NCBI GenBank assembly: GCA_947646015.1
Contig: CANSEY010000034.1
Location: 1-40,758 of the forward strand
DNA: 40,758 nt
Direction of reading: 5' to 3'
Source: an uncultured Bacteroides sp.
GTDB lineage: Bacteria > Bacteroidota > Bacteroidia > Bacteroidales > Bacteroidaceae
Below the pieces are notes generated by a model, which saw nothing but the letters and a program-made list of their open reading frames with translations, was not told where the DNA came from and made no database searches. Position 1 is the stretch's first letter. Every line of letters starts with the position of its first letter. The translations under genes were made by a program, and so were the position numbers. This document shows, piece after piece, positions 1-40,758 of the stretch.

Positions 1-2
1 AT

Positions 3-47
3 TTGCCTCATATCATGAATGGGGATATGGAGGAACTTATGAAATAA
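3..47 (+). CDS. C-terminal end of an upstream gene (partial)
   Basis: One frame is open from the window edge to a TAA at 45-47 and encodes LPHIMNGDMEELMK. It stops five bases before the -7 promoter box of the next gene, where the end of an upstream gene would be expected. Too short to identify, and it could be a chance frame. Confidence 0.3.
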   Translation: MPHIMNGDMEELMK

Positions 48-51
48 AAAG

Positions 52-59
52 TATCTTTG
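52..59 (+). promoter_or_regulatory. -7 box TATCTTTG of the GNAT gene
   Basis: TATCTTTG matches the Bacteroidota TAnnTTTG -7 element. It overlaps a possible TTG start at 57, which rules that start out and supports the ATG at 78. Confidence 0.6.
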
Positions 60-77
60 TCCTCAAACAATATATGT

Positions 78-605
78 ATGAAATTTATAATTGAATCCGG
101 TTCCCTAACCGATATTGACGAATTGGAGAAACTATACGATGAATTGAATGACCATTTATCGGCTACAACCAATTATCCCGGATGGATAAAGGGGATTTAT
201 CCGGTTCGTGAAAATGCCGTTGCCGGTGTGAACAATCAGAGTCTGTTTGTTGCCAGATGTGGCGGGAGGATAGCCGGTTCTGTCATTTTAGACCATCAGC
301 CGGAAGAGGCTTATGAGAATATCCGATGGAAAGTAGAGGCAGATTACAGTCGTATTTTTGTAGTACGTACTTTTGTTGTTCATCCATCTTTCCTGCAAAT
401 GGGAGTTGGTCGGGCATTGATAGATTATTCACTGGAGCTGGCTGTAAATTCAGGAATGAAATCCATCCGGCTGGACGTCTATGAGAAGAACTTTCCTGCT
501 ATCTCATTATACAAAAAATGTGGATTCGAATACATTGATACCGTAGATTTGGGGTTGAGGCATTACGGACTGGATTGGTTCAAGTTGTATGAGAAGGTTA
601 TTTGA
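78..605 (+). CDS. GNAT-family N-acetyltransferase
   Basis: The protein has about 175 residues and the single-domain GNAT fold, so it probably transfers an acetyl group from acetyl-CoA to a small molecule or protein amine in the cytoplasm. The acetyl-CoA loop is visible in VHPSFLQMGVGRALIDYSLE (Q/RxxGxG/A type). The C-terminal part, RLDVYEKNFPAISLYKKCGF, is the usual beta5-alpha4 region with the N-x-x-A-x-x-L-Y motif. The frame can be opened seven codons earlier at a TTG, but that codon lies inside the promoter box, so the ATG at 78 is preferred. A strong hairpin terminator follows at 627-680. The substrate cannot be read from the sequence. Confidence 0.85.
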   Translation: MKFIIESGSLTDIDELEKLYDELNDHLSATTNYPGWIKGIYPVRENAVAGVNNQSLFVARCGGRIAGSVILDHQPEEAYENIRWKVEADYSRIFVVRTFVVHPSFLQMGVGRALIDYSLELAVNSGMKSIRLDVYEKNFPAISLYKKCGFEYIDTVDLGLRHYGLDWFKLYEKVI

Positions 606-626
606 ACTGTTATAATGACATAAAAT

Positions 627-680
627 GGAAGCTCCGATAGGATCTATGAAGCATAGATTTTGTTGGAGCTTCCTTTTTAT
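627..680 (+). terminator. Rho-independent terminator of the GNAT gene
   Basis: Stem GGAAGCTCC (627-635) pairs with GGAGCTTCC (665-673), with a second nested stem ATCTATG/CATAGAT inside, followed by TTTTTAT. The IS element begins at the next base, and its target duplication is made of the last two stem bases plus the T-tract. Confidence 0.85.
672..680. repeat. Left 9-bp target-site duplication (CCTTTTTAT)
   Basis: Identical to 2026-2034 and directly abutting the left inverted repeat. Confidence 0.92.
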
Positions 681-719
681 GGCACTGTCCATCATTTTGT
701 GTAAATAGAAAACTTCAGG
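681..719 (+). repeat. Left terminal inverted repeat of the IS256-family element
   Basis: Matches the complement of 1988-2025 with a one-base gap and several mismatches near the tip. The inner 18 bases are identical. Confidence 0.88.
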
Positions 720-728
720 ATTCAGGTT

Positions 729-1934
729 TTATACTTGAATCCTGTTTTCAAATATAGTGATAAATTGGTTAAAAATCAACGCCCAATTCCAAATTGGTTG
801 ATACCATTTCTTTTCAATTTCTGTAATAGCCAGATAAACAGACTTTTTCAGTGCATCATCATTTGGGAATGATAGCTTGTTTTTGGTATACTTTCTAATT
901 TTTCCATTCAGATTTTCAATAAGATTGGTTGTATATATGATTTTTCTAATTTCCACAGGGAAGTCAAAGAATACGGTTAATTCTTCCCAGTTATTTCTCC
1001 ATGAGCGTATTGCATAAGGATATTTACTACCCCACTTTTGTTCAAAGTTATCCAACTCCATTTTTGCAGCTTCTTTCGTGGGTGCATTATAGATGTTCTT
1101 CAAGTCGGAAGTGAACTCCTTCTTTTCTTTCCAAACCACATACCGACAAGAGTTTCTGATTTGATGTACCACACATATTTGGGTGGTAGAGGAGGGAAAC
1201 ACACTCTTGATGGTTTCTGTAAATCCATTCAGATTGTCAGTAACCGTAACTAGTATATTTTCTACGCCACGGGCTTTGAGATCTGTTAATACGCCCATCC
1301 AGAAAGCGGCACTCTCATTTTTACCAACCCACATACCCAATACCTCTTTCAAGCCATCCTTGTTCAGACCTACGCATAAATAAACAGTCTTGTTGATAAC
1401 TTTACCATTTTCCCTAACCTTGAACACGATGCCATCCATCCAGACAATCATGTATAAGCTCTCCAGAGGACGATTCTGCCACTCTGAGGCAGCCTGGCTA
1501 ACCTTATTGGTGATAATAGAGATAGCAGAAGTGGAGAGGTTAATACCATATATCTCCTGCATTTCCGATTCAATGTCGGATACACTCATACCTTTGGCAT
1601 AAAGAGAAATAACAAGACGTTCAATAGATAAGCCACGGGATTGATGCTTAGGAACTACAACAGGCTCAAATTCACCTTCTCTATCACGGGGAACCTGAAT
1701 AACAGATTCACCCATCTCGGTTTGAATCTGCTTCTTATAGTTGCCATTGCGTGAGTTGCCACTATGATCTCCTTGATTGGAGTGCTTTTCATAACCTAAA
1801 TGGTTGTCCATTTCAGCTTCCAGCATTTGCTCATAAACACGAGTATGAAGCTCTTTCATGAAAGTCGTAACATCTTCACCTGTCTTAAACTGAGACAGAA
1901 ACTCTTTACTTAAAAATTCTTTGGGAATGTCCAT
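729..1934 (-). CDS. IS256-family (mutator-type) transposase
   Basis: This 401-residue protein is the full length expected for IS256-family transposases, which move the element by a DDE mechanism. The catalytic triad can be placed at D167 (VWMDGIVF), D233 (VTDNLNGF) and E340 (TTNLIENLNGKIRK). The family's C/H signature follows the second Asp at C254/H257 (QICVVHQIRN). The N-terminal segment with NHLGYEKH and SRNGNYKK is the usual DNA-binding region. The start at 1934 lies about 90 bases inside the right inverted repeat. The frame is uninterrupted, so the protein is probably active. Confidence 0.95.
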   Translation of the reverse strand: MDIPKEFLSKEFLSQFKTGEDVTTFMKELHTRVYEQMLEAEMDNHLGYEKHSNQGDHSGNSRNGNYKKQIQTEMGESVIQVPRDREGEFEPVVVPKHQSRGLSIERLVISLYAKGMSVSDIESEMQEIYGINLSTSAISIITNKVSQAASEWQNRPLESLYMIVWMDGIVFKVRENGKVINKTVYLCVGLNKDGLKEVLGMWVGKNESAAFWMGVLTDLKARGVENILVTVTDNLNGFTETIKSVFPSSTTQICVVHQIRNSCRYVVWKEKKEFTSDLKNIYNAPTKEAAKMELDNFEQKWGSKYPYAIRSWRNNWEELTVFFDFPVEIRKIIYTTNLIENLNGKIRKYTKNKLSFPNDDALKKSVYLAITEIEKKWYQPIWNWALIFNQFITIFENRIQV

Positions 1935-1986
1935 AAAATCTTATTTTTACAAAGTTAATACATAAATAAAAAAACTACGAGAAGAA

Positions 1987-2025
1987 TCCCGTAGTTTTCT
2001 ATTTACACAATCAGATAGATAGTCC
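1987..2025 (-). repeat. Right terminal inverted repeat of the IS256-family element
   Basis: Complement of the left repeat. A hairpin AAAACTACG/CGTAGTTTT (about 1970-1999) overlaps its inner edge. Confidence 0.88.
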
Positions 2026-2034
2026 CCTTTTTAT
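2026..2034. repeat. Right 9-bp target-site duplication (CCTTTTTAT)
   Basis: Identical copy of 672-680. Confidence 0.92.
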
Positions 2035-2061
2035 AATGAATATGGCATTTATTCCGAAGAT

Positions 2062-2784
2062 TTAAATAATACTTTTTTTCATTTCAAAAACAATGTCCTT
2101 GATACATACATTTTCTGATAGATTCAGTAAATATCGGATCGTATTTAGTAAATCATCGGGTTGTACCATTTCTTCATCTTTAAAAGGAGTTCCAGCTTTT
2201 TTCGCCATTTCAGTATTCACCCATCCGGGGCAAAGGGTCGTAACACGTATTCCCAATGGCGCTAACTCACGGTACAGAGACTCTGCCAATCCGAGAAATG
2301 CGAATTTGGTGGAGCCATAAATACCTCCATCAGCAAAACCATATTTGGCGGCACGGGATGCAATATTAAATATGTATCCGTTTTTCTGCGCTTTCATTAT
2401 CTCTGTCACCGTTTTCAGTATTCCATATTGAGCGATGACATTTATTTCTATGATCTTCCTGAAGTTATCCACAGATTCGCTTAGAGAGCCGTCCATAAAC
2501 ATGGCGGCTGCATTCACCAAGATATCGACGGTGCCATATTTTTGATGGATGTTTTTTATTTCAGTATCTACCTTTGTACAGTCTGTGATGTCCAACGGCA
2601 ATACAATAGGTTCTTGTACATTTTTGTCCGACAGCATGATTTCATCATGCACTTTCTCTAAGTTCTGCCTGTTTCGGGCTATCAATACCACCCGATAACC
2701 ATCCTTTGCCAAACCTGCTGCAATGACAGCTCCAATACCTTGACTTGCTCCTGTAATAATAGCTAATCCTTTTTGCTTTTCCAT
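2062..2784 (-). CDS. Short-chain dehydrogenase/reductase (SDR)
   Basis: A 240-residue classical SDR, the normal length for the family, predicted to be a cytoplasmic NAD(P)(H)-dependent oxidoreductase. The nucleotide-binding TGASQGIG is at residues 11-18 and the structural NAA motif at 91-93. The catalytic tetrad is N115, S143, Y156 and K160 (GGIYGSTK). FabG-like reductases look similar, but nothing nearby indicates fatty acid synthesis, so the substrate is unknown. It converges on the GNAT gene, and the IS element now separates its 3' end from the shared terminator. No clear -7 box was seen between it and the unit at 2846-3053, so readthrough from there is possible. Confidence 0.9.
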   Translation of the reverse strand: MEKQKGLAIITGASQGIGAVIAAGLAKDGYRVVLIARNRQNLEKVHDEIMLSDKNVQEPIVLPLDITDCTKVDTEIKNIHQKYGTVDILVNAAAMFMDGSLSESVDNFRKIIEINVIAQYGILKTVTEIMKAQKNGYIFNIASRAAKYGFADGGIYGSTKFAFLGLAESLYRELAPLGIRVTTLCPGWVNTEMAKKAGTPFKDEEMVQPDDLLNTIRYLLNLSENVCIKDIVFEMKKSII

Positions 2785-2811
2785 AACCTGAAGTTTAAAT
2801 GAGTTTATAAA

Positions 2812-3027
2812 TTATGATGTAAGAAATACAGTGACGGTATAGGGACAAAAAAGAAGCCTCGGAATATTCCAAGGCTTCTTACTAATTATATGTTTTAGCA
2901 CATTCTGTTTGATTTCTTCGGCGCAACCGTAGCAGACAAGGCTAATTCCTTTGAATTTTGCCCTTTCCCTATGAATGCGTTGTAATATAGGGAAATCAAA
3001 AATGTCTGTGTGTTTAGACTGTTCCAT
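2812..3027 (-). CDS. Possible small protein, or part of a small RNA unit
   Basis: A 72-codon frame starts with ATG at 3027 (MEQSKHTDIFDF...) and contains a CYGC pair. It has its own -7 box at 3046-3053. I do not recognise the protein. The hairpin terminator at 2846-2880 lies inside its last third, so a complete coding message would have to read through the terminator. That makes a short non-coding or attenuated transcript of about 190 nt (about 3040 to 2846) at least as likely as a protein. The earlier in-frame ATG at 3048 falls within the promoter box. Confidence 0.3.
   Translation of the reverse strand: MEQSKHTDIFDFPILQRIHRERAKFKGISLVCYGCAEEIKQNVLKHIISKKPWNIPRLLFCPYTVTVFLTS
2846..2880 (-). 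terminator. Strong hairpin terminator, minus strand
   Basis: Read on the minus strand, AAGAAGCCT pairs with AGGCTTCTT, extended inward by GGAA/TTCC, and is followed by a run of T and then GTCCC. Confidence 0.75.
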
Positions 3028-3045
3028 TAGTTGCGATTTCATTTG

Positions 3046-3053
3046 CAAAAGTA
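3046..3053 (-). promoter_or_regulatory. -7 box TACTTTTG, minus strand
   Basis: Matches TAnnTTTG. With the terminator at 2846 it defines a short stand-alone unit of about 190 nt. Confidence 0.5.
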
Positions 3054-3102
3054 GGCATATCTTGTTGAATAAGAAAGTATTTCGCCCCGAAAATAATGAT
3101 GG

Positions 3103-3840
3103 TTATCTACTTAAATACTTATTGATACATCTCCGGTCCCAATTTATCCCTCGCTTTACAATTTTGGCCGGAATGCCTGCAATGATTACATTCGGCTCAT
3201 TAAATTCTTTTGTTACAATACTTCCCCAACCAACGATACTGTTGTCCGCTATCTTCACATTCTTGCCAATCTTGCTATCTTTCCCTATCCATACATGCTT
3301 GCCGATTTCTATGCTCTTGGCAAAATTGATCGGTTCACCCTTTAAATCTGTTATTGTATGTGCATCGGTACACCATATATCAATTCCCCAGCTTAACTGA
3401 CTGTCATCTCCAATGCTAACATACGAGTCATCTTCCTGCAAATACAATGTAACCCCATTGATTACAACGCGGTTTCCGATATCTATCCGGCAATTGTTGG
3501 CTGTTCTTGAAACACCGGCACCCAGTCCCGGCAGCTGCCCGATGATCAGCTTCAATCCCGTCATGCCTAATATGGTAGAATATCGTAAGATGATCGTTCC
3601 TATATTTACGATATTATTATCCCCTTTTACGATCAAAAGAAATCCGTTGCTGAGCAACAATTCCTCCGCACTCTCTTCAGTGTCGAAATACATTGAGATA
3701 TGATTGTTATTTCCTGTGATTGTAATGTTAGCCTGATTAATAATCTTATTGAATTTATCATTTAGAGAAGAAACGCAATCAATTCTGTTGTGTGGGAATA
3801 TTAATGTAAATTCATTGTTCTGTCCGATAATCTGTTCCAT
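3103..3840 (-). CDS. Left-handed beta-helix (hexapeptide repeat) acyltransferase
   Basis: This 245-residue protein is mostly imperfect hexapeptide repeats, visible as IEIGKHVWIGKDSKIGKNVKIADNSIVGWGSIV, which fold as a left-handed beta-helix. WCTDAHTI near residue 155 holds the catalytic-type His of the sugar O-acetyltransferase group, and the IIAGIPAKIVKRG ending is the standard C-terminal signature. Such enzymes usually acetylate sugars of capsules or lipopolysaccharide using acetyl-CoA. No glycan biosynthesis genes lie beside it, so the role is inferred from the family. The first 60 residues are less repetitive. The gene has its own promoter (3900-3907) and a small hairpin in its leader (CGTATC/GATACG, 3866-3882). 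Confidence 0.85.
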   Translation of the reverse strand: MEQIIGQNNEFTLIFPHNRIDCVSSLNDKFNKIINQANITITGNNNHISMYFDTEESAEELLLSNGFLLIVKGDNNIVNIGTIILRYSTILGMTGLKLIIGQLPGLGAGVSRTANNCRIDIGNRVVINGVTLYLQEDDSYVSIGDDSQLSWGIDIWCTDAHTITDLKGEPINFAKSIEIGKHVWIGKDSKIGKNVKIADNSIVGWGSIVTKEFNEPNVIIAGIPAKIVKRGINWDRRCINKYLSR

Positions 3841-3899
3841 ATCATTAATACTTGTGGGTTATATCCGTATCTTTTTGATACGACTTTTATTTCATTCCT

Positions 3900-3907
3900 C
3901 AAATGTA
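3900..3907 (-). promoter_or_regulatory. -7 box TACATTTG of the acyltransferase
   Basis: TAnnTTTG match about 60 bases upstream of the ATG at 3840. Confidence 0.55.
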
Positions 3908-4003
3908 CGAAAAAGAATAAACTAAAACTCATTCGATAGTCCTTTTTCTTAGCTTGTGTTCTCGTGGCGATTTCTAAAGGCTTTCTATACTATATTTATT
4001 AAC

Positions 4004-4150
4004 TTCGTTGCCTGATATTTATTCGTGCCACTATAGTGGTACGCAAGAGTAACTATAGTTCCCTTTGTGTTCTATTATAGTAGTCCGCAAGGGAAACTAT
4101 AGTGGTACGAACTAATTATAGGACTAAAAATATAAATATCAGGGAAGGAA
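4004..4150. repeat. 22-bp-period NTATAG palindromic array (copy A)
   Basis: NTATAG hexamers start at 4031, 4053, 4075 and 4097, exactly 22 bp apart. CGCAAG follows 11 bases after the first and third. The array is mirror-symmetric: TTCGTGCCACTATAG (4022-4036) complements CTATAGTGGTACGAA (4097-4111) at 14 of 15 positions. An outer stem CCTGATATTTAT (4011-4022) pairs perfectly with 4132-4143. It aligns unit by unit with 34332-34423. Confidence 0.85.
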
Positions 4151-4355
4151 CCGGTTAGTTATTCGGGCTTTTTTCATAATGCTTTTAACCGGTTATCGGA
4201 TTCTGATAATGAGCGTTATAAAACAAGTTTTTCGGTTTAAATTCTGTTTTTTCATTCGAATGATAATACATGATCAACTTGTTTTCGATAGTGTATATTA
4301 TGCAGGATGATGATATAAAAGTAATTATTAGAATTGATTTCTTATTTATTATATA

Positions 4356-4363
4356 TAGCTTTG
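4356..4363 (+). promoter_or_regulatory. -7 box TAGCTTTG of the alpha/beta hydrolase
   Basis: TAnnTTTG match 89 bases upstream of the ATG at 4452. Confidence 0.5.
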
Positions 4364-4451
4364 TAACTTATAAAAACAGAGAAGGTATATTTGAAATAAA
4401 AGTTTTACAATAAATAGTAGTGTATACAAAATAAATATCCGGCGAATCACT

Positions 4452-5186
4452 ATGTGCAGAATAATCATCTTATTAATTTCATTGACACTATTAGTACAAT
4501 GTTTTTCACAAACAGAGTTTACTACTTGTCTGTTTGACATATCCAGAAACAGAGTGATACCGATAGCGGTTTATCAGCCGCAGAAAGTAAATTCAAAAAC
4601 GAAGGTTATCATATTCAGCCACGGCTATGATGGGAATAAAAACAGTAAGTCGAACCAAACCTATTCCTACCTGACACGTTTTCTTTCACAAAAAGGTTTT
4701 TATGTGATTAGTATACAACATGAATTGTCCGATGATCCTCTTTTAGCGATGGAAGGCGATTTCATGCAGACCCGTATGCCGAATTGGGAACGAGGAACCG
4801 ACAATATACTTTTTACCATTCAGGAATTTAAAAAATTGAAACCACAATTGAATTGGAGCGAACTCATCTTGATGGGGCATTCTAATGGAGGGGATATGAC
4901 AATGCTGTTTGCCACTAAGTACCCGCAGTTGATCAGTAAGGCTATATCTATGGATCATCGCAGAATGATCATGCCCAGAACGTTGAAGCCACGTCTGTAT
5001 ACATTAAGAGGATGTGACTATGAGGCGGATGCGGGAGTTCTGCCTACCGGACAGGAGCAGGAACAATTCAGAATGAAAGTAGTGAAACTGGATGGAGTTA
5101 CACATAGCAATATGGGTGAGAATGGAACGGCGGAACAGCATGACCTCATCAATCAGCATATCTGCAAATTTCTGACGGAAAGATAA
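4452..5186 (+). CDS. Secreted alpha/beta hydrolase (dienelactone-hydrolase/lipase-like)
   Basis: A 244-residue protein with an N-terminal signal sequence (hydrophobic residues 3-15, ending near CFSQ at 17-20), so it is probably periplasmic or envelope-bound. LVQC could be a weak lipobox. The nucleophile elbow is MGHSNGGDM with S144, the oxyanion HG is at 57-58 (FSHGYDG), and H218 (VTHSNMG) is the likely catalytic His. The acid is D189 or D193. The layout resembles dienelactone-hydrolase/cutinase-like esterases, but the ester substrate is unknown. It is a single gene with its own promoter, about 95 bases ahead of the MATE gene, which has its own. Confidence 0.8.
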   Translation: MCRIIILLISLTLLVQCFSQTEFTTCLFDISRNRVIPIAVYQPQKVNSKTKVIIFSHGYDGNKNSKSNQTYSYLTRFLSQKGFYVISIQHELSDDPLLAMEGDFMQTRMPNWERGTDNILFTIQEFKKLKPQLNWSELILMGHSNGGDMTMLFATKYPQLISKAISMDHRRMIMPRTLKPRLYTLRGCDYEADAGVLPTGQEQEQFRMKVVKLDGVTHSNMGENGTAEQHDLINQHICKFLTER

Positions 5187-5243
5187 CTAAAGCATCATTT
5201 CTATTTTATCCGGCAGTTTTAAACCGAAAGCCTGTTTTTCTTG

Positions 5244-5251
5244 TAACTTTG
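5244..5251 (+). promoter_or_regulatory. -7 box TAACTTTG of the MATE gene
   Basis: TAnnTTTG match 29 bases upstream of the ATG at 5280. Confidence 0.6.
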
Positions 5252-5279
5252 CAGCCGATTTTAGAAAAAGAAGTTTGGA

Positions 5280-6653
5280 ATGAACAATAAATACGAAGAA
5301 CGGCTGGGAACAGAACGTATGTTACCGCTTGTTTTCAAGATGGCACTCCCGGCAGTGGCTGCACAATTTGTCAATCTGCTTTATAGCATTGTGGACCGTA
5401 TATACATCGGGCATATTCCGGGAATTGGCACCGATGCGCTGGCGGGTGTAGGGGTGACTACCTCTCTCATTATACTGATTTCTTCTTTTTCGGCAATTGT
5501 CGGCGGCGGTGGTGCTCCGCTGGCTGCCATTGCACTCGGACAGGGCGACCGTGTACGAGCCGGAAAGATATTGGGAAACGGGTTTGTTCTGCTGATATTG
5601 TTTACTTTGCTGACTTCTGTCATCGCATATACTTTTATGGAACCTATTCTCCTCTTTACAGGAGCTTCGGAAAACACCTTGGAATATGCGGTTGACTATC
5701 TTTCCATTTATCTCTTGGGAACGATATTTGTCGAAATATCCACAGGGTTGAATAGCTTTATCAACGCACAAGGACGTCCTGCCATTGCCATGTTTTCAGT
5801 TCTGATCGGAGCCTTATTGAACATCATTCTTGATCCTATTTTTATTTTCTGGTTTGACATGGGCGTGAAAGGTGCTGCTTTGGCTACGGTACTTTCCCAA
5901 GCGTGCAGTGCGGTGTGGGTGGTAAGTTTCCTTTTTTCCCGACGTGCCTCTCTGCCTTTGGAGAAACGATATATGGGACTGGACCGGAAAATTATCCTTT
6001 CCATATTAGCTTTAGGAGTATCCCCTTTCATTATGGCAAGTACGGAGAGTCTGGTTGGGTTTGTCCTCAATAGCAGTCTGAAGGAGTTCGGAGATATCTA
6101 CATCAGCGCATTGACGATTCTGCAAAGTTCGATGCAGTTTGCCAGTGTACCGTTGACCGGATTTGCGCAAGGATTCGTTCCGATTATAAGTTATAACTTC
6201 GGGCATGGTGACAAGCAGCGTGTGAAAGATTGCTTCCGTATTGTATTGGTAACTATGTTTTCCTTCAACTTGATATTGATGCTTTTCATGATTCTTTTCC
6301 CTTCGACGGTTGCGTCTGCTTTCACCAGTGATGCAAGACTGATAGAAACCGTACGTTGGACAATGCCCGTTTTCTTGGGTGGCATGACCATCTTCGGCTT
6401 GCAACGTGCCTGTCAGAATATGTTCGTTGCATTGGGGCAGGCCCGAATCTCTATCTTCATTGCTCTGTTGCGTAAAGCTATCCTGTTGATTCCGCTGGCG
6501 TTAATTTTGCCGAACTTTATGGGAGTAACCGGAGTGTATGCAGCTGAGGCTATATCTGACGCGACTGCGGCCATCTGCTGTACGTTGTTGTTCTTTTGGC
6601 AGTTCCCTAAAATTTTGGGAAAGATTAAAGGTAATACTTTGCGTGTGGAGTAA
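5280..6653 (+). CDS. MATE-family multidrug/metabolite efflux transporter
   Basis: The 457-residue length and about twelve hydrophobic segments fit MATE exporters of the inner membrane, which expel cationic drugs or metabolites using a Na+ or H+ gradient. The N-terminus LPLVFKMALPAVAAQFVNLLYSIVDRIYIG and the following GTDALAGVGV are characteristic. The second half repeats the pattern from SSLKEFGDIYISALTILQS, and FAQGFVPIISYNFG is the family's internal motif. The sequence is closest in feel to the MepA/DinF side rather than NorM, but the substrate cannot be assigned. No adjacent regulator is visible. Confidence 0.92.
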   Translation: MNNKYEERLGTERMLPLVFKMALPAVAAQFVNLLYSIVDRIYIGHIPGIGTDALAGVGVTTSLIILISSFSAIVGGGGAPLAAIALGQGDRVRAGKILGNGFVLLILFTLLTSVIAYTFMEPILLFTGASENTLEYAVDYLSIYLLGTIFVEISTGLNSFINAQGRPAIAMFSVLIGALLNIILDPIFIFWFDMGVKGAALATVLSQACSAVWVVSFLFSRRASLPLEKRYMGLDRKIILSILALGVSPFIMASTESLVGFVLNSSLKEFGDIYISALTILQSSMQFASVPLTGFAQGFVPIISYNFGHGDKQRVKDCFRIVLVTMFSFNLILMLFMILFPSTVASAFTSDARLIETVRWTMPVFLGGMTIFGLQRACQNMFVALGQARISIFIALLRKAILLIPLALILPNFMGVTGVYAAEAISDATAAICCTLLFFWQFPKILGKIKGNTLRVE

Positions 6654-6730
6654 TCATTTCTTTATAATTTGTTTTTTACTTCACAGATATGCCCAGCATT
6701 ACGGTTGTATTCTGACTGTTATCTCTCTCT

Positions 6731-6949
6731 TTATCTCATTTCCTGTGCGTAAATGTTGATGGCTCGTAGTGCCTTTGAAATCTCAGTCGGGGTGATGTCC
6801 TGACATTCTATTCTTAATACTTTCTCCCAGTCCTCCATATCTACATTCCATTTGTAGATTTGGGGACATAGGGTGAAAAGAGCCGCGATATGTTTTATAT
6901 CCCGTGCATTCCTTATTGAGGTTCGGAAAATGAGTATTTGCCCTTCCAT
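6731..6949 (-). CDS. Small conserved protein of unknown function
   Basis: A 72-residue cytoplasmic protein (MEGQILIFRTSIRNARDIK...). The predicted alternation of strand and helix (ILIFRTSI, ARDIKHIAALF, IYKWNVDMEDWEKVLRIEC, PTEISKALRAIN) resembles a ferredoxin-like/HMA-type fold, but the CxxC metal site is absent, so it is not a classical copper chaperone. A frame start four codons earlier is a TTG. The ATG at 6949 is preferred because the -7 box at 6980-6987 lies 31 bases upstream. It converges on the MATE gene. I do not know its function. Confidence 0.7.
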   Translation of the reverse strand: MEGQILIFRTSIRNARDIKHIAALFTLCPQIYKWNVDMEDWEKVLRIECQDITPTEISKALRAINIYAQEMR

Positions 6950-6979
6950 AGTTGCTATCAATTACTTTTGTTTACCTTG

Positions 6980-6987
6980 CAAAGGTA
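6980..6987 (-). promoter_or_regulatory. -7 box TACCTTTG of the small protein gene
   Basis: TAnnTTTG match on the minus strand, 31 bases from the ATG. Confidence 0.6.
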
Positions 6988-7018
6988 GGCTTAAAAAGGC
7001 TTCGATATAGAATTATTC

Positions 7019-7086
7019 GACGAATGCCGTGATTACTCATGACGAATGAAGTAATTTGGGAGACTAACTATAGGGCACTTGTATAG
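7019..7086. repeat. Short direct repeat, 22-bp spacing (weak)
   Basis: GACGAATG occurs at 7019-7026 and 7041-7048 (22 bp apart) with a degenerate third copy GACTAACT at 7062. It lies upstream of the small protein promoter. A CTATAG follows at 7068, but without the 22-bp phase of the other arrays. Confidence 0.4.
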
Positions 7087-7144
7087 TTGTCCTTCTCCAT
7101 TTAAAATCTTTATCCGGATATGGCGATGCCCCATACATCGTCTT

Positions 7145-9559
7145 TTAGTGCTTGACCCCTTCAAATAAATCGCGGTTGTCTCGTGAACTCTGTGAATTAC
7201 GCTTGAAGTCATTGAATGTATAGCTGATAGTCAACGTAATTACAGGGAATTTCGGTTGAATCCGTGTGATCGATTGTAAATTGGCTGTCTCAATGTCACT
7301 TCTGTAACGGGCAGAATTGAATATATCCCGAAAGGAGAGGGTCGATTGCAGATGAGGACTGAACAACTGCTGACGAATAGCCAGATTGACAAACCAAAAA
7401 GAATCCGACCTCCCTTGTGTAGTAACCGAAGGACCTACGAAATTCCCGTCCAGCTGAATACGGGTATTCTTATGAACCCGAAAAAGGTTATTGACTGTAA
7501 AGTCATAATTGGTACTCGTTTCCTTTTTTCCTCCCGAATTTATATTATTCATTACCTTATAATAGTAAATATTTCCGTTGACGTCCAGATTCCACCATTT
7601 AGTGACTTTCAATTGGGTACTTAGCTCCACGCCTAACGAATAGTCATTGCCCACGTTAGCCATGGAGTCTAATGTAACTCCTGCCTCGTACGGAACACGC
7701 AAGCGTTCAATCTTGTCTTTACGTTTTCTGTAGAACAGGCTGGATTGCAAAGTGTGCTCTCCCATCGTCTTTTTGTAATTCAGCTCGAAAGAATGTATGT
7801 ATTCGGGCCGGATATCCGGATTGCCAATTTCAGCTGTGTAATAATCGCGATAAGTAATGTAAGGCTCCATAAAAAAGAGTTCCGGACGGTTGGTGCGGTA
7901 CGAATAGGCGAATGTCAGCTTCTGTTCGTGCGGCAGCGTGTATCCCAGATGTACGGATGGGAACACCTCAAAACGATTCACCGTGCGGTCCGAACCTTCA
8001 ATAGAGCTTCGCAGCACCTGGTGTGTATGTTCACCTCTCACCCCTATCTGTACGTCAAATGCTTTATAACTGTCACTTCCCATGACATAAACGGAATGAA
8101 TACCCCGCTGAAAATAGAAAGTGTTATAGATATCCTCCCGCCAATAAAATTCCTTTTTCTCCGGATTCCAGAATTGCATCGTGTAATCTCCGTCTTCCAG
8201 ATACGAATGATATTGATACCCGCTTTCCAGCAGACCGGTCTTGCTATACGGATAGCTGTAGGACAGATTGCCTTGGACTGTCCAGCGTTTTTCGTCTTCC
8301 CACGCACGGTGTCCCTGCTGGCGTTGTTCGTTCTTGTCGAAAAGGTCACTCTGGAAATATTCAAGGGGATTGTCTTCATAACCCAGCATAAAACTGCCGG
8401 TTAGGGTATGCCCGTTGTCGTTAAACTTATGGGAGAATCCTGCTTTTCCGATATTGACCGTCGAATGCAGGTCATATTTGTCTCGGCTAAAATAGTTGGA
8501 TGGGGCGGATGCTGCGTCGGAATTGGAATGTGTCTCTGTATAATCGAGGTCCCCTTCGCGGGTAAACTTGTCATATACCACCTGTAATTCTGCATTGACG
8601 GAGGTTTTGGGAGTAAAAGCGTAATCAATGCCTCCCCGCAGCCCATAGTGATAATTCTTTCCGATTCGCGGACCGTCGGACAGGGAGGTGGTGGTTTTGT
8701 CCCCAACAACAGTCGTCTTCCTTTGTTCGAAATCGCTCTTACGGATGGGATTGTTCCAGTGCCCGGCAAGGTGCCACTGTAACTTCTTGTGTTGTTGGGA
8801 CAACAGGAAATCCAGACCGTTGGAGAGAGCCGTGCTGCCATACGCATTGACTATACCGTTGATACCCGCCTGTTTGTTTTTCTTGGTGATGATGTTAATC
8901 ATTCCCACTTCTCCGTCCGTATCATAGCGTGCCGAAGGCGTAGTAATGATTTCTATGTTCTCTATCTGGGTGGAAGGAATCTGTTGCAGGGCCTGCGAAC
9001 CGGAATAAAAGCTGGGCTTCCCGTCGATATATACCTTAAATCCGCTGCTTCCGCGAAAGGTAACTTCACCATCCACATCTACCCGTACGGAGGGGGTATT
9101 TTCCAGAATATCGACTGCCGTTCCGCCGCTGCTCATGAGATTGTTCGAAGCGTCTATAATCTTTTTGTCCAGCTTGTAGATGACTTGCCTTTTGGCTGCC
9201 TGCACCACTACTTCGGCTATACCTACTTCCAAAGGTTGCAGTTCGATAACACCTAAGTCCGTCACTGATTCGGAAGAGGTAATACTAATGGCGCCTTGTG
9301 TGTAGATGTCATAGCCGATCAGTCTCACCATTAACGAGTATTCTCCTTTGGCAATACCCGATAAGTGGAAGTCGCCATTCTCTTTAGTATGGGTAAATGA
9401 AGCGGGATCGGCTTCGCCTTTTTTCGTTAGTACGACATCGGCAAACTCTATCGGGTTGCCTGTACCTTTCTCCTGTACTTTTCCTTTGATCTGTACGGGA
9501 ACCGCCATGAGGCAGTTGAAACTAAACATAAAAAGAATGAGAATAATTGTAGTTTTCAT
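7145..9559 (-). CDS. TonB-dependent receptor-like outer-membrane barrel (OMP_b-brl_3 type) with CarboxypepD_reg-like domain
   Basis: This 804-residue protein starts with a signal peptide (MKTTIILILFMFSFNCLMA). Residues about 22-110 form the beta-sandwich found at the front of Bacteroidota TonB receptors (IKGKVQEKGTGNPIEFADVVL). A plug-like region follows (GGTAVDILENTPSVRVDVDG, then STQIENIEIITTPSARYDTDG), and the rest is a large beta-barrel. It is shorter than SusC proteins, lacks a SusD partner, and belongs with the outer-membrane beta-barrel family often linked to metal or peptide uptake. The ligand is unknown. It is a single gene with a promoter at 9588. The ORF is complete. Confidence 0.88.
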   Translation of the reverse strand: MKTTIILILFMFSFNCLMAVPVQIKGKVQEKGTGNPIEFADVVLTKKGEADPASFTHTKENGDFHLSGIAKGEYSLMVRLIGYDIYTQGAISITSSESVTDLGVIELQPLEVGIAEVVVQAAKRQVIYKLDKKIIDASNNLMSSGGTAVDILENTPSVRVDVDGEVTFRGSSGFKVYIDGKPSFYSGSQALQQIPSTQIENIEIITTPSARYDTDGEVGMINIITKKNKQAGINGIVNAYGSTALSNGLDFLLSQQHKKLQWHLAGHWNNPIRKSDFEQRKTTVVGDKTTTSLSDGPRIGKNYHYGLRGGIDYAFTPKTSVNAELQVVYDKFTREGDLDYTETHSNSDAASAPSNYFSRDKYDLHSTVNIGKAGFSHKFNDNGHTLTGSFMLGYEDNPLEYFQSDLFDKNEQRQQGHRAWEDEKRWTVQGNLSYSYPYSKTGLLESGYQYHSYLEDGDYTMQFWNPEKKEFYWREDIYNTFYFQRGIHSVYVMGSDSYKAFDVQIGVRGEHTHQVLRSSIEGSDRTVNRFEVFPSVHLGYTLPHEQKLTFAYSYRTNRPELFFMEPYITYRDYYTAEIGNPDIRPEYIHSFELNYKKTMGEHTLQSSLFYRKRKDKIERLRVPYEAGVTLDSMANVGNDYSLGVELSTQLKVTKWWNLDVNGNIYYYKVMNNINSGGKKETSTNYDFTVNNLFRVHKNTRIQLDGNFVGPSVTTQGRSDSFWFVNLAIRQQLFSPHLQSTLSFRDIFNSARYRSDIETANLQSITRIQPKFPVITLTISYTFNDFKRNSQSSRDNRDLFEGVKH

Positions 9560-9587
9560 GATCGTGTTGATAGTTTGTTTTATGCTG

Positions 9588-9595
9588 CAAAGTTA
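9588..9595 (-). promoter_or_regulatory. -7 box TAACTTTG of the barrel gene
   Basis: TAnnTTTG match 29 bases upstream of the ATG at 9559. Confidence 0.6.
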
Positions 9596-9644
9596 ATGAA
9601 GTATTTCTAACATCAGGAAAAATCGGTTTGCTATATAGCGCTTG

Positions 9645-9682
9645 TGTCACGGAAAGATACATATTTGTCACGATAAGACATG
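9645..9682 (+). promoter_or_regulatory. Direct repeat TGTCACG at 21-bp spacing, possible regulator site
   Basis: TGTCACGGAAAGATACA and TGTCACGATAAGACATG share 13 of 17 bases and are offset by 21 bp, two helical turns, about 50 bases upstream of the barrel gene's -7 box. LytTR-type regulators bind direct repeats with this spacing, but assignment to that family is only a guess. Confidence 0.35.
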
Positions 9683-9919
9683 GACGGCCGGAAATCTGTA
9701 CCTGTTAATATATAGAAAGTGTGTCTGTTTCCGTCTTTCTTCTCTAAAGATTGGGCAGACGGTTGTGTCTATTTACCAGGCGATGGTGCCGGTTATTTTC
9801 TGATATAGGATTTCTCTTTTCATACTTATTCTGTATCCGGTAAAGATATAAAAAGGATGTTTGTATCTGTTGTGTTTGATCTATTTTGTGGAATATCGTG
9901 TTTTTACCCTTTTAATCTA

Positions 9920-9927
9920 TATATTTG
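9920..9927 (+). promoter_or_regulatory. -7 box TATATTTG of the MBL-fold gene
   Basis: TAnnTTTG match 23 bases upstream of the ATG at 9950. Confidence 0.6.
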
Positions 9928-9949
9928 TATTATTTAAAGTTAAGTTATT

Positions 9950-10828
9950 ATGTATGAACTGGAACAGATTGGAAAGCAGAGCTATTATATTAATTGTCCT
10001 GCAAAAATAGGAATATACAGACGGAATGATAAAGATGTATATTTGATAGATAGTGGCAATGATAAAGAGGCCGGTAAGAAGGTGCTGAAACTTGCTGCCC
10101 AAAATAATTGGGAAATAAAAGCCATTATTAATACACATTCCAATGCCGATCATATTGGTGGTAATCACTATCTGCAACAACAGACTGACTGTCCGGTTTT
10201 CGCAAACGGCATTGAAATTGCTTTTACTAATTATCCGATTTTGGAACCTTCTTTTTTATATGGCGGATATCCTTGTAAGGAGCTGAGAACTAAATTTTTG
10301 CTTGCAAAAGAAAGCAGAGCGTGGGATATAGCTCATAATGATTTTCCTCATGAATTGGAAATTATACCTCTTCCGGGACATTTCTTTGATATGATAGGGG
10401 TGCGTACCCCTGACAATACTGTTTTTCTGGCAGACTGTATTAGCAGTCAGGCTACTTTGGAGAAATATCAGATTTCGTTCATTTATGATGTTGCCCAATA
10501 TCTTGATACATTGGACAAAGTGGAGAATATGCAGGCGGATATGTTTGTTCCGGCACATGCAGAGGCTACTTCGGATATAAGAAGACTGGTTGCTTTCAAC
10601 AGGAATAAAGTATATGAAATAGCTGATCTGTTGTTAAGTATTTGCAAGAATCCGTTGGATAGTGAGAGCATTCTTCAGAAGGTTTTTGAAAAGTACAATC
10701 TGACGATGACTATCGAACAATATGTGTTGGTGGGAAGTACTGTTCGTTCATACCTGTCTTGGCTGAAGGATACTGATAAGTTGGCATTTCATTGTCGGGA
10801 TCATAAATTGCTTTGGGAAAGTCTTTGA
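9950..10828 (+). CDS. MBL-fold (metallo-beta-lactamase superfamily) hydrolase
   Basis: A 292-residue cytoplasmic protein with the metallo-beta-lactamase fold, which usually binds two metals and hydrolyses esters, thioesters or lactones. The signature THSNADHIGG at 62-71 gives H63, D67 and H68, but the second His of HxHxDH is Asn65. Further ligands are the His of LPGHFFDMIG, the Asp of FLADC and the His of VPAHAE. The HxNxDH form changes one metal-1 ligand, so metal content may differ. The C-terminal 80 residues look like a helical, winged-helix-like extension. An AlkD-like remnant begins 35 bases downstream, suggesting they once formed an operon. Confidence 0.85.
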   Translation: MYELEQIGKQSYYINCPAKIGIYRRNDKDVYLIDSGNDKEAGKKVLKLAAQNNWEIKAIINTHSNADHIGGNHYLQQQTDCPVFANGIEIAFTNYPILEPSFLYGGYPCKELRTKFLLAKESRAWDIAHNDFPHELEIIPLPGHFFDMIGVRTPDNTVFLADCISSQATLEKYQISFIYDVAQYLDTLDKVENMQADMFVPAHAEATSDIRRLVAFNRNKVYEIADLLLSICKNPLDSESILQKVFEKYNLTMTIEQYVLVGSTVRSYLSWLKDTDKLAFHCRDHKLLWESL

Positions 10829-10862
10829 TTTGAAACAAGTAAAAAAGTATAGGAAAAAGAAT

Positions 10863-11063
10863 ATGAATACTGCTATAATCGATGCCGTCAGAAAAAGACT
10901 GACTGAAAGTATAGATGGCAAAGTGCTGGCGGCTTCCGCTCATTTCTTTAAAGAAGGAGAGCAGGCTAAAGTGTATGGTGTCAGGATGGGTGAAGTATCA
11001 GCTTTTATTTCTTTATATCGGAATTTGGGAAATTCAATATATTACCAAGACATAATAATATAA
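10863..11063 (+). pseudogene. N-terminal remnant of a DNA alkylation repair (AlkD-like) protein
   Basis: The first 50 or so codons (AIIDAVRKRLTESIDGKV, then HFFKEGEQAKVYGVRMGEVS) look like the start of Bacteroidota AlkD-type HEAT-like DNA glycosylases, which remove alkylated bases and are normally about 230 residues. After VSAF the frame drifts into unrelated codons and ends at 11063. No remaining part of the family is visible downstream. Directly after it comes AT-rich DNA with a toxin-antitoxin-like gene pair, so the gene was probably cut down when that material arrived. The family call is from memory of the N-terminal pattern and is moderate. Confidence 0.5.
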
Positions 11064-11369
11064 TCTCATTATTGATACGGAGTTAACCTACGAGAATATT
11101 CCCATCTGTTAAACTTGGGTCACTCATGGACAAATATAAGGCAGCGGTAAGATTACTAGTCATGTCAAATCTGTTAATAATCTGAATTTAGTTTAAAAAA
11201 CTGTAGTTTGGTGTTGTTGAATGCTGTTTTTTATGCGTTGATATTGTTATTCGTGATAATGTTATTATCTTTGTGGTATAAACATTGCTATGTGAGATTG
11301 CCAAGAAGATTGGTAGTAATACGCAAAGTGCTGATAATAGAAAAAATAATAAATAAACAGATTGAAGTT
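11064..11369. other. AT-rich gap between the AlkD remnant and the TA-like pair
   Basis: A frame opens at a TTG at 11208 and would give a membrane-like N-terminus, but the -7 box at 11266-11273 lies within it, so that extension is probably not translated. Nothing else is seen. Confidence 0.5.
11266..11273 (+). promoter_or_regulatory. -7 box TATCTTTG of the TA-like pair
   Basis: TAnnTTTG match about 97 bases upstream of the ATG at 11370. Confidence 0.5.
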
Positions 11370-11567
11370 ATGATACATACTGTTCCTAATCCCAAGATGA
11401 CAACTCGCGAAGTTGATAAGTTTCGTGAAGATTTTCGAAAGTGTGTGTCTGGAAAATTAACACTTAAAGAAAGAAGAGCTATCAAAATTCGGACTCAAAG
11501 AATGAGTGTAGTTGCTAAAAGGATTATAGCTAATAATGGTGGTAAAAACCCAATACTTGGATATTAA
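11370..11567 (+). CDS. Small basic protein, candidate antitoxin or partner of the downstream GNAT
   Basis: A 65-residue protein (MIHTVPNPKMTTREVDKFRE...) rich in Lys and Arg, with predicted helices at 10-25 and 33-52 and a GGKNPILGY ending. It has no signal or membrane segment if the ATG at 11370 is used; a longer TTG-started version would add a hydrophobic helix but contains the promoter box. It overlaps the following GNAT gene by 32 bases in another frame, so the two are translationally coupled. Short basic protein followed by GNAT is the gene order of type II GNAT toxin-antitoxin systems such as TacAT, but it does not show a clear ribbon-helix-helix motif, so the antitoxin role is inference. 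Confidence 0.55.
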   Translation: MIHTVPNPKMTTREVDKFREDFRKCVSGKLTLKERRAIKIRTQRMSVVAKRIIANNGGKNPILGY

Positions 11568-12135
11568 TATTTCCATAAATAAATTATTAAGAGAGGATCA
11601 AGATACGATTCTCTCTTTTTCTTGCGGTTGTGAAGAGTTAGATAAATTCTTTCATGAAGAAATGTCTCTTTGTATCAAGCATCATTATATTACGGCCTAC
11701 TGTGTTAGAGATATTCAAAATAATGAAATTGTAGCAATATTCACTTTATCTAACGATTCCGTTGTAATAGATAATATAGAAGATAAAGAGGATTTCGTTC
11801 TGGAATCGAAAGTCAAGATTAATGATGAGTATATTCCTACATTCGAAAAACAAACTTCCTTCCCGGCTATAAACATTGGACATTTAGGAGTACGTACAGA
11901 TTTGCAATGTAAAGGAATAGGAGAACAGATTCTTGATTTTGTTTTATATACCTTTTCAAACTTTGATATATCAGGTTGCCAATTCATTACTGTAGATTCA
12001 TTAAATAATTCACGGACTAATAAGTTTTATGCTAGAAATGGTTTTGTAAATCAAACCAATAGTGATAATTGTAATTCAACTAGACGTATGTATTTACCTA
12101 TACAACTATTTGAATTAATGGGAGATATCGAATGA
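11536..12135 (+). CDS. GNAT acetyltransferase, toxin-like
   Basis: A 199-residue GNAT-fold protein. It opens with the FSCGCEELDKFFHEE segment (FDCGxxxLDxFL type) that is common in GNAT toxins and related acetyltransferases. The acetyl-CoA loop follows at about 115-130 (IGHLGVRTDLQCKGIGEQIL), and the C-terminal NSRTNKFYARNGF is the usual beta5-alpha4 region. Toxins of the TacT/AtaT type acetylate charged tRNAs, and their structure begins similarly. The upstream small gene overlaps it by 32 bases. The region is AT-rich, unlike the genes on either side, and sits beside a truncated gene, consistent with horizontal arrival. An alternative is a non-toxic acetyltransferase modifying a small molecule. 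Confidence 0.75.
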   Translation: MVVKTQYLDINISINKLLREDQDTILSFSCGCEELDKFFHEEMSLCIKHHYITAYCVRDIQNNEIVAIFTLSNDSVVIDNIEDKEDFVLESKVKINDEYIPTFEKQTSFPAINIGHLGVRTDLQCKGIGEQILDFVLYTFSNFDISGCQFITVDSLNNSRTNKFYARNGFVNQTNSDNCNSTRRMYLPIQLFELMGDIE

Positions 12136-12162
12136 TAGAGCATAACTGTATCTTTTCCTCAT

Positions 12163-12588
12163 TTACTCTGCTTTTCTGTTTGGTTTCCGCTTAATGAGCA
12201 GAAGCCGTTCCATATCATTGAATAGTTTTGTGTCTTTTAATTCAAACATGATCCATTTGCCGTCGTGGAAAGTGGTAGCTGCATCATAGATCATCTGTAC
12301 CTCGTTTGAAAACTCTCCCCGCTGAATTTCGAATTTGGCGCGTTCATCTTTCCCCAAGATAACCATAAATCCCAGAGTCTTTTCCTTCGCATATAAAGCA
12401 CAGAGGGTTTTACCGCCTTTGCGGTATTTGTATTCATACGTCCATGCTTTGCCACCACGGTTCCAAAGTTGCTCCATTTCGTAGCTCTTCTCGATGCGCT
12501 GGCAGAGTGAGTTCCATACATCGTAAAGGTCTGTTCCTATCAGATTCTCTATATCTTCGGAAGCCGGTATTTGAAAAGGTTCTTTCAT
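12163..12588 (-). CDS. DUF3788-family protein
   Basis: A 141-residue soluble protein that matches the DUF3788 pattern: YDVWNSLCQRIEKSY, the GKAWTYEYKYRKGGKTLCALY core, and FMVILGKDERAKFE. No catalytic motif is evident and the function is unknown. Such proteins are common as single genes in Bacteroides and Clostridia. It has its own promoter at 12621-12628 and converges on the GNAT gene with only 27 bases between stops. Confidence 0.8.
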   Translation of the reverse strand: MKEPFQIPASEDIENLIGTDLYDVWNSLCQRIEKSYEMEQLWNRGGKAWTYEYKYRKGGKTLCALYAKEKTLGFMVILGKDERAKFEIQRGEFSNEVQMIYDAATTFHDGKWIMFELKDTKLFNDMERLLLIKRKPNRKAE

Positions 12589-12620
12589 GGTATTTGCTGT
12601 TTAATCATATATATATGTCG

Positions 12621-12628
12621 CAAAGATA
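12621..12628 (-). promoter_or_regulatory. -7 box TATCTTTG of the DUF3788 gene
   Basis: TAnnTTTG match 33 bases upstream of the ATG at 12588. Confidence 0.6.
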
Positions 12629-12842
12629 GGATGATCTTTTAGTAAATCGTTGTCCAATATAGGCATCTTTAGTTATAGTCATGAGATTTAAAATTAAAAT
12701 GTAAAGACATATTTCATACTTCACTCCAAATATAGTTTTAAATTTTAATCTATTTGTTGGGAAAAATTAAATGCTCTGAAGGGCGTTTATGTGCATTCTA
12801 CAAAAAGTTGTATATCAGACGGTTATGAAATCTTGTTTTTGG

Positions 12843-12908
12843 TTTAAACCAACGGGGCGTTCCTTTTAAACCAACGCCTCGTTTCTTTAAAACCAAGAGG
12901 ACATTTCT
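12843..12908. repeat. 22-bp tandem array, TTTAAACCAA type (three units)
   Basis: Units begin at 12843, 12865 and 12887, exactly 22 bp apart. Each starts TTTAAACCAA (third copy TTAAAACCAA) and ends in TTCCT or TTTCT, with a variable middle (GGGG, CCTC, AGGA). Units 1 and 2 agree at 18 of 22 bases. The palindrome GGTTTAAACC covers 12841-12850, and an inverted partial copy TTGGTTAAAA lies at 12926-12935. Confidence 0.8.
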
Positions 12909-13082
12909 CGGTGAGAAATGGAGTATTGGTTAAAAACTAGCTTCAAATCCGGAGTGAACATTCAAATATTTCAAATACAGTATTTGTTGATTTAAGTAGG
13001 GTGATGTAACTATTTGTTGTATTCAAGCTGGAAAAAAGATAATTGCTTTAGCATGAAGTAAATAAATTCCAAAGATTTTACT

Positions 13083-13090
13083 TACATTTG
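13083..13090 (+). promoter_or_regulatory. -7 box TACATTTG of the DUF3857 operon
   Basis: TAnnTTTG match 30 bases upstream of the ATG at 13120. Confidence 0.6.
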
Positions 13091-13119
13091 TTTCTATAAA
13101 TAAAATGTAAGTGAAAAAC

Positions 13120-15075
13120 ATGAGAAAACAACTATCAGTATCGCTTCTTTGCTGCCTTCTTGTTTCGGCTGCGTCATTGGCTCAAAGCTGGAAACCTTAT
13201 GAACAGACTGCGAAGGGGAAGACTTACGAAGCATCCGATTGTGTGACATTGTTGGATAGCACATTGGTATCTGTCCAGCCTACAGGACAAGGGTCGTTTG
13301 CTGTATGCAAAGTGATAAAGGTACAGACTCCGAGGGGAGCAGTGGATAATCGGGTGATTAAATACGATTATGACCCTTTGACTGCTTATGCCGAATTTAA
13401 ACGTGTAACCATCCATCGTGCCAATGGAAAAGTAGATGAACTTGATGTCAGGAAAACCTGTGATTATGCTGCTCCTGCCCGTGCCATTTATTGGGGCGCA
13501 AGACAAATCATGATTGAAGTGGGCGCCTTGCAGCCGGGTGATATTGTGGATTACGAAATAGCCAAGAAAGGCTTTACCTATGCGTTGCTTGCAGCCGGTA
13601 ATGAAGATGAATCACGCTTTATTCCGCCTATGCGCGGACAGTTTTATGATATTGTTCCTTTTTGGAGCAGCACTCCTACTGTACGTAAAGTTTATGTAGT
13701 AAGCATTCCGATGGAGAAGGAACTTCAGTTTCAGTTCTATCAAGGTGAGTGCGCATCATCCATGCGTTATGAAGACGGTCGCAAGAAATATAGCTTTGCG
13801 ATGGATGATATGATGCCTTTCGCTAAAGAGCCAAACATGGTCGACCTTTTCGATGCAGCTCCCAAACTGATGATGTCTACCACTCCCCAGTGGAAAGACA
13901 AATCGTTGTGGTTCAATAAAGTGAACGAAGATTATGGTAGTTTTGATCCATTGCCCGAAGCACAGAAAAAAGTAGATGAACTGATAAAAGGCAAGAAGAC
14001 CGAAATGGAAAAAATAGCTGTGCTGACTCATTGGGTGGCAGATAACATCCGCTATTCCGGTATTTCGATGGGAAAAGGAGAAGGATTTACACTTCATAAT
14101 ACTAAAATGAATTATACTGATCGTTGCGGAGTCTGCAAAGATATAGCAGGTACACTGATTTCGTTCTTGCGCATGGCTGGTTTCGAAGCTTATCCTGCCA
14201 TGACAATGGCAGGCAGTCGGGTAGAAAGTATTCCTGCCGACCATTTTAATCATTGTGTGGCAGTGGTGAAACTGAGCAATGGGACGTATATGCCTCTCGA
14301 TCCTACATGGGTTCCTTTCTGCCGCGAGTTATGGAGCAGTGCCGAACAGCAGCAGAACTATCTGCCGGGTGTACCCGAAGGTTCTGATTTGTGTATCACT
14401 CCGGTTTCCGCTCCCGAAAACCATTATGTACGTATCAAAGCCGACAACCGCTTGGAAGCAGATGGTACACTACGCGGTACTTTTACCCTTACAGCTGAAG
14501 GACAGAGTGACAGCAATATCCGTCGCATCTTTACCACCGGCTTTCAGAGCGAATGGAAAAGCACGATGGAACGTCAGTTGTTGGCTATCTCTCCCAAAGC
14601 CAGATTGTTGAGCGTAGACTATGGAAAAAATCCCAAATACTATCAGGCTGCACCTATTAAAATCACTTTTCGTTATGAAATACCCGATTATGCCTTGAGA
14701 GGAGAGGGCGAGATGTTTTTCCGTCCGATGGTGATGAATAACCTTTATAATCAGGTACGTTCTTATATGTGGATCGATACTTCAGTAGAAAACCGTAAGT
14801 ATGGTTTCAAGGATGGTTGTTCCCGTTTGGTCGAACTGGATGAAACGATTCAGCTCCCGGCAGGATACAAGTTGGTGAGTGCCGCCAAGGATGAAACCAT
14901 GCAAGGAGTGGGAGCCGATTTTGAAGGTTCGTTGGTACAGAAAGGAAATAAAGTGTTGCTCCACAATAGACTGGCTTTGAAGAAGCGTGTTTATGAGGCT
15001 TCCGATTGGGAAAGTTTCCGCAATGCTGTGAATGCCCACAAGGCGTATGGTGAATATTTGGTGATTAAAAAGTAG
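13120..15075 (+). CDS. DUF3857 and transglutaminase-like domain protein, periplasmic
   Basis: A 651-residue exported protein (signal MRKQLSVSLLCCLLVSAASLAQ). The DUF3857 domain covers about residues 35-200 and a transglutaminase-like cysteine-protease fold about 270-400. The catalytic triad is intact: C339 (DRCGVCKD), H378 (DHFNHCV) and D394 (MPLDPTW). The C-terminal part is a beta-rich domain. These proteins act in the periplasm, probably on peptide bonds or amides; the substrate is not known. A GTG three codons upstream (13111) is an alternative start, but the ATG gives a better signal peptide. It is the first gene of an operon, six bases ahead of a paralogue. Confidence 0.88.
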   Translation: MRKQLSVSLLCCLLVSAASLAQSWKPYEQTAKGKTYEASDCVTLLDSTLVSVQPTGQGSFAVCKVIKVQTPRGAVDNRVIKYDYDPLTAYAEFKRVTIHRANGKVDELDVRKTCDYAAPARAIYWGARQIMIEVGALQPGDIVDYEIAKKGFTYALLAAGNEDESRFIPPMRGQFYDIVPFWSSTPTVRKVYVVSIPMEKELQFQFYQGECASSMRYEDGRKKYSFAMDDMMPFAKEPNMVDLFDAAPKLMMSTTPQWKDKSLWFNKVNEDYGSFDPLPEAQKKVDELIKGKKTEMEKIAVLTHWVADNIRYSGISMGKGEGFTLHNTKMNYTDRCGVCKDIAGTLISFLRMAGFEAYPAMTMAGSRVESIPADHFNHCVAVVKLSNGTYMPLDPTWVPFCRELWSSAEQQQNYLPGVPEGSDLCITPVSAPENHYVRIKADNRLEADGTLRGTFTLTAEGQSDSNIRRIFTTGFQSEWKSTMERQLLAISPKARLLSVDYGKNPKYYQAAPIKITFRYEIPDYALRGEGEMFFRPMVMNNLYNQVRSYMWIDTSVENRKYGFKDGCSRLVELDETIQLPAGYKLVSAAKDETMQGVGADFEGSLVQKGNKVLLHNRLALKKRVYEASDWESFRNAVNAHKAYGEYLVIKK

Positions 15076-15081
15076 AGCAGA

Positions 15082-16644
15082 ATGAAAAATACATATTATT
15101 ATATAGTTACGCTGGCGATGCTGATTTTGGCATTTCCGGTGAAAGCGGCATCCGAAGCTGAATTTGGGAAATTGAGCAAGGCTTATACGTTACACGCTGA
15201 CGGTAGTCAGGAAATGCGTGTGCAAAAAGAGCTGACTTTGTTTACTCATGCAGCGATGAACCGTGTGTATGGAGAGAGTTTTATCATTTACAATCCGGAG
15301 TTTCAGACACTGAAGATACACGATTCTTATACTCGTCAGAAAGACGGTACTATTGTGAAGACTCCCGAAAATGCGCTCCTTGAGGTGCTTCCTTCCGCAG
15401 CGGCAGATGCTCCGGCTTATAATGGTCTGAAAGAGATGGTAGTCGTTCATACGGGACTGGAATTGGGAGCTACCATTTATCTGGACTACTCCGTCGTTAC
15501 CCGTCCGGGATATCTGCCCGAACTGGATGTGTGCGAGCAGGTGGAAGAGCTTTCCCCAATCAGGGAATATGTGTTTTCGCTGTCAGTGCCCGAAAGCAAA
15601 CCTCTGCATTATGAATGGTTGAATGGAAAAGCTGCTCCGGTTGTAAAAACGGCGGGTGGTATGAAAACAGTGACCTGGACACTGAAAAATGTGCAACCGC
15701 GTCCTTATTCACTTGACGTCTCTTTGCCGGCAGGTAATGTACAGGCTGTTGTGGCGTCCACTTATGCTTCAAAGGCTGATGCACTGAGAGTGATAAAACA
15801 ACAACTGGAAAGTGATGGAAAGGATGTTTCCGAATTGGCACAGAAGCTGACTGTCGGTGCGCAAACCATAGAACAAAAAAAGGAGTTACTCACTGCTTAT
15901 GTAGAAGGATTAGGAAATTGCCGTCTGACCCTGTCGCAAACCGGATACCGTTTGCGTCCGGCTTCCGAAGTGATCCGTTCGGCATACGGAACTGAAGCGG
16001 AGAAGGCTGCTTTGTTGGCTGCCTTGCAACAAGCGATAGGCATCCGTGCGGAGATAAAAGCGGCTTTTCCTAAAACAGAAGATAAAGATGCAGCCGGACT
16101 TGCTGCTGTCAGCGGATTGTTTGTGACCAATAAGGGGATTGCTGATATACAGAATTTTGTTTCTGTAGTTGATCTGAATGCTCAGCCGATAATTTTAGAG
16201 AAGGTTTCTCATGTTGTTTCACGAACTGATACCTTGCGGGTGAGCGATAAAACCGGAAAGGCATTGGCTGATGGTTATCGGAAATTCGACTTACCGCAGG
16301 CTCGCGGTGGATGGGCAAGTTATGATGGGCGTGTGACGGCTCTGAATACAACTCGTCCTGTTAACCTGCTTTTGCGGTATTTGCCCGATGAGGCTTATAC
16401 CTATATCGTAAAGATTGATGCAGGAATGAAACCAGTGGTTGTGCCGACTAACAAAAAGATTGAAAATGCTGTCGGCATCATGGAAGTTACAGTGAAAAAG
16501 GCGGAGGATAAAATAGAGATATTCCGTACCTTGAAACTGAAAAAACAATTGATAACTCCGACTGAATATCCGGCGTATTATCGCTTGATGGCGGAATGGA
16601 TGGATACCAATGGCAATAGTCTGTTATTTCAAACTGCGAAGTAA
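15082..16644 (+). CDS. DUF3857 protein with degenerate transglutaminase-like domain
   Basis: A 520-residue secreted protein (signal MKNTYYYIVTLAMLILAFPVKAA), translated six bases after the first gene of the operon. The DUF3857 domain is followed by a region that still aligns with the transglutaminase core: SEVIRSAYGTEAEKAALLAALQ corresponds to the usual A-x-E-V-L...YGxCxDKAxLLxAML. The nucleophilic Cys position is Glu305 and the neighbouring Asp is also Glu. No His/Asp pair like that of its neighbour is apparent, and the protein is about 130 residues shorter. I infer a catalytically dead paralogue acting as partner or substrate-binding subunit of the active enzyme next door. Confidence 0.82.
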   Translation: MKNTYYYIVTLAMLILAFPVKAASEAEFGKLSKAYTLHADGSQEMRVQKELTLFTHAAMNRVYGESFIIYNPEFQTLKIHDSYTRQKDGTIVKTPENALLEVLPSAAADAPAYNGLKEMVVVHTGLELGATIYLDYSVVTRPGYLPELDVCEQVEELSPIREYVFSLSVPESKPLHYEWLNGKAAPVVKTAGGMKTVTWTLKNVQPRPYSLDVSLPAGNVQAVVASTYASKADALRVIKQQLESDGKDVSELAQKLTVGAQTIEQKKELLTAYVEGLGNCRLTLSQTGYRLRPASEVIRSAYGTEAEKAALLAALQQAIGIRAEIKAAFPKTEDKDAAGLAAVSGLFVTNKGIADIQNFVSVVDLNAQPIILEKVSHVVSRTDTLRVSDKTGKALADGYRKFDLPQARGGWASYDGRVTALNTTRPVNLLLRYLPDEAYTYIVKIDAGMKPVVVPTNKKIENAVGIMEVTVKKAEDKIEIFRTLKLKKQLITPTEYPAYYRLMAEWMDTNGNSLLFQTAK

Positions 16645-16692
16645 ATCTGATAAGCATATCGTTCCGATGGGGCTACCATTCTGAATAAATCA

Positions 16693-16802
16693 AAGAGGAT
16701 GTGTCGAAACCCTTCATAAATAAAGAATCATCTTCGCTACAACTATCTGTGGCGAAGATGATTTCGTTAAAAGGGGAGTCTTGACACATCCTCTTCGTTT
16801 TT
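16693..16802. terminator. Composite double inverted repeat, bidirectional terminator or MITE-like element
   Basis: The outer arms AAGAGGATGTGTC (16693-16705) and GACACATCCTCTT (16783-16795) are perfect complements. A second 12-bp perfect hairpin AATCATCTTCGC/GCGAAGATGATT (16726-16763) lies inside. It sits between converging genes and is followed by CGTTTTTT, so it can terminate the operon on the left. Confidence 0.75.
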
Positions 16803-16825
16803 TATCCGGTAAGACAGATGATCCT

Positions 16826-17773
16826 CTAAAGAGGTTTTATCGGAATACAAATATCCACAATGTGTTTATTCTCCGGATGTGTCCGGTGACTGTTATGGTA
16901 TAACTCATAAGTACATCCATCTCCTTGCTGATACCCACTTTCCGTAAACCACTTGCACATTGTGTTCCATGCCTTCTCGAAATCTTCAGTACCCAATTCA
17001 AAATGTCCCACAGCATATTTCCCACCGGGAATGACGAGATTACCGATTTCACCTTCTCCTTTTACGTCGCCTTCCACGATGATACAGGCACTCTGGCGCA
17101 CTTTACTCAATTCCGTTACCGAAGGATCATCATGTGTGACGGTTGCCGATTTCGTAACATTCGGAATATACAGACCACGAGGTTCTGCCCATTTGATAAG
17201 TTTCTCATACGCTTTTACAATCTCTTTGAATGCTCCCATATGCCGGCAATAAACAGCTTTCATGTCCGGCATCTCTTTTACTTCGATTTTTGTTTCCATA
17301 AAATATGATATTTTAAATTTGACGCTGCAAAGTTGGGGAGATAATACATGCTTGGGTGTCAAATTCTTGCTAACCATTTGTCCGTTCTTGCTAAATAAGA
17401 TTCCGTCCTGGGCATAAACGGGTTTCTCCATTTTACGGAACTGGCTTGGCGTCAAACCAAAAAACTTTTTGAATACACGGCTAAAAAGGGATACTGTGCA
17501 AAAGCCGCAACTATCGGCAATCTCACTGATAGAAATATCCATATTTTCCCGTAACCGGCAGGCTGCTTTCTCAATTCGGAGGCGTTGGATGTAATCAATC
17601 GGTGTTTCACCTATCAGGAACGTGAATATTCTGTGGAAATGAAAAGGCGAAAAGTTAGCTATTTCTGCTATACTTTTCAGTTCCAGAGGCTGGTCGAGAT
17701 GTATGTCAATGTAGTCCATCACTCGATTGATCCTGGAACGATATTCTATTTTACTTTTTTCTTGTATATTCAT
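16826..17773 (-). CDS. AraC-family regulator with GyrI-like effector domain
   Basis: A 315-residue transcription regulator. The N-terminal two-helix-turn-helix AraC domain spans about residues 8-115 (LKSIAEIANFSPFHFHRIF, then ISISEIADSCGFCTVSLFSRVFKKFFGLTPSQFR). A linker follows, and then a GyrI/SOUL-like small-molecule-binding domain from about 158 to the end (MKAVYCRHMGAFKEIVKAYEKL, VIPGGKYAVGHFELG). This DNA-binding-first order is that of Rob/BmrR-related drug-sensing regulators. A palindrome CAGACGG/CCGTCTG flanks its promoter and suggests autoregulation. The divergent DJ-1/PfpI gene is a possible target. Confidence 0.9.
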   Translation of the reverse strand: MNIQEKSKIEYRSRINRVMDYIDIHLDQPLELKSIAEIANFSPFHFHRIFTFLIGETPIDYIQRLRIEKAACRLRENMDISISEIADSCGFCTVSLFSRVFKKFFGLTPSQFRKMEKPVYAQDGILFSKNGQMVSKNLTPKHVLSPQLCSVKFKISYFMETKIEVKEMPDMKAVYCRHMGAFKEIVKAYEKLIKWAEPRGLYIPNVTKSATVTHDDPSVTELSKVRQSACIIVEGDVKGEGEIGNLVIPGGKYAVGHFELGTEDFEKAWNTMCKWFTESGYQQGDGCTYELYHNSHRTHPENKHIVDICIPIKPL

Positions 17774-17775
17774 GT

Positions 17776-17811
17776 CAGACGGTTTTTAATCGCAAAGATA
17801 GCTGCCGTCTG
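17776..17811. promoter_or_regulatory. Inverted repeat around the AraC promoter, candidate operator
   Basis: CAGACGG (17776-17782) and CCGTCTG (17805-17811) are perfect complements and bracket the -7 box TATCTTTG at 17793-17800 on the minus strand. Confidence 0.45.
17793..17800 (-). promoter_or_regulatory. -7 box TATCTTTG of the AraC/GyrI gene
   Basis: TAnnTTTG match 20 bases upstream of the ATG at 17773. Confidence 0.6.
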
Positions 17812-17952
17812 TCAGATCTGCTTGTCTATTCTTGCTAACTATCTTGTGAATTTTATCCTTACACTGTATTTGCAGAAGTCTTTTTATGTGTGAAAGATGG
17901 AGTAAATATAGCAGTTTTTGGCGGATTATTCTTGTTTCATGAGGTATCTGCC

Positions 17953-17960
17953 TATCTTTG
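17953..17960 (+). promoter_or_regulatory. -7 box TATCTTTG of the DJ-1/PfpI gene
   Basis: TAnnTTTG match 40 bases upstream of the ATG at 18000. Confidence 0.6.
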
Positions 17961-17999
17961 CAGTATAAACGGTTTGTTTAATTTATAACACTGACGATT

Positions 18000-18578
18000 A
18001 TGAAGTTACTGGTTTTTCTTGCTAAAGGCTTTGAGACGATTGAATTTAGTGGTTTCATTGATGTGATGGGATGGGCGAAAACAGATTTTGGCTGTGATGT
18101 TGAGGTGGTAACAGGTGGTTTTAACGAGAAAGTCATCAGTTCTTTTAATATTCCCGTTTTGGTGGATAAGACGATTGATGAGATATCCGTTGATGAATAT
18201 GATGCTCTTGCCATCCCCGGAGGTTTTGAAGTTTTCGGCTTTTATGAAGAGGCTTATGAAGAGAAGCTTTTAAATCTGATTCGTCAGTTTGATGCCCGGA
18301 AGAAATGGATTGCAACAGTTTGTGTAGGTGCTTTGCCTGTCGGTAAAAGTGGTGTGCTGAAAGATAGAAAGGCGACTACTTATCATCTCGGAGGGGCAGT
18401 CAAGCAAAAGGTTCTTCAAAGTTTCGGAGCAATAATCGTCAATGAACCGATAGTGGTGGACGACAATATAATCACTTCTTATGGTCCTCAAACCGCTTCG
18501 GGAGTAGCCCTTCTTTTATTGGAGAAACTGACTTCCCATCGTGAAATGTCTTTGGTAAAAGAGGCTATGGGATTCTAA
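18000..18578 (+). CDS. DJ-1/PfpI-family protein
   Basis: A 192-residue single-domain protein of the DJ-1/PfpI superfamily, the usual length. The nucleophile-elbow cysteine is C108 in WIATVCVGALPVGKSG, and an acidic residue near the N-terminus (E12 or E15) fits the family's Cys-Glu pair. The AIPGGFEVFGF loop and TYHLGGA are also characteristic. Members act as glyoxalases, deglycases, chaperones or redox sensors, and the sequence alone does not choose between them. The gene stands alone and shares an intergenic region with the AraC/GyrI regulator. A hairpin terminator follows at 18657. Confidence 0.9.
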   Translation: MKLLVFLAKGFETIEFSGFIDVMGWAKTDFGCDVEVVTGGFNEKVISSFNIPVLVDKTIDEISVDEYDALAIPGGFEVFGFYEEAYEEKLLNLIRQFDARKKWIATVCVGALPVGKSGVLKDRKATTYHLGGAVKQKVLQSFGAIIVNEPIVVDDNIITSYGPQTASGVALLLLEKLTSHREMSLVKEAMGF

Positions 18579-18656
18579 AAATAAAACCGGAGAAGCATCA
18601 AAATTAGTACGGAAGGATTATTGACTTATGATACAATGACTCAATCTGCTGCAATA

Positions 18657-18692
18657 ACAGAGATAAGAAAATATTAATCTTCTTATCTCTGT
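18657..18692. terminator. Bidirectional hairpin terminator
   Basis: Thirteen-base perfect arms, ACAGAGATAAGAA (18657-18669) and TTCTTATCTCTGT (18680-18692), between converging genes. Confidence 0.8.
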
Positions 18693-18722
18693 CCTCTACT
18701 ATATCATATAGCAAACAGGCTG

Positions 18723-19193
18723 CTAAATCAGTTCGTGAATTTCCTGAATATGGAGATTCAGATGATCTAAATATCCTTCTATCATTTCTTTTAAAGTGAC
18801 TTTAGTCCCTTCGAAGTCACACCAGTAACTATCTAGTTTCGTTTGATCTGCCGACTTTATTACCTGAATGATATGCAGATTAAAGAATTTCCATAACTGA
18901 ATCAGATTATTCCAGTCCGTATGCTGATAATCCTGCAAGGCTATCCACAGATCATTATCCTGCCGATAATCAGGAAAGAAAAGCAGGTCCTTACTGTATT
19001 GTAACCTGATCATCCGTTGATGATTGTTTGAGGCGGAATCAATCAAATGTCCGAGAATTTGTTTGATAGTACGATTCTGCCTGTTACGTTTTTGTGTGAT
19101 TGTCTCTTCCGGCAGGCTGATTAATACTTTTTCTTCTGTCTCTATAACATTATAAATCCCTTCTGTTATTGGGGAAAAATCAAACTCTGGCAT
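18723..19193 (-). CDS. DinB-like metal-binding helical protein
   Basis: A 156-residue protein with the four-helix DinB/YfiT-type pattern. A conserved His appears in the second helix region (IKQILGHLIDSASNNHQRM), and a HLNLHIQEI ending supplies the C-terminal His pair typical of the divalent-metal site. DinB-family proteins include thiol-dependent transferases, for example with bacillithiol, but many have no known role. It is a single gene with a promoter at 19245-19252 and converges on the DJ-1/PfpI gene at a shared terminator. Confidence 0.8.
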   Translation of the reverse strand: MPEFDFSPITEGIYNVIETEEKVLISLPEETITQKRNRQNRTIKQILGHLIDSASNNHQRMIRLQYSKDLLFFPDYRQDNDLWIALQDYQHTDWNNLIQLWKFFNLHIIQVIKSADQTKLDSYWCDFEGTKVTLKEMIEGYLDHLNLHIQEIHELI

Positions 19194-19244
19194 AATTCCT
19201 CTCTTTCTGTTTTAAAGTTTCTTTTGTGCAACTGCGCAATAATG

Positions 19245-19252
19245 CAAATATA
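19245..19252 (-). promoter_or_regulatory. -7 box TATATTTG of the DinB-like gene
   Basis: TAnnTTTG match 52 bases upstream of the ATG at 19193. Confidence 0.55.
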
Positions 19253-19347
19253 GACAAATGAATGAAATATATGCGGAATTGCATTCTATAAAAGCAAACT
19301 TGTTTGTTATTCTGCTTGTTAGGATAACATCTTTTCCATATATCCTT

Positions 19348-19355
19348 TATATTTG
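19348..19355 (+). promoter_or_regulatory. -7 box TATATTTG of the lipoprotein gene
   Basis: TAnnTTTG match 36 bases upstream of the ATG at 19391. Confidence 0.6.
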
Positions 19356-19390
19356 CATGATATTAGAACCAACAATTATATAAAAAAGAT

Positions 19391-20020
19391 ATGAGAACAG
19401 TATTGGCAGCATTAGGAGTTTTGTGTTTCATGGGAAGTTGCTCGTCTGGTATGACAAGTTCAAAAGGCATTGTTTGTGATGCGACCATGAATACAGTGGC
19501 GATTGTTACAGACAAGAATGATACTCTTTCATTCAGTACGATGAACGCGAATAAAGAAGAAGTCGATGGCTTGCTTCTGAATGATACTCTGGAAGTATTC
19601 TATACCGGTAAATATACACCGGGGATGCAGGCCTCAAAATTAGTCCAGTATCCGCAATCTCTCAAACTTGGAGGCGATCGGGATGAACACGGTTGTATCG
19701 GCTCTGCCGGATATGTATGGTGTGAAGTGCAGCAAGACTGCATCCGGTTGTTTGAAAAAGGTATCCGGACGGAAGCTGTTGATGGAAGCACTGCTTCTGC
19801 TTTTATTGTGTTCAGTCCCGATTCCACACGTTTGGAACTTTTCTTCTCTGATGAACAACCGAATGAGATTCTGGAAAGACGTGGCTTACCTTCGGGAGGT
19901 TATGCATGGAACGTGGAGGATGATGATACGAAAAATGTACGGTTTATAGACGGATTGTGGACAATCAGTCAGAGAGATAAGGTTATTTATCGTGAGAAAA
20001 AGACGAAAGCCGGAGAATAA
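19391..20020 (+). CDS. Lipoprotein of unknown function with GCIGSAGYxW motif
   Basis: A 209-residue protein with a lipoprotein signal: MRTVLAALGVLCFMGSC, lipid-attached Cys at 17. The first half is a beta-rich region (IVCDATMNTVAIVTDKNDTLSFST). Around residue 101 lies HGCIGSAGYVWCEVQQDCIRLFEKG, with three cysteines, a motif I have seen in other Bacteroidota lipoproteins without an assigned role. It probably sits on the periplasmic or outer face of an envelope membrane. It is a single gene, and the 5' arm of its terminator overlaps the last codons. Confidence 0.75.
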   Translation: MRTVLAALGVLCFMGSCSSGMTSSKGIVCDATMNTVAIVTDKNDTLSFSTMNANKEEVDGLLLNDTLEVFYTGKYTPGMQASKLVQYPQSLKLGGDRDEHGCIGSAGYVWCEVQQDCIRLFEKGIRTEAVDGSTASAFIVFSPDSTRLELFFSDEQPNEILERRGLPSGGYAWNVEDDDTKNVRFIDGLWTISQRDKVIYREKKTKAGE

Positions 20021-20034
20021 TTCCGGCTTTTATA
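20006..20034 (+). terminator. Terminator of the lipoprotein gene
   Basis: AAAGCCGGA (20006-20014) pairs with TCCGGCTTT (20022-20030), followed by TTAT. The stop codon lies in the loop. Confidence 0.8.
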
Positions 20035-20184
20035 GCTGTTTATTTATTACTTTTATCTGATAAAAGTATAGCCGAATCGTGCTCAACAATGTCTTTTTAC
20101 GACTGTAGTGCTAAAAAATGTGATAATCTAATAGTAATGGAATAAAAAAGGAGGGATACTGTAACTTTTAATTCTGATTTTTAT

Positions 20185-20192
20185 TATATTTG
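20185..20192 (+). promoter_or_regulatory. -7 box TATATTTG of the structured RNA
   Basis: TAnnTTTG match. No coding frame starts in the next 350 bases, so it probably drives the RNA at about 20200. Confidence 0.55.
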
Positions 20193-20199
20193 TATAGCC

Positions 20200-20430
20200 G
20201 TTGAAAGGTGCGTTCATTGAGACTAAATATCGAAAAGCGTTCAGCTTTTTTACGTAGTAACGAAACTACCAATTTCTTTTACCCTCAGGGTAAATATTAC
20301 AACACGTAAAAATGACTGAACGCCTACGCTTGTTATACATATACTTTGCGTGGGCGTTCTTCTCATTTGTGTTGTAGGGATTGGTAGTTCCTGTTGCTAC
20401 ATTTGGGAAGAAAAGGCTCACGTTTTTTTA
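20200..20430 (+). ncRNA. Structured non-coding RNA, candidate Bacteroidota 6S RNA
   Basis: A roughly 230-nt transcript between a -7 box and a T-run (20423-20429). A long closing stem forms between GTAGTAACGAAACTACCAAT (20254-20273) and the complementary 20380-20400. It continues outward through AGCTTTT/AAAAGGCT. Inside are an asymmetric bubble with a small TACCC/GGGTA hairpin on one strand, a CAACAC/GTGTTG stem, and a 12-bp terminal hairpin GAACGCCTACGC/GCGTGGGCGTTC (20318-20359). Closing stem, central bubble with side hairpin and terminal stem is the 6S RNA layout, which mimics an open promoter and binds RNA polymerase. GCGTTCAG at 20238 can also pair with CTGAACGC at 20316, giving an alternative fold. 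The RNA call is firmer than the 6S name. Confidence 0.6.
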
Positions 20431-20553
20431 TATCTATTCTTGACATAACATTCAAAACATATGAAAAGATCTTCATTTTGGGTTTTATCGTAAAAGTGCG
20501 TTGCTTTTTTAACGAGTTAGTTTTCCTTTTTATTAAACTAAAAAAAGACTACT

Positions 20554-20778
20554 ATGGATAAGAAAATCGTAGGTGCCAACGCAGGCAAAGTATGGCACGC
20601 CCTTAATGAAGCTGATGGAATTTCGATTCCCGAACTTGCCCGGAAAGTAAATCTGAGTGTGGAAAGCACAGCTCTGGCAGTCGGTTGGCTGGCTCGTGAA
20701 AACAAGGTAGTGATTGAACGCAAGAATGGATTAATTGAAATTTATAATGAAGGTCATTTTGACTTTTCTTTCGGATAA
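20554..20778 (+). CDS. Winged-helix domain protein (DUF2582-like)
   Basis: A 74-residue protein made of one winged helix: KVWHALNEADGISIPELARKVNLSVESTALAVGWLARENKVVIERKNGLIEIYN. The pattern fits the small DUF2582/winged-helix family found throughout Bacteroidales. The role is unknown; it may bind DNA or RNA. It lies 120 bases downstream of the structured RNA. The sequence just upstream (AAAAGTGCGTTGCTTTTTTAACG at about 20490, given here only as a landmark) resembles the 5' part of the RNA. A terminator follows at 20815-20866. Confidence 0.8.
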   Translation: MDKKIVGANAGKVWHALNEADGISIPELARKVNLSVESTALAVGWLARENKVVIERKNGLIEIYNEGHFDFSFG

Positions 20779-20814
20779 GTTTAATGAATATAATGCTGGT
20801 TAGGTTATATAATG

Positions 20815-20866
20815 AAAGAAGCTCTCGATAAAAAACTGAATTCAGTGATATTGAAAGCTTCTTTTT
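20815..20866 (+). terminator. Terminator of the winged-helix gene
   Basis: AAAGAAGCT (20815-20823) pairs with AGCTTCTTT (20856-20864). An inner palindrome CTGAATTCAG lies in the loop, and TTA follows. Confidence 0.75.
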
Positions 20867-20946
20867 ATTATATACCTTGTGTCAAAATGCCTTATTGAAG
20901 AGTAACTATAATGGAGTGTTCACCCTTCTCTGTTATGATAATTACC

Positions 20947-22095
20947 TTATTTCTTTGTCAGAAACTTCTTGCTCAACCACTTTCTTACAGGCTCGTCATA
21001 CAGTTTCAGGCAAAGGTAAGCCAACACAATGCTTCCGAAGAAGACACATAAGGCTACCGGCCATGACTGGGAGAAAGTGATATGTGGCTCTTTGCTCCAT
21101 AACCAGGCATAGAACAGATACATGAAAGGATAATGTATGATATATACCGGATAAGATATATCTCCCAGGAATTTACAGATTTTGGCTGTACCTTTATCTG
21201 TCGTTTTTCCCGAAGCACCCAGATAGACAAGTAGTGGGAAAATAAGAATGGTGCATACAGCATCATAAATACCATTCATCCACGGAGATGTCTCACCGCC
21301 TACATACGGCATGGTAAGTAAAATGAGAATCGACAGACTGCATATCCAGAAAGCCCCTTTGATATGGACCGGTTTAAATATGCGCGACATCAATAATCCG
21401 ATAGAGAATGCGAACAACATACGTAGAAAACCTCCGATCAGGTTATAGTCGATCATCGACCAGCCTACTCCTAAATGATGACTACCGGAGAGATTGCATA
21501 TCGAGAAAGAAGCCAATCCGATTCCTGCTATCACAACAAGTATCGTAAGTGCCTTGGTAGACATCCGGCGAATAAATAGGGCATACAAAATATTACCGAT
21601 ATACTCGAAGAACAAAGACCAGCTGGGACCATTCAAAGGATACATCTCACCATTTCCACGGACTTCGGGACCCGTGCCCGGAACAGCCGGAATCAGGAAA
21701 AGATTGAGAAGCATAGCCACCATTACCATCGATATGGAAACACGGGTACCGTCCCATTGCTCGCAGCCTTGTATGCAAAATGTAATAGCACCCAAAACGG
21801 CTCCCATAACAACCATCGGATGCAGACGGATTAATCTGCGTTTGAAAAACTCTTTTTGGGTCATCGTTGTTTTCCAGCGGTCGTCATAAGCATAGCCGAT
21901 AACGAAGCCCGACAGAATAAAGAAGAAATCGACAGCCAGATACCCATGATTGAATTTTTGGTCTATGGGACTTGTGGCAAAGCCTTCGAATACATGATAC
22001 CATATCACCAAAAGAGCCGCAACCCCTCGCAGTCCGTCAAGGAGTACGTAATGGGGTTTAGAGTCTGCAAATGCAGAGGAAGAGATTTTTTGCAT
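20947..22095 (-). CDS. Acyltransferase-3 (OafA/NodX-type) membrane protein
   Basis: A 382-residue integral membrane protein with about ten hydrophobic helices. The first, LLDGLRGVAALLVIWYHVFEGF, carries the family's R/H pair (R23 and H38). GYLAVDFFFILSGFVIGYAY and FKRRLIRLHPMVVMG follow, all classical acyltransferase-3 signatures. These proteins move acyl groups, usually acetyl, across the inner membrane onto sugars of polysaccharide, lipopolysaccharide or peptidoglycan. The acceptor is unknown. The ORF is complete and has its own promoter at 22141. It lies just downstream of the Crp/Fnr regulator on the same strand, about 110 bases apart. Confidence 0.92.
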   Translation of the reverse strand: MQKISSSAFADSKPHYVLLDGLRGVAALLVIWYHVFEGFATSPIDQKFNHGYLAVDFFFILSGFVIGYAYDDRWKTTMTQKEFFKRRLIRLHPMVVMGAVLGAITFCIQGCEQWDGTRVSISMVMVAMLLNLFLIPAVPGTGPEVRGNGEMYPLNGPSWSLFFEYIGNILYALFIRRMSTKALTILVVIAGIGLASFSICNLSGSHHLGVGWSMIDYNLIGGFLRMLFAFSIGLLMSRIFKPVHIKGAFWICSLSILILLTMPYVGGETSPWMNGIYDAVCTILIFPLLVYLGASGKTTDKGTAKICKFLGDISYPVYIIHYPFMYLFYAWLWSKEPHITFSQSWPVALCVFFGSIVLAYLCLKLYDEPVRKWLSKKFLTKK

Positions 22096-22140
22096 GTTTT
22101 AAATTATTGTTCAAATTAGTATTAGTCATTGAAGAAGCCG

Positions 22141-22148
22141 CAAAAATA
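22141..22148 (-). promoter_or_regulatory. -7 box TATTTTTG of the acyltransferase-3 gene
   Basis: TAnnTTTG match 46 bases upstream of the ATG at 22095. Confidence 0.55.
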
Positions 22149-22204
22149 CGGAATTTATAAGTTTAAAAATTTGTCCTGCATCAAAATCTTGCCGTATATG
22201 AGAA

Positions 22205-22768
22205 TTATTTGTATGCTCTGAGGCGGCTGAGTGTTGAAAGTGTGATGCCCAGATAAGAGGCGATATATCCCAATTGTATCCGCTGGCACATTTGAGGAAA
22301 TTGAAGTTTGAATGCTTCATATCTTTCTTTTGCAGACAGGGTGAGGCGGTCTTTGTGCGAACGGTGCAGGCGTCTGTATTCGTTTTGATGAATCACTCTT
22401 CCCCAGTTTGCCAGTTCGATATTGGTCTGAAACAGCCGGAGCAGATCGGTCAGTGATATTCTGTATGCGACAACGTCCTCAAGCGTTTCCACAAATTCTT
22501 CACTCATCTTATTATAATACAATTCATCCATGCTGAAGACAATCGCTCCCTCACACGCAAAGGAAGTCGTTATTTCCTCTCCGTTTACCAGCCAGAAAGA
22601 GCGGGTCATTCCTTCTTCAATAAAATAAGCCGATTTGCAAAATTTGTCAGCCTCTATCAGTTGATGCCTCTTTGGAAAATGACATAATACTGTATTTTCT
22701 TTTAGTATTTGTATCGTTTCATCCGAAATGGGATACAAAGAGTTCATCTTATCAATAATGTTTCTCAT
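22205..22768 (-). CDS. Crp/Fnr-family transcription regulator
   Basis: A 187-residue regulator with the cyclic-nucleotide-binding beta-roll fold (about residues 15-125: KRHQLIEADKFCKSAYFIEEGMTRSFW, EEITTSFACEGAIVFS). A helix-turn-helix at the C-terminus (IQLGYIASYLGITLSTLSRLR) recognises DNA. The beta-roll lacks the cAMP phosphate-binding arginine motif and the Fnr cysteines, so the ligand, if any, is unknown. Genes of this kind in Bacteroidota often control a single neighbouring gene. The adjacent acyltransferase-3 gene, downstream on the same strand, is a candidate. Confidence 0.88.
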   Translation of the reverse strand: MRNIIDKMNSLYPISDETIQILKENTVLCHFPKRHQLIEADKFCKSAYFIEEGMTRSFWLVNGEEITTSFACEGAIVFSMDELYYNKMSEEFVETLEDVVAYRISLTDLLRLFQTNIELANWGRVIHQNEYRRLHRSHKDRLTLSAKERYEAFKLQFPQMCQRIQLGYIASYLGITLSTLSRLRAYK

Positions 22769-22798
22769 AAAGTAGCCTTAATAATTTTCTGTCAAGTA

Positions 22799-22806
22799 CA
22801 AAAATA
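22799..22806 (-). promoter_or_regulatory. -7 box TATTTTTG of the Crp/Fnr gene
   Basis: TAnnTTTG match 31 bases upstream of the ATG at 22768. Confidence 0.55.
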
Positions 22807-22809
22807 GGA

Positions 22810-22983
22810 AAAACAATTCTGCCCACAATAGATGCCGGTGAAAAAGGGGGTGTTTTATCGATTCGTTCACTAAGGAGGAGAGAAACCGGAGAGTGGGAAC
22901 TGCTGCTGAAAGACAAAGAAGGTACACTTCATTCTTTGGTGAAATGTACTTTCTTTGAAATCGGGAAGAGGCTAAACACGTGA
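22810..22983 (+). pseudogene. 3' remnant of an unidentified gene
   Basis: The plus strand keeps an open, protein-like frame ending in TGA at 22981-22983 with no plausible start codon. It includes ILPTIDAGEKGGVLSIRSLR and then TGEWELLLKDKEGTLHSLVK. Codon use looks like that of real genes. Its 5' part is missing where the Crp/Fnr promoter lies, so it appears to be the tail of a gene lost by deletion. I do not recognise the family. Confidence 0.45.
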
Positions 22984-23029
22984 GTATAGCCAGCTTATTC
23001 CGGAAACGGTATACATCAATTGACGTTGC

Positions 23030-24523
23030 TTACCTTGGATTCTGCTGTATATTCGGATTGGCATCTATCTCGCTTTGCGGAATAGGCAGGGCTATTCTCA
23101 GATCGGTAGCTTCTATCTTTTGTGCGTTAGACGCTTTCAAGGTCTCAAGATGCCAGCTGCCCTTGCGTTCAATAGCCAGACCATTGCGTAAGTAGTCATA
23201 GAAGACTTCCCCTTCGCCAACCAGTTCCTTGCGGCGCTCTTTAAGAATCCTGTCCAGAGTAAAAGTCTCCGTTGATACTTGCTGACTGGTATCCGTCGTA
23301 CGGCGGCTGATGATGTCATTCAGATAACCTTGTGCTTCTTCAAGATCCGTTCCTTTTTTCAGTCCCGCTTCAGCCGCGTTCAGATAGACTTCGGAAAGGC
23401 GGATGATGCAAATGTTATTAGTTTTGGGATCATCTCCGGTCTTGCCGGGGAACTTGGCAAGATAGACTTTCTCGTGCATGGCGGCAGCCGGAAGTCCGGT
23501 GTTGTTTTCGATGACAGATTCCTTTGTCAGGCAGTGGCGTACATCCTTGGGGTCTTCATTCAGCAGGTTCAGGAAATCTTCCGACAAGATCAGATTATTC
23601 CAGTCGACCGTTGCTTCGTTGGCATAAACCATCGGAGCACCCTCACCGCCCGTACCTCCTGAAGGTTCGGATAAAGTGATGTAAAGTTCGAATAATGATT
23701 CGGACTGGAAATCCTGCCCCCATACATTGGGATATTCCTCATAGCTGTAAAGCTGATAACGTCCGCCGTTGTTTTTGATGACATCCGTAGCGGCATCATA
23801 AGCCTTCTGATATTCACCCATATTCAGATAGACTCTTGACAGTAATGCCTGAGCTGCCCAGTAGTTTATATAGCCATTGGATGTCTCTTGTCTCAACCCG
23901 GACAGTGCATTGCTCATGTCGCTGACTATCTGTTCGTAGCATTGCGCTACAGTGCTGCGTGACGGTTTATGGGTGGGATCGGAAGGGGAGGTCTCGATGG
24001 GTACTCCCAATGAAGCCCCCTTGTCATTCGTATAAGGCATTCCGAACAACCGGGGCAGGTTGAAGAGTGAAAGCCCCCGCATTACCAGCGCTTCGGACTT
24101 GATGCGGTTCAATTCTTTAGTATCACTGCTTTGAATACTGCCCGACTCTATTTTCTGTATCAGATTATTTGTCTGTCGTATTACTTTATAAACAGTATTC
24201 CATGGCAGTACAATATTCAGATTATCGGAAGCGAGCACATTGTATTCGTAATAGGGAGATACACGTTTTCCGTCTCCTTTGGTGATACGTGCCTGTACAT
24301 CGGCGGCACGGCAATCGCCGTAATACCAATAGTTGTCTCCGTAGTAGCTATGGCCGGATGCCAGACGATAAATTCCGTTCAGAGCGATCTGGGCATCGTC
24401 CAGTGTTACGATGGCCTGTCCGGTTTCTACCGAGCTGGTGGTGTTAAGGTCTAGCCAGTCTGCCGAGCAGGAGCTGTTCAGTAGAGCCATTGCTGTAAGT
24501 ATGTATATATGAATTCGTTTCAT
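23030..24523 (-). CDS. SusD-like starch-binding outer-membrane lipoprotein (pair 1)
   Basis: A 497-residue lipoprotein of the SusD/RagB family with lipobox LLNSSC (Cys19). It sits on the outer membrane and forms the lid of a SusC transporter, binding a glycan or peptide. The TPR-like helices are visible: YWAAQALLSRVYLNMGEYQKAYDAATDVI, ICIIRLSEVYLNAAEAGLKKG and the ending GEVFYDYLRNGLAIE. The C-terminal LRIALPIPQSEIDANPNIQQN is the family's usual close. It directly follows its SusC partner with 33 bases between them, so the two are co-transcribed. The ligand cannot be read. Confidence 0.95.
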   Translation of the reverse strand: MKRIHIYILTAMALLNSSCSADWLDLNTTSSVETGQAIVTLDDAQIALNGIYRLASGHSYYGDNYWYYGDCRAADVQARITKGDGKRVSPYYEYNVLASDNLNIVLPWNTVYKVIRQTNNLIQKIESGSIQSSDTKELNRIKSEALVMRGLSLFNLPRLFGMPYTNDKGASLGVPIETSPSDPTHKPSRSTVAQCYEQIVSDMSNALSGLRQETSNGYINYWAAQALLSRVYLNMGEYQKAYDAATDVIKNNGGRYQLYSYEEYPNVWGQDFQSESLFELYITLSEPSGGTGGEGAPMVYANEATVDWNNLILSEDFLNLLNEDPKDVRHCLTKESVIENNTGLPAAAMHEKVYLAKFPGKTGDDPKTNNICIIRLSEVYLNAAEAGLKKGTDLEEAQGYLNDIISRRTTDTSQQVSTETFTLDRILKERRKELVGEGEVFYDYLRNGLAIERKGSWHLETLKASNAQKIEATDLRIALPIPQSEIDANPNIQQNPR

Positions 24524-24556
24524 TATGTTGTTTATTTAGTTAGAATGATAGGGATG

Positions 24557-27500
24557 TTAGAATGATAATTGAGCTCCGAAACTGAAAGTACGCATGGCGG
24601 GAGCCTCACAAAAGACTTCACCGTTAACGGGTGTTTCGGGGTCATACTGTTTCCATTTGGCCCAGGTCAGCAGATTATTTCCCGAGAAATATACCCGTAC
24701 TTTGTCAATCATCAGCTTTTGAGTCCACTGGTTGGGCAGTGTGAAGCCGAGGGTAAAGTTTTTCAGGCGTAAATGATCGGTGCTGTGGATATAGCGGGAC
24801 GAGTTGGTGGAAGTAGCCGGTTCACCATATACGAAACGTGGGGTATCCGTCTGATCTCCGGGCTTTTGCCAACGGTTCATCATATATGCGGGCAAGTTGT
24901 ATCGTGAACTGTAGATGGAACTGCTGCCGTTTTCAATATAAGTTCCCAGTTTGTCGAATGAGTAACCGCCCAGTGAATAAGTTAGTGTAAAGGTCAGGTC
25001 TATCCATTTGTAATTCAGGATATTGGTGAATCCTCCTGATACTTTGGGAGTAGCGGTCTTGTACGGAATAGATTCTGCTTTGGCAGCGTCGGTGGTGAGT
25101 TCCCGATTGTAGCTTCCGTCTTCATTTTTTGTATTCAGATAATATTGGGCAGAACCGGTCAGCGGGTCTACTCCGGCAAACTCTTTTACATAAAATGTAT
25201 GATAGGGGAGTCCCACTTTATGGATGAACCATGTTCCCTCAATCGTCTGGTCTAATAGTCCGTTGAGTGAAACGATCTTATTCCGGTTATGGCTCAGGTT
25301 GAAAACACTGGTCCAGTTAAAGTCGTTGGAAACAACATTCAGCGTACGCAATTCAAACTCTACTCCCTTGTTGTTCAGGCGTCCGATGTTGCTTAAATAA
25401 CTGGTAAATCCGGTAGTGGCGCTGATGGGGAGACTGTAAAGCAAGTCCTTGGTATCCCGGTTGTAATATTCCAGACTCGCAAAAATACGATTGATAAATG
25501 AAAGGTCGATGCCCAGATTCAGGCTGTAATTCTTTTCCCATGTCAACAGATCATTGGGTTGTGCCGATTCATACGATCCGGCTGCCTCCATGTAGTTTTC
25601 TCCATAACTGTACAGTCCTTTGTAGCCGTAGTATGAACCGGGCTGATTTCCGTTTACACCATACGAGGCACGTATCTTGATATCACTCAAAACCGGCTTT
25701 ACGGCTTTCATGAAATTCTCGTTGCCCAAATGCCACATACCCGACACAGACCAGAAATTTCCCCAGCGGTTGTTGGGTGAAAGGCGTGAACTTCCGTCGC
25801 GACGGTAACTTCCGGCGATGTAGTAACGGTCGTCATAGTCATAATTCAGTCGTGATAGATAAGAAATCATCCGATAGGCTTGGGTGGCAGACTTGAAACT
25901 GTTCAATACGGCGGCATTATCCGGTTCTGTCAGTTTATCACTGGGCAGTTTGGACTTTTCACCCGAAGCGTGGTCTGTCTGGTAGCTTTCTATTTCATAA
26001 GCCGCCAATACATCGAGATGATGTTTGCGGGCGAAAGTACGCACATAGTTCAGTGAGGTCGATGAGATCAGTTTGCCGTATTCAATGAAGCCTTTGGCTG
26101 TCTGGGCGTCGCTTCCGCTTTTAGGGCCTGCCGAGCTCAGAGGGTTATAGTAGCGTGAATCCTTCTGGATAGTATAATCATAGCTTAATGTCTCTTTCAG
26201 TTTGAGACCTTTGATCGGCTCTATCGCTGCGTAACCGGTTGAAAACATACGTGTCATACGCACGCGGTTGTAATCGGTGAGTATGTCGCGCAACGGATTC
26301 AGGCTGGTGCCGTCATAAGCTCCTACATAGTTTCCTTCTTCATCACGCACCACCATGGAAGGTGTCATGGTCATGGCCACGCACAGAAAAGGGTTGATAG
26401 ATGATCCGCGTTCCTCATTCATTTCCTGGTTCATTTGCGAGAACATCATATTTGCTCCTACTTCCCCGTATTTGCCGACTTTCTGCGTAACGTTCAAGCG
26501 TGCTGAGTAACGGTCCAGACTGGAGTTTTTGGCCAATCCTTCCTGATTGTTGTAGCCGAGCGAGGCATAGAATGTAGAACGGTCGTTACCGCCGGAGACG
26601 GAAGCTTCATAACTCTGATGCATAGCGGTGCGGAGCAGCTCTTTTCGCCAGTCCGTATATCCCATGGACGGCTTATATGCATATGTGCCGATATTGGAAT
26701 TGGCATATTCACTCGGAGACTCCATACCGTTGTCTATTGCGTAATTCAGCAATCCTTCATAGAGCAGTTCTTCCCGTTGGTCACCGTTGAGGGTAGGGCG
26801 GAAGTCGACAGCCGCATGAGAGAAGCCGCCTGACACGTTCAAGTCCACACGTACCTTTCCGGTATTTCCTTTTTTAGTTGTAATCAATATGACGCCATTG
26901 GCGGCGCGGGAACCATACAGGGAAGCCGCTGCCGCATCTTTGATTACAGTCACGTTTTCAATATCCGACGGATTCAGTGTACTCATTATATTGGTCTTGG
27001 AGTTGTTCATATATGCTGCATCAGGACCACCGGAACTCATACTCCCGGAAGTAACCGGTACTCCATCTATGACAAACAAAGGTTCCTGTGAAGCGTTGAA
27101 CGATCCCATTCCTCTGATGCGAATACTTTGGTTGGCACCCGGTTGACCGGAACTGCTGGTTATTTGTACACCGGTAGTCATACCTTGCAACTTTTGCTCA
27201 ACGCTCATCACGGGTACTTCTTTCAGCATATCTGTACGCAGCGTATTGGCCGATCCTGTGAACGAGGATTTGGAGAAATTACCATACCCTGTTACTACTA
27301 CCTCGTCAATATCCATCGTTTCGGGAATCAGTACTATTTTGAGTTCTTTCTCTTTGCGGGGGACGCGTATTTCCTGTGTCTTCATTCCCACATAAGATAC
27401 GACCAACATCTTGGTTCCGGTTTCCACGGACAATTGAAACTGACCGTTGATATCGGTAATCACTCCTTTGGTGGGATTCCCCTTTACACTGACGGTGGCA

Positions 27501-27634
27501 CCGATAAGTGGTTCATTATCCTCTGATGATATAATAACACCGGATATGTTCAGTTGCTGAGCGGACGCATACGAAATACTCAACAAACAAAACAGTAAGC
27601 TAAAACATAATGTTAACCTTTGATTAATCTTCAT
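24557..27634 (-). CDS. SusC-like TonB-dependent outer-membrane transporter (pair 1)
   Basis: A 1025-residue SusC/RagA-family transporter that imports bound nutrient through the outer membrane using TonB energy. It has a signal peptide (MKINQRLTLCFSLLFCLLSISYASA), a CarboxypepD_reg-like domain (ISGVIISSEDNEPLIGATVSVKG), the TonB-box-like EVVVTGYG, a plug (PVMSVEQKLQGMTTGVQI, PLFVIDGVPV, AAASLYGSRAANGVILITTKKG) and a 22-strand barrel ending in phenylalanine. An upstream start at 27688 would place 18 extra residues before the signal, so the ATG at 27634 is preferred. A near-consensus -7 (TATCCTTTG, one base longer) lies at 27674-27682. Confidence 0.96.
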   Translation of the reverse strand: MKINQRLTLCFSLLFCLLSISYASAQQLNISGVIISSEDNEPLIGATVSVKGNPTKGVITDINGQFQLSVETGTKMLVVSYVGMKTQEIRVPRKEKELKIVLIPETMDIDEVVVTGYGNFSKSSFTGSANTLRTDMLKEVPVMSVEQKLQGMTTGVQITSSSGQPGANQSIRIRGMGSFNASQEPLFVIDGVPVTSGSMSSGGPDAAYMNNSKTNIMSTLNPSDIENVTVIKDAAAASLYGSRAANGVILITTKKGNTGKVRVDLNVSGGFSHAAVDFRPTLNGDQREELLYEGLLNYAIDNGMESPSEYANSNIGTYAYKPSMGYTDWRKELLRTAMHQSYEASVSGGNDRSTFYASLGYNNQEGLAKNSSLDRYSARLNVTQKVGKYGEVGANMMFSQMNQEMNEERGSSINPFLCVAMTMTPSMVVRDEEGNYVGAYDGTSLNPLRDILTDYNRVRMTRMFSTGYAAIEPIKGLKLKETLSYDYTIQKDSRYYNPLSSAGPKSGSDAQTAKGFIEYGKLISSTSLNYVRTFARKHHLDVLAAYEIESYQTDHASGEKSKLPSDKLTEPDNAAVLNSFKSATQAYRMISYLSRLNYDYDDRYYIAGSYRRDGSSRLSPNNRWGNFWSVSGMWHLGNENFMKAVKPVLSDIKIRASYGVNGNQPGSYYGYKGLYSYGENYMEAAGSYESAQPNDLLTWEKNYSLNLGIDLSFINRIFASLEYYNRDTKDLLYSLPISATTGFTSYLSNIGRLNNKGVEFELRTLNVVSNDFNWTSVFNLSHNRNKIVSLNGLLDQTIEGTWFIHKVGLPYHTFYVKEFAGVDPLTGSAQYYLNTKNEDGSYNRELTTDAAKAESIPYKTATPKVSGGFTNILNYKWIDLTFTLTYSLGGYSFDKLGTYIENGSSSIYSSRYNLPAYMMNRWQKPGDQTDTPRFVYGEPATSTNSSRYIHSTDHLRLKNFTLGFTLPNQWTQKLMIDKVRVYFSGNNLLTWAKWKQYDPETPVNGEVFCEAPAMRTFSFGAQLSF

Positions 27635-27763
27635 ACTTTTATATTTAAAAATACATTTGCTATAAAGTCGATACAAAGGATATACCAATAGGATATAAAG
27701 AAATGCTGAAAGGATAAGATACAGATTAACAGCGGAGTTGAAAAAACGATATTATTGGGGCGG

Positions 27764-27792
27764 TGTGGAAAAAATGTGGAAAGGTGTGGAAA
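27764..27792 (+). promoter_or_regulatory. Three helically phased TGTGGAAA motifs upstream of susC 1
   Basis: TGTGGAAA occurs at 27764, 27775 and 27785, spaced 11 and 10 bases. It lies 130-158 bases upstream of the susC start, so it could be a cooperative regulator site. Confidence 0.45.
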
Positions 27793-27793
27793 A

Positions 27794-27863
27794 TATACCC
27801 AATCAATTGGTACGATAAATATCGTGGCTATATGGATTATCGTACCGATAATGATTGGGTATA
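27794..27863. terminator. Long hairpin between the two susCD pairs
   Basis: TATACCCAATCA (27794-27805) pairs with TGATTGGGTATA (27852-27863), and GGTACGATAA (27809-27818) with TTATCGTACC (27837-27846). No T-run follows on the minus strand, so it may be an RNA processing or attenuation structure rather than a simple terminator of pair 2. Confidence 0.7.
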
Positions 27864-27876
27864 TAGGTCTTACAAT

Positions 27877-29715
27877 TTAATATCCCGGATTCTGATACTC
27901 ACTGCCGTTGATAATGGTAGCGGTAAAGGTTGTAGAAATGGGACGTAAAGCATAATTCGGATCAAAGAACCGTGCGAGATCCGGGTGAGTATCTTTCAGA
28001 TAATCGGAACTCTTGAACATCCCTGTCCGTTTCAAATCGTAGAAACGGCAATATTCACCGCATAGTTCGCGTCCTCTTTCGTCTAATACGTCACGAACCG
28101 TCATGCTGCCCGTTAGCGGGTCTGCTCCGGCACGTTCGCGAACCTTATTCAGGTATTTGGCGGCATTCGCTCCTCCGTTCAGATAAATGTCAGCCTCTGC
28201 GGCAATCAGATAGACTTCTGCCATACGCATGATAAACGTAGCGTTTAAGTTTCCGTTTCTTTGTTTGGAGGCGTTTGCAACGTAATAGTTACTGCTGTTG
28301 TGCTTGTTTAGTGACGGATAATAGTAACGGAACAGATTCTCGCTGGTACCGTCGTTTTTGTAACTCCCTGTTACATTTGTATACGAGTAGTTCATGTTCA
28401 CATTGTTGTTTGTATCACTGTAGACATGGTTGTAATCAATCAACAAATAGTCGGTCTTGTGCTCATTCTGTTTTTCCGTAGAATAATCCGCATCCTGCGG
28501 CATGATAAATTTAATGGCCGGATCACCTTTCTTCAGAGCTTTGCCGATGACTGTTTCGTCTTTGTCGTACATGTGTACGGCACTTTCGTCCCAAGTATAA
28601 CTTTTATTGGCCTTCCATTCGGTAGTGAATGACTGGTGGAATCTGGGATCTAACGTGCCGTCATTCTGTACATACAGATTCAGCAAGTGTTGCGTAGGCA
28701 TGAAGATGCCGCTGATGGAGCCTTCCCATGTCAGTCGTGTCTCCTGATTGTCTTCACGGGCACCGAACTTATTGATGTCACACAGGAAATACTCGTCATT
28801 GCGGTTTAGCTTGTAGTTACCGTTGCTCGAACCGTGTCCGTCCGTGCCTGCATACCAGCGATGTTTCCAGAGCGCTTCCTTGTTTTCCCAGTTATTGCTT
28901 TCTTCGAATACTTCACTGTATGTAGGATACATATAAGTGTTGTATTTCCCGCCACCCGATTCGCAGTCGGAGATCAGCTGTAAAGCTGCGTCGAGAGCTT
29001 CCTGCAGGTATTCCGTGCTTCCATACTCGTAGGTCTGCAGACAGGCTTTTGCCAAAAAGCCGAGAGCGGCTTTCTTGGTCGGAGTGGTAGTCGTGGCATG
29101 ATTCCCGATTGACAGCCATTCGGATGCGAATCTCAGGTCGGGCAGGATGACTTCTTTGTAGATAGTCATTGGGTCGGTGCGGACAGGAGAGTAGTTAAGG
29201 CTGGTTTCCGGTTCCGTAAGCATGGTTACCCCTCCGAATTGTTCTACTGCGTTGAAGTAATAGACAGCTCTCATGAAGCGGGCTTCGGCAACTTTCGCAT
29301 TCCGTTCCTCTTCTGTGGCGTAGGGAGGCTTGTCGCCTAAGGCGATGGCTTCGTTGCAGGAACCTATTCCGTCATATGTCCCGTTCCACCAGTTATTGGT
29401 GTAGGTCGTGTTGGGCGATGTGCCGGCGAAAAACCAGAACCATTCGGTGTAGCTTGTCGATTGGTTAGCCTTGTACGTCCAGAGGTCCGTATCCCCTTCG
29501 GTCAGCGACATCCAGTCTGCGGCACCGTAGTAAAACCTTTCCATTGCGAAGTAGCACTGGTTGATCAGTGTTTCGTATCCCTCGGTTGAGGTAGCCAATG
29601 TTTCATTGGTAAATGCGCCCGGGTTGTACTCTTCCAGCGAGCAGGAATGCAGGAATAGTGCGGACAGCAGGACAGAGCAAAAAACTGTTTTTAAATGTAT
29701 ACTTTTCATTGTCAT
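27877..29715 (-). CDS. SusD-like outer-membrane lipoprotein (pair 2)
   Basis: A 612-residue SusD/RagB lipoprotein, longer than the pair-1 protein. The signal ends in lipobox LFLHSC (Cys25 from the first ATG; an ATG two codons later is also possible). Family features are SLEEYNPGAFTNETLATSTE at the mature N-terminus, FMRAVYYFNAVEQFGGVTML, FIMRMAEVYLIAAEADIYLNGG and the ending RGRELCGEYCRFYDLKRTGM. The extra length lies in the middle, which usually forms the ligand-binding region. It follows its SusC with only 12 bases between them. Confidence 0.95.
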   Translation of the reverse strand: MTMKSIHLKTVFCSVLLSALFLHSCSLEEYNPGAFTNETLATSTEGYETLINQCYFAMERFYYGAADWMSLTEGDTDLWTYKANQSTSYTEWFWFFAGTSPNTTYTNNWWNGTYDGIGSCNEAIALGDKPPYATEEERNAKVAEARFMRAVYYFNAVEQFGGVTMLTEPETSLNYSPVRTDPMTIYKEVILPDLRFASEWLSIGNHATTTTPTKKAALGFLAKACLQTYEYGSTEYLQEALDAALQLISDCESGGGKYNTYMYPTYSEVFEESNNWENKEALWKHRWYAGTDGHGSSNGNYKLNRNDEYFLCDINKFGAREDNQETRLTWEGSISGIFMPTQHLLNLYVQNDGTLDPRFHQSFTTEWKANKSYTWDESAVHMYDKDETVIGKALKKGDPAIKFIMPQDADYSTEKQNEHKTDYLLIDYNHVYSDTNNNVNMNYSYTNVTGSYKNDGTSENLFRYYYPSLNKHNSSNYYVANASKQRNGNLNATFIMRMAEVYLIAAEADIYLNGGANAAKYLNKVRERAGADPLTGSMTVRDVLDERGRELCGEYCRFYDLKRTGMFKSSDYLKDTHPDLARFFDPNYALRPISTTFTATIINGSEYQNPGY

Positions 29716-29727
29716 TTTCTTCTTTAA

Positions 29728-32700
29728 TTAGAATGTAAGATTAACTCCAAATACAAATTGCCGATAGGTGGGAAACGCGTCCGAACCGTTCGTTTCGGGG
29801 TCTGTGTCCTTCAGTTGCTTGTCTTTCACAAAGATGAACGGATTGTAGGCCGTAGCGTAGATGCGGCATTTCTCCATCAATACCTTGCGGGAAATGTTGG
29901 CGGGGAGGGTATATCCCAAAGTGATATTCTTGATCTTGATGAAGGAGCCGTCGTGTACTCTCAGCGAAGGATATACCTTTTTTTGTTCGTCTCCCGTTCC
30001 GGGACGCGGGAAGTATGCGCCTTGATTGTCCTCTGTCCAGTAATCCACGCCTGCCAGCTGATTCTTGGTCACACTTTGCTCTGCGGTATAGTAGCCGAGC
30101 AGGTCACTGTTGATTGTCTGCCCGTAGCGTGCCATTGCAAAGACGGATAAATCGAAGTTCTTGTAGGTGAAGGAGTTGTTCAGTCCGATGATCCAATCCG
30201 GATTCGTATGTCCCAGAATTTGTCTGTCGTCGGTGCTGTATTTATGTACTCCGCCGTCTCCGTTTTTATCCACTGTCTCTATCTTGATAAATCCCGGATT
30301 TACGCCATATGCATCCAGCGTCTCCTTCGGAGTGTCACTTCCCCAGATACCTGCATATTTATAGCCGTAAATGGCGTGAATCGGTTCGCCGGTAAACAGG
30401 TTCTCGGAGATCAGGTCACCGTCGGGCAGCTTGTCTATCTTCTCCTTGCTCCAAGTAGCGGACAAGGTCGTGTTCCATGTAAAGTCCTTGTGCTGTATAT
30501 TGTGGGAGTTCAATATCACTTCCACGCCCTGATTGCTGGTTTGGGCGATATTCTGCCAGATAGACAGAGGAGAACCCCATCCGGTCAGTCCGCTGGTGAT
30601 GGGCAATATACGCTTGAATAATAATCCTTTGGTGGTTGTTCTGAACCATTCAATGGAACCGTCGATGCGGCTGTTCAGTATGCCGAAGTCCAGACCGATG
30701 TTCCAGTTGTACGATTTTTCCCAACCGAGGTCGGCACTGCCGTAAGTCTCCGAGTATTGTGTGAAAGGAACGATTTTTCCATTGACGGAGACTCCGCTGG
30801 CAGAATATACGTAGGCTTGGGTAGTGGTGCTATAGGCGTCTGTTCCGCCGGAGTTGCCCGTGATGCCGTAGCTGACTCTCAGTTTCAGGTTGTCCAGCCA
30901 GCTTCGTGTCTTTTCCATAAAAGTCTCGTCGGAAATTCTCCAGGCTATGGCGCCTGCCGGGAAAGCATCCCATTTGTGTCTGGCGGAGAATTGTGAGACA
31001 CCGTCCCAACGGGTGGAGAAGTTGAATAAGTACTTGCTCTTGTCTGAATAGTTGAGGCGGAAAGCAAAAGACATTTTCTGTGTCTGTGCGAAGTCCGATT
31101 CCACATGTGGGGAGGAACCCGAAGTCAACCGCCAGAACGACCATTGGTCTACCATCTGTCCGCTTGCGGCAGCCATGTTGCTTTCCGACTGGTTCTTGTT
31201 CCACGAAGTGATTAAAGAACCTCCTACCGTATGCGCTTTGGCAAGGGTCGTGCTGTATGCTAGAATGTTTTCCCACGTGTAATTCCATGCGTTGTCATTG
31301 GTGATGGAGGCGTGAGGCGAACCCGCATAACTCGGACGGTTGGCGTTGCATTGGTTTCCCCAGTATTGTCCTCGTCGGGAATGGTTCAATGTCCCGTTGA
31401 TCCGGCTGGTGAATGTGAAATCTTTGAGAGGAGTCAGTTCGACATACCCGCTCATATTCAGGTAAGTGGAACGGGTGTTGTTCGCATATTGATTCTCTAT
31501 AAAATCTCCCATCGGCGAATACTGCCCTGTGATATATTCGTGATTGATCTTGCCTTCCTCATCGTAGGCATCCCCCAACGGGAAAGCGGAGAGGGAACGG
31601 GTAAACGTGTTTTTCACGCCGGAATTTAAATCACGGTACACCAGATTGGAGGTGAAACCGACTTTCGCCCACGAAAAGAGTTGCTGGTCGATGTTGAGCC
31701 GCAAAGAGTACCGGTTCAGATTTTCATTGCTGAGCAGGCCTTCTTCCCGGTTGTAGGAGGTCGAAGCGAATATCCTTGTCTTTTCCGTTCCGCTGCTTAC
31801 CGAAAGGCTGTACTTTTGTGTGGTAGCTGTATTACCGGAAACCTCGTCTACCCAGTCAATCCATTTTCCGGCATTATACGCATCTGTAAAAGCCTGCTTG
31901 CCCAGTAGGGCAGACATATCGGAAGGGAAATCACCGTTCTTATATCGGTATGCCTCTTTCTGGTAAGTCACCCATTCATCCTGAGTCATTCCGTGTTTGT
32001 AGTTGGGCGATCCACTGAAGCCGTAATACGCGTCAAAGTTGATTGTGGCTTTGCCTTCTTTTCCTCTTTTGGTGGTGATAATCACAACACCGTTTGCTCC
32101 TGCCGAACCGTAAATGGCGGTGGATGAAGCATCCTTCAGAACATCGACACTTTCAATATCGGAAGGGTTGACCTGATTATAGCTTCCGGGGATTCCGTCG
32201 ATAATGAACAGTGGCTCGTTATTGCCATATATGGAACGCGAACCACGCAGCAGGATGCTGACTTCACCGCCTACCTGTCCCGATGTTTTGGTGATGTCCA
32301 TGCCGGGTATCTTTCCTTGAAGAGCTTCCATCACATTACTGGTAGGAGCAACCAGTACCTCGGCACTTTTGATAGAGGTTACCGCTCCTGTCAGATCCCG
32401 CTTTTTGACGGAGCCGTATCCTACTACTACCACTTCGTCAATCAGTCGGGCATCTTCCACCATCGTGATTTCCAGTTTACTTTTATTACGTGTGCTGACT
32501 TCCTGTTCTATGTATCCCATGTAAGATACTTTGAGTACTGCGTTGGGCGACACACGCAGTGTGAAGAGTCCGTCTACATTTGTAATAGTCCCGTTGTTTG
32601 TGCCTTTTTCTACAATATTAGCTCCGATTATCGTCTCTCCCTGAGAGTTTTTCACTACGCCGGAGATGCTTCTGCTCTGCTGGCCGTAGACTTGTGTGGC

Positions 32701-32814
32701 TCCGACTACCGATATTATTCCTGTTAAAAGGAATAGCAGGTAGAATCTTATCATATAAACTGTCTTTAGGGTAACGTCTGTCCCTATGTTTGTTTTATCA
32801 GAAAATGATTTCAT
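29728..32814 (-). CDS. SusC-like TonB-dependent outer-membrane transporter (pair 2)
   Basis: A 1028-residue SusC-family transporter. A hydrophobic signal (MIRFYLLFLLTGIISVVGAT, starting at residue 21) is preceded by a 20-residue charged N-terminus, so the start may be either the ATG at 32814 or at 32754. The order is CarboxypepD_reg-like (ISGVVKNSQGETIIGANIVEKG), TonB-box-like EVVVVGYGSVKKRDLTGAV, plug (NVMEALQGKIPGMDI, EPLFIIDGIPGSYN, SSTAIYGSAGANGVVIITTKRG) and barrel ending FVFGVNLTF. A promoter-like box at 33034 implies a leader of about 215 nt. No glycoside hydrolase, sigma/anti-sigma or hybrid two-component gene is near. Confidence 0.96.
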   Translation of the reverse strand: MKSFSDKTNIGTDVTLKTVYMIRFYLLFLLTGIISVVGATQVYGQQSRSISGVVKNSQGETIIGANIVEKGTNNGTITNVDGLFTLRVSPNAVLKVSYMGYIEQEVSTRNKSKLEITMVEDARLIDEVVVVGYGSVKKRDLTGAVTSIKSAEVLVAPTSNVMEALQGKIPGMDITKTSGQVGGEVSILLRGSRSIYGNNEPLFIIDGIPGSYNQVNPSDIESVDVLKDASSTAIYGSAGANGVVIITTKRGKEGKATINFDAYYGFSGSPNYKHGMTQDEWVTYQKEAYRYKNGDFPSDMSALLGKQAFTDAYNAGKWIDWVDEVSGNTATTQKYSLSVSSGTEKTRIFASTSYNREEGLLSNENLNRYSLRLNIDQQLFSWAKVGFTSNLVYRDLNSGVKNTFTRSLSAFPLGDAYDEEGKINHEYITGQYSPMGDFIENQYANNTRSTYLNMSGYVELTPLKDFTFTSRINGTLNHSRRGQYWGNQCNANRPSYAGSPHASITNDNAWNYTWENILAYSTTLAKAHTVGGSLITSWNKNQSESNMAAASGQMVDQWSFWRLTSGSSPHVESDFAQTQKMSFAFRLNYSDKSKYLFNFSTRWDGVSQFSARHKWDAFPAGAIAWRISDETFMEKTRSWLDNLKLRVSYGITGNSGGTDAYSTTTQAYVYSASGVSVNGKIVPFTQYSETYGSADLGWEKSYNWNIGLDFGILNSRIDGSIEWFRTTTKGLLFKRILPITSGLTGWGSPLSIWQNIAQTSNQGVEVILNSHNIQHKDFTWNTTLSATWSKEKIDKLPDGDLISENLFTGEPIHAIYGYKYAGIWGSDTPKETLDAYGVNPGFIKIETVDKNGDGGVHKYSTDDRQILGHTNPDWIIGLNNSFTYKNFDLSVFAMARYGQTINSDLLGYYTAEQSVTKNQLAGVDYWTEDNQGAYFPRPGTGDEQKKVYPSLRVHDGSFIKIKNITLGYTLPANISRKVLMEKCRIYATAYNPFIFVKDKQLKDTDPETNGSDAFPTYRQFVFGVNLTF

Positions 32815-33033
32815 GTTTTTTGTTTAATTGTATGTTCACTAATTGGTTTTTGAATAGTTAAATCTCTGAATGATTTAAATCTATGTCCCGATTATACCGA
32901 TTTGATTTACTCCATAGGCTATTAGATTTTATTGGTTAAAACTGCGATTGTACCGTGAATTGACGGTCAATCTCTGAGTGTATGTATTTGATGTGGCGCC
33001 ACGATCAATATCAGTTTATTTAGACTGATTGGA

Positions 33034-33041
33034 CAAAAGTA
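33034..33041 (-). promoter_or_regulatory. -7 box TACTTTTG of susC 2
   Basis: TAnnTTTG match on the minus strand, predicting a leader of about 215 nt. Confidence 0.5.
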
Positions 33042-33106
33042 GGCATAGAGCGTTGGGGATTGAAAAAAATAAAGTTGACTTTGAATCAGAATGGGTTGAT
33101 TTTTAC

Positions 33107-33114
33107 TATCTTTG
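33107..33114 (+). promoter_or_regulatory. -7 box TATCTTTG of the first XRE gene
   Basis: TAnnTTTG match that overlaps a possible TTG start at 33112, so translation should begin at the ATG at 33145. Confidence 0.6.
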
Positions 33115-33144
33115 TCTCAATGTAATCACATAAAGAACAATAAT

Positions 33145-33534
33145 ATGGATGTCGAAGTAAAAAATAAAGCAAACAGGAGGCACGTCGGACATAACCTGCA
33201 AAAGATCCGTGTTTATTTTGGTATGAAGCAGGAGGCTTTAGCGGCTGATCTTGGTGTAAATCAACAGGTCATTTCAAAGATTGAAAAACAGGAAGAAATC
33301 GAAGAAGGGCTTCTAAATCAAATAGCTTCTGTATTAGGGATATCTGCTGAGGTGATTAAGGATTTTGATGTTGAGAAGGCAATATATAATATCAATAACA
33401 TTAGAGATAACACCTTTGAACAAGGAGCTACATCAATAGCCCAGCAGTTCAATCCATTGGATAAAATCGTGGAATTGTATGAACGTCTGCTGCAAAGTGA
33501 GAGAGAGAAAATTGAATTATTAAAGAAAAGGTGA
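33145..33534 (+). CDS. XRE-family helix-turn-helix regulator (first of twins)
   Basis: A 129-residue protein. The Cro/C1-type helix-turn-helix occupies about residues 12-67 (NLQKIRVYFGMKQEALAADL, NQQVISKIEKQEEIEEGLL). The C-terminal 50 residues include a helix rich in Leu, Glu and Lys (DKIVELYERLLQSEREKIELLKK), probably a dimerising coiled coil. An in-frame TTG at 33112 is inside the promoter, so the ATG at 33145 is used. A paralogue follows 43 bases later, probably in one operon. It is divergent from susC pair 2, so a regulatory link is possible but not shown. Confidence 0.85.
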   Translation: MDVEVKNKANRRHVGHNLQKIRVYFGMKQEALAADLGVNQQVISKIEKQEEIEEGLLNQIASVLGISAEVIKDFDVEKAIYNINNIRDNTFEQGATSIAQQFNPLDKIVELYERLLQSEREKIELLKKR

Positions 33535-33577
33535 TTATTATTAGTTGATTAACTAATTTAACTAAGAAATAAATATT

Positions 33578-33988
33578 ATGGAAACAGAAACTTATACAAA
33601 CAGTTCACATTTGGGGCGTAAAATAGAAAGAATACGCCGTCTTCGTGGTATGACTCAAACAGATTTGGGCGAGTTGTTAGGGGTGACAAAACAGGCTATT
33701 TCCAAAATGGAACAAGCGGAAAAGATAGATGATGAGAAGTTAAAACAAGTGGCTACTGCATTGGGGGTTACAGAAGAAGGCTTAAAGAAATTTACAGAAG
33801 AAACTGTATTATACTATACAAGCAATTTCTATGAGAACTGCCATGTAAGCGCATCTAATATAGGACCTATTACTCATGTGGAAAATCTCAACCATTTTTC
33901 AATGGACCAAGCTGTGAAACTATTTGAGGAGTTACTTAAAATCGAAAGAGATAAATATGATAAGGGAAAAGAGGAAAGCGCTAAATAA
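33578..33988 (+). CDS. XRE-family helix-turn-helix regulator (second of twins)
   Basis: A 136-residue paralogue of the preceding gene with the same layout. The helix-turn-helix is at about 11-66 (RKIERIRRLRGMTQTDLGEL, TKQAISKMEQAEKIDDEKL), followed by a linker with polar repeats (YENCHVSASNIGPITHVEN) and a charged C-terminal helix (AVKLFEELLKIERDKYDKGK). A tandem duplication is likely, followed by divergence of the middle segment. A perfect 16-bp hairpin downstream (34037-34086) probably ends the transcript. Confidence 0.85.
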   Translation: METETYTNSSHLGRKIERIRRLRGMTQTDLGELLGVTKQAISKMEQAEKIDDEKLKQVATALGVTEEGLKKFTEETVLYYTSNFYENCHVSASNIGPITHVENLNHFSMDQAVKLFEELLKIERDKYDKGKEESAK

Positions 33989-34036
33989 TAATAGGTTTAT
34001 CCTTTTCCTTATTTAGGATTCTTAGAAATATATGAT

Positions 34037-34086
34037 AAAGCTCCATTTAGTTGTTCGGACATTGAAGAATAACTAAATGGAGCTTT
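34037..34086. terminator. Hairpin after the XRE twins
   Basis: Perfect 16-bp arms: AAAGCTCCATTTAGTT (34037-34052) and its complement at 34071-34086, followed by AATTTG. Confidence 0.8.
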
Positions 34087-34320
34087 AATTTGATAGATAT
34101 TGTAATAAGCAAATAATTGATAGAAGTCAGCAATTGAATTATTGCTTCTTGCCTATCATTTAAAATGGGTTGAATGATTCAATAATGGGCTAACCGATAC
34201 GCAAAAGAACTAAATCGTCCAAATATGAATTCAAATCATATAAATCTAAAAGTCGTTTATTGGATAAAGAATTCCTATACTAAATTTAGCTCTGGCTTGT
34301 GCAATAAATAATCTCTTTCA

Positions 34321-34436
34321 GTACATAAATTAATTCGTCCGCCTATAGCCGGACGCAAGTTTGCCTATAGCCGACGTTACGTTTGCCTATAGTCGGACGC
34401 AAAGTTGCCTATAGGCGGACGAATTAATTTATGCAC
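34321..34436. repeat. 22-bp-period CTATAG palindromic array (copy B)
   Basis: CTATAG occurs at 34343, 34365, 34387 and 34409, exactly 22 bp apart. CGCAAG (or CGCAAA) follows 11 bases after the first and third. Positions 34324-34348 are a perfect 25-bp inverted copy of 34409-34433, extending to 28 bp with one mismatch. It aligns with copy A at 4022-4111 (ATTCGT before the first unit, CGAA[CT]T after the last). Confidence 0.9.
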
Positions 34437-34684
34437 CCGCGGATATTATTTTTTATAGAGAAAATGTTTATTGTGTTCGTCTGCAATGATTGCAGTAACT
34501 CGAAAGTAGATTCAAGAAACATCAATAGAGTAAGTAACTCATAGTCACTTTATCCCATAATACTCTATTATACAAATGAATACAATGTACCTTCTTTTTT
34601 TGGGTATTATGTTCTCTCTCTGTATATTTGAATGTCGCAATCATGCTTTTCTATCTATGATATTGATTGGTGCATATAGTGCGA

Positions 34685-34758
34685 CAACTAACTCACATAA
34701 TGTGCAATAGCTACCGCACATGATATGGATTAGCTATCGCACATCATGTGAGTTAGCT
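34685..34758. repeat. 23-bp-period TAGCTA array with inverted arms
   Basis: Units begin at 34685, 34708, 34731 and 34754, exactly 23 bp apart. Units 2 and 3 agree at 18 of 23 bases, and unit 1 agrees with unit 2 at 15 of 23. CTAACTCACATAATGTGC (34688-34705) is an inverted copy of 34739-34756 with one mismatch. Confidence 0.8.
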
Positions 34759-34952
34759 TAAGGGCATAAATTATTTTATAGAATGACAATTTCAAATCAG
34801 CAGACTATGTGTCTGTTTACATTAAAAGAATAAGAAGATGCATTGTAACAGGCTGAACAGTTGAATGATAGATGAAAATATGATTTGCTGACGAAGTTTT
34901 ATTTTATTCATAGCTACATAGCAATAGGTCAAACGGTATGAAATTGGTTAGT

Positions 34953-34960
34953 TATCTTTG
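34953..34960 (+). promoter_or_regulatory. First of two TATCTTTG boxes upstream of abiH
   Basis: TAnnTTTG match 39 bases upstream of an identical second box. Confidence 0.4.
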
Positions 34961-34991
34961 GTCAATGAGACTAGCGAACTTTGAAAATTAT

Positions 34992-34999
34992 TATCTTTG
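34992..34999 (+). promoter_or_regulatory. -7 box TATCTTTG nearest to abiH
   Basis: TAnnTTTG match 72 bases upstream of the ATG at 35072. Confidence 0.5.
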
Positions 35000-35071
35000 T
35001 TACCTTATGTAATGATACAGTTTGGTCTAGAACAATAGATACTGTAATTTGTGACTGAAAATTTGATAATT

Positions 35072-36469
35072 ATGAACATTGGCGATAGTGATATTCTATA
35101 TTCTTTTGATAGAGCCCGTCTAATTGACAGAGCTTGCAATGGATTCATGAGAATAGACGGGCTTACCTTTAAACGAGCTAGAGATTATATGGACAAATAT
35201 AGTGCTCGTGATTATTTGATGCAATGTCCACTTGACCTTTCAACGAAAGAATTGGTCAGTGGGATGAAAGATTATTGCCTGCAGCGTAGAGCCGAAATGC
35301 TCGAACCTTATCGAAAAAAAAGATATTCAATTAATGGTGATCCCATACATCATCTTTATATTATAGGTAATGGATTTGACAGATATCATGGTGCTGATTC
35401 TACATATATGGATTTTCGCAGCTACCTATTAAAGCACAATGATTTTGTCGTGAAGATGTTCGAACTCTTCTTCGGTCCCCGATCTATGATGAATAATTTT
35501 GATGATTATAATGATTATCTTTTGTGCCTACAATACGGACGCAAATTGCCAGCTCCAAAGAACACTTGGGCTAAGGACTATTTATGGAAGGATTTTGAAA
35601 AATATCTTAGTGAACTGAACAGGGAACGTATTTTTGATTTTGTTGATGAGAATTTGCCGCGATTATACGAAGATGACGAGAATTTTAGTTATGCTGAATA
35701 TTTAGGTCCTATAGATATTGTTGCTGATGTTGTTTCTTCTTGTACCTTCGAAATACAATATCTGTTTCACCGATGGATTAATACAATACATTACAAGAAA
35801 GGATTTAGGAAGAATATGCTGTATCTTGATCCGAACGCTGCTTACCTGAATTTTAATTATACATTGTTTCTTGAAACAGAATATAATATTTCCCGGGAAC
35901 ATATTTTTTATATTCACGGCGATAGAAGGCAGAAGTTTGGCTCTTTGGTTTTAGGGCATAATGTAGAGGATAATGAAGTCGCTTTTGATGAGTGGGTTCA
36001 TAAACATAAAAATCGTCGGAGATATCGCCCGAATCTGAAGGATAAGAAGGGTAAATATTTTGCCAATGATAAGTTGGTCTATCTCGCTTTCTTTTTAAAG
36101 GATATGAAAAAAGGGAATTGGAAAAATCCAATAAGGTATTATGCTGTAGATCATATTGAGGAGCGTTTGGAAAATTATTATGCGAAGAACATAAAACATT
36201 CTAATGACATAATAGATCATAACTTGGGCTTTTTTGAATCACTGAATGATTTGAAAGAGATTACATTGCTTGGTCATTCGCTGGGTGATGTAGACTTTCC
36301 ATATTTTAAGGCAATTGTTGAAAATGTAAGAAATGTGGATGATCTGATTTGGAATTTTAGTTATTATAGTGATAATGATATTAAAAATATCAGAAGATTT
36401 TGCAGACATCTGAATATTCCCCAAGGAAAAAATGTCCGGCATTTTAAGATGTCTGATATAAAGCGGTAG
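35072..36469 (+). CDS. abiH: AbiH-family abortive infection protein with N-terminal extension
   Basis: A 465-residue protein. From residue 95 it matches the AbiH phage-resistance family: HLYIIGNGFDRYHG at about 94-107, the YMDFRSYL that follows it, AYLNFNYTLFLETEY, IFYIHGDRR, GSLVLGHNVED and LLGHSLGDVDFPYF near residue 410. In Lactococcus AbiH blocks phage multiplication by an unknown mechanism, and the GNGFD and GH motifs suggest a nucleotide-binding pocket. Most AbiH proteins begin at the GNGFD motif; here about 93 residues precede it, rich in Arg, Asp and Tyr (LTFKRARDYMDKYSARDYLM), of unknown fold. A GTG seven codons earlier is an alternative start. It lies next to twin XRE genes and repeat arrays in AT-rich DNA. 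Confidence 0.82.
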   Translation: MNIGDSDILYSFDRARLIDRACNGFMRIDGLTFKRARDYMDKYSARDYLMQCPLDLSTKELVSGMKDYCLQRRAEMLEPYRKKRYSINGDPIHHLYIIGNGFDRYHGADSTYMDFRSYLLKHNDFVVKMFELFFGPRSMMNNFDDYNDYLLCLQYGRKLPAPKNTWAKDYLWKDFEKYLSELNRERIFDFVDENLPRLYEDDENFSYAEYLGPIDIVADVVSSCTFEIQYLFHRWINTIHYKKGFRKNMLYLDPNAAYLNFNYTLFLETEYNISREHIFYIHGDRRQKFGSLVLGHNVEDNEVAFDEWVHKHKNRRRYRPNLKDKKGKYFANDKLVYLAFFLKDMKKGNWKNPIRYYAVDHIEERLENYYAKNIKHSNDIIDHNLGFFESLNDLKEITLLGHSLGDVDFPYFKAIVENVRNVDDLIWNFSYYSDNDIKNIRRFCRHLNIPQGKNVRHFKMSDIKR

Positions 36470-36656
36470 CCGGACTCACACCATTCGCATACCTTTAATT
36501 CTAAACGATCTGTTTGGCGGTATGTGACTAGTTAATGCTGCTATTATGCAGTGTTCTATTGTATAGGTGTGTACGCTTTCTGCCTTGAGCAGAGTTTCTA
36601 AAACCAGAATCGCTAGTAGGTCTTTAAGATTCGAATGTGATTTGTTTAATGGTTAT

Positions 36657-36684
36657 GAGGGCAGGCACAAGCTTGCCCTCTTTT
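36657..36684 (+). terminator. Terminator downstream of abiH
   Basis: GAGGGCA (36657-36663) pairs with TGCCCTC (36674-36680), followed by TTTT. It is 188 bases after the abiH stop, and nothing recognisable lies between. Confidence 0.75.
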
Positions 36685-36699
36685 CAAAATTGAAGGATA

Positions 36700-37068
36700 T
36701 CACAATCCTCTTTTTTTATTTGAATAAATAATAATAATTGCTTGCGGCAAAAAGAGCCAGAAACCGGAGGCAGGTTCAATAATACAACCGATTATGGTAA
36801 GCAGTAAAATAGAGTAACCTAAAAATACGGGTGCCGGTTTTTGTTCTTTTCTGATATAATATTGAAGCGTTTGCCCCAAAAGGATAAGTATTACTCCACA
36901 GATCAAGAACCAAAAGGCGAAACCTTGACTATAATTCTCTCCAATAGAATTTACTAACCCATTTCTGAGCATTTCCGAAAAAGCATCTTTTCCGATAAAT
37001 AGTGCATAAATCGTATGAATGATTCCTGTCGCTGTTAAAAATGTCCCACTATATTTCCAAAGTTTCAT
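36700..37068 (-). CDS. Small integral membrane protein (DUF6463-like)
   Basis: A 122-residue protein with four hydrophobic segments (about 8-26, 50-68, 80-95, 98-116). The first is YSGTFLTATGIIHTIYALFIG, and FWFLICGVILILLGQTLQYYI follows. The GIIHTIYA and AFWFLICGVILI elements resemble the DUF6463 family of Firmicutes and Bacteroidota, whose role is unknown. It would sit in the inner membrane. It has its own promoter (37101-37108) and follows an AraC gene on the same strand, which may regulate it. Confidence 0.75.
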   Translation of the reverse strand: MKLWKYSGTFLTATGIIHTIYALFIGKDAFSEMLRNGLVNSIGENYSQGFAFWFLICGVILILLGQTLQYYIRKEQKPAPVFLGYSILLLTIIGCIIEPASGFWLFLPQAIIIIYSNKKRGL

Positions 37069-37100
37069 GTTCTTACTGTTTATATACTTAGTTAATGCTG

Positions 37101-37108
37101 CAAATATA
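37101..37108 (-). promoter_or_regulatory. -7 box TATATTTG of the membrane protein gene
   Basis: TAnnTTTG match 33 bases upstream of the ATG at 37068. Confidence 0.55.
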
Positions 37109-37149
37109 AAGGATAGTAAGACACGGGTATTGGATGAATCCGACTTTTT

Positions 37150-37950
37150 TTATTTTGTATAAATGATAGTAGTCTCATTATCGAGTGGCAATGATAAAAA
37201 GAAATTTGGAGTACTACCTGATAACTTTTTCACTTCTTTTGATAAATGAGACGCATCATAATATCCGGCTTTTACTGCTACTGATAAAAGGTTGTCGAAT
37301 GATTCGTTCCTCAATATTTTAATCGCATTCTTGAATTTTACTATACTATTATATTTTTGAGGAGTGAAACCTGTATGTAACTTGAATTTTCGTTCAAAAT
37401 GTCGCTGGCAAAGATTAACTTCGTTCATTAAATGGCTTATGGATATCTTGCCTTTATGCGCATTTATTTGATTCACAGCATATGCGATTTGTGCATCCAT
37501 TGTATGGCTGCTTTTATATAGGTGTTCTTTCAGATAGCGTTCTATTAAATTAATCTTGCACTGAATACCCTGTTCTTCGAATAACCTTTCAGCAAAAGAA
37601 TCGCTGAAAATAGTATCTAAGTCGCTTACACTTAATCTTATATTTGTAAATTCACTTAGAGAAATTTTTATAAAACGGGATAACCCGCATGGACGAAAGC
37701 GAACTCCAAATGTATTGATAGTACCTGATGATGTTATTAATGTCGAACAGACGTTCATGGGACCAATAAAATAAGAATGATAAGGTTGCATCATAATGCC
37801 ATGATTAACAGTGGTTTCTAATATGAACATAAAGTCCGTACATCCATCTGTAGATAATTTTATTTGCATACCTTGTTCTGTTTGGCCTTTGAATTCCCAA
37901 TATCTATCAACATAAGGAGCAAGTATATGGCATGGTAAGTATTCTTTGTA
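37150..37950 (-). CDS. AraC-family transcription regulator
   Basis: A 266-residue regulator. The N-terminal half (about 1-130: YKEYLPCHILAPYVDRYWEF, CGLSRFIKISLSEF) is the sensory domain common in Bacteroidota AraC proteins (DUF6597-like). The C-terminal AraC helix-turn-helix pair covers about 165-260 (ISISHLMNEVNLCQRHFERKFKLHTGFTPQKY, LLSVAVKAGYYDASHLSKEVKKLSG). An ATG six codons upstream (37968) is also in frame. The 5' end overlaps the TPR gene by 44 bases, so translation may be coupled. The membrane protein downstream is a candidate target. Confidence 0.85.
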   Translation of the reverse strand, partial: YKEYLPCHILAPYVDRYWEFKGQTEQGMQIKLSTDGCTDFMFILETTVNHGIMMQPYHSYFIGPMNVCSTLITSSGTINTFGVRFRPCGLSRFIKISLSEFTNIRLSVSDLDTIFSDSFAERLFEEQGIQCKINLIERYLKEHLYKSSHTMDAQIAYAVNQINAHKGKISISHLMNEVNLCQRHFERKFKLHTGFTPQKYNSIVKFKNAIKILRNESFDNLLSVAVKAGYYDASHLSKEVKKLSGSTPNFFLSLPLDNETTIIYTK

Positions 37951-38503
37951 CATATTTAGAAAGGGCATTTGTTATTTCTATAAATCTCTCAAAATCCTTT
38001 TTACTTCCTAATAAGTCTACATTGTATTCTTTTTTGGCTATTCCTCTATTGAAATATGCATTTGCATAATTGGGATCAAGCTTAATGGCTTTATTGTAAT
38101 ATTTGATAGCTTGACAATACTTCTTCATTGCCCTTAAAACAGATCCTTTTATAGTATAAGCGTTTGCTAGATAATCAGGATTTTGATTAATAACTCTATC
38201 ATAATCTTCTATTGCTTTTGTATATTCTTTCTTGCCAATTAAGGCAAAGGCTCTATTGAAGTAAGCTAATGTGTAATTTTGATTAATTTCAATAGCTTTG
38301 TTATAATCAATGATTGCATTGTCATAATCTTTTTGCTCATATCTTGCATTTCCCCTCCAAATGTATAATTCGGCAATTGCATCTTTCTCTGCTATCGCAC
38401 TCATATCCTCTTCTGAAAGTAATTCAATGATTTCTTTAAACTTTTCCTTACTAAAAAGATCTTCAATTTCTTTAAAAATCTCATTTGTATTTATTATTTT
38501 CAT
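37907..38503 (-). CDS. TPR-repeat protein
   Basis: A 198-residue soluble protein with about four tetratricopeptide repeats after a short N-terminal region: AELYIWRGNARYEQKDYDNAI, TLAYFNRAFALIGKKEYTKAI, ANAYTIKGSVLRAMKKYCQAI and ANAYFNRGIAKKEY. TPR domains mediate protein-protein contacts. An ATG nine codons upstream (38530) is possible. The last 12 codons are read from the AraC gene's 5' region in another frame and do not look TPR-like, so the original end may have been lost at a junction. It lies 108 bases after the radical SAM gene on the same strand; involvement in the peptide locus is possible but unproven. Confidence 0.82.
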   Translation of the reverse strand: MKIINTNEIFKEIEDLFSKEKFKEIIELLSEEDMSAIAEKDAIAELYIWRGNARYEQKDYDNAIIDYNKAIEINQNYTLAYFNRAFALIGKKEYTKAIEDYDRVINQNPDYLANAYTIKGSVLRAMKKYCQAIKYYNKAIKLDPNYANAYFNRGIAKKEYNVDLLGSKKDFERFIEITNALSKYVQRILTMPYTCSLC

Positions 38504-38610
38504 TGTAATATTGGGGAAGTAATTAAACAATATGCTTTTTCACAGTATTTAAATGGTACAAAATAAACTATTTAAAATACGTTTTTTATATAGCTCAATA
38601 AGCAAAATGA

Positions 38611-40080
38611 TTAGATTTTATTTTTCCATTCAATTACTAATTCTTTGTTTATTTTTGCAATGTTACAAAAATACTCATTAACAGCCAGTGGATCTCCCAA
38701 AGGACTCTCATTGGCATTTCTTACCATACACATGGTGCAGTATTCTTTATCGGTACAGTGAATGCATTTAGGGAAATCACATTTGCGTAAATCTCTTAAA
38801 AACCGCACCTTTTCAGAATTTTCCCAAATATTGTAAAGAGGACTTTTTTTTATATTTCCAACAATATAATCTTGCCAGCCAGCACACGGATATACATTGC
38901 CATTTTCAGCTATACAAATAGATGAATTGCAAACGCTACAAACAAAATCATTAGGCTCTATGTGTTTTTTCTTTTCAGCTTCAACTTCCAATTGCTCCAA
39001 GTAATTTGCATTATTAGTAGCTTTGCTGTAGATCAAGTCTTTTACTTCCTCAATAGATAGGCGGCAATTCAAGTTATTTATTGTATGATTATATCTTGCT
39101 ATGATGACATAATCATCTCCAACTTGAATTTTATGATTCTCTGCCCATTTTACAACATCGTCATAACAATCTTTATTTTGTTTCATTATTGGACAACTTA
39201 TTTGCAGAGGGATATCATTTTCAATTAGTTTTAAAATTGCATTTTTTGTTTTTTCGAAACTACCTTTCATTTGGGTTATCTCATCGTGAATTTTGGGATT
39301 CATAGAATATAATGAGACTTGAATACCTAAAAGAGGATTTGCTTTCATCTCTTTGAGAATATCATCATTAAGTAATGTTAAATTACTGAGGACATTTACT
39401 GAAAAATCATATTCCCTACATTTTCTAATGAAATCGCAAAAATTTTTATGCAACATTGGTTCACCGCCACTTAGGGTTAGGTGTAATAAATTCATATCCT
39501 TGCATTGCTGCAGAATATCGTAAAATAGAGCAGGATCGATATTGTTTATCTTGTTTTCATGGGGAATATAACAATGTATGCATCTTTCATTACACTTACT
39601 TGTAATTTCTATGTGTATGTTCGTAAGTTGCGGTTTGCCGTTAAAATGTTCTTCTAAAAAATCTTGAGTAGATTTTCGGGGTTGTAAAATAGGCAGAGAT
39701 GTCTCCTTACTTTTATAAGTAGGCTCTGACATCTTATAAGAAAATCTCGTGTCTTTTTCTTCGCACTCTAGATCTGTTTCACCAGAGACAATAAACCCAT
39801 CTTGTTCAAGTAAGCAATAAAAGTCTCTAGCATCCTCTTTGATTGTATTAATATCAATACCTATGAATTGCTTGGCTATTTTTTCTGCAAGTTCATCAAG
39901 AGTTTGTGGCTTTCTATCTAAGACAGAAAAGAAAACTGCCCCACTTTCTGATAGAATTTTGTCACCGATATGGTTTTTGTTATCATCGGTTCTTTTATAT
40001 CCGAAATTCCTATTGTCTGTTATATAACCAAAAGAATTATAGTTTCTGAATATGATATTAGATTTTCTCTTTAAAAACAT
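38611..40080 (-). CDS. Radical SAM/SPASM peptide maturase with PqqD-like RiPP-recognition domain
   Basis: A 489-residue enzyme. A PqqD-like RiPP-recognition segment covers about residues 38-97 (GDKILSESGAVFFSVLDRKP). The radical SAM core follows, with its iron-sulfur motif CNERCIHCY (C163, C167, C170) and SGGEP. The C-terminal SPASM domain has ten or so cysteines (CSVCNSSIC, CAGWQD, CDFPKCIHC, EYCTMC, FC) for auxiliary clusters. Such enzymes use S-adenosylmethionine radicals to crosslink or epimerise a precursor peptide. The frame opens at 40122, but that lies on the terminator hairpin, so the ATG at 40080 is preferred. The precursor is encoded directly upstream at 40142-40258. Confidence 0.9.
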   Translation of the reverse strand: MFLKRKSNIIFRNYNSFGYITDNRNFGYKRTDDNKNHIGDKILSESGAVFFSVLDRKPQTLDELAEKIAKQFIGIDINTIKEDARDFYCLLEQDGFIVSGETDLECEEKDTRFSYKMSEPTYKSKETSLPILQPRKSTQDFLEEHFNGKPQLTNIHIEITSKCNERCIHCYIPHENKINNIDPALFYDILQQCKDMNLLHLTLSGGEPMLHKNFCDFIRKCREYDFSVNVLSNLTLLNDDILKEMKANPLLGIQVSLYSMNPKIHDEITQMKGSFEKTKNAILKLIENDIPLQISCPIMKQNKDCYDDVVKWAENHKIQVGDDYVIIARYNHTINNLNCRLSIEEVKDLIYSKATNNANYLEQLEVEAEKKKHIEPNDFVCSVCNSSICIAENGNVYPCAGWQDYIVGNIKKSPLYNIWENSEKVRFLRDLRKCDFPKCIHCTDKEYCTMCMVRNANESPLGDPLAVNEYFCNIAKINKELVIEWKNKI

Positions 40081-40092
40081 AATATGTATTGT

Positions 40093-40131
40093 TAAAAAAT
40101 CAGGCGATGTGTGTTGTACCACCGCCTGATT
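40093..40131 (-). terminator. Hairpin with T-tract between precursor and maturase, probable attenuator
   Basis: On the minus strand AATCAGGCG pairs with CGCCTGATT, followed by TTTTT. It would stop most transcripts after the precursor, letting a minority continue into the maturase, a common way to make more precursor than enzyme. Confidence 0.75.
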
Positions 40132-40141
40132 AAGTTGTTAA

Positions 40142-40258
40142 TTAACGTCCACCTGGTTTGGGTGGATTACAAGGTCTTCCACTCGGCTTACTATTGGGAC
40201 GACATTCTGCCATCTGTACAGTACTTTGCGCCAAGATTTCAGGTTTTTTGTAAATCAT
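40142..40258 (-). CDS. RiPP precursor peptide, 38 residues
   Basis: A short gene directly upstream of the radical SAM maturase. The leader is MIYKKPEILAQSTVQMAE, with the (Y)KKPEIL element common in Bacteroidota RiPP leaders. The core that follows has two cysteines and reads as two similar modules: CRPNSKPSGR and, after one Pro, CNPPKPGGR, each C-x(3-4)-K-P-[SG]-G-R. The two Cys are candidates for thioether crosslinks. A perfect AGGAGG Shine-Dalgarno (rare in Bacteroides) precedes the ATG, the promoter box is at 40305, and a terminator-like hairpin follows the stop. No exporter or protease is visible in the window. I infer a ranthipeptide-like product. Confidence 0.8.
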   Translation of the reverse strand: MIYKKPEILAQSTVQMAECRPNSKPSGRPCNPPKPGGR

Positions 40259-40260
40259 AT

Positions 40261-40272
40261 AACCTCCTTTTT
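40261..40272 (-). promoter_or_regulatory. Unusually strong Shine-Dalgarno (AAAAAGGAGGTT)
   Basis: Full anti-16S match four bases before the ATG at 40258. Bacteroides genes seldom carry one, so high translation of the precursor is implied. Confidence 0.85.
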
Positions 40273-40304
40273 AAAAGTTATTACTTTTGTTGTTAAGTAC
40301 AACA

Positions 40305-40312
40305 CAAAGGTA
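40305..40312 (-). promoter_or_regulatory. -7 box TACCTTTG of the RiPP operon
   Basis: TAnnTTTG match 47 bases upstream of the precursor ATG. An inverted repeat GTTGT/ACAAC (40288-40302) sits at the predicted transcript start. Confidence 0.6.
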
Positions 40313-40445
40313 TAAAACCAAATCTATTTCCCAAAGCTTTATTACTTATTTTTTTACTTGTTAGAATACAGAGATTTGATGCGAAAATTAATTGTCGGAG
40401 AAAAATGTTTTTTATTTAAAACAATTACTTTTAACTTTGCTATTT

Positions 40446-40706
40446 TGTAAGTCTCCGATAAAATCTCCGCTATCTTGTTGTTTTTTTTTACTCGATCTTT
40501 GTCTAGAAAGGGATTATACGAAAAATGAGCAAAGAAGAATTCTTAGAAATTCTATCTCGTCAACAACGTAGTGGCTTGACGATAAAAGGCTTCTGTGTTA
40601 ACGATACCTATACTGAATCGACTTTTTACTGTTGGAAAGGAAAGTTTGGACTCTCAACATCAAACTAGGCTCTAATGAAAAATATACTATAAACAGAAAA
40701 TTGCTA
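40446..40706 (+). mobile_element. IS66-type left end with truncated first gene
   Basis: Starts with TGTAAGTCTCCGATAAA, the form of IS66-family ends, and CTCGATCT at +45. It contains only a short tnpA-like gene (40525-40668) before a second IS66 end begins at 40707, so it is a decayed or interrupted copy. Confidence 0.65.
40525..40668 (+). pseudogene. Truncated IS66-family accessory protein TnpA
   Basis: A 47-residue frame (MSKEEFLEILSRQQRSGLTI, ending with FYCWKGKFGL) that matches the N-terminal helix-turn-helix of IS66 TnpA proteins, which are about 110-120 residues. It stops early at a TAG, and the tnpB and tnpC genes that should follow are absent. It lies 79 bases inside the element's left end. 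Confidence 0.7.
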
Positions 40707-40758
40707 TGTAAGCCCCCGATAAAGTACCCGTTGTCTTTGTATCTTTAAGTCTCGATCT
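40707..40758 (+). mobile_element. Left end of a second IS66-family element (partial)
   Basis: TGTAAGCCCCCGATAAA agrees with the first end at 24 of 31 positions over 31 bases, and CTCGATCT lies at +44 as in the first copy. The element continues beyond the window. Confidence 0.7.

Follow-up and report, generated by a model that had tools for sequence, protein, structure and literature searches.

We found that a radical SAM/SPASM maturase and the 38-codon gene in front of it form a conserved and mobile pair, which we read, with somewhat more confidence than doubt, as a two-gene radical-SAM RiPP that has no dedicated exporter and takes part in conflict among mobile elements, phages and hosts. The short gene is a conserved coding precursor that was linked one to one with the maturase in the sampled genomes, and the pair was the only cargo seen in two different Tn3-like transposons. 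The starting point was the window, by which we mean the whole stretch of DNA analysed (40758 nt from an uncultured Bacteroides sp.); it is one entire contig of its assembly, so that DNA past position 40758 is not visible.

Precursor and maturase genes in the window

The pair, its signals and the gene behind it were located as follows.

40142..40258, (-): precursor peptide gene, 38 aa plus stop; protein MIYKKPEILAQSTVQMAECRPNSKPSGRPCNPPKPGGR
40205-40258, (-): precursor leader, residues 1-18, with a putative boundary taken from the first Cys
40145-40204, (-): putative precursor core, residues 19-38, bounded in the same way by the first Cys
40263..40269, (-): precursor Shine-Dalgarno AAGGAGG, 5-11 nt before the ATG
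40305-40312, (-): Bacteroides-type -7 box TACCTTTG, with TTTG ~20 nt further up (about 40332-40335)
40093..40130, (-): hairpin and T-run between precursor and maturase (hairpin 40099-40130), from folding and covariation
38611..40080, (-): maturase, 489 aa, with PqqD (PF05402), Radical_SAM (PF04055) and SPASM (PF13186)
39790..39954, (-): RRE (PqqD-like) stretch of the maturase, residues 43-97 (PF05402, E 1.5e-5)
37907..38503, (-): TPR protein gene behind the maturase (Pfam TPR), an optional third gene

The sequence-only reading had proposed a short unannotated ORF of RiPP type, preceded by a full Shine-Dalgarno, upstream of a PqqD/radical SAM/SPASM enzyme. Both were confirmed: the ORF is present and conserved in frame as a RiPP-type precursor, and AAGGAGG stands at the spacing given above, with GGAGG found upstream of the precursor in 12 of 18 loci. 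A -7 box of its own had also been claimed for the precursor. The box, called with what we take to be the Bacteroides consensus, is in place in the window, but an exact TAnnTTTG recurred in only 3 of the 18 loci (the window, L004 and L008), and we rejected it as a conserved feature. The precursor matched no NCBIfam or Pfam model, and in the seven plasmid records that carry it the ORF had no gene entry, the gene table being incomplete.

All three maturase domains scored above the Pfam cut-offs, PqqD barely so (25.6 versus 23.4 bits). The cysteines of the radical SAM motif C-x3-C-x2-C (C163, C167 and C170) were invariant in 23 alignment rows, as were C381, C399, C439, C442, C448, C451 and C472, so that the protein has the Cys motif, the SPASM cysteines and the RRE by which an RRE-bearing radical SAM/SPASM peptide maturase is recognized. 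Scans against NCBIfam, Pfam and PADLOC gave similarity at the radical-SAM level only: the best NCBIfam match reached 103.5 of 500 bits, with the best 25 of 60 matches all under the cut-off, and the PADLOC scan of the maturase matched no known anti-phage defence system. An identity with pVip (viperin) was rejected, the match being restricted to the radical SAM barrel.

Of 21 distinct loci compared by tblastn, six had a relative of the TPR gene following the maturase. An AraC-type regulator (DUF6597, HTH_18; 37150-37968, (-)) overlaps the end of the TPR gene in the window, and the two may be on one transcript. On the other side of the pair, a short ORF (40525-40668, (+)), shortly past which the contig ends, is 42.5% identical over 40 aa to an ORF of locus L047 that precedes a gene set which we take to be IS66-like (no Pfam match).

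Conservation of the pair

Relatives of the maturase were collected from genome contigs (seven relatives), plasmids, genomes and viral contigs. The precursor was located upstream of the maturase and in the same orientation in all 20 loci with readable upstream DNA, a count that leaves out L010, which begins inside the maturase, and L024, which is on the same contig as L004. These loci came from Bacteroidota, a Deferribacteraceae MAG, E. coli, Salmonella and Photobacterium plasmids, a Mu-like phage and another viral contig, and in three further plasmid records the precursor precedes the maturase by coordinates. The starts of the two genes lay 170-194 nt apart in 18 of the 19 loci measured, with 383 nt for L030; the maturase start used for L028 was not ATG, which makes the spacing and fold of this locus approximate.

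The two genes also co-occurred at the level of genomes. Among 393 Bacteroidales genomes, the maturase (E <= 1e-120) was found in six and the precursor (E <= 0.001) in the same six, and in 395 genomes of the phylum strong matches to both were found in the same two. Precursor matches in G730 and G758 (E about 3e-4) contained internal stops and were taken as chance. In a family sample, 10 of 251 genomes had a maturase at E <= 1e-80, three of the window type and seven of a sister type; in a smaller family sample of 151 genomes, which may or may not have included the other two genomes of the window type (G191 and G164), one had the precursor. An E. coli plasmid copy had no near match among 5,426 complete E. 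coli genomes.

The peptides encoded by the E. coli and Photobacterium copies were identical, while 17 of 38 codons differed, with 17 synonymous and 0 non-synonymous changes. This synonymous-only divergence, together with the co-occurrence with the maturase in the same genomes, led us to reject a chance ORF. The expectations that had come with the sequence-only reading, that homologues of the precursor would be found beside related maturases and that the peptide would stay in frame, were thus borne out by the 20 loci and by the codon comparison. The genetic criterion for a RiPP is a short precursor gene tied to an enzyme that modifies peptides and carries a domain for binding the leader, and this is the arrangement found here.

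Composition of leader and core

Across the 17 distinct precursors from maturase-bearing loci, the core was 17-21 residues long, contained no acidic or aromatic residue and was nearly fixed across phyla. Two Cys were present in all 17, and a third was found in three precursors, all of the fully supported maturase subclade L016/L028/L031. Besides Pro and Gly, only Arg28 (in GRPC) occurred between two Cys in every precursor. Asp and Glu were missing from all 17 cores, Thr was found in one, Asn was present in 16 but never at the spacing NxxC, and His was confined to one subclade. Given a core without acidic or aromatic residues, crosslinks to Tyr/Trp and Asp/Glu in the product are unlikely. The leader motif K-P-x3-A was present in most precursor copies, and the double-Gly motif was absent before the core.

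The core had been described as two modules. Their two Cys in 17 of 17 precursors and the clear repeat in L029 (CSPKPSGR-P / CKPPGPGR), the clearest of the set, speak for such a design, but the second module drifts and the three precursors with a third Cys depart from it, so that the description holds only in part. A crosslink at the Cys of each module and the resulting two-ring product, as put forward in the sequence-only reading, are hypothetical.

Hairpin between the two genes

The intergenic DNA of the window folds into a hairpin with an MFE of -19.0 and a z of -7.2. Over 18 loci the mean z was -4.8 and 17 were at -2.3 or lower; only L030, with additional intergenic DNA, lay above that value. 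In an alignment of 13 rows (without L007, L030, L011 and L013, and with L012, L014 and L031 dropped as misplaced by MAFFT), 93.4% of the cells pair and 8 of 13 pairs were changed on both sides against a shuffle mean of 3.4; 0 of 500 shuffles were as high in either measure. Four of the measures exceeded the shuffles; the remaining one, further pair types, did not (204 of 500 shuffles reached its value).

When a T-run behind the hairpin was strictly required, 10 of 19 loci qualified, two having weak stems, and a terminator role is accordingly clear in just some loci. The maturase had been called attenuated. The hairpin behind that claim is real and has compensatory changes, but with its T-run it recurs in only the 10 of 19 loci, and attenuation may be one reading of it; a hairpin protecting the end of the precursor mRNA would serve as well.

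Mobility of the pair on transposons, plasmids and a phage

The E. coli plasmid locus L012 has 49-nt inverted repeats (94%) flanked by a TTATA duplication, and between the repeats lie the pair, a Tn3 transposase and a resolvase, which gives all the marks of a Tn3 element (terminal repeats, 5-bp duplication, Tn3 transposase and resolvase). The element in the Photobacterium plasmid locus L014 is bounded by 55-nt repeats (89%), flanked on the outside by TATAT, and contains the pair together with a resolvase and a Tn3-like transposase in two ORFs; here the repeats, duplication and resolvase are in place, whereas the transposase ORF gives DUF4158 only and appears split. No further ORF of 90 aa or more was listed inside either element. 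The transposases of the two elements are 23% identical and the resolvases 28%, while the block of precursor and maturase has 77.5% DNA identity over 1691 bp and was the sole blastn match between them, which marks the pair alone as the unit. Behind the maturase of L012, the stretch 7600-7950 resembles by eye a partial, decayed duplicate of the resolvase gene next to it.

When the window was compared by blastn with nine further loci, the matches started at 40273-40357 and ended at 38605-38641 (in two pieces for L030), and the TPR gene was matched as well in three of the nine. Genes for Mor, holin, endolysin and terminase identify L030 as a Mu-like phage. Its maturase stretch has 32-38% GC and the surrounding DNA mostly 63-72%. 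In the maturase tree, the L030 phage copy and the Deferribacteraceae copy were placed inside an 11-row group that is otherwise Bacteroidota (93/98), their exact places having weak support.

Precursor-like ORFs on viral contigs without a family maturase

When viral contigs were scanned with the precursor alignment, six had a precursor-like ORF, at the following positions.

L061, 5001-5117: precursor-like ORF
L063 and L064, 4998-5111: precursor-like ORF
L065 and L067, 5001-5117: precursor-like ORF
L066, 3323-3439: precursor-like ORF

All six lacked a family maturase when searched over their whole length; they may be fragments, so that this absence holds for the contig and not for the phage. They belong to three unrelated phage lineages, namely L061 (DnaB-like helicase, Sak4, primase and PolA), L063/L064 (prohead protease) and L065/L066/L067 (DUF6712 and HslV-like peptidase). 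In the 16-18-kb stretches compared, no common protein was found at E 1e-4, barring one 21% match between two. The cores of these copies are CRPNSRPSGRPCNPPKPGGV, CRPVSIPSGSPCNPPKPAGR (the end of a longer ORF) and CITPSRPSGRPCNPPTPSGR. Arg28 is lost in L063/L064, the C-terminal Arg is lost in L061, and positions 20-22 are altered in L065-L067. The DNA behind the phage copies folds more weakly (-10.7, -2.6 and -4.6) than at the bacterial loci.

Taken over all eight precursor-bearing viral contigs, the family maturase was absent from six, whereas no genome with a strong precursor match in the samples of 393 Bacteroidales and 395 phylum genomes lacked it. The other two, the phage L030 and the viral contig L031, carry the whole pair, and viral carriage alone does not therefore imply counter-defence.

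Several other viral searches were made. A scan with the Photobacterium maturase gave no match among the viral contigs, and the precursor had none at E <= 10 among 50,697 named phages. The L065 peptide matched named phages at E 6 or more among the matches listed, which we put down to chance, and a core-pattern match in L092 was rejected as it has a stop directly after the motif and no leader. On the 94-kb contig among the six with a precursor copy, the maturase search gave only a weak match (E 1e-3), to a 290-aa radical SAM protein of another kind (L070, 985-1857, (-)) ~17 kb from the precursor copy.

Proposed function and alternative explanations

Judged from the sequences, the precursor is very likely modified by the maturase. 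Going by the class of the enzyme, the RRE would bind the leader and the radical SAM cluster would remove a hydrogen atom from the core; formation of the new bond would be aided by the SPASM clusters. Modification of the Cys/Pro/Gly/Arg core would most likely link Cys thiols to carbons of other residues, and Cys is reasonably probable as the crosslink donor. The hairpin between the genes could leave precursor mRNA in excess of maturase mRNA. Because the shared unit contains no exporter, protease or immunity gene, the product probably acts in the cell that makes it or is released by general routes; for intracellular action taken by itself, we see the chances as evenly poised.

Since the pair is located on transposons and conjugative plasmids as well as in a phage, and phages of unrelated lineages carry the precursor only, a role in the conflict of mobile elements, phages and hosts appears the most likely one, and we hold it tentatively, at a little under an even chance. 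The phage copies might be altered substrates competing for the host maturase or might simply use it; that they are decoys is conceivable but on the unlikely side. A stricter version, in which the pair is a two-gene immunity cassette against phages or mobile elements, spread by transposons, plasmids and phages and with the modified intracellular peptide as its effector, and in which the precursor gene on its own was taken up by phages on at least three occasions, its core being changed to yield decoys that occupy the host maturase, is rather unlikely. Defence-like proteins were noted near several loci, all picked by eye and without a control: AbiE, LmuB-like and TIR proteins and a methyltransferase outside the window and, in the window, an AbiH-like gene (35051-36469, (+); PADLOC E 4e-25) 2.1 kb from the maturase.

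We consider it doubtful that the product is instead a secreted bacteriocin or signalling RiPP that relies on unlinked host proteases and exporters, with mobility spreading a competitive trait and the phage copies feeding the host maturase to the benefit of the lysogen. Most radical SAM RiPPs of known activity are antimicrobial or growth-inhibiting according to the available text of PMC8326336 and PMC13361665, and bacteriocins are mobile too in that of PMC12715929, but the shared block contains no exporter, peptidase or immunity gene, stops at the maturase in the Tn3 elements and ends near it in the nine loci compared with the window, and no double-Gly motif precedes the core. The lack of a dedicated exporter would suit a cofactor-like or metal-binding peptide for host metabolism (cf. 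PQQ and chalkophores), as would two Cys able to bind a metal and a core nearly fixed across phyla, as a cofactor would be. Such a peptide is nevertheless improbable: the ORF lists show no shared oxidoreductase or further maturation gene, the family is rare and scattered (6 of 393 Bacteroidales genomes, and a plasmid copy unmatched in the 5,426 complete E. coli genomes), and phage copies of the precursor would be hard to explain.

These phage copies, alone and with neither a maturase nor a comparable hairpin behind them, also argue against a regulatory leader peptide, by which ribosomes stalling at the Pro-rich end would act with the hairpin to attenuate the maturase, which would have a different substrate. 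A short Pro-rich ORF, a covarying hairpin and then a gene is indeed the layout of attenuation. Leader and core are, however, kept as protein beyond the Pro codons, the maturase is of the RRE-fused peptide-modifying type in a block without another shared small gene, and the T-run is missing in many loci, which together make this account highly improbable. Under the favoured reading of a mobile RiPP in conflict, phage copies of the precursor that lack the maturase, if they are confirmed, would offer evidence of a new type for a RiPP in phage-host conflict and would make that role testable; at ~1.7 kb, the pair is small enough for a direct test in E. coli.

Comparison with known systems

SkfB was the best match of the maturase among solved structures (E 4.1e-16), which does not decide a sactipeptide class. 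The pair shares with SkfB and AlbA the layout of RRE, radical SAM and SPASM/twitch domains and a Cys-containing substrate. It differs in being much smaller and without exporter genes, in a Pro/Gly/Arg core where the substrate cores of SkfB and AlbA are hydrophobic and Cys-containing, and in maturase scores far under the NCBIfam cut-offs (AlbA 48.5 of 850 bits and SkfB 57.8 of 300 bits). Compared with the ranthipeptide maturases, the score on the PapB model was 55.1 of 340 bits. PapB, CteB and NxxcB are described in the available text of PMC8326336 as SPASM enzymes that join Cys to non-alpha carbons. The acceptor residues of the known thioether classes are not conserved in the 17 cores, none of these residues being universal in the family.

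The streptococcal RaS-RiPP subfamilies (GRC, KGR, NxxC and others) are small radical SAM RiPPs, named by core motif in the available portion of PMC13361665. Arg and Cys of the GRC and KGR motifs are also present in the core here. The GRC product is reported there with a thiolactone and didehydrohistidine, whereas Glu is absent from the core of this family and His is confined to one subclade. The openly licensed PMC literature contained no description of the precursor core motifs, one match being unrelated, and the available passages of surveys of Bacteroidales RiPPs (PMC10352776) and SPASM enzymes (PMC9062424) held nothing matching the pair. Lanthipeptide clusters near defence genes are reported in excerpts of PMC12715929, which cite a study with radical-SAM clusters.

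A further comparison is with the sister clade L017-L023, whose maturases are 38-42% identical, similar in length and placed in a separate clade (100/100). A distinct small ORF with GSYAAGCP was observed near the sister maturases in 7 of 7 loci, and no paper on this motif was found in the openly licensed PMC literature. The small ORF has a similar leader start (of the K-x(4-6)-A-K-N type) and two or more Cys, but a different core. Set beside these systems, the pair is a real and apparently undescribed mobile radical-SAM RiPP family.
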